A stretch of 39,393 bases of DNA from Patescibacteria group bacterium (GTDB lineage Bacteria > Patescibacteriota > Minisyncoccia > Moranbacterales > SCTJ01). Below the pieces are notes generated by a model. That model searched no databases. It was not told the DNA's origin and saw only the letters and a program-made list of their open reading frames with translations. The stretch is taken from assembly GCA_004297805.1 (NCBI GenBank), contig SCTJ01000084.1, positions 1 through 39,393 of the forward strand, given 5' to 3'. Both the position numbers and the translations under genes were made by a program. How positions within the stretch are numbered: position 1 is the first letter of the stretch; each line of letters starts with the position of its first letter. Shown here one piece after another: positions 1 through 39,393 of this stretch.

Positions 1-198
1 CGCTAACAGGTCTATGGCCTCTCCCCGCTGGATCATCGCGTCAACAGCCGCGGCTTGCGACAAAGCTAGCTCCTTGGTTAGCGTGAGATAGGCCTGAATA
101 TCCTGATCAACTTTTTTGATCTCACCAAAATACTGCTCTGCCAATTGAACAGCTGTTATTTCTTTGTTTATTAATTTGTTGTGCAGATCCCGAATCAT
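1..198 (-). CDS. gatA: Asp-tRNA(Asn)/Glu-tRNA(Gln) amidotransferase subunit A, N-terminal 66 codons
   Basis: The gene starts with ATG at 198-196 and runs off the left window edge, so only the first 66 residues are visible. They read MIRDLHNKLINKEITAVQLA at the start and continue with an LTKELALSQAAAVD stretch. This matches the N-terminal helical region of amidase-family GatA, upstream of the catalytic Lys-Ser-Ser core, which lies outside the window. GatA supplies ammonia from glutamine or asparagine to transamidate mischarged Glu-tRNA(Gln) or Asp-tRNA(Asn). It follows gatC by 16 bp on the same strand, as in many gatCA operons, which supports the call. No ribosome-binding site is obvious. Confidence 0.85.
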   Translation of the reverse strand, partial: MIRDLHNKLINKEITAVQLAEQYFGEIKKVDQDIQAYLTLTKELALSQAAAVDAMIQRGEAIDLLA

Positions 199-214
199 TA
201 TTTGTGTCCTACAG

Positions 215-501
215 CTACAGAACTGATTTCACTTTTATATATTTGTTCTTGGTTTCTGGAGCATTTTTCAAAATGGCTTCACGACCCTCATCCCCAAAAA
301 CTTCGACCATGTCGCCGCGCAATACGTTCTCCTGAGCCGTTGCGTGTCCAATAGGCTCGATTCCAGTGGTATCCAGCTCTTCGAGCGTCTTGAAATAATC
401 CAGTACCGCTGACAAATCTTTTTGATATTTCTCCACATCCGCTTCCGATACTCCGATCCGAGCTAGACTGGCAATATTTTTGACTTCCTTTTGGCTTAAC
501 A

Positions 502-502
<1 letters not shown>
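215..502 (-). CDS. gatC: Asp-tRNA(Asn)/Glu-tRNA(Gln) amidotransferase subunit C
   Basis: This small protein (95 residues from the ATG at 502-500) stabilises the GatA-GatB heterodimer in tRNA-dependent amidation. It has the family N-terminus (LSQKEVKNIASLARIGVSE), a YFKTLEELDTTG segment and a C-terminal part with VLRGDMV; the length is normal. An in-frame GTG lies immediately upstream at 505-503. With GTG the start overlaps the ligA stop by four bases (GTGA); with ATG by one (TGATG). Either way translation is probably coupled to ligA. It is followed by gatA after 16 bp. gatB is not in the window. Confidence 0.93.
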
Positions 503-2688
<2,186 letters not shown>

Positions 2689-2691
2689 CTA

Positions 2692-3987
2692 TTATTCAGT
2701 TTCGAAAGAATTCCACACTGCCTGAATCTCTTCGCTAGTCTTGGCGTAATTGGAGATACGGGTTTCATCGATAATTCCCTTCCAAGCTTGCTTGTTGTTA
2801 GCCGAGCCAAGTACACCCGCATCATTCAGGCTCGCTCCCGACCAACTGGCCGGACCAGCAGTCTTGCCCTTTTCCTCACCATTAAGATACAGGAAAATCT
2901 TCTCGGTCCCGCTGGCATCCTTGTCCCAAGTAACAGCCAGATATGTCCAACTATCATCATCGGCAATCTGATCATCCGCATCCAGAGCAGAGGCTACACC
3001 AGCATCGTCATAGATCACGAAATGCACACCTGTCTCGCCCGGAGAGAGCGGATCGCATTTTCCCGTCGCCAACAAAAACTGTCCTTTCCGATCATCCACC
3101 GTAGCAACATCTGCCCAATCAAAGTCATAGGCTTGGGTCTGAAAGATACCCAGACAACCATTGTCCTGGTCACCATTCGCCTGCAGCCAAGCTTCAAATG
3201 TTCCTTTCTGGTTCAGACTCCCCAAGCCAGTCAAATCAATATCGATGCGATCATCGCTCCCGCCTCCAAATTCCTTGCCCTTGCGACAAATGGCATTTTC
3301 AGTTGTTTCTTTGATGCCACTTCCTTCAATCTGGCCGATGTTCTGGTTGCTGTCTATACCACCACCATATCCACTGATATCAGCAAAATCATTCACTCTC
3401 GAACCATCGCTTCCAATTTCGTCCAAGTGCCACAGCGCTGCCGTTCCATCACTCGTTGCAACTAAACCCTGGTTGGCAGCATAGAAAGAGCAACCAGAGA
3501 TAGGCACGCTAACTGAGCGTACCGTGCCCTTGAACTCCCCAGCCACCTGGACATCAACGATTTGTGTTACCGGCTGATTACAATCCAGCTTGACTGTCTC
3601 ATCCGCCTTATCATGGAATATCGCGCTGTAATTGACATCTTGACCCTGAAACACGCCTGACCACGACAAAATATTACCAGAACATGAAGCACCAGATATC
3701 CCGCTAGACGCATTAGCAAAATCGGATATATTTCTGGTGAGCGCACTTTCCGGTTCGGTCACACCCATTTTTCGCATCGCGCCCAGAACTATTTCTGCTC
3801 CAGAATCAGCCACCTGAAAACCTTGAGTTGACTGTCCAGTGACAATGGATGACCGCTGTTCCATAACCGCCACACTGGCCACCCCCAAGGCAGAAACTAG
3901 AATCATGAATAGCACAATCAGCGCATAGACAACCGCCGATCCATTCTGCACATTCGCATTTTGTTTGATTATAGTTTGGTTCTTCAT
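2692..3987 (-). CDS. PilX-like minor pilin with C-terminal LamG (concanavalin A-like) domain
   Basis: A 431-residue surface protein. The N-terminus carries a hydrophobic helix (about residues 18-43, AVVYALIVLFMILVSALGV) preceded by NGS and followed by MEQRSS, as in PilX-type minor pilins, but without a classical G|FxxxE cleavage motif. Residues about 200-430 look like a LamG/Laminin_G_3 fold: GTFEAWLQ, WTYLAVTWD, IFLYLNGEEKG and a closing IDETRISNYAKTSEEIQAVW are its typical strands. The N-terminal part would sit in the pilus and the LamG part would bind a carbohydrate or protein ligand; that role is inferred. It is the last gene of the pilus operon, 13 bp after a PilW-like gene. Confidence 0.8.
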   Translation of the reverse strand: MKNQTIIKQNANVQNGSAVVYALIVLFMILVSALGVASVAVMEQRSSIVTGQSTQGFQVADSGAEIVLGAMRKMGVTEPESALTRNISDFANASSGISGASCSGNILSWSGVFQGQDVNYSAIFHDKADETVKLDCNQPVTQIVDVQVAGEFKGTVRSVSVPISGCSFYAANQGLVATSDGTAALWHLDEIGSDGSRVNDFADISGYGGGIDSNQNIGQIEGSGIKETTENAICRKGKEFGGGSDDRIDIDLTGLGSLNQKGTFEAWLQANGDQDNGCLGIFQTQAYDFDWADVATVDDRKGQFLLATGKCDPLSPGETGVHFVIYDDAGVASALDADDQIADDDSWTYLAVTWDKDASGTEKIFLYLNGEEKGKTAGPASWSGASLNDAGVLGSANNKQAWKGIIDETRISNYAKTSEEIQAVWNSFETE

Positions 3988-4000
3988 AGAGAAATCTGCC

Positions 4001-4570
4001 CTAAAAATTCCTGAGTGACACAGTAGTTTGAATTATCGTCTCGCCTTCGAAGATGGCTCCGCTACAGGTGGCGCTTTCGCAAATTCTGGCCGACATCGTC
4101 ACTCGACCCACCACCGGTGAATTCACTCCGCCACCCTTGTCAGACTGAACCACAAAGAAGTCTCCATCCACACCATTGCTAACCAGCTCTTCTTCGGATC
4201 CGGAGTAACTGCAAGTCACCTGGTCAGTTTCTGGATCAGTAGCCGTTCCTCCTTGCCGCAGCAATTTTCCACTAGCAAACCGATAGCGTAAGCACCCGGC
4301 ATTTCCGCCCTTCGAATAGTCATACACACTGATGGTTGACCCGCTAGCGGTGAACACCTTGCTAGTTCGAATTGTTTTGCCAATCTGGTTCATGGCATGT
4401 TGCGCATTTTCCAAATTGCGCTGCAGCACTTTGGCATTCCGATAGGCTCCCGTCGCGCTACCAAAGATATAGGTGACTGTTAGCATGATAATAGAGAAGA
4501 TGAACAAAGCCACGACAGCCTCCATGAGTGAAAATCCCTTTTTACATTTTGTTCGCATTTTTAATTGCAT
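4001..4570 (-). CDS. Type IV pilus minor pseudopilin, PilW/PulJ-like
   Basis: A 189-residue prepilin. The class III signal is clear: a short basic leader ending KCKKG, cleavage before FSLMEAVVALFIFSIIML, with the conserved Glu at +5 and a hydrophobic helix. The rest resembles the PilW/PulJ group, with an amphipathic stretch (LQRNLENAQHAMNQIGKTIR) followed by a beta-rich domain. It would be processed by the PilD of the same operon and act in priming or capping the pilus. An internal ATG four codons in is an alternative start. The assignment to PilW rather than another minor pilin rests on the N-terminus and gene order only. Confidence 0.8.
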   Translation of the reverse strand: MQLKMRTKCKKGFSLMEAVVALFIFSIIMLTVTYIFGSATGAYRNAKVLQRNLENAQHAMNQIGKTIRTSKVFTASGSTISVYDYSKGGNAGCLRYRFASGKLLRQGGTATDPETDQVTCSYSGSEEELVSNGVDGDFFVVQSDKGGGVNSPVVGRVTMSARICESATCSGAIFEGETIIQTTVSLRNF

Positions 4571-4582
4571 AGTATTTCCAGG

Positions 4583-5089
4583 CTATTGTTCACGCCCGAC
4601 TAAAATATCTTCGGTTGCCACACATTGCTTGGCCAATGAACAGTCCCCCGGTTCACTTCCATCGGCTGTCCACCACACCTTGCTTGTCACTGTAATTTCT
4701 CCATTAGACAAAGACGAGGTTGAGACTTCGCGATAAAACTTAGAACTAATCGTGCCGGCATCGCCGTAAAAATATCCGCTACTCAAACGCAACTTGCCAG
4801 CCGCGCTAAAGGAGCCGGTATTGTCATAGAAGATGTCGCCTGACTTACCTGTGATACTGTCGCCAAAAGGCCGAGAATTAACCAGGTCATTGTCTCTAAG
4901 GTTCCTTACTAGTTCAATACCTTCTTGGGCCAACCCTGATCCGATAATAAAATCACGATTTTTTTGGGATTGCCGGATACTGGACCCAATCAAACCGAGT
5001 GCTGCCACAATGCCCACGACTAACACAAAAGCCGCGATCATAGTTTCATAGATCGTGAACCCTTGTTTGGTTTTGTGTTGTTTTGACAT
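4583..5089 (-). CDS. Type IV pilus minor pseudopilin, PilV-like
   Basis: A 168-residue prepilin starting with ATG at 5089 (a TTG lies one codon upstream). The leader SKQHKTKQG is followed by FTIYETMIAAFVLVVGIVAAL, the methylated-Phe helix with Glu at +5. The following segment, SGLAQEGIELVRNLRDND, is the hallmark of PilV-like proteins, where 'A.EGIE..RN.RD' recurs. It sits in a run of three minor pseudopilin genes separated by 10-12 bp, so these are probably co-translated components of a tip complex. Confidence 0.82.
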   Translation of the reverse strand: MSKQHKTKQGFTIYETMIAAFVLVVGIVAALGLIGSSIRQSQKNRDFIIGSGLAQEGIELVRNLRDNDLVNSRPFGDSITGKSGDIFYDNTGSFSAAGKLRLSSGYFYGDAGTISSKFYREVSTSSLSNGEITVTSKVWWTADGSEPGDCSLAKQCVATEDILVGREQ

Positions 5090-5102
5090 CAAAATCTAGC
5101 TA

Positions 5103-5591
5103 TCACAGATTATCCCCAGTGATGTTACCGGCGGCATTCACTTTCACCCGATAATGGGCAGAGCCATTAGTGAGGTGAATCTCCATATAGCCACCCGGCT
5201 CACCGCCTGGAACTTGAAATGTTGCAGAATAGTCAGCATCAAATGTAACATTGTTCGGCAAGGTTTTGGAAAATAACTGTTTGGTTGTCGCACCGGCGCA
5301 GCTGTCTCCCGGGTTAACATTAGCCTTATAGGCAACCGAGTAATCGGATCCGGATGTTTGAAGAGAATATTCACAAGGATATGGCTCAGATCCAATCAGC
5401 TTGGCTCCCGTGAGTGCCCCGTTTTGCGCCACCTTCAGCGCGGCCATCACATCCCGACCAGCGGCTTCAACTTGACGCTGTTGCCGAGAACGACCGAGAG
5501 ACACCATGATGGCTGCCGACATAATCCCAAAAATAGCGATGACGATTAGCATCTCCAAGAGGGTAAATCCTTTTTTGTGTTGCTTAATCAT
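5103..5591 (-). CDS. Type IV pilus minor pseudopilin, FimT/GspH-like
   Basis: A 162-residue prepilin. The start at 5591 is chosen because this ATG overlaps the pilD stop (ATGA) and gives a short leader, MIKQHKKG, before FTLLEMLIVIAIFGIMSAAI. After the helix comes RQVEAAGRDVMAALKVAQNGAL, typical of GspH/FimT pseudopilins. The C-terminal half is beta-rich with one Cys pair (PYPC, DSCAG). It would be a PilD substrate and a component of the minor pilin complex. The frame continues five codons upstream, inside pilD. Confidence 0.83.
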   Translation of the reverse strand: MIKQHKKGFTLLEMLIVIAIFGIMSAAIMVSLGRSRQQRQVEAAGRDVMAALKVAQNGALTGAKLIGSEPYPCEYSLQTSGSDYSVAYKANVNPGDSCAGATTKQLFSKTLPNNVTFDADYSATFQVPGGEPGGYMEIHLTNGSAHYRVKVNAAGNITGDNL

Positions 5592-6397
5592 GAAACGAAA
5601 GGCCAAAACAAATCTATCAACTGTGGGTATATCTTATCCAGAATTATAACACAAAAAGTTCCGAGAACCAAAAAGGGCGCAAAGGGCACCTGGCTCTGCA
5701 TAGTCTTTTTCCCCAGAGCGATAAGCATTAGTCCAAAAACAGCTCCAATTGTAAACGAGCTAGTTAGCGCTAATAGAATCAGCGGCCAACCAACAACAAG
5801 GCCGATCAATAATCCGACGTAGGCATCCCCCATCCCCATCCAGCGCTCTTTGGAAAAATAGGAAATGAGAAAGAAAAATAGAAAAGCCACCGCTCCGCCT
5901 ACGACACCAGCAAAGGTCCGAAATTCCAAGAACTTGTGACCCGCTCCAAAGCCAGTCCAATCGGCATAGATTGAATAAAGCAGCGCCATGATCACCCCAC
6001 TCCACACCACCGTCATGGGAATTTCCATGGAACGGAAATCATAGACAAAGATCACAATCAGGATGGAGGACATCACCAAATAAAAAGTCGTTTCCGTCCA
6101 GGTAGCTAATACCAACGGATCAAAAAAGAGCGAGCCCACTAAAGCAAAAATGATCCCGGTCAAAAGTTCCACCCAAAAATATTGGGCAGAAATTTTTTCG
6201 CCACAATCGCGACAACGCGCCCCCAGCAGCACAAAACTCAAGAGCGGGATATTGTCATGCCACCGGACCCGCGCCTGGCAGTGCGGGCAGTGCGACCGCC
6301 CCAACAGCGACTCGGCTACTTCCAACCGAATGGCCACTACATTCAAAAAGCTGCCAATAATGAGTCCGAGAAGAAAAAAGATAACCATCATAGCCAT
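5588..6397 (-). CDS. pilD: Prepilin peptidase (leader peptidase / N-methyltransferase)
   Basis: A 269-residue polytopic membrane aspartyl protease that cleaves prepilin leaders and methylates the new N-terminal Phe. The N-terminal domain has GSFLNVVAIRL and two CxxC pairs (C37/C40 and C62/C65), a zinc site typical of bifunctional enzymes. The two catalytic aspartates are visible as D120 (VYDFRSMEIPM) and D191 (GMGD). About seven or eight hydrophobic helices follow. It lies among its own substrates; its stop overlaps the FimT-like gene and it follows the Cys-rich pseudopilin by 14 bp. Confidence 0.95.
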   Translation of the reverse strand: MAMMVIFFLLGLIIGSFLNVVAIRLEVAESLLGRSHCPHCQARVRWHDNIPLLSFVLLGARCRDCGEKISAQYFWVELLTGIIFALVGSLFFDPLVLATWTETTFYLVMSSILIVIFVYDFRSMEIPMTVVWSGVIMALLYSIYADWTGFGAGHKFLEFRTFAGVVGGAVAFLFFFLISYFSKERWMGMGDAYVGLLIGLVVGWPLILLALTSSFTIGAVFGLMLIALGKKTMQSQVPFAPFLVLGTFCVIILDKIYPQLIDLFWPFVS

Positions 6398-6411
6398 TTG
6401 TTACCAAACGA

Positions 6412-6825
6412 TTAGCATCCTGCCGACAAGTCGCACTGATTGATATTGCAGGCGATCGCACAGTCCTTGCAGCTCCACTGACTCCCGTCTGATTTGAGGG
6501 ACTCCACTGTCCAATAATTCGCTGAGCCACTGACCACAAAAATCGGCTGCTCACTCGCTCCGCATGAATTTGAAATAGCCGGATATAGTTCCTTGCCAGC
6601 GCAGACCGCGTCTCCTGCCTTGCCGGAGCTGATTGGCGTTGATCCAGTGAAACAAATTTCCACGCCCGTGCGCAGCGACTGCATGGCCGAAAGGTACGAT
6701 TTAATCGCTGCCCGATCCCTGGATTTACTAACCATCACCAAAACAATCGTGGACAGAATACCTATCAAGGCCACAACCATTAAAATCTCCACTAGCGTAA
6801 ACCCAGCCTTTTGCTTACCAGTCAT
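6412..6825 (-). CDS. Type IV pilin-like protein with cysteine-rich C-terminus
   Basis: A 137-residue prepilin: leader MTGKQKAG, then FTLVEILMVVALIGILSTIVLV with Glu at +5. The globular part is short and ends in a dense cysteine cluster (eight Cys in the last 85 residues, including WSCKDCAIACNINQCDL and a terminal GC), suggesting several disulfides. It lies between pilD and the major pilin gene. It may be a minor pilin or a second pilin; the sequence does not decide. Confidence 0.82.
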   Translation of the reverse strand: MTGKQKAGFTLVEILMVVALIGILSTIVLVMVSKSRDRAAIKSYLSAMQSLRTGVEICFTGSTPISSGKAGDAVCAGKELYPAISNSCGASEQPIFVVSGSANYWTVESLKSDGSQWSCKDCAIACNINQCDLSAGC

Positions 6826-6924
6826 AAATGCATAATATTCAATAGTCGCACCAACTTGAATTCCCTACTCGTCCGCCATTCACTTTGAACAGCGGACAAA
6901 AAAAGCTTCAAGACTAGAACAAAA

Positions 6925-7290
6925 CTAGCAATCAGCTCCAGCGAACACGACACCCGTAGTGCCAAGTGTTCCTCCACACACGCCTGCTAAGGCTGCATCG
7001 GCTGTGGTTGCTCCACCGGCGATTTCTCCACCAGCGCATGATCCAACAGTCGAAAGTGTCCCTGAGGTGTTGGCAGGTGGCCAGACAACACTAGCTGGGG
7101 CCGGGACGAGCTTGTCACACTCAGACACCAAAGCGGTGTTGAGGCTTGATGTAGTCGCCTTAAATTCGGCCATCTTAGCACGCTTACGGGCTGAAGTAAG
7201 ATTCACGAGCACGATCGCGGCCAAAATACCAATGATGGCAATAACGATCAAGAGTTCGATAAGGGTAAACCCTCTTTTAACTTTTTGCAT
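6925..7290 (-). CDS. pilA: Major type IV pilin (PilA/PilE-like)
   Basis: A 121-residue prepilin starting at the ATG at 7290, chosen because the strongest Shine-Dalgarno site in the window (AAGGAGGT, 7297-7304) lies just upstream. The reading frame continues to a TTG at 7350 but those residues are leader DNA. The leader MQKVKRG precedes [21 protein letters not shown], the most canonical pilin helix here, followed by [25 protein letters not shown]. The C-terminal half is rich in Ala, Gly and Thr, with four Cys after the helix. Canonical helix, strong ribosome site and structured leader point to the abundant subunit; that is inference. Confidence 0.87.
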
Positions 7291-7296
7291 AATCAC

Positions 7297-7304
7297 ACCT
7301 CCTT
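7297..7304 (-). promoter_or_regulatory. Strong Shine-Dalgarno site of the major pilin gene
   Basis: AAGGAGGT on the minus strand, with 6 bases between it and the ATG at 7290. Most other genes in the window lack such a match, so this fixes the pilin start and suggests high expression. Confidence 0.8.
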
Positions 7305-7409
7305 TCTGTTTTCTGAGTAGCAGAAACGCCCTCATTGCAATGACGCGCAAGTGCGCTTTCGCTCCTCAGATTTTCCTAATTATCTCAAGCCTATCAATAA
7401 TCCTCACCT
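7305..7409 (-). promoter_or_regulatory. Structured leader between pilC and the major pilin gene
   Basis: The non-coding stretch upstream of the pilin contains a perfect 12-bp palindrome (TCATTGCAATGA, about 7332-7343), a GCGCacttGCGC hairpin just before it, and a TTCTG...CAGAA pair near the ribosome site. No convincing -35/-10 pair was found. A processed or stabilised 5' end for the pilin part of the operon mRNA is a reasonable guess. Confidence 0.4.
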
Positions 7410-8621
7410 TTACTGAATTTTGCCAGCAATATCATAGATTGGCAGCAGAATTCCGAAGGCCATCACCGCCACGCCTAGACCCAGGGCTACAATCAAAATT
7501 GGTTCAATTAATGAGGTGAGGTTGGCCGTGGTGCGTTGCGCCTCTTCATCATAAAATTTGGCCACCTTCTCCAAAATCTCGCTCATTTTTCCGGTTTCTT
7601 CCCCCACTCGCACCATCCGCGTCACAATCGGTGGAATAGCGGCCGAACGTTCGAACACCGTGCTGATGTTGCCACCCGCTTTCACCTCATCCGCTGCCCT
7701 GAGGACGATACTTTGATAGACGCTATTGCCCATAATGTCACTCACGATGGTCAGTGATTTGACAATGGGAATACCGCCCGTCATCAACACCGCAAAATTT
7801 TCAGCAAAACGCGACATATAGAGCGCCTTGAGCAAGTTCCCAACCACTGGCATCCGCAACACCACATGATCCCATTCGCGCTTGCCGGCTTCGGTCTTGA
7901 TGTAGTAGACAAATCCACCCAGGGTGCCAACCACAATAACCAACACTGCCCACCAATAAGTTTGCATGAAGTCTCCTGTAGACATGATTACTTTGGTATA
8001 CCATGGTACCACAATATTCATCTCCCGAATCACACTCGTCAACTTCGGCAGGATCATGGTAACGGCGATGAAGCCAATAATCAAAGCCGTGGCAATCACA
8101 AACGTTGGATAATAGAGCGCCCCTTTCACTTGGGACGTCAACCGATAATTCTTTTCCGTGTTTTCAGCCAAAAAGGTAATGGATTTCTGCAAGTTTCCAG
8201 AAATTTCACCCGAACGAACCATACTCACCGCCAGTGCATCGAAAACATCCGGATGTCTCATCATGCCATCTGAAAGCGGCATACCATCTTCCACATCCCC
8301 CTTGATTTCTCGAATAACCGTTCGGAAGTATTTATTGTCGAGCTGGGCTTCGATAGCTCCAAGCGACGCCACAAAAGGCACCTTGGCCTCCACCAGCGTG
8401 GCTAACTCTTGATAAAATATCGTTAGCTCCTTGGGAGTCACGCTTTCCGTCAGCCGTTGCAATTCCTTGCGGAACCCGTCAGTACTGGATTTGCGATCAA
8501 CTTGCAAAGGCACCAGGCCATTCTTTTGCAACAGCTCCACGGCCGAGTCGCGACTGATGGCATCCACTTTGCCTTCGCGAATCGCTCCACTCGGATCTTT
8601 GGCTTTGAAAATAAATTCCAT
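7410..8621 (-). CDS. pilC: Type IV pilus inner-membrane platform protein
   Basis: A 403-residue GspF/PilC family protein. The N-terminal cytoplasmic domain starts FIFKAKDPSGAIREGKVDA; two T2SF domains follow, each beginning with an FYQELATLVEAKVPFVASL-like and a FAENFAVLMTGGIPIVKSL-like segment. Three hydrophobic helices are seen near residues 165-190, 218-237 and 375-398. The family motif GEETGKMSEILEKVA is present in the second domain. PilC couples the PilB and PilT motors to pilin addition or removal. It lies 25 bp after pilT and 119 bp before the major pilin start. Confidence 0.95.
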   Translation of the reverse strand: MEFIFKAKDPSGAIREGKVDAISRDSAVELLQKNGLVPLQVDRKSSTDGFRKELQRLTESVTPKELTIFYQELATLVEAKVPFVASLGAIEAQLDNKYFRTVIREIKGDVEDGMPLSDGMMRHPDVFDALAVSMVRSGEISGNLQKSITFLAENTEKNYRLTSQVKGALYYPTFVIATALIIGFIAVTMILPKLTSVIREMNIVVPWYTKVIMSTGDFMQTYWWAVLVIVVGTLGGFVYYIKTEAGKREWDHVVLRMPVVGNLLKALYMSRFAENFAVLMTGGIPIVKSLTIVSDIMGNSVYQSIVLRAADEVKAGGNISTVFERSAAIPPIVTRMVRVGEETGKMSEILEKVAKFYDEEAQRTTANLTSLIEPILIVALGLGVAVMAFGILLPIYDIAGKIQ

Positions 8622-8646
8622 AGTAATATATTGAGAAGCTTAGTGA

Positions 8647-9723
8647 TTACCCGCGCAACAGCATCTGTAAATAATCTCTATTCTTGGCATAGACAAAAGC
8701 ATCATCCACCGCAATAAGTCCTTTCTGGATCAGATCAGCCAGCGCCTTGTCGATCGAAATCATTCCCTCCCGCATGCTAGTCTCAATTACTGAATCAATT
8801 TGATAGGACTTGTTTTCTCGAATGAGATTCTCAATGGCATGATTTTTGATCATAATTTCTAGCGCTGGAATCCGCCCACCCCCAATTCGCGGGATGAGTC
8901 GTTGGGAAACTACACCCGTCAGCACACTAGCTAGTTGAGAGCGCACTTGATTCTGTTGGTGCGAAGGAAAGACGTCAATGATACGATCCACTGTTTGTGC
9001 TGAATCATTAGTGTGCAAGGTTCCAAAAATGAGATGTCCAGTTTCGGCTGCTGTCATGGCCGTGCCAATCGTCTCGACATCCCGCATTTCTCCGATCAAC
9101 ACCACATTGGCGTCCTCACGAAACACGGCTTTGAGCGCGCTTGGAAAGTCCAGCGCATCTTGACCGATCTCTCGCTGATTGATGATGCAGCGGTCTTGCT
9201 CATAGAGATATTCGATCGGATCTTCGATAGTAATGATGTGTTTGTCGAAATTGTGGTTGATATAATCCATCATGGCGGCTAGGGTGGTTGACTTTCCGTG
9301 TCCCACCGGACCAGTAATAAGGAATAGTCCTTGTGATGGCACCGCAAAATCATAGAGAATCGGGGGAATATTAAGTTCTTCCAATGAGCGAATGCGTTCC
9401 GTGATGAGACGCATGGCCACGCTTACACATCCCTTTTGAAAGAAAACATTGGTACGAAAACGAGCTTTGTCCTCAAAATTATAAGAAAAGTCAGCGCTCA
9501 TCTCCTCCAGAAACATTTTTTTGTTGCGTTCCGTCAACAAGACATCACTCAAGGCCTTGGTATCCTCCGGCGTCAATACACTCTCCTGAGTCATTGGATA
9601 AAGTTTGCCGTCAATTCTCACTGTTGGGTAGCGACCCACGACCAGATGCAAATCTGATCCGTTTTGTTGAGCCACTAATCGCAGTAAACTTTTCAATTTT
9701 TGTTCGGCATGCATTGCGTCCAT
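8647..9723 (-). CDS. pilT: Type IV pilus retraction ATPase
   Basis: A 358-residue GspE-superfamily hexameric ATPase powering pilus retraction, as needed for twitching and DNA uptake. Visible motifs are the N-terminal PAS-like domain with GSDLHLVVGRYPTVRIDG, Walker A at residues 138-146 (GPVGHGKST, with Val and His where GPTGSGKST is usual), the Asp box (ITIEDPIEYLY, about 165-174), Walker B (NVVLIGEMRD, about 206-215) and the His box (TGHLIFGTLHTND, about 228-240). It lacks the tetracysteine site found in PilB. ATGs at 9723 and 9714 are both possible starts. The response regulator gene precedes it by 49 bp. Confidence 0.95.
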   Translation of the reverse strand: MDAMHAEQKLKSLLRLVAQQNGSDLHLVVGRYPTVRIDGKLYPMTQESVLTPEDTKALSDVLLTERNKKMFLEEMSADFSYNFEDKARFRTNVFFQKGCVSVAMRLITERIRSLEELNIPPILYDFAVPSQGLFLITGPVGHGKSTTLAAMMDYINHNFDKHIITIEDPIEYLYEQDRCIINQREIGQDALDFPSALKAVFREDANVVLIGEMRDVETIGTAMTAAETGHLIFGTLHTNDSAQTVDRIIDVFPSHQQNQVRSQLASVLTGVVSQRLIPRIGGGRIPALEIMIKNHAIENLIRENKSYQIDSVIETSMREGMISIDKALADLIQKGLIAVDDAFVYAKNRDYLQMLLRG

Positions 9724-9772
9724 GAGTTTGTTTTTTCTTTTACAAAAAATAATTTGTTTCGCTGTCTAGTTT

Positions 9773-10177
9773 CTACATCTTAGCAGATTCCGTCTTTTTG
9801 AACAACGCGTTTATCTTCTCAATAACCTCGCTGGGCGTGAAATGCGACTTAATCAAATAGTCATTGGCGCCAATCCCCAGCGCTTCTTCAATTTTTTCTC
9901 GCTCGGAAAGATTGGTCAACAAAATTACCGGCAATCGCTGCCAACGACTGTCGGCTTTCATCTTCTTGAGCGTCTCGATACCATCCATGTAGGGCATGAC
10001 AATGTCCAGCAGCACCATATCGAAGCTTCCGCTTTCCAACTGCTTGATTGCTTCCAAGCCATTTGTAGCCAGCGCGACCACGAAACCCTCTTTTTCCAAC
10101 TTTACTTGGTAGATATTGCTAACAAAAGTGTCATCCTCCACCAACAGTACTCGCTTTTTGGTTAACATTGAGTCCAT
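9773..10177 (-). CDS. Stand-alone response regulator receiver domain (CheY/PilG/PilH-like)
   Basis: A 134-residue single REC domain with no output domain. It has the acidic pair (LLVEDD), the phospho-acceptor Asp in DMVLLDIVMP, the conserved Thr in LLTNL and the Lys in YLIKSHF. It lies between pilB and pilT, so it probably modulates pilus extension or retraction, as PilG and PilH do in pseudomonads. No histidine kinase is found in the window, so its phosphodonor is unknown. ATGs at 10177 and 10168 are both plausible; the second gives the usual short N-terminus MLTKKRVLLVEDD. Confidence 0.9.
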   Translation of the reverse strand: MDSMLTKKRVLLVEDDTFVSNIYQVKLEKEGFVVALATNGLEAIKQLESGSFDMVLLDIVMPYMDGIETLKKMKADSRWQRLPVILLTNLSEREKIEEALGIGANDYLIKSHFTPSEVIEKINALFKKTESAKM

Positions 10178-10214
10178 ATGTGCAAAGTTAGTGCTAAAAA
10201 AATATTAATTCAAA

Positions 10215-11936
10215 CTAACCCCGATCGTCATCCATGTCGCCACCAATCGTAGCTTTTTTATTTTCAGTCAGTCGCTCGATTTCCGCCACCGTTGTCATGC
10301 CACGCAATACTTTGAGCAGTCCATCCTGACGAATCGTAATCATCTTGCGTCGTTCAGCCTCTTTGCGAATGTCCGGCTCACAATCTTTCTTTTCCGAGAT
10401 TAATTCCTGAATTCGACGATCAATCTCCAGTGCTTCATAGATAGCCAATCGTCCTCGATAACCACTCCCACCACAGATTTCGCAGCCCTTCCCCTCCACA
10501 AATTCAGGCTCCTTGGTCAAATCAACTTTGTATTTGGCCGCTTCCTCGACTGGCACATTAGCCAACTCAGCCTTTACCATCTCCACAATGCTATGAGGCA
10601 TTTCCACTTTAACTTTGCACTGTTCACAAATGCGCCGTGCCAACCGTTGAGCCGCTACCACTCGCAATGATGAGGCCAAGAGGAACGGTTCCACTCCCAT
10701 ATCCACCAACCGCGGGATTGAACCGATTGAATCATTGGTGTGCACTGTCGACAGAATGAGATGTCCCGTGAGTGAAGCATGGACGGCTAGTTCAGCGGTT
10801 TCTGTGTCACGAATTTCCCCCACCATAATCACATTCGGATCCTGACGCAAAATCGACCGCAAACCGCTGGCAAATGAATAGCCGATTTCCGGCTTGATTT
10901 GGCTTTGATTCACTCCCTCAATAAAATACTCTACCGGATCCTCAAGTGTGATAATGTTTCTTTCTTCTTGATTGAGGACTGACAAGAAAGCATAGAGGGT
11001 TGTCGACTTGCCTGAGCCAGTTGGGCCTGAAATCAAAATGATACCATAGGGATCTTTGATATGGGCTTGCAAAATTTCAAGGTTCCTGCCCCACAAGCCC
11101 AGTGATTCAAAATCAATTGGTTTGCTCTCTTTATCCAGAATACGCATTACCACTTTTTCGCCATCCACGACCGGCAGGGTCGAGACTCGGAAATCAATGG
11201 CGTTGCCAGAATCAATAATTTGAAAACGGCCGTCCTGTGGCTTGCGCTTCTCATCGATTTTCAAATTGGAAAGAATCTTAATTCGGGAAACTACTGCCTT
11301 ACCCACCTCGCGCGGTAAAACCAACGAGGAGTGCAAAATTCCGTCCACTCGAAAGCGGACGCGATATTCTTTTTCTACCGGTTCAATATGAATGTCGCTC
11401 GCCCGACCATCCACGGCGTGTTTCACCACCACCTCTACCAACTTGGCAATGGGCGCGTCCTGGATAACTCGTTGCACCTTTTCTTCGTCCGCCGCCTCAT
11501 CCCTAATTTCAAAGCCTGGAATATCCTGCCCGTCATTCTGCAGCGATTTCATGGCCTCTTCTACGGCTTTCTCGGCCGTGCTGTATTGGGCAAAAATATC
11601 CTGTAGCCCAGTGGCCGAAACGACATAGAGATCAGTTTGGACGCCTTCTCTCTCAGCAATAAAGCGCAAGGCGTTCAACGCTTCAATATTGTGCGGATCG
11701 ACCATGGCCACCCGCAGCATATTTTGCTCACGATCGAAAGGAGCCATCTGATAGCGCTTGGCCGTATCCTCAGGAATCAAATTCAAAATTCGCTTACTGA
11801 TTTTTTTGGGAACTTCAGCCAGTGTTTTCAGGCCAGTCGAAACCGGAGCCGAGGGAGCAACCCCGGACGTTCCATCTCCGATAACCCCGACCGGAGGAGG
11901 ATTCAACTGTTGGTCATCCTGAATCTGGATGTTCAT
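10215..11936 (-). CDS. pilB: Type IV pilus assembly ATPase
   Basis: A 573-residue extension motor. After a proline-rich N-terminus comes an MshEN-like domain (LNLIPEDTAKRYQMAPFDRE), then the GspE core: Walker A GPTGSGKST from residue 304, Asp box ITLEDPVEYF, Walker B PNVIMVGEIRDTET, and His box TGHLILSTVHTND. The zinc-binding tetracysteine is present as C437/C440 (CEQC) and C485/C488 (CEIC), followed by GYRGRLAIYEAL. It follows pilO by 5 bp. The MshEN region suggests a possible cyclic di-GMP link, but the binding residues were not verified. Confidence 0.95.
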   Translation of the reverse strand: MNIQIQDDQQLNPPPVGVIGDGTSGVAPSAPVSTGLKTLAEVPKKISKRILNLIPEDTAKRYQMAPFDREQNMLRVAMVDPHNIEALNALRFIAEREGVQTDLYVVSATGLQDIFAQYSTAEKAVEEAMKSLQNDGQDIPGFEIRDEAADEEKVQRVIQDAPIAKLVEVVVKHAVDGRASDIHIEPVEKEYRVRFRVDGILHSSLVLPREVGKAVVSRIKILSNLKIDEKRKPQDGRFQIIDSGNAIDFRVSTLPVVDGEKVVMRILDKESKPIDFESLGLWGRNLEILQAHIKDPYGIILISGPTGSGKSTTLYAFLSVLNQEERNIITLEDPVEYFIEGVNQSQIKPEIGYSFASGLRSILRQDPNVIMVGEIRDTETAELAVHASLTGHLILSTVHTNDSIGSIPRLVDMGVEPFLLASSLRVVAAQRLARRICEQCKVKVEMPHSIVEMVKAELANVPVEEAAKYKVDLTKEPEFVEGKGCEICGGSGYRGRLAIYEALEIDRRIQELISEKKDCEPDIRKEAERRKMITIRQDGLLKVLRGMTTVAEIERLTENKKATIGGDMDDDRG

Positions 11937-11941
11937 TATGT

Positions 11942-12883
11942 CTATTTCACAGGTGTCTTAGCTGGCACGGCCGATTGGACTGGAGTGGGAGTTGGCGCAA
12001 CGACGCTATTTCCAGTCGATCCGGTAGCCGTGGTTGATTCTGCACTGGCGCCAGTTGAAGTTGAACCACTGCCCAAGACGAACGGGTTGGGTCGATTTTT
12101 GTTGATCACCCCAAGCGGCATCAAAGCTTGCCTGGCAAACTCTCTCACTTTGGCAATCGAGGCAAAGTCAAACGAGTCCTTTTTGAAAATTGCGTCATTG
12201 TAATTCTTGACTGTTCCAGTTGGAAGACTCACCATCGGCAAATACTCAAAACGGAATGCGCCTTCCATCTTCAGTGAATTCGGATCACTACCCTGATCTG
12301 GATATCCCACAGTAACAGTCGGTACTTCGTTCAGCATCTCCATGTGATATACCTTATTCAAGAACTGCTTCATGTCTTCGTATTTGCCTACAGCGGTAAT
12401 CTTCGCCTCAACTACTAACGGCTTGGGCTCAACGTAGGTTGGCGACTGTATAGACTTCCCTTGTTTGTCAGTGGTGACAGCCACCTGTGCAGACGCACTT
12501 CCCAACGTTGGCTGCGCAACCGCCGCCGCCGCCCCAGTCGTTGGCTTAATTTCATTCAAAGCGATGTTTACCACCACCAAACCGCTGGCATAGCTGTTCA
12601 AGCTATTGATAATGTCTTCTTCCTGCTTGGTCGGAGGCAAAAACATTTCGGCATACCTAGCCTCATCTTTCCGGTATTGAGACTGCTCGTCCCGACTGCC
12701 CAGACTCGCCTTGAGCGCCAAGATACGATTATTTTTAGCAGTAACGTCAGCCAGAAGCGCCTCCTGCTCGCCCACCACCTTCCGCTTCTCACCAATCTTT
12801 TGGATGTCTGGCCAAATATAGCCAATCGCCAGCCAGAGAGAAACGATGAGCACTACTGGAAACAATAATATTTTTATGCGCAT
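11942..12883 (-). CDS. pilO: Type IV pilus alignment protein, PilO-like
   Basis: A 313-residue bitopic membrane protein: N-terminal helix (KILLFPVVLIVSLWLAIGYIW), a coiled region (KIGEKRKVVGEQEALLADVTAK), then a ferredoxin-like fold that includes VVEAKITAVGKYEDMKQFLNK, a pattern recurrent in PilO. The C-terminal 50 residues are Ser/Thr/Ala/Pro-rich and probably disordered. It would pair with PilN to link the PilM ring to the pilus base. It sits between pilN and pilB with 61 and 5 bp gaps. The family is divergent; order and topology carry much of the assignment. Confidence 0.8.
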   Translation of the reverse strand: MRIKILLFPVVLIVSLWLAIGYIWPDIQKIGEKRKVVGEQEALLADVTAKNNRILALKASLGSRDEQSQYRKDEARYAEMFLPPTKQEEDIINSLNSYASGLVVVNIALNEIKPTTGAAAAVAQPTLGSASAQVAVTTDKQGKSIQSPTYVEPKPLVVEAKITAVGKYEDMKQFLNKVYHMEMLNEVPTVTVGYPDQGSDPNSLKMEGAFRFEYLPMVSLPTGTVKNYNDAIFKKDSFDFASIAKVREFARQALMPLGVINKNRPNPFVLGSGSTSTGASAESTTATGSTGNSVVAPTPTPVQSAVPAKTPVK

Positions 12884-12944
12884 AATGTTTTCTTTTTCCC
12901 GGACCTCTTAAATGAGCTCCGCGAGGATGATATGTAAAAAATTA

Positions 12945-13520
12945 TTATTTCTTTGTCTCCTTAGGCAACTTCAACTCAACTGCCATTTCCACATCCCCGT
13001 TAGTCGCGCGTTTGGTATCAACCACTTTCAAGTCAGCTGCAATTTCCAAATCTTTGAGGCTCTGAATTTGTTTTGCTAATGTTTCAAATTGTTTCTGCCC
13101 ATTGGCCTTGGGAGAAACCAGCACTAGTTTGAATAGCTTTCCGCTATAGGTGAATGAATCCAATGTCACTCCGTCCACCATAGCTGACTCAACCTTGGCC
13201 AAGGCGTCGTTTGCATTATCCTCAGTTGTCACTTGATTCAAAGATAGCTTTAGCCGATTATTGATATTTTTGAGTCGCTCATCAAAAGAGGCGACCTCAG
13301 CCACATCATTGTTACTCAAAGACTCAATCGCTACTTTACGATTCTCCTCGGCTGCAGCGGCTTGCTTGTCGAGGCTTCCCAAATAAAAGCGCACCCCGAA
13401 GAAAACTGCCCCGACTACCGCCAGCAGGCCCAGTGAAATCAAAATCCCTTTGTCCACCGTCGACTCTGCCTTTTCTCCGGCCGTGGCTTGCTGCGGCTGA
13501 TACAGATTCATGTTTGGCAT
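12945..13520 (-). CDS. pilN: Type IV pilus assembly protein, PilN-like
   Basis: A 191-residue bitopic protein. The first residues, MPNMNLYQPQ, resemble the short cytoplasmic motif by which PilN docks into PilM. A transmembrane helix follows (about 27-49, ILISLGLLAVVGAVFFGVRF), then a coiled stretch and a beta-alpha-beta domain (VTLDSFTYSGKLFKLVLVSP). It lies between pilM and pilO. No PilP or PilQ gene follows, consistent with a single-membrane envelope. Confidence 0.82.
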   Translation of the reverse strand: MPNMNLYQPQQATAGEKAESTVDKGILISLGLLAVVGAVFFGVRFYLGSLDKQAAAAEENRKVAIESLSNNDVAEVASFDERLKNINNRLKLSLNQVTTEDNANDALAKVESAMVDGVTLDSFTYSGKLFKLVLVSPKANGQKQFETLAKQIQSLKDLEIAADLKVVDTKRATNGDVEMAVELKLPKETKK

Positions 13521-13558
13521 ACTTTTTTACTTAATGAGTGTTACAAAAAAAAATAAAA

Positions 13559-14641
13559 TTAACTACGCCTAAATGAGTCGGCTCCCATCAGGGCCAGACC
13601 GAGCGCTACCGAAAACGATGTCCCCAGTTTTTCGCGCACGACCGGCTCAAGGGCTGGGTCGACATAGACTCTCCGCCAAGGATTGCCGACAACCGCGCGC
13701 ACGCCAATCGTTTTGGAAAAATATTGATCGATACCCTTCAGCTTGGCCGAACCGCCCGACAGAATGACACTTTCCAGCCGCAAATCAGGCTTTTTCTCCC
13801 GATAAGAGTTGATCATGCGCATGGCTTCATTGCTCACCAGGTCCAGCGAGGGAATGACCAAGGACATTTCACGACCATTGAGCAAATCGTCTTTTTCTTT
13901 CTTCAGGATCTCCGCGCGTGTCCGCGAGATATTCATACTATCCGAAACTGTGCTAGTCACATCGTAGCCACCGCTATCTACATTCCGATTCACCCGAATA
14001 ATGCCATTCTCCACTAAAATCAAATTGGTTGCCCGGGCGCCAATGTCCACAATCAAAAAGGCGTTTGGATCATCACCCACCAAGGCGCGTACTAAGGAAA
14101 AAGTTTCTAGTTCAATCGCACTCACTTCCAAACCTACCTCTCTGACGAGTTTCTCATATTTTTCCACTTCCCGCTTCGCTGCAGCCACTAACATAATCTG
14201 CAAACGCTTGTTTTTGCCTTCGCCCTCGCCTGTTTTGGCCACAATGTCCCAGCGCAAAGAGATATCATCGAGCGAAGTTGGAATGTGTTTGTGAGCCTCA
14301 AACTGAATTGCCTGTTCCAAATCGTTTTGTTCCATTTCTGGCAATTCAATTGAGGTGATCATGCCGTTATAGCCAGGAATAGCCACATTGGCTGAGGTCG
14401 ATTTGAGCTGCATGCGCGTCACCAACTCCTGGAAATAGGCTTTGATCCGCTGTTCATAGGAAGCGCGGAAGTTTTGTTCCGTTTTGTCGGCAATCAAATT
14501 GAAGCCGGTGTCCAACCAGCCGTAATTTTCCAAGAATATATGCTGATCACGATACGAAAGTTCAACAACCTTGATCGCAGAAGTACCAAAATCGATACCG
14601 AGGAAATGATTTTTCGATAAAAACCCAAAAAGCTTGAACAT
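13559..14641 (-). CDS. pilM: Type IV pilus actin-like ATPase
   Basis: A 360-residue actin/FtsA-fold cytoplasmic protein. The phosphate-1 loop is FLGIDFGTSAIKVVEL, phosphate-2 is AFLIVDIGARATNLILVENG, and the adenosine motif is VILSGGSAKLKGI. SMMNI-type insertions and IELPEMEQNDLEQAIQFEAHKHIP match the family. PilM forms the cytoplasmic ring that holds PilN. It is the first gene of the pilus operon, with a promoter and a 95-nt leader bearing two hairpins upstream. Confidence 0.93.
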   Translation of the reverse strand: MFKLFGFLSKNHFLGIDFGTSAIKVVELSYRDQHIFLENYGWLDTGFNLIADKTEQNFRASYEQRIKAYFQELVTRMQLKSTSANVAIPGYNGMITSIELPEMEQNDLEQAIQFEAHKHIPTSLDDISLRWDIVAKTGEGEGKNKRLQIMLVAAAKREVEKYEKLVREVGLEVSAIELETFSLVRALVGDDPNAFLIVDIGARATNLILVENGIIRVNRNVDSGGYDVTSTVSDSMNISRTRAEILKKEKDDLLNGREMSLVIPSLDLVSNEAMRMINSYREKKPDLRLESVILSGGSAKLKGIDQYFSKTIGVRAVVGNPWRRVYVDPALEPVVREKLGTSFSVALGLALMGADSFRRS

Positions 14642-14743
14642 GTTTCCTTTTTTATTTTACAAAAAGTTTTAGGGTAGGTGGAACCGATCCACCACAGCAC
14701 GCGAGCCTTTCATTGCGCTCGCTCGCCACTCAACCCTGACGAA

Positions 14744-14772
14744 ATTGTACCATAGAACCGTAATTAGTTCAA
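14744..14772 (-). promoter_or_regulatory. Promoter of the pilus operon
   Basis: On the minus strand TTGAAC (14772-14767), a 17-bp spacer and TACAAT (14749-14744), with an extended -10 TGG directly before it. The start would be near 14737, giving a leader with two hairpins: GGTGGA/TCCACC (about 14673-14690) and GCGAGC/GCTCGC (about 14700-14722). A TTATCCACA box lies 11 bp upstream of the -35. Confidence 0.75.
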
Positions 14773-14782
14773 CAAGTTTGAG

Positions 14783-14791
14783 TTATCCACA
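14783..14791 (+). promoter_or_regulatory. DnaA-box-like site between the pilus operon and comF
   Basis: TTATCCACA, the strict DnaA consensus, within TTTGAGTTATCCACA. The identical 15-mer recurs at 20790-20804, and an 11-base version (AGTTATCCACA) at 38099-38109. All three are intergenic and upstream of promoters. Confidence 0.5.
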
Positions 14792-14869
14792 CCTGCTAGC
14801 CATGCAACTCAATCACAGAAATATGCTTTTATCTCCTTCCCAGTCAACCGCACGCCTTCGGTCGAGCTG

Positions 14870-14878
14870 TGTTACAAT
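14870..14878 (+). promoter_or_regulatory. Extended -10 promoter of comF
   Basis: TGTTACAAT with no recognisable -35. It ends 10 bp before the comF ATG, so the transcript would be nearly leaderless. Confidence 0.5.
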
Positions 14879-14888
14879 TAAAATTGCC

Positions 14889-15626
14889 ATGGCGCACCGT
14901 CTTATCCAAATTATTCTCGATACCCTCTTCCCACTCACGTGCCTAAGCTGTAGGCAAGAGGGGCTTTTACTGTGTGACCAGTGCCTGGCCAAAATTCCAT
15001 TTCAATTGGAGCAGCACTGCCCCATTTGTGAGCACCATTCGACCCCAGCTGGACGAACCTGCCTGGCTTGCTGCACCCGGAGCTCTCTCGATGGAATGCT
15101 AGTGGCGACTTCCTATCAAAGTAGGATAATTTCTCATGCCATCCATTGTTTCAAATACCGCTTTGCTGAATCCCTGCATGAACCACTGGGGAAAATATTG
15201 GTCAACGCCCTCAGTCACTCGGAACTAACTCTCCCCGATCTCATTCTGCCCGTCCCGCTTCACCCCCGTCGCCTGCGGTGGCGCGGTTTCAACCAATCCT
15301 GGCTCTTGGCGCAATATCTGGCCGAGCATCTGACTCCGGGATTTTCCATCTCCACCACTGAAAGCTCTTTAATCCGCCAACGTTATACTCACCCGCAGGC
15401 CCAAGTCAAAAAACACGCCGCGCGAGCCCAGAACATCCGTGGTGCTTTCCAAGTTCCCAAGGAATCGCGTCCGGAGATAGCGGGCAAGAATATTTTACTA
15501 GTGGACGACGTCGCCACTACCGGCGCCACTATCTTCGAGTGTGCTAAAGCACTCAAAAAGAGTGGGGCCAAGTCAGTTTTCGCCCTGGTAATCGCCAGGC
15601 AAAGTTTCAAAACCGACAAGCATTGA
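14889..15626 (+). CDS. comF: ComF-family amidophosphoribosyltransferase-like competence protein
   Basis: A 245-residue protein starting at the ATG at 14889 (the frame is open to 14745, but the promoter lies in that stretch). The N-terminus carries zinc-ribbon cysteines C18/C21, C29/C32, C44/C47 and C58/C61. The C-terminal phosphoribosyltransferase domain has LPVPLHPRRLRWRGFNQS, then QVKKHAARAQNIRGAF, and the PRPP loop LLVDDVATTGATI. ComF is needed for DNA uptake through the cytoplasmic membrane during transformation. It is divergent from the pilus operon, which strengthens the idea that this pilus takes up DNA. Confidence 0.93.
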   Translation: MAHRLIQIILDTLFPLTCLSCRQEGLLLCDQCLAKIPFQLEQHCPICEHHSTPAGRTCLACCTRSSLDGMLVATSYQSRIISHAIHCFKYRFAESLHEPLGKILVNALSHSELTLPDLILPVPLHPRRLRWRGFNQSWLLAQYLAEHLTPGFSISTTESSLIRQRYTHPQAQVKKHAARAQNIRGAFQVPKESRPEIAGKNILLVDDVATTGATIFECAKALKKSGAKSVFALVIARQSFKTDKH

Positions 15627-15638
15627 ACGTTCCGATGC

Positions 15639-15680
15639 TATACTAATGTATATACACGTGTATATACATGTGTATATACT
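15639..15680. repeat. Tandem palindromes: three GTATATAC units at 12-bp period
   Basis: GTATATAC occurs at 15648-15655, 15660-15667 and 15672-15679. The first two form a perfect 20-bp palindrome, GTATATACACGTGTATATAC (15648-15667). The last two form a near-perfect one with 9-bp arms (15660-15679). An extended -10-like TGCTATACT lies just upstream on the plus strand (15636-15644). The element is in the gap between the convergent comF and sod genes. Confidence 0.75.
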
Positions 15681-15705
15681 TAAACTACTGCGTAGCGTAT
15701 TCGTC

Positions 15706-16281
15706 CTATGCGCCAGTAAATCTCCCGCTCACCATCTTCCAATCAATCGCCTTCATAAAAGCCGCGATGTAGTCGGCACGTTTGAGTTGATAATCGAGCA
15801 TATAGGCATGTTCGAAGACATCCATCACTAAGAGTGGCACGGCGCCAGCCAAGTGTCCGCCATCGTGTTCAGTAATCCAGGTGTTGAACAATTCTTTCGC
15901 TTCTGGGTCATAATACAGCACCACCCAGCCAATCCCCCGCATGGCTCCCACAGCCGCAAAATTTTTCTGCCAACTTTCCAGGCTGCCATAGATTCGGTCA
16001 ATTTCACTTTTCAGTTGGCCGCCTTCTGCCAATGATGTTGACTCAGCTGAGAGATTTTCGAAATATAACTCATGCAATCTCATGCCATTCCATTCCCAAC
16101 CCAAGCGCCTTTGCAATTCGGAATATTCAACTGTTCCGGGCTCTTTGGCATCCAATATTTCCAGCAGCTTATTGGCATTGGTGACGTACCCTTGATAGAG
16201 CGTCAAATGATTGGCCACCAGTTGCTCACTCAGTCCTGGCACCCCTGACAGATTAGCGAATTGTTTGGCTGTATACGGCAT
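15706..16281 (-). CDS. sod: Superoxide dismutase, Fe/Mn family
   Basis: A 191-residue cytoplasmic enzyme dismutating superoxide. The start MPYTAKQF at 16281 is chosen over an ATG six codons upstream because it gives the family N-terminus. Putative metal ligands are His25 (NHLTLYQGYV), a His in MRLHELYFENL, and Asp plus His in DVFEHAYMLDYQ; the Trp before them is Phe here. The C-terminal domain has GIGWVVLYYDP, as in the family. In an ungapped alignment on the YV motif the first His falls one residue later than in E. coli SodB. The gene is convergent with comF and divergent from the PAP2 gene. Metal preference cannot be decided. Confidence 0.92.
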   Translation of the reverse strand: MPYTAKQFANLSGVPGLSEQLVANHLTLYQGYVTNANKLLEILDAKEPGTVEYSELQRRLGWEWNGMRLHELYFENLSAESTSLAEGGQLKSEIDRIYGSLESWQKNFAAVGAMRGIGWVVLYYDPEAKELFNTWITEHDGGHLAGAVPLLVMDVFEHAYMLDYQLKRADYIAAFMKAIDWKMVSGRFTGA

Positions 16282-16396
16282 ACTTTTAACCCTAAACAAA
16301 TTATGACTAGTTGTATTGTACTACATTTTCGGCCAGAATACCTTTCGCCAAAAAAGCCGCTTCACAATCAATCATTTCCGCGCTACCATACCACTC

Positions 16397-17383
16397 ATGC
16401 GAGATCAAATATACTATTTTTTGCAAATTGGGGGAGCTTATTTTGTCCTGTGTCTTTTGCCCATTCTCCTTTTCATGCTGTGGCGAGTTCTCACTTCGTT
16501 CTTCGTCGATTCGCGAGAGCAATTTTGGGAACGCTTTGCTATCATCGGTCGATTTACGTTAATGCTAGTCGCCTGGTTTTTCACCTTCAGCTTTTCTCTC
16601 ATGCTCATTAACTGGTTGGCGGGTGCGCCCACCGACCGCATTGTGCGAGCCAGCGACGGCGCGGCTGCCTTGGACCGCCAAATTTTTGGGGTGGACGTGC
16701 CCTTCTGGCTACAACAATCTAACAACCCCTGGAAGAGCTTCTTCGATGCTATCGGTCCATTGACCATTGCTGTCTACAAGGGACTGGGTATTCTAATCGG
16801 TCTAACCGCCTGCGTAACCCTGATGACCAAATTCTCGGTCTTTCTACGTTTCGGCATTGGCTTCTTGCTGGCCATCATCATTAGTCTGCCAGTCTGGTAT
16901 GCTTTCCCCGCCATTATCCCCATGGAACGCTACCTGGAAAATACTTCAGGCGCGCCGATTCCCATGCCGACCCAAACTGCCCTGAACCAATATGCACCTA
17001 GTCCAGCTCTGCACGAATTTATTGGCGAGGTTCGCGAAGTGCAATCCGGCGGCACGCAAGGCGTGACTACTATGCCTAGCATGCACGTGGCTTGGGCGCT
17101 CATCGCCTCCTTTTGCCTATTTCAATTGTGGAAACCAACTCTAATCTTAACCGTGCCTTATAACATCCTCAACATGCTGGCGACTGTTTACACCCTCGAG
17201 CACTATGCCATCGACATTTTTGGCGGCATCGTGGTGGCTGTCACCGTACTCTGGCTCACCAATCGATTTGTAACTCCAGCCCCGCACAAGAAACAACTGA
17301 CCGATCTAATGCACGAAACTGTTCAGTCGATCGTCCCGACGCTCAAAGAACTAGCGTTTCAGTTTTCAAAATCGAAACGCTAA
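16397..17383 (+). CDS. PAP2-superfamily integral membrane phosphatase/transferase
   Basis: A 328-residue polytopic protein (start at the ATG at 16397, MRDQIYYFLQIGG; the frame is open further upstream into the sod promoter region). About six hydrophobic helices are seen. The acid-phosphatase motifs are TTMPSMHVAWA (motif 2, His) and LEHYAIDIFGGIVVA (motif 3, His and Asp). The SMHV and HYAID forms, with a long N-terminal membrane part, resemble the inositol-phosphorylceramide-synthase-like PAP2_3 group more than classical PgpB. A role in lipid phosphate or undecaprenyl-phosphate metabolism is likely, but the substrate is unknown. Confidence 0.8.
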   Translation: MRDQIYYFLQIGGAYFVLCLLPILLFMLWRVLTSFFVDSREQFWERFAIIGRFTLMLVAWFFTFSFSLMLINWLAGAPTDRIVRASDGAAALDRQIFGVDVPFWLQQSNNPWKSFFDAIGPLTIAVYKGLGILIGLTACVTLMTKFSVFLRFGIGFLLAIIISLPVWYAFPAIIPMERYLENTSGAPIPMPTQTALNQYAPSPALHEFIGEVREVQSGGTQGVTTMPSMHVAWALIASFCLFQLWKPTLILTVPYNILNMLATVYTLEHYAIDIFGGIVVAVTVLWLTNRFVTPAPHKKQLTDLMHETVQSIVPTLKELAFQFSKSKR

Positions 17384-17401
17384 ATAAACTATCCTTGTCA
17401 C

Positions 17402-17433
17402 CAAAAAACAACCCTGTTAGGAAATAGGATTGC
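17402..17433 (-). terminator. Intrinsic terminator after tRNA-Ser
   Basis: Minus strand: CAATCCT and AGGGTTG pair (one G-U) around a 10-base loop, followed by six T. It lies 20 bp beyond the tRNA 3' end. Confidence 0.7.
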
Positions 17434-17452
17434 CGAAGATTGTCTTACTTCG

Positions 17453-17539
17453 CGGAGAGGCAGGGATTCGAACCCTGGAGGGGATTTCTCCCCTAACACA
17501 TTAGCAGCGTGCCGCTTTCGACCACTCAGCCACCTCTCC
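17453..17539 (-). tRNA. tRNA-Ser (anticodon GCU)
   Basis: An 87-nt class II tRNA. The acceptor stem pairs GGAGAGG with CCTCTCC, with G as discriminator. The T arm contains GGGTTCGAATCCC, the long variable arm is GGGGAGAAATCCCC, and the anticodon loop is CTGCTAA, giving GCU (serine AGC/AGU codons). CCA is not encoded (CGA follows the discriminator). The 5' 39 nt are also the 3' end of the GIY-YIG reading frame. Confidence 0.95.
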
Positions 17540-17779
17540 ATTGATAATTTTCTTAAAGGCATTCCCGCCTTTGTAGGATTTTATCTTTTTTTCTTCGCTT
17601 CTTGCCTCACTTATCGACACCAATGACTTATAGCAGATTAATTTCCAAGGCTTGTTATTTTTTGAAAAAATTCCTCCTAACCCGCTATTGTGTTCAGTCA
17701 ATCGTCTATTTAAATCGGCGGTCGAGCCTATATAATATCTGCCACTTCTCTCGCTTTGTAAAATATATACGAATCCCAT
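17501..17779 (-). CDS. Small GIY-YIG domain endonuclease (YhbQ/UPF0213-like) running into tRNA-Ser
   Basis: A 92-residue single-domain GIY-YIG protein: FVYILQSERSGRYYIGST gives the paired Tyr motif, NRRLTEHN the catalytic Arg region, and SEARSEEKKIKSYKG the Glu helix. The domain is complete by about residue 80. The last 12 residues (GEVAEWSKAARC) are translated tRNA-Ser sequence, and the TAA stop is made of anticodon base 36 plus bases 37-38 of the tRNA. RNase P cleavage at 17539 would therefore remove the stop codon from the mRNA. Such proteins are either mobile-intron relatives or stand-alone nucleases; the function here is unknown. Confidence 0.8.
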   Translation of the reverse strand: MGFVYILQSERSGRYYIGSTADLNRRLTEHNSGLGGIFSKNNKPWKLICYKSLVSISEARSEEKKIKSYKGGNAFKKIINGEVAEWSKAARC

Positions 17780-17794
17780 GGTTATTTTCGCCCA

Positions 17795-17839
17795 TCCCGC
17801 CAGGGCGGGACAAGCTCAGTTCACCCCGCCTTGGCGGGG
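17795..17839. repeat. Pair of GC-rich hairpins (REP-like) upstream of the GIY-YIG gene
   Basis: TCCCGCC-AG-GGCGGGA (17795-17810) and CCCCGCC-TT-GGCGGGG (17824-17839) are two perfect 7-bp stems with two-base centres, 13 bp apart and of opposite sequence polarity. They stand out in an AT-rich gap, 16 bp upstream of the GIY-YIG start. Confidence 0.7.
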
Positions 17840-17850
17840 CCACCTCTCCA
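17839..17850 (-). repeat. 12-bp copy of the tRNA-Ser 5' end
   Basis: TGGAGAGGTGGC on the minus strand, identical to 17540-17529, which covers the base before the tRNA and its first 11 nt. The two direct copies are 310 bp apart and bracket the GIY-YIG gene and the double hairpin. Confidence 0.6.
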
Positions 17851-18031
17851 ATATATTTTGAAACTATATTAGCCTACCAGATTATTCTAGCCCTATCAAG
17901 TGCCAAAAACTACCTTCCACCTTATCACGCCTATCATAGAATATAAAGGCAAGCTGTGTTACTTTGAAATATTTGCGCCGAAATGGACATCCTACCCCAA
18001 CTAGAACTCTGGTGATTTTCGTTGTGTGTTA

Positions 18032-18075
18032 TATAATGCATAAAAGAGCTAGTAAGAAAATTAATAAACTTACTA
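18032..18075 (+). promoter_or_regulatory. -10 element and leader hairpin of the cation exchanger gene
   Basis: TATAAT at 18032-18037 without a good -35, followed by a perfect inverted repeat TAGTAAG/CTTACTA (18050-18056 and 18069-18075), which would form a hairpin at the very 5' end of the mRNA. Confidence 0.4.
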
Positions 18076-18101
18076 ACGCCAAGAAGTAAAAGCAAACCCC
18101 T

Positions 18102-19151
18102 ATGATGAACAAAATATTTATTGGATTGTTAATTTTTGTTCCTGTCACTTTGGCTGCTGAATTCCTACACGTCTCTTCCCTGATAGTTTTTTTCTTGGCG
18201 GCTTTGGCCATTATTCCCCTGGCCAAATACATCGGCGAAGCCACCGAAGAATTGTCAGTCTATACTGGACCAGCTTTGGGAGGCTTGCTCAATGCCACTT
18301 TCGGCAACGCCACCGAACTTTTGATTGGCATCTTCGCCATCAAGGCCGGACTGGTAGAGGTGGTAAAAGCGTCTATCACCGGTTCGATCATGGGCAATTT
18401 ACTGTTAGTATCCGGCATGGCCATGCTAGCTGGCGGTTGGCGCCACAAAAAGCAAGAATTTAACCGTACAGGTGCCATGGCGGCCAGCTCCATGCTACTA
18501 CTCGCAGCTATTGCCTTGATCATGCCAGCCATCTTTCTGCAGACTGCCCCCAGCGTAGGCGGCCAAATCGTCGAGAAGTTGAGCGTTTTTGTTTCGATTT
18601 TTATGCTGGTCGTTTATATTGCTAGTCTGTTTTTTATTCTCTATACGCACAAACATTTATACACCGAAGAGGTTGGCAAATATGAGGCCACCTGGAGCAA
18701 GGCCAAGAGTATTTTCATTTTACTTTTAGCTACCCTAGCCGTAGCCTGGATGAGTGAAATCTTGGTTGGCTCAATTGAGCCAGTCGTCGCCCAGTTTGGC
18801 TGGACTGAACTTTTTATCGGCGTTATTTTCATCGCCATCATTGGCAACGCCGCCGAGCATACCTCGGCCATTGTGACTGCTACGAAAAACCGGATGGATT
18901 TGTCTTTGCAAATTTCTATTGGTTCCGCCACACAGATCGCTATGTTTGTCGCTCCTTTCTTGGTTTTGATAAGTTTGTTTTTCAAGACTCAAATGAGCTT
19001 GGTTTTTAATACTTTTGAACTCATCGCCATAGTCCTGTCAATTCTGATTGCCAACCTGGTCGTGGAAGATGGCGAGAGCAATTGGCTCGAAGGAGTACAG
19101 CTCTTGATGGCTTATGCCATTATGGCCGTCGCTTTCTTTTTTCATCCCTAG
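18102..19151 (+). CDS. cax: Calcium/cation:proton antiporter (CaxA/ChaA, CaCA superfamily)
   Basis: A 349-residue membrane protein with about 10-11 hydrophobic helices. The two alpha repeats characteristic of the family are GGLLNATFGNATELLIGIFA (about residues 62-81) and GNAAEHTSAIV (about 246-256), each with the acidic residue that binds the cation. The first half ends with a loop containing basic residues (RHKKQEFNR). It should exchange cytoplasmic Ca2+ for H+ across the membrane. Two ATGs in a row (18102 and 18105) are possible starts and no Shine-Dalgarno site is seen. It appears to be a single-gene unit. Confidence 0.92.
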   Translation: MMNKIFIGLLIFVPVTLAAEFLHVSSLIVFFLAALAIIPLAKYIGEATEELSVYTGPALGGLLNATFGNATELLIGIFAIKAGLVEVVKASITGSIMGNLLLVSGMAMLAGGWRHKKQEFNRTGAMAASSMLLLAAIALIMPAIFLQTAPSVGGQIVEKLSVFVSIFMLVVYIASLFFILYTHKHLYTEEVGKYEATWSKAKSIFILLLATLAVAWMSEILVGSIEPVVAQFGWTELFIGVIFIAIIGNAAEHTSAIVTATKNRMDLSLQISIGSATQIAMFVAPFLVLISLFFKTQMSLVFNTFELIAIVLSILIANLVVEDGESNWLEGVQLLMAYAIMAVAFFFHP

Positions 19152-19267
19152 GGAGAGTTGTTTTTCGTTCAGTTCGCCAAGACGAGGTAGCTCTTTGGTG
19201 CTACCCTTTCCACTTTCAGATATCTGCGCTAGAATGAAAACTCAGTGTTTTTTTGTTTTTGATTACC

Positions 19268-20722
19268 ATGGCTAACAACGATATTGCTATTAGGTTCAAC
19301 GAGGTGTCCTTCGAACATGGACCCAGGAAGCCCATTTTAGATGAGGTGTCTTTTGCTATCCGCCAGGGATCCAAAATCACCTTGATGGGCCAAAATGGAG
19401 CTGGCAAAAGTACCATTTTCAACCTCATCACTGGAGAACTCAAGCCCGAAAGTGGCAGCATTTTTGTGGCGCCGCGCCTGACCATTGCCTATGCCAAACA
19501 GGTCATCCCCCGCGAGCAACTCGATCTGACCGTCCGTGAATTTTTCGAACAATGTTTCACTGAAACCGTCTGGGATATCAACCGCCACATTGCCGAAGTT
19601 TTGGAGGTGGTGCACCTCAACGCCCCGCTCGACAAAACTATCCGCGAATTTTCCGGCGGTCAACAAGCGCGTTTGCTTCTGGCCTCAGCCCTCATTCAAG
19701 ATCCAGACGTACTCATTTTGGATGAACCGACCAATAATCTCGACGCGGCCGGCATTGAACATTTGACCCAATTTCTGATCGATTCCCGCAAAACTTGTCT
19801 GGTCATTTCTCATGATGCTGATTTTCTCAATGCCTTTACGGACGGCGTGCTCTATTTGGATGTCTTTACTCAAAAAGTGCAACAATATCAGGGCGATTAT
19901 TATGTGGTAGTGGCCGAGATTGCCGCCCAAATTGAAAAAGAGAAGAGTCGCAACGCCCAATACGAAAAAGAAATTATTGCTAACAAAGAGAAGGCTAACT
20001 TCTTTGCCAACAAAGGAGGCGGCATGCGATTGGTGGCCAAGAAAATGCGCGAAAAGGCTCAAGCCATGGAAGAGGCCAAAGTGGACGTGCGCCGCGAAGA
20101 CAAGGCTATTCGTGATTTTGAAATCCCATCTCAGCCAGAACTCGGCGGAGAAATTTTGAACATCACTTCGCTGCAAATCATGAAGAATCACAAGCCGACT
20201 GAGAAGAAAGCCAACATCTCGCTCTGCAAAAAAGAGCATCTATTACTTTCTGGTCCTAACGGCATCGGCAAAACCACCTTGCTCGAAACCCTAGCTAAAG
20301 GTACGGCCAAAGGAGCAGTCATCGTCCCCAGCGTACGAGTGGGATATTATCGCCAAGATTTTTCCACTCTCAATTTTGAAGATACCGTTTACGATTCCCT
20401 AGCCGCCGTGATGAGTGAACGCGACGAAGAAAAATTGCGTTCCGTGGCCGCCGGCTTTTTGATTACCAAAGAAGTTGTTTACTCAAAAATCGGCAGCCTG
20501 TCCGAGGGACAAAAGGGCTTGGTAGCTTTTGCCCAACTGGTTCTGTTGGAACCAGGGCTCTTGATTCTAGACGAACCCACCAACCACATCAATTTTCGTC
20601 ATCTGCTGGTCATCGCCAAGGCCCTCGACAACTATGCCGGCGCCATGGTGCTAGTCAGTCACGTCAACGACTTCGTGGCACAAATCCGTATTGATGAAGT
20701 GCTTGACTTATCTTCGTTGTAA
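19268..20722 (+). CDS. ABC-F family ATPase
   Basis: A 484-residue soluble protein with two ABC domains and no membrane helices. The start MANND at 19268 is preferred to an ATG five codons upstream. Domain 1 has GQNGAGKST, signature FSGGQQAR, Walker B LILDEPTNNLD and SHD. A charged linker follows (EKSRNAQYEKEIIANKEKA), as in ABC-F translation factors. Domain 2 has GPNGIGKTT, a degenerate signature (SLSEGQKG) and LILDEPTNHIN, where the D-loop Asp is replaced. ABC-F proteins act at the ribosomal E site; the specific member (Uup, EttA-like or other) cannot be assigned. Confidence 0.9.
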   Translation: MANNDIAIRFNEVSFEHGPRKPILDEVSFAIRQGSKITLMGQNGAGKSTIFNLITGELKPESGSIFVAPRLTIAYAKQVIPREQLDLTVREFFEQCFTETVWDINRHIAEVLEVVHLNAPLDKTIREFSGGQQARLLLASALIQDPDVLILDEPTNNLDAAGIEHLTQFLIDSRKTCLVISHDADFLNAFTDGVLYLDVFTQKVQQYQGDYYVVVAEIAAQIEKEKSRNAQYEKEIIANKEKANFFANKGGGMRLVAKKMREKAQAMEEAKVDVRREDKAIRDFEIPSQPELGGEILNITSLQIMKNHKPTEKKANISLCKKEHLLLSGPNGIGKTTLLETLAKGTAKGAVIVPSVRVGYYRQDFSTLNFEDTVYDSLAAVMSERDEEKLRSVAAGFLITKEVVYSKIGSLSEGQKGLVAFAQLVLLEPGLLILDEPTNHINFRHLLVIAKALDNYAGAMVLVSHVNDFVAQIRIDEVLDLSSL

Positions 20723-20795
20723 GCTTGGATACTAAGAAATAACTTTCCCGATAACCCGACTCTCACGGTTGGTTTTTGCGTTGTCACAATTTGAG

Positions 20796-20804
20796 TTATC
20801 CACA
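20796..20804 (+). promoter_or_regulatory. DnaA-box-like site upstream of the giant-protein operon
   Basis: TTATCCACA inside the same TTTGAGTTATCCACA 15-mer found upstream of the pilus operon. It ends 36 bp before the -10 at 20840. Confidence 0.5.
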
Positions 20805-20823
20805 GGCCACTCAACATAGGGCG

Positions 20824-20845
20824 ATTGGCCAATTCATGGTATAAT
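20824..20845 (+). promoter_or_regulatory. Extended -10 promoter of the giant-protein operon
   Basis: TGGTATAAT at 20837-20845, no clear -35. A perfect 10-bp palindrome ATTGGCCAAT (20824-20833) lies in the spacer region and may bind a regulator. Confidence 0.65.
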
Positions 20846-20877
20846 TTCAGTGTTATCTTAACCTTTAGGAGACCCCC

Positions 20878-21186
20878 ATGACCAATGAAACTATCCGCCA
20901 ATTCTTGGAACAGTTAATTGTCGAAAAGCAATTCAAAGATCTATCGCCCGCCCTCAAGGAAACCATGATTGAAAGCCTCCACAAAAGATTGGAGGCTCAC
21001 ATTATCATGGCGATTGCTGAAAAACTGGACGAGAAAACGGCGGAAGAAATGAATGCCATGCTGGAGGGAGATGCTCCGAAATCCGTTGGCGAGCTTCAGG
21101 AATTTCTCAAGTCACGTATACCCAACATTGAAGAAGCCATCGCCGAGGCCATGATGGAGTTTCGCTCAGTCTATTTGGCCAATTAG
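20878..21186 (+). CDS. Small hypothetical protein, DUF5663-like
   Basis: A 102-residue, predicted all-helical acidic protein with no membrane segment. Start ATG at 20878 is supported by AGGAG 7 bases upstream. The N-terminal IRQFLEQLIVEKQFKDLSPALKE and the central KLDEKTAEEMNAMLE are reminiscent of DUF5663 proteins known mainly from CPR genomes; that match is from memory. It is the first gene of a unit with two genes downstream (6 and 39 bp gaps) that ends at the terminator at 25459. Function unknown; a partner of the giant protein is a possibility from context only. Confidence 0.75.
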   Translation: MTNETIRQFLEQLIVEKQFKDLSPALKETMIESLHKRLEAHIIMAIAEKLDEKTAEEMNAMLEGDAPKSVGELQEFLKSRIPNIEEAIAEAMMEFRSVYLAN

Positions 21187-21192
21187 TATTAC

Positions 21193-21390
21193 ATGAAAAC
21201 ACCTTCTCGCCGAAAAATTAGCTCGGCCGAAAATCAGAAACAAAAAGAACAACTGCTCGCCGCCTACAAAAAATTGGAGGCCGACTTGTTTGCGCTGTTG
21301 GATGGGTTTTATGCCGAGGTCAGCAGTCTCAAGCGCTCTATGGACCAAGATAAGATTTCTCAAATCCAGAAAAATATTAAAACTTTATAA
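21193..21390 (+). CDS. Small helical hypothetical protein
   Basis: A 65-residue basic, helical protein. Residues about 14-60 (QKQKEQLLAAYKKLEADLFA, then SLKRSMDQDKISQIQKN) have the heptad-like spacing of a coiled coil. It starts 6 bp after the preceding stop with no strong ribosome site, so translation may be coupled. No family is recognised. Its position between two uncharacterised genes of one operon makes it probably real. Confidence 0.65.
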   Translation: MKTPSRRKISSAENQKQKEQLLAAYKKLEADLFALLDGFYAEVSSLKRSMDQDKISQIQKNIKTL

Positions 21391-21429
21391 TTTTTATTCA
21401 TAAGGCATCAACAATAATCACCCACTCCT

Positions 21430-24400
21430 ATGACTGAGAATCCAACTGGCGCATCCAACGGTCCTGAAAAAGCTCCCCATCCCGGAGAGACACCCCCACC
21501 GCCACCAGAAGCGGCGACAGTTGAGCACGCCGCGGCCAACAAAGTCAAAGCAGCCGAAGAAACTATCCGGAAAAGCTACGAGGAACTGAAAAAATCCATC
21601 CAGGAAGACAAATTGCTGACCGATGCCAAGCGCGCTGAATATCTGAAGAAACTGGAGACATCTCACAGCAACACACTTACTCAGCTCGAAAAAGACATGA
21701 CTAATTTTCGAGACCAGATTATATTTCACGAGGCCGTTCCCAATAGCGAACATTGGGAGAAAGCTCTCAAAGCTTTGGATGACGCACTGCAAGTAATCAA
21801 GAAAATTCCGGAAACTGAAAAAACTGAAAACCAAAAAAGAATTGTGAAGTCAGTTGAGGATGCGCGCGCCCAGGCCGAAGAGGATGGTCAATTTGAAGTG
21901 CGTTTCGGACACAACAAAGAGTTTAGCCAAAAGGAAGGCATTCCAGTGGATGAACTCCTGGGAGAACTAAAGAAAAAACAAGACAAACTGGAACAAGATC
22001 TGCAGACTTTCAATACTCAAGACGGAGCTGAAATCACCGATCTCAAGGAGCAACTCAAGCAAATCGATGAGGAAGAGGCTGTAGACGCTTTGGATCCAGC
22101 GGAAATAAAAATTCTCGAGGAGGAGCGAGCCAAATTGGAAAGTCAGCTCAAACAGGTCACCGCCAAGCAGACCGACCTAGAGAGTGAAATCAAGGATTTG
22201 AGTGATTTGCGTCAAACGCTCACGGAAAATAGCCAGGGCTATTTCGAGTTGCGGCCCGACATGGTAAACGAGAAACAACATCCGCGCACCGAACTGGAAG
22301 CTTATTTCATTTCCCAAGACAACCGTAAGACTGGCACTCAAGAATCGGACTACACACCCCTGGCCATGGAGGCCATGCGCGATCGTCGAGAATTGGTGAA
22401 AAAACAAAGCGAGGAAGGCGAGATTGAACTAGTCGTGGAGCCCCCGAAGCCGCCCGTAACGGAAGGCTACCACATCGACATCTCCGAAATTGTGAAAGCT
22501 TTCGCCTGGCGCCAGGCTGAAGAAAAATTGCGTGAATGCCTGGATAAATCCAACTTTTTCAAAAAATGTTTCGTGCGCCTGGGCGAGAAAGGTTATCTCA
22601 TGAAATTTTACAAGGAAGCTCTGAATGCTATTCAGGCTAACAAAAATTTGATGAGCGAAATTGAGACACGTGTTCTCGGCGACAGTACTGTTCGCTCGGA
22701 ACACAAAGATCGCTCCTATGAGCTTCTGGATAGCGTGATTGAGGAATACACCAAGAATATCGCCGAGGCTACCGAGAAGGGCGAAACGGTCAACGATCCG
22801 GCTGTCAATTCGGAATTGTCGCGACTCTTTGCTGAGCACGCCCTCAATCCGATGACTCGCGAACAATTTGACGCGGAGGTGACTAGCCGCATCAATCCCC
22901 TGTTGAACGGCAAGCAATATTCAACTGACGCTGGTCGCGACCGCGAAGCCAAAGGACTCATGTATGCCAACAACTTTTTCAAGTTGGCTGAAGCTTATCG
23001 AGAGCAAGCTAGTCAGAAAGTGGCCGAACTGGAAAAACAATTCGGTCCAGAACAAAGAGAAAACATTTTGAAAGAACTCCGAAGCGAAATGGCCCTCGAC
23101 ATCCATTTGGGTCTCAAGGAACGCGATATCTACGAAACTAAGCCCAAGCCAGTACTAAAATGGTACGAAAAATTCGTGGACATCACCCAAAATATTCCTG
23201 TTCTCAATAAAATTATTGCTAGCCCAACCGCCTATGGAGTCTTGGGTGGAGTAGTTGGCTCTTTGTTCTCCAAAGGATCCACTCGAGCTTTAACCGGAAT
23301 CGGCATCGCTTCACTAGGAGTCGCTCCCTGGCTCACTCCTCTCATTCTGGGCGCTGCGTTTGGCGGTACCTATGGCGCCATGCGCCGCTCGCGGGACTTG
23401 CAATATGATCGCGGCATGGATTTGCGTCGCAAAACCCTCGGCTATGAAGTTGGTCCAGACGCTACCCGTACTCAAAAAATTCGTGAGTTTCACTATGACC
23501 TCAAACAAGCTGATGAATTGCAAGCCGGACTGGAAACTCTGAAAAACCAAACTGAGCTGAGCGACGAAGATAAGCGAGCCGTCGCTGAAGTGATCGCACG
23601 CATCCAGACTGAACGCGAAAAATCGGTTGACCTGATTGGCGTTTCCGAAGAGAAAGGTCAAGAACACCGCACCAAACTAATCGCCATGAAAGATTTGAAA
23701 GTGTCTTTGTCCGAAGTTCGGGCTCAGTTCGGTTTGACTGAGGCTGAATTGGCACCCTTGGTGCAGGAATGGAATCAACTGCTTGCCCAAAATATTCAGG
23801 AGAATGACCAATTATTTGGTAAGTATAAACGCACCGAGTCGATCAAGGCTGGTTTTATTGGTGCCGGTGTAGGCCTGGTGGCTGGGGCACTCGCGCAATA
23901 CGGCTCTAACAAGATTCAGGAAATGTTTGGCCACACGCCCAAATCGGAAAGTGCCCTGGAACATCTCTGGCACAAAATCAACGGTAACCCCAACTTTGAG
24001 CGTGACCTGGTGCCAGCGGCTGCTATTTTGCCAGATGGTTCACCTATCAAGGTCAGTGTCCCCCGCGGTTACACCGTCCTGCAGGGTGTTGATGGAAAGA
24101 ATGTTTTGTTTGATGCCCAGGGTCGTTCAGTAGGACCGGTTAACTTTGCTGAGGATGGATCGCTCTTGGAGACTTCCAAAAATATGCTGGCCGAGAGAGG
24201 AGTTCGCATTGATACCAAGATGGTGGAGGGCGGCACTCGAACCGTCGGCGCCATGGATTATCTCAAAGACAAATTGGGTGTCCACAAACGAGGCCTGTGG
24301 CACGACGAACCAGGCGAACGCTACAGCAATTTCTTCAATCGCTTCATTGAGCACGAGGGCAAGCAGCAAATGCTCCACCTCAAGCCCGAAGCTGATGGCC

Positions 24401-25446
24401 GAGTTTATGTGGATGTTAGCAAAATTATTGATAACATTGAGCGAAATTTGCGCGGAGACTTCAAGGTGCTGGGCACTAATCCGGATGGCAGCATCGATAA
24501 TGACTTCATGCATATGGCAAGTGACATGAAAAACATGGAACCGGGAGCCCTACGCGATATGATTCGTGAGCGCTTGCAGTTTGCCGTTATCCCGACCGGG
24601 GAGGCTAATCGTCAGGGCTTGAGCTTGCTCGTTGAAGGCGCCACTCCCGATGGAAAAATTTATCTCCCAGAAGAGTTAGCTCAACAATTCAAATCAGCGG
24701 CGGACTTCCGCGATGGTCATTTGCCGTTCAGTTTTGGCGAAACTCGCTTTGCGGGTGATGTTCTCAACACCGGCCAGGGAGTGGAACTGGGCGACTTCAC
24801 TGTCACCGATCAGCCCATTTCGACGCATGAAATATTTGTGCCCAAGAGCTGGGATGTTCCCTATGTGCTCCCGGCTGTACCACGCTGGCAGCTAGAGGGT
24901 CGCCGCACCAAGGAACAAGCGACGAAGGCCAAGGAGGCTGAGGAAATGACACCGGTAAACATGGGCGGAGTCAATGTGAATGTGCCCAATGAAAACATCG
25001 AAGCCGTGGAACGGGGCGAGGACCTCTCCGCCGAAGCTGAAAAGGCCGCGGAAGAATCAATAGCACAGCCCGAGAAGAAACCTGAACAGTCGCCAGTAAC
25101 TCCAGAGGTAGCCCCCGAAAAAAAGGAGGAGCGCCAAACCCTAAAAGAAATATTTGAAAAATATGGCCACTTAGAACGACCCTCAGCCAAAGACCGGGAG
25201 GAAATGAAACAATGGCTCATGCCAATCAATCAAAAGCAGCTAGCCGAGATATTCAAAAGTGAAGAACAGATCAAACAACTGGCGATTCTCTACAAGAAAG
25301 CTTTTCCCAATCAATCTGAAGCACGGGCGTCTTTTGAAAGCAAAGTGAGACCCGCTCGCGTCAAGCGCCTGAGACTAATTCTTGAAGCCGAAGAGAAACA
25401 GCCCCAACGGTCAGAACAGCCGCCTGAGCAAAACGTCACAGCCTAA
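21430..25446 (+). CDS. Giant 1338-residue membrane-associated coiled-coil protein, function unknown
   Basis: No family is recognised. The N-terminus is Pro-rich (GETPPPPPEAAT), followed by about 300 residues of charged coiled coil (LKKKQDKLEQDLQ, ERAKLESQLKQVTAKQTDLE). Residues about 360-575 are helical and acidic. Two Gly/Ala-rich hydrophobic stretches, about 600-650 (YGVLGGVVGSLFS, then LGVAPWLTPLILGAAFGG) and 805-822 (KAGFIGAGVGLVAGALAQ), look like membrane-inserting glycine-zipper helices with a 150-residue helical loop between them. Residues about 850-1160 look globular. A charged linker rich in Glu, Pro and Lys precedes a basic C-terminal helix domain. There is no signal peptide. Last gene of its operon. 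Confidence 0.85.
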   Translation: MTENPTGASNGPEKAPHPGETPPPPPEAATVEHAAANKVKAAEETIRKSYEELKKSIQEDKLLTDAKRAEYLKKLETSHSNTLTQLEKDMTNFRDQIIFHEAVPNSEHWEKALKALDDALQVIKKIPETEKTENQKRIVKSVEDARAQAEEDGQFEVRFGHNKEFSQKEGIPVDELLGELKKKQDKLEQDLQTFNTQDGAEITDLKEQLKQIDEEEAVDALDPAEIKILEEERAKLESQLKQVTAKQTDLESEIKDLSDLRQTLTENSQGYFELRPDMVNEKQHPRTELEAYFISQDNRKTGTQESDYTPLAMEAMRDRRELVKKQSEEGEIELVVEPPKPPVTEGYHIDISEIVKAFAWRQAEEKLRECLDKSNFFKKCFVRLGEKGYLMKFYKEALNAIQANKNLMSEIETRVLGDSTVRSEHKDRSYELLDSVIEEYTKNIAEATEKGETVNDPAVNSELSRLFAEHALNPMTREQFDAEVTSRINPLLNGKQYSTDAGRDREAKGLMYANNFFKLAEAYREQASQKVAELEKQFGPEQRENILKELRSEMALDIHLGLKERDIYETKPKPVLKWYEKFVDITQNIPVLNKIIASPTAYGVLGGVVGSLFSKGSTRALTGIGIASLGVAPWLTPLILGAAFGGTYGAMRRSRDLQYDRGMDLRRKTLGYEVGPDATRTQKIREFHYDLKQADELQAGLETLKNQTELSDEDKRAVAEVIARIQTEREKSVDLIGVSEEKGQEHRTKLIAMKDLKVSLSEVRAQFGLTEAELAPLVQEWNQLLAQNIQENDQLFGKYKRTESIKAGFIGAGVGLVAGALAQYGSNKIQEMFGHTPKSESALEHLWHKINGNPNFERDLVPAAAILPDGSPIKVSVPRGYTVLQGVDGKNVLFDAQGRSVGPVNFAEDGSLLETSKNMLAERGVRIDTKMVEGGTRTVGAMDYLKDKLGVHKRGLWHDEPGERYSNFFNRFIEHEGKQQMLHLKPEADGRVYVDVSKIIDNIERNLRGDFKVLGTNPDGSIDNDFMHMASDMKNMEPGALRDMIRERLQFAVIPTGEANRQGLSLLVEGATPDGKIYLPEELAQQFKSAADFRDGHLPFSFGETRFAGDVLNTGQGVELGDFTVTDQPISTHEIFVPKSWDVPYVLPAVPRWQLEGRRTKEQATKAKEAEEMTPVNMGGVNVNVPNENIEAVERGEDLSAEAEKAAEESIAQPEKKPEQSPVTPEVAPEKKEERQTLKEIFEKYGHLERPSAKDREEMKQWLMPINQKQLAEIFKSEEQIKQLAILYKKAFPNQSEARASFESKVRPARVKRLRLILEAEEKQPQRSEQPPEQNVTA

Positions 25447-25458
25447 AACAACTACTAA

Positions 25459-25490
25459 AAATCCTCTCGTCGACTCGGGAGGATTTTTTG
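25459..25490 (+). terminator. Intrinsic terminator of the giant-protein operon
   Basis: AAATCCTC (25459-25466) pairs with GAGGATTT (25479-25486) around a 12-base loop, within a run of six T. It lies 12 bp after the stop codon. Confidence 0.88.
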
Positions 25491-25498
25491 GTTTAAGC

Positions 25499-25528
25499 TT
25501 GGCACTTTCCCTAGAGACATACTATAAT
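25499..25528 (+). promoter_or_regulatory. Promoter of mscL
   Basis: TTGGCA (25499-25504), 18-bp spacer, TATAAT (25523-25528). The mscL ATG is at 25558. It may also drive the LCP gene and pth, since no terminator is seen before 28177. Confidence 0.75.
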
Positions 25529-25557
25529 ATGAAGGTAATCGGCCTAAATCCAATTCT

Positions 25558-25959
25558 ATGAAAATTATTGAAGAGTTCAAACAATTCGCCATTCGCGGCA
25601 GCGTGGTTGACTTGGCCGTCGGCGTGATTGTGGGCGGTGCTTTCGGTAAGATCGTTACTTCGTTTGTGAATGACATTCTGATGCCCCCTCTTGGACTTTT
25701 GTTGGGCGGGGTAAATTTCGCCGATTTGCGAGTCATTCTCAAGGGAGCCAACGGCGACAATCCGGCCATCACGCTCAACTACGGTAATTTTATCCAGACC
25801 ACGGTAGACTTTTTGATTATCGCCTTTTTTGTTTTCCTGATGGTCAAAGGGATGACTATTCTGCGTCGCCGCAACCACAAAGCTGAGGAAAATTCAGAAG
25901 TGAAAGACACTAAGTCGGAACAGCTCCTCACTGAAATTCGAGACCTCTTGAAAAAATAA
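25558..25959 (+). CDS. mscL: Large-conductance mechanosensitive channel
   Basis: A 133-residue homopentameric channel subunit that opens under hypo-osmotic membrane tension. It has the N-terminal amphipathic helix (IIEEFKQFAIRGSVVDL), TM1 (AVGVIVGGAFGKIVTSFVND with ILMPPLGLL), a short periplasmic loop, TM2 (QTTVDFLIIAFFVFLMVKGM) and a cytoplasmic C-terminal helix ending LLTEIRDLLKK. All family segments are present and the length is normal. Followed after 54 bp by the LCP gene on the same strand. Confidence 0.97.
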   Translation: MKIIEEFKQFAIRGSVVDLAVGVIVGGAFGKIVTSFVNDILMPPLGLLLGGVNFADLRVILKGANGDNPAITLNYGNFIQTTVDFLIIAFFVFLMVKGMTILRRRNHKAEENSEVKDTKSEQLLTEIRDLLKK

Positions 25960-26013
25960 GCTGAGCACGTCGCCAAACTGGAAGACGATTGTTTTCACAG
26001 TGCTGACGACGAC

Positions 26014-27585
26014 ATGGCAATTAACTTGATGGACATTCAGAAAGTGAAAATTGGCGGCCCGGCGGGAGAAAAATTGTCCTCGGCTTCCTTTTTTGACGAA
26101 CACTCGAGCACAAGATTACGAACTGTTCGCCAAGCTGAACCCGTCCGCCCGCGCTATTCAATCCGCAAGGCATTGCGAATTTTTCTGATAATCGTTGTTT
26201 TGGGAATGATCAACTGGGGTGCATTTTTGTTTTTCAAAATACACTCTGTGAGTCAGCGCGTCACCATTCAAAATGAGCCGCGTTCTCTGATGCAGGACGT
26301 TGGTTCCGTTGTCGCTTCTGTGGTGATTCCAAGCCGCGAACCGCTCAGAGGCGAAGCTGATGGACGGATCAATATTCTGCTGCTGGGTGCAGCGGGCACG
26401 AACAAACCTGGTCAAAACCTTACTGATACAGTCATGCTCATGAGCATTAACACCAGTGCCAAGCGAGTGGCCCTACTCTCTCTCCCCCGCGACCTGCTGA
26501 CCAAAGTCGCTAACACCCAACTTTCAACTAAAATAAATTCGATCTATCAGTATGGTTTGTCCAATGACCAGGGTCTCGATCCTATTCGTAATACCGTATC
26601 GGAAATAACCGGTCTTCCTATTCACTATTCGCTCGTAGTTGATTTTTCCGCCTTCACTCAGTTCATCGACAACCTAGGCGGCATCAATGTCACAGTTGAA
26701 CGCGACATCTACGATCCGCGCTATCCGGGTCCCAACTACAGCTATGAAACCTTTTCCCTTGACAAAGGTTTCCAACACCTCGACGGAGCTACTGCCCTGA
26801 AGTATGTTCGAGAACGCCACGACGATCCCGAGGGCGATTTTGGCCGCGCCAAACGCCAACAACAAGTCATTCAGGCCGTTCGCAATAAAGCGTTGTCCCT
26901 CCGCACTTTTCTGGATCCTTTCCGGTTGGGCAACCTCCTGGACACTCTCGGTGAAAGCGTGAAAACCGATGTAACCCTCGACGAAGTGGAAAGGTTTGTC
27001 ACACTTATCCGAGAAGTGGATACGCAAAACGTTACTAATGTAGTAGCGGATGCCTGGAATAAAGATAGCCTGCTCAAGGTTTCCCATCTCAATACGCCTG
27101 CGGGCCGAGCGTTCGTGCTGGTACCACGCACTGGAAACTTTGGCCAAGTCCAAGACCTCGTCCTCAACATTTTCGACCTCGATCGCATCCGCCAACGTCG
27201 AGCCGAATTGGACAAAGAAAGTGCCACTGTGACAATCGTCAATGGTAGTGGCGATAAAAATATTCCGACTAAAGTTGAGTCGCTACTGCGTGAACAGCTG
27301 AAGATAAAGAGTATCCTTTTCGCTAATCAACTCAAGCAAATAGCCTGGGAACACACCACTGTGCAAGACAATACGCGCGGCGCTAAGATCTATACCCTCG
27401 ATGAACTCCTGAAAACCCTCCCAGCGACACGGGCCACTGATAATGCTATACTAAATTCAAGCACAGACTTTGTGATTTTGGTTGGCAAAGACATGGTTCG
27501 ACCACTCTCTTTTGAAGAAGACTCGGTTGAGGAATTCAAAAAATCAGAAGACCAGCAGGAATATTTTGAGCCAAGTAATGATTAA
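26014..27585 (+). CDS. LytR-CpsA-Psr (LCP) family protein with LytR_C domain
   Basis: A 523-residue membrane-anchored extracellular protein. A 50-residue cytoplasmic tail is followed by one helix (about 53-74, LRIFLIIVVLGMINWGAFLF). The LCP domain begins INILLLGAAGT and contains the conserved LTDTVML Asp, SLPRDLL Arg, GGINVTVERDIYDP, and the RERHDDPEGDFGRAKRQQQV segment with catalytic Arg residues. A LytR_C domain follows (TVTIVNGSGDKNIPTKVESL). LCP enzymes attach polymers from undecaprenyl carriers to peptidoglycan or proteins. The stop region overlaps an alternative pth start. Confidence 0.93.
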   Translation: MAINLMDIQKVKIGGPAGEKLSSASFFDEHSSTRLRTVRQAEPVRPRYSIRKALRIFLIIVVLGMINWGAFLFFKIHSVSQRVTIQNEPRSLMQDVGSVVASVVIPSREPLRGEADGRINILLLGAAGTNKPGQNLTDTVMLMSINTSAKRVALLSLPRDLLTKVANTQLSTKINSIYQYGLSNDQGLDPIRNTVSEITGLPIHYSLVVDFSAFTQFIDNLGGINVTVERDIYDPRYPGPNYSYETFSLDKGFQHLDGATALKYVRERHDDPEGDFGRAKRQQQVIQAVRNKALSLRTFLDPFRLGNLLDTLGESVKTDVTLDEVERFVTLIREVDTQNVTNVVADAWNKDSLLKVSHLNTPAGRAFVLVPRTGNFGQVQDLVLNIFDLDRIRQRRAELDKESATVTIVNGSGDKNIPTKVESLLREQLKIKSILFANQLKQIAWEHTTVQDNTRGAKIYTLDELLKTLPATRATDNAILNSSTDFVILVGKDMVRPLSFEEDSVEEFKKSEDQQEYFEPSND

Positions 27586-27598
27586 TTCGTCAGCTAAT

Positions 27599-28144
27599 AT
27601 GAAGCTAATCGTCGGACTCGGAAATCCAGGTCAGGAATATGACCATACGCGCCACAACCTCGGCTTTGTTTTTGTTGACAAACTGCGCGATGAGTTGAGT
27701 TTTCCCGAATTCAAACTCGAGAAAAAATTTGCGGCTGAAATCTCGGAAGGCGCTGCCCATGAAAAAAAATTGCTGCTAGTGAAGCCCCAGACTTTCATGA
27801 ATCTGTCAGGCGAAGCCATCCAAAAAATTATGGCGTTCTACAAACTTTCTCCGGCTGATCTTTTGATCATTCATGATGACATTGACATTCCGGTCGGAAA
27901 ATATAAAATTGCCACCGATTCTTCTTCGGCGGGTCACAACGGCGTACAAAATATTATTGATCAACTTGGCACCCAAACTTTCCAGCGCCTCCGCATCGGC
28001 ATTGGTGAAACTAAGGAAGACGATGTGCCAGTGTGTCGTCTTGGTGTGCACGACTTCGTGCTGGGGAGAATAACTCCCGACGAGCAAACAAGGATAACTG
28101 CGATTGAGAAAGCAATCCTCGAAGCCATCGAGCAACTTATTTAG
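27599..28144 (+). CDS. pth: Peptidyl-tRNA hydrolase
   Basis: A 181-residue enzyme that frees tRNA from drop-off peptidyl-tRNA. Start ATG at 27599 (MKLIVGLGNPG); a start seven codons upstream that overlaps the LCP stop is possible. Catalytic residues are His19 (TRHNLGF) and Asp93 (IIHDDIDIPVG), with substrate-binding Asn9 (GLGNPG), Asn68 (KPQTFMNLSG) and the Asn of GHNGVQNII. Normal length. Its 3' end is followed by two terminator hairpins. Confidence 0.97.
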   Translation: MKLIVGLGNPGQEYDHTRHNLGFVFVDKLRDELSFPEFKLEKKFAAEISEGAAHEKKLLLVKPQTFMNLSGEAIQKIMAFYKLSPADLLIIHDDIDIPVGKYKIATDSSSAGHNGVQNIIDQLGTQTFQRLRIGIGETKEDDVPVCRLGVHDFVLGRITPDEQTRITAIEKAILEAIEQLI

Positions 28145-28176
28145 AAAAAATATATCTTCCAGAAAATACTCGAAAG

Positions 28177-28211
28177 ACAACTATTGCGCTTCTGCGCGGT
28201 GGTTGTTTTTT
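28177..28211 (+). terminator. Intrinsic terminator of pth
   Basis: A 13-bp stem (ACAACTATTGCGC with GCGCGGTGGTTGT, including G-U pairs) with a TTCT tetraloop, running into TTTTTT. It starts 33 bp after the pth stop. Confidence 0.85.
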
Positions 28212-28221
28212 GAAACAATTT

Positions 28222-28262
28222 TAAAGGGGGCACAGGAAATCAGTCTTCCCGCGCCCCCTTTA
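28222..28262. terminator. Second, bidirectional terminator between pth and the TPM gene
   Basis: TAAAGGGGGC (28222-28231) pairs with GCCCCCTTTA (28253-28262). Both strands have T-rich tails. It would stop the convergent TPM transcript 19 bp after its stop codon. Confidence 0.75.
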
Positions 28263-28280
28263 GTTTTGCCTGTTCAGGCT

Positions 28281-30380
28281 TCAGTCGCCGGCGCCTCCTC
28301 CACCGGATCGTCCGCCACCATACTTGAATCCACCAGGAGAATTGTTGTGACTACTGCTGGACCTACGAGTCGCTTCGGCCGCCCGCTCAGCCGCTTCTCG
28401 CAGCAGTCGCAGGCGATCCGCTTCGGCCTGTCTGGCTTCTGCCTCCCTTCTCTCTTTGGCCGCCTTAATCTCGCGCTCAGCCATCTTGATCACCTTGTTG
28501 AGCAGCGTTTCAGCGTTGGTCAGTAGTTCAACAGCTGTGATCCAGTCCACCAGCTCGCCCTGCGAGAGCCGCTTGGCCTCGACGATCATGCCGGCAGCCG
28601 CACTCAGGTCAATGGCGTGACTGCTGCTGACATCCGGGGCAGAAGCGATAGCCTCAGCGTTCCCCAGTACGCTTTGGACTCTCGCGAGCACGCCGGGGAA
28701 ATTCGTCTTGGCGTCGGCGATCTTGCGCCGGACCTCATCGATCCGAGCAAAGAACTGGCGAACCTCGCCCAGTTGCCGTCCGACCTCCTCCACTTCTTTC
28801 CTGGCCGCCTCGAACTTCTGGGCTTCCATCGCGTTGGCCTGTTCGGCCCCAACCAACTCAGTCTCGATTTGCTCCAACAGTTCGCCGGTCATCAGCTTGA
28901 AGGTCTGATCGAGCATGCCCCAGACCGATCGCGGAGTCTCCTGCTCGATCTGCTCGAGAATCCGCCTGACCGTCAGTTGATCCTCGATCACGCTCTGAAG
29001 CGTGGTCCGATGCCGCTGAATAACCGCGTCAGTCTCTTTCCGAAAATCCGGAAGAGCTTTGAGTTGCGCGACCACACTGGCCGACGACTCGGCCAATTTG
29101 ATGGCCTCCTCGATGACCGGCCGCGGATCTTCATTGGCCTGGAGCAGACCATCGAACTTCTTGAAGGTCGCCGGCAGTTCAGCCACCTCCGCCTCCCGAA
29201 GCGCTTCCGAACGATAGCCTTCCGAGCGGAGCGCGTTCGTCACCTGGATCCACTCGGCAAATGCTTGCCGGGCTGCGGCCACCTTGTCCGCCGCCAGCTT
29301 CTTCAGCCGCTCGATTTCCCGTGGCCAGCTCTCGATGTTTTGTTGGATTCGTTGGGCCCACTGGATCGCAGATCGCACCCGCGCCATCTGCTTGAGGTTA
29401 GCGTCGAGGGTCTTGGCATTTCTCCAGTCGGAATCGAAGACGGTCAGAAATTCCGCTTCGGCTTCCTTGACTGCCTTCTCCAAATCGGCAGCCGTCTTTT
29501 CCGCGCCGGCCCTGACCCAGGACGGATAGTCTTTATACTGCGCGAAATTGACCTGGTAGCCCCGGAGGTGGTCCAGTGACTCCTTAAACTCCGTAATGAG
29601 GACGTTCAGCTCTCGCCTTTTCTCCTCTCGCTCCTTTCGTTCACGCCATTTCTTGCGAAGAAACCACACGAACCCGTGGAGGATCAAGTACAGCACCACG
29701 CCAACCAGGACACTCTTGATCAGAAACCAAATGGTTTCGGCTTGCTCTTTCTCGCGCTGCCGTTGAAGCTGATGCTCTGCGATTTCCGCCTGAAGCCGCT
29801 TCGCCTCTGCCTCCCTTTCTTCCGGAGAGAGCTGAACGACGGGCTTAGGAGCGACCTCGACCGCTTGCGCCGGCACGATCGTCGCAAGCACGTCATCAAC
29901 CACACCCTCGACGCTCTCGGCGATTTTCCCCTGATCGAATGGCACACGGTTGCGCCTCAGGATCTCGCCGACCTTGGAATCCGGCAAAACTCCTTCCAGT
30001 CCGTATCCGACTTCCACCCAGCGCAGCCCCTTTCCGCCGCTTTTTCCCGGAACATCGGTGGCAATGAGAATCAGGATGCCGTTGTCTCTGCCGGCTTTTC
30101 CAATCCCCCATTTATGAAACAGTTCCTCGGCGTACGCGCTGATCTCCTCTCCTTGGAGCTTGAGAACAACCGCCACGACCACCTCGTTCGAAGTCTTGGC
30201 CTCGTGGTCGTCGAGCTTCTGTTCCAGACGATCTCGAGCCTCACCGCTGAACACGCCGGCGAAGTCGTTGACCATACGCCAGCCAGACGCGTCCGTTTGC
30301 GGATCGGGATACGTTACTGCAAAACTGGGCACAGCTCCAAGCTGCACCAACACCAACAGTAGCGGCAACAGCTTTCTCAT
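28281..30380 (-). CDS. TPM-domain (TLP18.3/Psb32/MOLO-1) membrane protein with long coiled coil and Gly-rich tail
   Basis: A 699-residue protein. Residues 1-21 form a signal peptide (LLPLLLVLVQLGAVPSFA). Residues about 35-170 are a TPM domain (VNDFAGVFSGEARDRLEQKL, NEVVVAVV, GRDNGILILIATD, VEVGYGLEG). A helix at 217-241 crosses the membrane, so the TPM domain is outside and the remaining 450 residues are inside. Those are mostly charged coiled coil ending in a Gly-rich tail (GGGRSGGGGAGD), like YgcG proteins. AGGAG precedes the ATG. A perfect TTGACA-N17-TATAAT promoter serves the gene. G+C is high (33 of 60 in 28861-28920), unlike most neighbours. Function unknown. Confidence 0.85.
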   Translation of the reverse strand: MRKLLPLLLVLVQLGAVPSFAVTYPDPQTDASGWRMVNDFAGVFSGEARDRLEQKLDDHEAKTSNEVVVAVVLKLQGEEISAYAEELFHKWGIGKAGRDNGILILIATDVPGKSGGKGLRWVEVGYGLEGVLPDSKVGEILRRNRVPFDQGKIAESVEGVVDDVLATIVPAQAVEVAPKPVVQLSPEEREAEAKRLQAEIAEHQLQRQREKEQAETIWFLIKSVLVGVVLYLILHGFVWFLRKKWRERKEREEKRRELNVLITEFKESLDHLRGYQVNFAQYKDYPSWVRAGAEKTAADLEKAVKEAEAEFLTVFDSDWRNAKTLDANLKQMARVRSAIQWAQRIQQNIESWPREIERLKKLAADKVAAARQAFAEWIQVTNALRSEGYRSEALREAEVAELPATFKKFDGLLQANEDPRPVIEEAIKLAESSASVVAQLKALPDFRKETDAVIQRHRTTLQSVIEDQLTVRRILEQIEQETPRSVWGMLDQTFKLMTGELLEQIETELVGAEQANAMEAQKFEAARKEVEEVGRQLGEVRQFFARIDEVRRKIADAKTNFPGVLARVQSVLGNAEAIASAPDVSSSHAIDLSAAAGMIVEAKRLSQGELVDWITAVELLTNAETLLNKVIKMAEREIKAAKERREAEARQAEADRLRLLREAAERAAEATRRSSSSHNNSPGGFKYGGGRSGGGGAGD

Positions 30381-30471
30381 CCTCTTCTCCTCTCGTGGTT
30401 GACCTGCGATTTCTGATGACTCGCTTCAGCCATCGCTGACTGAAACCCATTATTTCTCAAATTTCAAATAG

Positions 30472-30495
30472 CCCGCCAGCCCGAAAGCTGACGGG
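30472..30495 (-). other. 5'-terminal stem-loop of the TPM mRNA
   Basis: Minus strand CCCGTCAGC pairs with GCTGGCGGG (one G-U). The transcript predicted from the promoter at 30498 would begin about at this hairpin, a position that commonly protects mRNA from 5' decay. Confidence 0.5.
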
Positions 30496-30497
30496 TA

Positions 30498-30526
30498 ATT
30501 ATACTAAAGAAAACGCGCTCTGTCAA
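30498..30526 (-). promoter_or_regulatory. Consensus promoter of the TPM gene
   Basis: TTGACA (30526-30521), exactly 17 bp, TATAAT (30503-30498): both boxes match consensus fully. It lies downstream of the terminator at 30541-30579, so the TPM gene is independent of the upstream unit. Confidence 0.88.
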
Positions 30527-30540
30527 TGTGCCTCAAAAAC

Positions 30541-30579
30541 AAAAAAACCGCCCTCAGCCGGCTGGCGAATGGCGGTTTT
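30541..30579 (-). terminator. Intrinsic terminator of the candidate ncRNA
   Basis: Minus strand AAAACCGCC and GGCGGTTTT pair over an 18-base loop region (itself GC-rich), followed by seven T, a G and five more T. A strong signal in this orientation. Confidence 0.88.
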
Positions 30580-30722
30580 CATTGACTTCCACAGTCCCAT
30601 CCGCAGTGGCATCCTTTCCTAAAAATTTAGGATTAAATGCGCTTAATCTACTTGCGAAACCTAAGGAGGATGGTTCGCGTTCGACTGCGAACAGGACTGC
30701 GAAAACCAATTTTCAATGCAAC
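30544..30722 (-). ncRNA. Candidate structured non-coding RNA, about 180 nt
   Basis: A near-consensus promoter (30728-30756) and a strong terminator (30541-30579) delimit a transcript with no convincing reading frame. Internal pairings include GGTTTTC (30707-30701) with GAAAACC (30580-30574), CAGTCC with GGACTG, a GTTCG-CAGT-CGAAC hairpin, CATCCT with AGGATG, a GATTAA-GCGCAT-TTAATC hairpin and CCTAAA-TT-TTTAGG. Size, strong promoter and end-to-end pairing are what a 6S-like RNA would show, but no conserved motif of 6S, SRP, tmRNA or RNase P RNA is recognised. The outer stem overlaps the 5' arm of the terminator, so an attenuator-like switch is an alternative. Confidence 0.6.
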
Positions 30723-30727
30723 GGTCT

Positions 30728-30756
30728 ATTGTAGCACCAATCTACTGGTTTGTCAA
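30728..30756 (-). promoter_or_regulatory. Promoter of the candidate ncRNA
   Basis: TTGACA (30756-30751), 17-bp spacer, TACAAT (30733-30728) with extended -10 TGC. The spacer holds an ACCA...TGGT inverted repeat. Confidence 0.83.
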
Positions 30757-30820
30757 CCATAAAAGGCCGACTATGGCTTCGGAAAGCCCAATCTAATAAA
30801 GGAGTTCGCGCGTCTAGCGC

Positions 30821-32605
30821 TTATTTTTTACGCTGTGCCCGTACTCGATCAATTTCGGTCAAATATTGCTTGCGCAACCGAACGCTTTTGGGTGTCACTT
30901 CCAAATATTCGTCTTCAGCCATAATTTCCAAGCCACGCTCCAAAGTGATGAGAAGTGGTGGGATAAGCTGCAAGGCATCATCAGTTCCGGAAGAACGCAT
31001 GTTGGTCAATTGCTTACCCTTGGTTGGATTCACGGTCATGTCGTCCCCCTTCGTCACATTGCCAATAACCATGCCATTGTAAACTTCCGTGGCTGGACCA
31101 ATATAGAGTACTCCGCGCTCTTGCAAATTGGCCAATGAAAATCCGAGCGTCTTGCCGTTTTCACCAGAAACCATTGAACCCACATCGCGCCGCTTGATCT
31201 CGCCCACATAGGGTTTGAAGCCGATGAAGCGACTGCACAGAATTCCCTCGCCCCGCGTATCAACCACAAATTGATTGCGGTAGCCCAAGAGTCCCCGCGT
31301 CGGAATTTCAAAAAGCATCCGGACTTGGCTGCCGTGGTTTTCCATGTGCGTCATAATCCCCTTCCGTTTGCCCATCTTCTCAATCACCGCGCCAGAAGAA
31401 ACGCTCGGCACATCAATCGTAGCTTCTTCGAACGGTTCCACTTTTTTCCCAGCTTCTTCTTTGATGATTACTTGCGGCTGTGAAACTTGCAGCTCAAATC
31501 CTTCCCGCCGCATATTTTCCAAGAGGATAGCGATGTGCATTTCTCCTCGGCCATAAACTTTGTAGTGATCCGTGGAAGAAAAATCAACCTTGAGTCCCAC
31601 GTTGACTTCCAGTTCTTTCTCCAGACGTTCACGAATCTGACGGTTAGTCACAAACTTGCCCTCTCGACCCGCAAACGGCGAGTCGTTCACAAAAAAGTCT
31701 AGCGAAATAGTCGGCTCATCCACCTTGATCGCCGGCAACGCCTCTTGATCCTCGGCAGCGCAGATTGTTTCACCGATATCGATATTTGGGAAACCAGCCA
31801 CAATCGCAATGTCGCCCGCCAATACTTCTGCTGTTTCTTTGCGTTGCAATCCTTGAAAAGTGAAGAGCTTGGTCACCTTGCCTTTGTCTGATGTGCCATC
31901 GGGCCGCTTGATCACCACGTTGTCTCCCATTCTCAGTGTGCCTTCATAAATCCGCACGATGGCCAAGCGACCCAGGAAATTGTCATAGGCCAAATTGAAA
32001 GGTTGGGCGCGTAGGGGCGCTTCAATGTTAGCCTTGGCCGGAAGCACTCGATGCAAAACCATTTCTAAAAGCGGCGTCATGTCCGTTGAATAATCATCCA
32101 AATGATTTTTGGCAATCCCATCCCGGCCAATGGCATAGATCACTGGGAACTCCAGTTGTTCATCGTTGGCCCCCAAATCCAGAAATAATTCAAAGACTTT
32201 TTCCTGAGCCATGTCTGGATCGGCCGCCGGCTTATCAATCTTATTCAAAACTACGATCGGCTTGAGACCCAGTTCCAAAGATTTTTTGAGCACAAAACGA
32301 GTCTGGGGCATCGGCCCTTCCTGGGCGTCCACCACCAAGATAACGCTATCAATCGAGCGCAGCACCCGCTCCACTTCACTCCCAAAATCCGCATGGCCCG
32401 GCGTGTCCACGATGTTAATTTTCGTGTCTTTATAGGGCAGCGAGGCATTTTTGGAATAAATAGTGATTCCTCGCTCCTTTTCCAAAGCGTTGGAATCCAT
32501 ACTCACCCCCTCTTCCACCATGCCCGATTGCTTCATCAAGCTGTCCGTAATGGCCGTTTTGCCATGGTCGACGTGAGCGATAATAGCGACGTTGCGAATT
32601 TCCAT
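30821..32605 (-). CDS. typA: Ribosome-associated GTPase BipA/TypA
   Basis: A 594-residue translational GTPase. The start at 32605 ([17 protein letters not shown]) is the family start; the frame is open 37 codons further but that stretch contains the promoter and a terminator. G1 is AHVDHGKT, G3 DTPGHADF, G4 NKID, with ERGITI in switch I. Domains II and III are followed by the BipA-specific C-terminal domain ([18 protein letters not shown]). TypA acts on 50S assembly and stress adaptation. It has its own promoter, 5' leader and no good Shine-Dalgarno site. Confidence 0.96.
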
Positions 32606-32625
32606 ACCGTTGCTAGCTAATTCAA

Positions 32626-32651
32626 ATAAAAAAACTGCCTGTCTCTGGCAG
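32626..32651 (-). terminator. Terminator hairpin inside the typA leader
   Basis: Minus strand CTGCC-AGAGACA-GGCAG followed by seven T, between the typA promoter (start near 32669) and the ATG at 32605. An upstream GGCA in the same leader could pair with TGCC as an antiterminator. It suggests attenuation of typA. Confidence 0.6.
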
Positions 32652-32675
32652 CCACCCCTAGTTGCCCTAATACAA

Positions 32676-32704
32676 TGTATAGCAGGAAACGCTGTTTTCG
32701 TCAA
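32676..32704 (-). promoter_or_regulatory. Promoter of typA
   Basis: TTGACG (32704-32699), 17-bp spacer, TATACA (32681-32676) with extended -10 TGC. Its -35 lies 29 bp from the -35 of the divergent hydrolase promoter. Confidence 0.7.
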
Positions 32705-32733
32705 TGTAGCTCGCATTAAATACTGTTATGAGG

Positions 32734-32762
32734 TTGACTAGACAGGATCACTGTGTTACAAA
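32734..32762 (+). promoter_or_regulatory. Promoter of the MBL-fold hydrolase gene
   Basis: TTGACT (32734-32739), 17-bp spacer, TACAAA (32757-32762) with TGT before it. The mRNA would carry a small CCGT-aag-ACGG hairpin before the AAGGAG at 32811-32816. Confidence 0.7.
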
Positions 32763-32823
32763 TTACGCGCTGGTCGTTAACAGAACGCACTGCTTCGCCC
32801 GTAAGACGGAAAGGAGAAAGACC

Positions 32824-32940
32824 GTGAAGGTCAAAGTCTACGGCAGCAGAGGGTCAGTACCCATCTCCAACCCCTAAAGCACTCGCTTCGGGGGCAACAC
32901 AACGTGCCTCCGGGTCATCTCGGACTGCATTCCGAAGAAC
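32824..32940 (+). pseudogene. Interrupted 5' end of the MBL-fold hydrolase gene (in-frame TAA)
   Basis: From a GTG at 32824, with AAGGAG 7 bases upstream, the frame encodes VKVKVYGSRGSVPISNP, then TAA (32875-32877), then STRFGGNTTCLRVISDC and on into the ORF at 32941, with no frame change. This is the normal N-terminus of the family (compare the recurrent GTRGSIP...RYGGNT pattern), so one sense codon has become a stop. A single substitution from GAA, AAA or CAA would do it. Confidence 0.8.
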
Positions 32941-33774
32941 ATGGCCGTGGTCTTGGATGCTGGAAGCGGATTCGTACCGCTCAGCTACGACCTCCTCCGC
33001 GAGGGCGGTATCGAGGAAGTGGTTGTCCTGTTCACCCACTACCACCACGACCACACCCAGGGCTTATTCCTGTCGCCGCTCATCTTCATGAAGAACATGG
33101 GGCTGCGACTGGTCGGTCCGCTGCAGAACGGGGTTGATCCCAAGCAGATGCTCGAGGATCTGATGCGACCGCCATACTTTCCGGTTCACCACCGGGAGGT
33201 TGACAGTCACATCGTCTGCAAGGGCCTTGAGTTCCCCAAGACCTGGCTGGGACTGTTCCACCCTCAGGGTGGCGGCAGGCTCATGGAGGTCGACGCGTAC
33301 GAAAAGCTCCTCCTCAAGGGCAGGTTCCTCCCGATCGGCAAGGGTCAGTATCCGGTCAGCGAGTGCCTCGTGGTCACGATGCGCATCGCCAACCACCCGG
33401 AACAGACGATCACCTACCGGTTTGAGGAACGACCCACGAAGAAGACGTTCGTACTCCTGACCGATCATGAGAACCAGTCTGGCCTCCCGCTCGACGTCCA
33501 GAAGCACCTCCAGAACGCCGATGTCATCTTCATGGACGCTCAGTACAATGACGCGACGTACCAGAAGCGGACTTCGGGCTTCGGACACGGAACTCCACGG
33601 TATTGCGTAAGAGTCGCCAAACAGGTCGGCGCCAAGAGACTGGGGCTCACGCACCACGACCCCAACGCCAAGGATACCGACGTGGACGCGATCCTCGCGG
33701 AAGCCAGAACGGAACCCGGCAGCGAAGACCTCGACGTCTTCCTGTGTGCCGATTACCAGGAGATCGACGTCTAA
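32941..33774 (+). CDS. Metallo-beta-lactamase-fold hydrolase, remaining open frame
   Basis: A 277-residue frame from an internal ATG. It retains LDAGSG, the metal motif THYHHDHTQG (HxHxDH), LLTDHENQSG, DAQYND, GFGHGT and LTHHDP, the metal-binding set of MBL-fold phosphodiesterase-like hydrolases. The first beta strands and the GGNTTC motif are cut off by the TAA at 32875, and the internal ATG has no ribosome site, so the product may not be made or may be inactive. G+C is high (36 of 60 in 33181-33240) against 26 of 60 in 36841-36900 of nrdD. Own promoter and terminator. Alternatives are a sequencing error or stop read-through. Confidence 0.75.
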   Translation: MAVVLDAGSGFVPLSYDLLREGGIEEVVVLFTHYHHDHTQGLFLSPLIFMKNMGLRLVGPLQNGVDPKQMLEDLMRPPYFPVHHREVDSHIVCKGLEFPKTWLGLFHPQGGGRLMEVDAYEKLLLKGRFLPIGKGQYPVSECLVVTMRIANHPEQTITYRFEERPTKKTFVLLTDHENQSGLPLDVQKHLQNADVIFMDAQYNDATYQKRTSGFGHGTPRYCVRVAKQVGAKRLGLTHHDPNAKDTDVDAILAEARTEPGSEDLDVFLCADYQEIDV

Positions 33775-33828
33775 CCTCAACCATACCTAGCGCAGGGCAA
33801 AGGACAGGTGTTCGACCAATGACCAGCA

Positions 33829-33866
33829 GGGCCCACCCGCACAACCGCGAGTGGGCCCAGTTACTT
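33829..33866 (+). terminator. Intrinsic terminator of the MBL-fold gene
   Basis: GGGCCCAC (33829-33836) pairs with GTGGGCCC (33851-33858), followed by AGTTACTTTT. It lies 55 bp after the stop. Confidence 0.8.
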
Positions 33867-33903
33867 TTATACAAGCAGGTTTGATACTGTAATTTGGGCG
33901 TTT

Positions 33904-34599
33904 TTATTCCCGAATGCCCATCAATCCAAAATACGGCTCGATCTTTTTCTTAATCGCCACTAGGTCTATTTTCTTACCCTTGGTTTTTTGCCTGAGTTTG
34001 GGATCCAAGATTCTCATCTCCCGATAAGCTTGCAGATAGTAACGCTTGGCTCCCTTGAGCCAGGCGGCAATTTTCTCAAAATCCTTGGCCGTGTGGAGAC
34101 CCGGCACGACGGTGGTGCGAAATTCATAGTCTACGCCGCTCCGTCGGATCAATTCCACGCTCAACCTGACTCGCGCTAGGTCAACCTTCGTCCCGGCTGT
34201 TTGGGAATATTTTCGCGGACTATTTTTGATATCCATCGCCACAAAATCAACCAGCTTTTGATCAAACACTTTTTTGAGCACGTCCGGTCGACTACCGTTG
34301 GAATCCAGTTTAACCAGAAATCCCAGTTTTTTAATCTTCTTAATGAAGTCTATGATGTCCGGCTGGATGGTCGGCTCGCCACCCGTAATGCAAACGCCCT
34401 CCAACTTACCAATTCTCTTCTTGAGATGAGCAAAAAATTCTTTTTCTTGCTGACCATAATCCAACGGCTGAAATTCGGTTACCAATTCCGGATTGTGACA
34501 AAAAGGACAACGAAAAGAACAGCCGACCGTAAACACGGTCGTTGCGATTTTTCCGGGATAGTCGATGAGGGTCAATTTTTGATAACCACCAATCAGCAT
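33904..34599 (-). CDS. nrdG: Anaerobic ribonucleotide reductase activating enzyme (radical SAM)
   Basis: A 231-residue radical SAM enzyme that installs the glycyl radical on NrdD. The cluster motif CSFRCPFC (CxxxCxxC) is at about residues 27-34, GGEP follows in VCITGGEPTIQPD, and KLDSNGSRPD and DFVAMDIKNSP match the activase family. Length and start (MLIGGYQKLTLIDYPGK) are typical of the longer archaeal-type NrdG/pyruvate-formate-lyase-activase-like group. It lies downstream of nrdD and the small glycyl-radical protein; a terminator at 34737-34763 separates it from them. Confidence 0.9.
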   Translation of the reverse strand: MLIGGYQKLTLIDYPGKIATTVFTVGCSFRCPFCHNPELVTEFQPLDYGQQEKEFFAHLKKRIGKLEGVCITGGEPTIQPDIIDFIKKIKKLGFLVKLDSNGSRPDVLKKVFDQKLVDFVAMDIKNSPRKYSQTAGTKVDLARVRLSVELIRRSGVDYEFRTTVVPGLHTAKDFEKIAAWLKGAKRYYLQAYREMRILDPKLRQKTKGKKIDLVAIKKKIEPYFGLMGIRE

Positions 34600-34736
34600 A
34601 AATTTCTAAACGCTAATATCGAACTTCTAACCAGTATTCAAAACTAAAATCTTCCAACTATACAGTCCTGATTTTTTTCGGTATTTTGAAAATTGTTTAG
34701 TGTCTAAATATTCGGCTTGTCATTTTCATAAGCTAA

Positions 34737-34763
34737 GGGCAATCAGCCGCCGGCCGATTGCCC
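34737..34763 (-). terminator. Hairpin terminator between the glycyl-radical module gene and nrdG
   Basis: GGGCAATC and GATTGCCC pair perfectly with a GC-rich inner stem (GCCG/CGGC). The T tract is poor, so it may only attenuate or protect the upstream mRNA. The rest of the 187-bp gap before nrdG shows no clear promoter. Confidence 0.6.
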
Positions 34764-34786
34764 CTCTATCTTCTGTGACTCGCTGA

Positions 34787-35050
34787 CTAACAGCTACAAG
34801 TCGGCTGTTCAACCACAAACTCCTTGCGATCCTGGTACTCAGCCGCTTTGCCTTTATTCCACTGTTGAATCGGGCGAATATAACCGACGACGCGGGAGTA
34901 AACTTCCGTCTTCTGGAAGTCATGCAGGGCCGGCTCCTTTTCGTAGCATGCCTTACATTTTATATAGATCTCCTCTCCGACTTTGTAGGGCATATACTCC
35001 TCATTATGCTTGAGGTCCCGCTTACAGTCGTGGCACACATAGTGTTCCAT
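34787..35050 (-). CDS. Stand-alone zinc-ribbon/glycyl-radical module, duplicate of the NrdD C-terminus
   Basis: An 87-residue protein (ATG at 35050). Residues 6-35 hold two CxxC pairs (CHDC at 6-9, CKAC at 32-35). Residues 48-79 repeat NrdD residues 692-723 with one change (Val to Ile), including RVVGYIRP, whose Gly56 corresponds to the NrdD radical Gly700. The end (QPTCSC) mimics the NrdD tail (NPACESC). The layout is like GrcA/YfiD, which restores oxygen-damaged pyruvate formate-lyase. A spare radical domain for NrdD is the best guess. Alternatives are a NrdG decoy or a regulatory zinc protein. It lies 65 bp after nrdD, with no strong ribosome site. Confidence 0.82.
   Translation of the reverse strand: MEHYVCHDCKRDLKHNEEYMPYKVGEEIYIKCKACYEKEPALHDFQKTEVYSRVVGYIRPIQQWNKGKAAEYQDRKEFVVEQPTCSC
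34815..34909. repeat. 95-bp duplicated segment, copy 1
   Basis: 92 of 95 bases are identical to 35147-35241, same orientation, 332 bp apart. The differences are transitions at 34846, 34870 and 34883. Confidence 0.9.
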
Positions 35051-35115
35051 ATGTTTTTGTTTGGTTAATAATTTATTTTTAATATCTAAACAAATTGTTT
35101 GTGAATCTGTGCTGT

Positions 35116-37314
35116 CTAGCAGCTTTCGCAAGCCGGATTACCGATGACAAACTCCTTGCGATCCTGGTACTCAGCCGCTTTGCCTTTGTTCCACTGTTGA
35201 ACCGGGCGAATATAGCCGACGACGCGGGAGTAAACTTCCGTTGCCTGTTCAATCACACATTTCGGGCAGGTGTAATGTTCACCAGCAATGTAGCCGTGCA
35301 CCGGACAAATGCTGAATGTCGGAGTGAGTGTGAAATATGGCAACTCATAGGATTCAGCTATCTTGCGCACCAAATTACGCGTAGTGTTCACGTCCCACAA
35401 CCGCTCTCCGAGAAATCCATGCAACACCGTGCCACCCGTATATTTGGTTTGCAATTTATCCTGCATGTCCAGCGCTTCAAAGATGTCTTCAGTGAAATAG
35501 ACTGGCAATTGTGAAGAGTTCGTGTAATATGGCTCGGCCTTGCGCTGCCTGACCGCTTCGTCGTTGGCAAAAATCATGTCTGGATACTGTTTAATATCCA
35601 AGCGCGCTAAACGATAGGAAGTACCTTCGGCTGGCGTAGCTTCTAGATTATAGAGGTTACCAGTTTCCTCCTGATATTTGATCATCTTCTCCCGCATGTG
35701 GATAAGGATCTCCTCCGCCAATTTGCTTCCCGCTTTGGTAGTAATGTCTTTGCCAATCAGGTTGAGCAGCGCCTCATTCATGCCCACCAGACCGATGGTC
35801 GAGAAGTGATTAGACCAATAGTGACCACGGCGCATTTTGATTCCATCCAGGTAAAAGCGTGAATACGGATAAAGTCCCTTCTCAGTCAATGCCTCGATGA
35901 ACTTGCGCTTCGTCTCGAGGCTTTCCCGGGCCGTATCCATGAGCTGGTCTAGCCGCGCATAGAATTCCTTGGAAGTTTTGGATAGATAACCCAGTCTTGG
36001 TAAATTGATGGTCACCACGCCCACCGAACCCGTAAGCGGATTGGCGCCAAAGAGTCCGCCACCGCGCTTGTGCAACTCCCGATTGTCCAACCGCAGTCGA
36101 CAGCACATTGAACGTGCGTCCTCCGGGTTCATATCCGAATTTACGAAGTTAGCAAAATACGGAATTCCGTATTTACCGGTCATCTCCCACAAATGATTGA
36201 ATTTTTCATTCTCCCAATCAAAGTCCTTGCCGATGTTGTAAGTCGGGATGGGAAAGGTGAAGATTCTCCCATTAGCATCGCCCTCGATCATCACTTCGGC
36301 AAAAGCCCGATTAATCATATCCATTTCCTCTTGAAACTCACCGTAGGTTTCTTTTTGTGGCAGACCACCCACAACCACCGCTTCCTTGGCGAGAGTTGAA
36401 GGCGCCACCACATCCATGGTGATATTGGAAAAAGGAGTTTGAAAGCCAACTCGAGTCGACACATTCATATTGAACACAAACGACTGAATCTGCTGTTTCA
36501 CATCCTCAAAACTCAGCCGATCAATACGCACAAACGGCGCCAGCAGCGTATCGAAGTTGGAAAAAGCTTGCGCTCCAGCCACCTCGCCTTGCAAGGTGTA
36601 GATGAAATTCACCATCTGTCCCAGAGCTGAACCAAAATGTTTGGCTGGCTTGCATGACACCTTGCCCGGCACGCCTGTAAAGCCCCGTCGCAACAGATCT
36701 TGCAAGTCCCATCCACAACAATAGGCCGCAATCAATTGCAAATCATGAATGTGAAAATCTCCGCCTTCGTGAGCTTCGCGAATTTCCCTAGTATAAACTC
36801 GATTCATCCAATATTTCGAGCTGACGATTGAAGATATATAATTGTTGAGTCCCTGAAGAGAATAAGCCATATTGGCATTCTCTTTCACGCGCCAGTCAAT
36901 TTCTTGGATATATTTGTCGACTAGGCTCGTAGCCTCGTCCAGCGATTGATCGGCCTCCCTAATTTTACGGTGTTGCTCTCGATAGAGAATATAAGCCTTG
37001 GCGGTCTCTTCAAAATCCAAAATCATGAGCACGCGCTCGACCAAGTCCTGAATCTCTTCAATCTCAGGGACCGAACCTTTCTTGTGCTCCTTATTGAGAA
37101 GTTGGACCACCTTGTCCGTCACGCGCCGCGCATCCTTAACCGTTCCTTCACCAGTCACGGCTAGAGCCTTAGTCACAGCTAACACAACCTTCTTTTGATC
37201 AAAAGGTACCACTAAACCGCTCCGTTTGATGACCTTCTTGATTTCATTCTTCACTACCGACGCTTTTTTGGCGCTGGCTTTTTTCGTCCCCTTCTTGTTC
37301 GTCTTCCGTTTCAT
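35116..37314 (-). CDS. nrdD: Anaerobic (class III) ribonucleoside-triphosphate reductase
   Basis: A 732-residue glycyl-radical enzyme making dNTPs without oxygen. Residues about 25-115 form an ATP-cone (KRSGLVVPFDQKKVVLAVTKA), the allosteric site. The barrel has GVVTINLPRLGYLSK and LYNLEATPAEGTSYRLARLD. The C-terminal zinc site appears as C670/H673 and C683/C686, with His where a fourth Cys is common, followed by the radical loop RVVGYIRPVQQWNKGK with Gly700. The Lys-rich N-terminus (KRKTNKKGTKKASAKKAS) is unusual. It lies 79 bp after nrdR and is probably cotranscribed with it. Confidence 0.96.
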   Translation of the reverse strand: MKRKTNKKGTKKASAKKASVVKNEIKKVIKRSGLVVPFDQKKVVLAVTKALAVTGEGTVKDARRVTDKVVQLLNKEHKKGSVPEIEEIQDLVERVLMILDFEETAKAYILYREQHRKIREADQSLDEATSLVDKYIQEIDWRVKENANMAYSLQGLNNYISSIVSSKYWMNRVYTREIREAHEGGDFHIHDLQLIAAYCCGWDLQDLLRRGFTGVPGKVSCKPAKHFGSALGQMVNFIYTLQGEVAGAQAFSNFDTLLAPFVRIDRLSFEDVKQQIQSFVFNMNVSTRVGFQTPFSNITMDVVAPSTLAKEAVVVGGLPQKETYGEFQEEMDMINRAFAEVMIEGDANGRIFTFPIPTYNIGKDFDWENEKFNHLWEMTGKYGIPYFANFVNSDMNPEDARSMCCRLRLDNRELHKRGGGLFGANPLTGSVGVVTINLPRLGYLSKTSKEFYARLDQLMDTARESLETKRKFIEALTEKGLYPYSRFYLDGIKMRRGHYWSNHFSTIGLVGMNEALLNLIGKDITTKAGSKLAEEILIHMREKMIKYQEETGNLYNLEATPAEGTSYRLARLDIKQYPDMIFANDEAVRQRKAEPYYTNSSQLPVYFTEDIFEALDMQDKLQTKYTGGTVLHGFLGERLWDVNTTRNLVRKIAESYELPYFTLTPTFSICPVHGYIAGEHYTCPKCVIEQATEVYSRVVGYIRPVQQWNKGKAAEYQDRKEFVIGNPACESC
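35147..35241. repeat. 95-bp duplicated segment, copy 2 (in nrdD)
   Basis: The nrdD copy of the radical-loop coding segment; see the partner at 34815-34909. Flanking sequence on both sides is unrelated. Confidence 0.9.
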
Positions 37315-37393
37315 TTTTGTTTATACCCCTAAAAATTAATAGTAACCACCAGCCCTAGAGATTCCCCCTTGAGCCTCTTATGTAAAATTGGCA

Positions 37394-37891
37394 CTACTGC
37401 TTGACCGTTTTGGCAGGCGCCTGACAAAATGTCTGTTTGTCGATCAACTGAGATTTTTCAGCTTCTTTCATGAAGCTCTCAGCTGTTTTGAACGATTTGT
37501 AAACGCTGGCAAACCGCAAATAGCCAACGTCGTCTGTCTCCTTTAGCTTTTCGAGTACTATCTTGCCAATCTCCTTACTAGTTACTTCTGGCTCGCCCTT
37601 GGCATGGATTTCAAACTCAATATCGCCCATAATTTTCTCCAATTGCTCATCGCTGACCGGGCGCTTCTCCAAAGCCTTGCGTAGCCCAATCTCAATTTTG
37701 CTCCGGTCATAGTCCTGCTTGGACCCATCCTTTTTGACCACCGCCAATCGCAGAATTTCTACTTCTTCATAGGTCGAGAATCGGGCATGACATTTCTCGC
37801 ATTCCCGACGACGACGAATGGCCTTCCCGTCATTAGTATCGCGGGAATCGACTACCTTGGTATCCAGATGACTGCAAAATGGACAAACCAT
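37394..37891 (-). CDS. nrdR: Transcriptional repressor NrdR
   Basis: A 165-residue zinc-ribbon and ATP-cone repressor of ribonucleotide reductase genes. The ribbon is MVCPFCSHLDTKVVDSR (C3/C6) and ECEKCHARFSTYE (C31/C34). The ATP-cone spans about residues 49-139 (VVKKDGSKQDYDRSKIEIGL, then DDVGYLRFASVYKSF). The length is normal. It is the first gene of the nrd cluster and has a promoter with an excellent NrdR box at its own start, so autoregulation and control of nrdD are likely. Confidence 0.96.
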   Translation of the reverse strand: MVCPFCSHLDTKVVDSRDTNDGKAIRRRRECEKCHARFSTYEEVEILRLAVVKKDGSKQDYDRSKIEIGLRKALEKRPVSDEQLEKIMGDIEFEIHAKGEPEVTSKEIGKIVLEKLKETDDVGYLRFASVYKSFKTAESFMKEAEKSQLIDKQTFCQAPAKTVKQ

Positions 37892-37995
37892 AATCGTAGC
37901 TAAAAGCTGTAAATTCCTAGAATTTATAAAGCCGATATGCTAGAGGCTTTACAACTTGTGAAACTTTCCGAATTTTATGACTTTATAGACTAAAT

Positions 37996-38011
37996 ATACT
38001 ACATGTAGTGT
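37996..38011 (-). promoter_or_regulatory. NrdR box 1
   Basis: ATACTACATGTAGTGT, matching 13 of 16 positions of the consensus ACACTATATATAGTGT and containing the perfect palindrome ACTACATGTAGT. It lies just downstream of the expected transcription start. Confidence 0.75.
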
Positions 38012-38022
38012 ACTGTGAGCTG

Positions 38023-38051
38023 ATTATACCACAAGTGGAAAAAGCGGTCAA
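38023..38051 (-). promoter_or_regulatory. Promoter of nrdR (and probably nrdD)
   Basis: TTGACC (38051-38046), 17-bp spacer, TATAAT (38028-38023), extended -10 TGG. Flanked and overlapped by the two NrdR boxes. Confidence 0.82.
38026..38041 (-). promoter_or_regulatory. Degenerate NrdR box 2
   Basis: ATACCACAAGTGGAAA shares ATAC.ACA.GT.G with box 1 and is centred 30 bp from it, close to the three-helical-turn spacing of NrdR box pairs. It overlaps the -10 and the spacer. Confidence 0.5.
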
Positions 38052-38100
38052 AGCCTGTCAAACATCACATTTTTGGGCAATTTATTGCCAACTGGCTAAG

Positions 38101-38109
38101 TTATCCACA
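38101..38109 (+). promoter_or_regulatory. DnaA-box-like site upstream of the nrdR promoter
   Basis: TTATCCACA, preceded by AG as in the other two copies, 50 bp upstream of the nrdR -35. Confidence 0.5.
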
Positions 38110-38169
38110 GCTCTATTTGATGAAATTTTATAACTATTGTATTACTTCCAAACAGATAATGCTAAGCAA

Positions 38170-38206
38170 ACAAAAAAACAGCCCCGGATTACCCCGAGAC
38201 TGTTTT
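38170..38206 (-). terminator. Terminator of the secreted repeat protein gene
   Basis: Minus strand: an 11-bp stem (AACAGTCTCGG with CCGGGGCTGTT, two G-U pairs), six-base loop, then a run of T. The plus strand also has a TTTTTATTT tail. With the nrdR control sites, this accounts for the 335-bp gap 37892-38226. Confidence 0.85.
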
Positions 38207-38226
38207 TATTTCGTCACAGCTTGTTG

Positions 38227-39393
38227 CTAATTGCCTGTTTCTTGCCACTTGTTGTCATCACAGGAACCCTGGTTGCAAGGCTCATTCGCCACGCTATCAA
38301 CCACTACCGCCCCACTTCCGTCGCACTTGTAGCGGGTAGTCTGAGCAACTCCTGATCCGCAAGTGATAATATTGCCACCGGCGTCTTTACATTCTCCATG
38401 AGTTGGCCCAGGAGGCGTGCAAGCAACGGATTCGGTCTTGCAGACATCGGAGCAACCATCGCCCGAAGCATTGTTACCATCATCACATTCCTCACTGAGT
38501 TGTGTTCTGCCGTCACCGCAGACAGTAACATACACTGACTTAGGATTAGGAGCTGGTTTCTGAGCTAGACTGTCCCAGCAATCAGTATAGAAAGTAGCGG
38601 TTCGATCGAGATTAATTGGCTTGCTGCCGTTCGGACCGACTACCATGTCAGGAAAGACTGGCGTGGCTGTCCCACCATCCTCATAGCGACCCCATCCCCA
38701 ACAATTTGTGGCTAATCCAGCCGGAGAAGATGAGCTCCAATTGAGAGTAGTTAGCCCATTTTTGGGAATCGCTGTCGCGGTAGCGCTCAGTGCTGAAACT
38801 GGAATATTAGCCACGGTAACGTGCACCGTTTTAGGATCAGGACTCGGTTTCTGGCTAACCGCATCCCAGCAATAGGCATAGAAAGTGGCACTTCGATCGA
38901 GGTTAATCAGCCTGCTACCGTTAGCTCCAACGACAGCATCGGGAAAGGCTGGAGTAGCAGCCCCATTATCATCATAGCGACCTGCACCCCAGCAGTTAGT
39001 AGCTAGGCCCGCTGCAGATGAGGAGCTCCAACTAAGTTTGGTTTGGCCATTAGGAGCGATGGTCGTGTTTGTGGCGCTTAGCGCAGAGACTGGCGGATCC
39101 ACAACCCTGAAGGTTACCGAAACAATCGGCGAAGCTGCCCAAGAGTCAGCCAACCAGAATTGGGCTGTATGAGTTCCGACTGAAAGAGTTCGCGTAAAAG
39201 ATGCCTGACCAGAAGCCTGAGGTTGGTTATAATTCCAAGTGTTCCCATCGATGGCCCAGGCATAGGCCATGATGGCGTCGCTGTCGGCATCGGTGCCATA
39301 ACCACTGAAGCTTATATTTGCTCCTTGAGCAAAAGTTGCGTTCATCGCCGGAGATGAAATGTGGGCCACTGGAGCATTGTTGCACCACGGCGA
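38227..39393 (-). CDS. Secreted repeat protein: PKD/Ig-like domains, two tandem 97-residue repeats and a DUF4215 Cys-rich repeat (N-terminus outside window)
   Basis: The frame is open to the window edge, so this is the C-terminal 388 residues. First comes a PKD-like domain (GYGTDADSDAIMAYAWAIDG, then VGTHTAQFWLADS). Two tandem repeats follow, each starting PVSALSAT and holding LxWSSSS, GLATNCWG, FPD.VVG.NGS, INLDR.ATFY and CWD, with one probable disulfide each. Then CGDGRTQLSEECDDGN and ASGDGCSDVCK, the DUF4215/myxococcus-type disulfide repeat, and a Cys-rich tail without anchor. It should be an extracellular adhesin or surface protein. Function inferred from domains only. Confidence 0.82.
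   Translation of the reverse strand, partial: SPWCNNAPVAHISSPAMNATFAQGANISFSGYGTDADSDAIMAYAWAIDGNTWNYNQPQASGQASFTRTLSVGTHTAQFWLADSWAASPIVSVTFRVVDPPVSALSATNTTIAPNGQTKLSWSSSSAAGLATNCWGAGRYDDNGAATPAFPDAVVGANGSRLINLDRSATFYAYCWDAVSQKPSPDPKTVHVTVANIPVSALSATATAIPKNGLTTLNWSSSSPAGLATNCWGWGRYEDGGTATPVFPDMVVGPNGSKPINLDRTATFYTDCWDSLAQKPAPNPKSVYVTVCGDGRTQLSEECDDGNNASGDGCSDVCKTESVACTPPGPTHGECKDAGGNIITCGSGVAQTTRYKCDGSGAVVVDSVANEPCNQGSCDDNKWQETGN
38512..39093 (-). repeat. Two tandem 291-bp repeats in the secreted protein gene
   Basis: Units 39093-38803 and 38802-38512 encode the two 97-residue domains. They are strongly similar at DNA level (for example AATTGTTGGGGATGG-like against AACTGCTGGGGTGCA-like at the TNCWG motif), so a fairly recent duplication. 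Confidence 0.75.

Follow-up and report, generated by a model that had tools for sequence, protein, structure and literature searches.

A free-standing gene for a conserved structured RNA of Patescibacteria that displays the anti-Shine-Dalgarno sequence in a hairpin loop

Patescibacteria account for a large part of bacterial diversity, and our literature searches returned no description of small RNAs in this group. What, then, does a promoter make that fires into roughly 180 nt of apparently non-coding sequence and is closed by a terminator, between two genes to which it does not belong? The locus lies in a window of 39,393 nt (the whole stretch of DNA analysed here), which is the entire contig C71 of a 1.40-Mb draft genome and whose sole Rfam match is a tRNA-Ser (GCT) at 17452-17539 on the minus strand. 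A first-pass annotation, made from the letters alone, had described a near-consensus promoter with an extended −10, a stretch without a convincing ORF, a strong closing terminator and a downstream gene with a perfect promoter of its own. All four elements were recovered (Table 1), on the minus strand, which that annotation had left unstated, and the RNA contains no ORF of 80 aa or more. A scan returned 4 promoter-like sites against 1.6 expected and 3 terminator-like sites against 3.4 expected, which is near chance when taken alone; it is the fold and the conservation of the RNA, and not these sites by themselves, that raise the unit above chance. The unit encodes a structured non-coding RNA of Patescibacteria and stands as a gene of its own, for which no transcript data are available.

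Table 1. Features of the RNA unit and its neighbours, in window coordinates
Feature	Position	Strand	Basis or remark
Promoter TTGACA-N17-TACAAT, extended −10 (TG)	30728..30756	-	11/12 consensus bases; −35 TTGACA 30756-30751, 17-nt spacer, −10 TACAAT 30733-30728, TG one base upstream
Predicted RNA transcript, ~180 nt	30541..30722	-	start inferred from promoter, end from terminator T-run
P1 closing stem, 5' strand, ~26-27 bp	30684..30710	-	fold; 26/26 modelled P1 pairs with compensatory changes
P2 hairpin	30654..30678	-	fold and covariation
P2 loop AUCCUCCUUA	30662..30671	-	CCUCCUU 30669-30663 = 16S anti-SD
Conserved P2-P3 junction strand AGUAG-A-UUAAGCG	30640..30652	-	homolog alignment
P3 hairpin with distal stem	30609..30640	-	fold and covariation
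P1 closing stem, 3' strand	30582..30608	-	fold and covariation
Intrinsic terminator, 9-bp stem + T7	30541..30579	-	sequence and fold; arms AAAACCGCC...GGCGGTTTT, then T7
Upstream neighbour, TypA/BipA GTPase (typA), outside unit	30821..32716	-	
Downstream neighbour, TPM-domain protein gene, outside unit	28281..30380	-	own 12/12 promoter, TTGACA 30526 to TATAAT 30498

The complementary segments of which the stretch had been said to be full do form a stable structure. The window RNA folds at −75.9 kcal/mol, compared to −48.7 ± 4.3 kcal/mol for dinucleotide shuffles (z = −6.4, with none of 200 shuffles as good), and at −77.3 kcal/mol (z = −6.7) when the full T tail is included. Its elements follow one another as the P1 rod, a three-way junction, P2, a single strand and P3, which leads back into P1. 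This architecture is constant among the homologs described below, with a rod of ~26 bp, the three-way junction, a P2 hairpin with a CCUCCU(U) loop, an AGUAG joint and P3; the length of P1 is roughly kept and its sequence drifts, and a second conserved patch after the P2 loop, AGUAG-n-UUAAGCG, lies between P2 and P3. A 12-nt-period repeat, also reported at first pass, is present as letters, with TTCGCAGTC occurring twice (30703-30695 and 30691-30683), but does not hold as a feature: the repeat belongs to the 5' strand of P1, homologs do not preserve it, and we therefore regard it as incidental. Pairing of the CCUCC loop with AGGAU of P3 into a pseudoknot was rejected because AGGAU is not conserved. 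Two homologs (L005:1361-1565 and L051:1490-1688) carry an extra long hairpin, starting with CCCCC(A/U)CACCAAU, inserted in the P2-P3 junction.

Conservation in relatives, together with compensatory changes under a covariance model, had been set at first pass as the test of the proposal, and the RNA passed both. By nucleotide search, relatives were recovered from several families of the window's order (Candidatus Moranbacteria). Seven of them served to build a first covariance model (R1), which detected the RNA in 34 of 131 Moranbacteria genomes, with E-values down to ~1e-28. With a second model (29 copies) and strict filters, copies were found in 17 of 384 genomes drawn from the class, with six of the 17 in other orders, and in 5 of 380 genomes drawn from the phylum, four besides the window's own genome; the class and phylum counts are lower bounds, the strict filters having been applied above 40 genomes. 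A third model (R3), run with looser filters, extended the finding to additional families of the order, and in this search several other families of the order had no detectable copy, which implies that the RNA is not indispensable or has diverged beyond detection. E-values from covariance models are rough throughout. Confirmed copies come from Candidatus Moranbacteria (Moraniibacteriota), other Patescibacteria MAGs and uncultured bins. The RNA is real at the level of sequence and strongly conserved across Patescibacteria, including classes beyond its own, with its expression untested. Pattern matches in Rickettsiales, Lachnospiraceae, Nitrincola, Chloroflexi, Pontibacter and Metabacillus were due to chance (0 of 6 confirmed by the model), and five weak R3 matches (L095, L097, L098, L100 and L102) were not believed, with the loop missing or the fold wrong. 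One draft genome (G105) holds two copies, on contigs C2 and C38, one of them at a contig end, so that either a genuine duplication or an artefact of assembly may account for the pair.

Across 38 homologs, every one of the 43 modelled base pairs showed at least one change on both sides, and 94.8% of cells paired, compared to 70.3% in shuffled alignments and 42-50% with the partners slid. As this alignment had been fitted to the covariance model, the analysis was repeated on a sequence-only MAFFT alignment, in which predicted pairs accounted for 22 of the top 50 covarying column pairs (of 8256), where ~0.3 would be expected. The modelled pairs contained 250 G-U cells versus 12 A-C cells, an asymmetry that decides the transcribed strand, and an exact TTGACA with a fitting −10 stands upstream of 37 of 41 homologs, two of the remaining four being at contig ends with incomplete upstream sequence. 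Transcription of the opposite strand, with TAAGGAGG as the SD of a dprA leader, is ruled out by the same asymmetry and by the promoters.

The single long invariant stretch of the RNA is the P2 loop, which the first-pass annotation had missed along with the pth/dprA synteny described below. CCUCCUU is present in 29 of 29 homologs of the order, and CCUCC followed by U is kept in 11 of 11 distant ones; CCUCCU lies wholly within the hairpin loop in 38 of 41 folds, and the mean unpaired probability of the loop motif is 0.91. The 16S rRNA of these genomes ends in GGATGGATCACCTCCTTTCT (tail GGATCACCTCCTTTCT), and the CCUCCU(U) of the loop is thus a copy of the anti-SD tail. An unpaired anti-SD conserved in a hairpin loop is what marks an aSD-loop small RNA, as do a promoter and terminator independent of any one neighbour, and the RNA has both, with a terminator that is clear in the window and several other loci, not in all. 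We know of no aSD-loop small RNA built on a rod and a three-way junction. The functional class itself is already known: the trans-encoded SmelA075 and SmelA099 of Rhizobiales carry aSD hairpin loops of sequence CCUCCUCCC, and S. aureus RNAIII, CyaR and AbcR1 are further small RNAs with such loop sequences (PMC3927594). SmelA075 and SmelA099 resemble the present RNA in displaying the aSD in a hairpin loop that is fixed on stems that vary (PMC3927594), but they have three or four CCUCCUCCC hairpins, a requirement not met here, where a single CCUCCUU hairpin sits on a three-way junction above the ~26-bp rod; they also belong to a different phylum, with no sequence relation and no Rfam match. RNAIII, CyaR and AbcR1 likewise have a loop that is single-stranded and can base-pair with ribosome-binding sites, although their architecture is unrelated and their loops have defined targets.

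In four genomes (G000, G012, G040 and G619), a strong SD precedes 11/283, 7/152, 6/132 and 11/156 genes, above control windows of the same genes, i.e., only ~4-7% of the genes sampled, and leaders are A-rich instead; these counts are approximate, with the first ATG taken as the gene start and only part of each genome (165-426 kb) sampled. In the host genome, an Exo_endo_phos-family gene (L152:2783-3499, contig C22 of G000) carries CUAAGGAGGAU immediately upstream of its ATG, a sequence perfectly complementary over 11 nt to the loop region, which is a single case found post hoc; the longest loop complements at start sites in G012 and G040 were 7 and 8 nt, near controls.

The strand, the fold, the phylum-wide conservation, the promoter and the identity of the loop with the 16S anti-SD are observed; for expression, abundance, targets and partners there are no data, and every functional reading is an inference. 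Our preferred reading, to which we assign a probability of about one half, is that the RNA acts in trans, its aSD loop pairing with the minority of mRNAs led by an SD. The rigid rod and the junction would keep the P2 loop open, the loop would pair in the cell with the SD of such mRNAs in competition with the 30S subunit, and their translation would be repressed or held back. Given how few genes have a strong SD, the RNA would be a selective switch on this subset of mRNAs rather than a general block of translation. The wider proposal, that this is an ancient, phylum-wide RNA of Patescibacteria that presents the 16S tail sequence on a rigid scaffold and acts as a global regulator of a small class of SD-led mRNAs, is possible but held only tentatively; if true, it would make the RNA a type of global translation regulator without a described counterpart, in bacteria in which most genes lack an SD. 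The RNA may also explain why the SD signal is retained on only a few genes, and with its candidate contact in the anti-SD loop, its fixed architecture and its pth/dprA address it offers a testable entry to RNA regulation in Patescibacteria.

The invariance of the loop would fit a binding site for a protein just as well, which is a caveat to pairing with mRNAs. In its explicit form, the P2 loop would mimic the 3' end of 16S rRNA and titrate or recruit a protein that handles this tail, such as a ribosomal protein or a factor of ribosome maturation or hibernation, without pairing to any mRNA. The invariance of the loop across the phylum is stricter than that of most antisense seeds, and the lack of an SD on most mRNAs weakens a general role in mRNA pairing, both of which would suit a protein partner. 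Set against this, the RNA has not retained GGAUCA, the upstream part of the tail, and has AUCCUCCUUA or ACCCUCCUUA instead, so that a factor reading GAUCA would not be imitated, and no partner protein has been identified. We consider such mimicry rather unlikely.

The genomic address bears on the choice between action in trans and in cis. Downstream of the RNA, pth is found in 34 of 41 loci, always convergent, with an LCP-family gene next in 16 of them; upstream, and always divergent, are dprA in 12 loci and topA in 7. Different classes share this address, which points to vertical inheritance from an early Patescibacterium. The address also leaves room for a cis role, in which the RNA would act either as a leader that hides, with its loop, the SD of an ORF downstream, or as an antisense RNA and convergent terminator for pth. 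The frequent convergence with pth fits the latter, and ~10 loci have a co-directional small ORF with a strong SD 3' of the RNA, though strong SDs are rare otherwise. These ORFs are mutually unrelated, however, and many loci have a terminator or only the convergent pth after the RNA. A cis leader or riboswitch should have a homologous gene consistently downstream on the same strand, and this is not met, same-strand ORFs being absent or unrelated and pth being convergent. Furthermore, the window copy has moved next to typA, and four other copies (L026, L029, L030 and L036) also lack a pth neighbour; all keep the structure and the loop, which argues for action in trans and leaves a cis role improbable in our judgement. 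The small strong-SD ORFs directly downstream on the same strand (L005, L024, L025, L033, L035, L038, L046, L051, L053, L054 and L056) include an HTH_3 protein, a CDP-alcohol phosphatidyltransferase and short membrane proteins.

A further alternative concerns the identity of the RNA rather than its mechanism. The first-pass statement that the unit belongs to no recognisable RNA class agrees with an Rfam 15 scan of the window and ~30 homolog loci, in which no family fell over the RNA at gathering score or even at E ≤ 10. The RNA could still be the published LOOT motif, a functionally orphan family whose hosts are Latescibacteria, OD1, OP11 and TM7, a range of candidate phyla that is similar to and overlaps with the one seen here. 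LOOT has ~43 base pairs in six helices (PMC7657543), close to our 43 modelled pairs but not to our four modelled helices. The absence of any Rfam 15 match among the homolog loci is a second point against identity, with the reservation that the presence of LOOT in Rfam 15 is only presumed from accession order (int-alpA RF02996, Lacto-phage-1 RF03004, Mu-gpT-DE RF03012). We consider identity with LOOT unlikely, though it has not been ruled out directly. Our covariance model finds the copies of the order mostly at E-values far below 1e-10, and Rfam-based annotation has no such model at present.

6S RNA needs a central bubble open on both strands, and SRP RNA a GNAR-capped domain IV with two internal loops. 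That the RNA is a hidden 6S or SRP RNA of the group missed by standard models, a suspicion nourished by the failure of the 6S model (RF00013) to match anything in 28 genomes of the order (5 of 14 controls being positive) and of the small and large SRP models (RF00169 and RF01854) to match anything in 15, is very improbable, since neither the window RNA nor its homologs match these models even weakly (for RF00013, not at E ≤ 10), the 3' side of the junction has only 0-1 nt and P1 is continuous with no bubble open on both strands, the GNAR tetraloop and internal loops of domain IV are absent from P2 and P3, and an SRP motif search over the genomes gave chance level. The length of ~180 nt, which had been noted as fitting 6S RNA, does fit, as do the long closing stem and the strong promoter of its own; without homology, and with a different architecture, 6S lacking the invariant aSD hairpin, the similarity in length is coincidental. 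As for the order itself, its genomes (15-28 searched, G000-G027) yielded neither 6S RNA nor, with the small and large Rfam models, SRP RNA, and the SRP domain IV motif was at chance; SRP RNA in the order is very divergent or lost. Regarding the 16S rRNA, CCTCCTTTCTAGGGAG is conserved directly past its tail, 3' of the 16S gene (L082-L087); by folding into a hairpin, it could conceal the anti-SD while the 16S rRNA is still a precursor.
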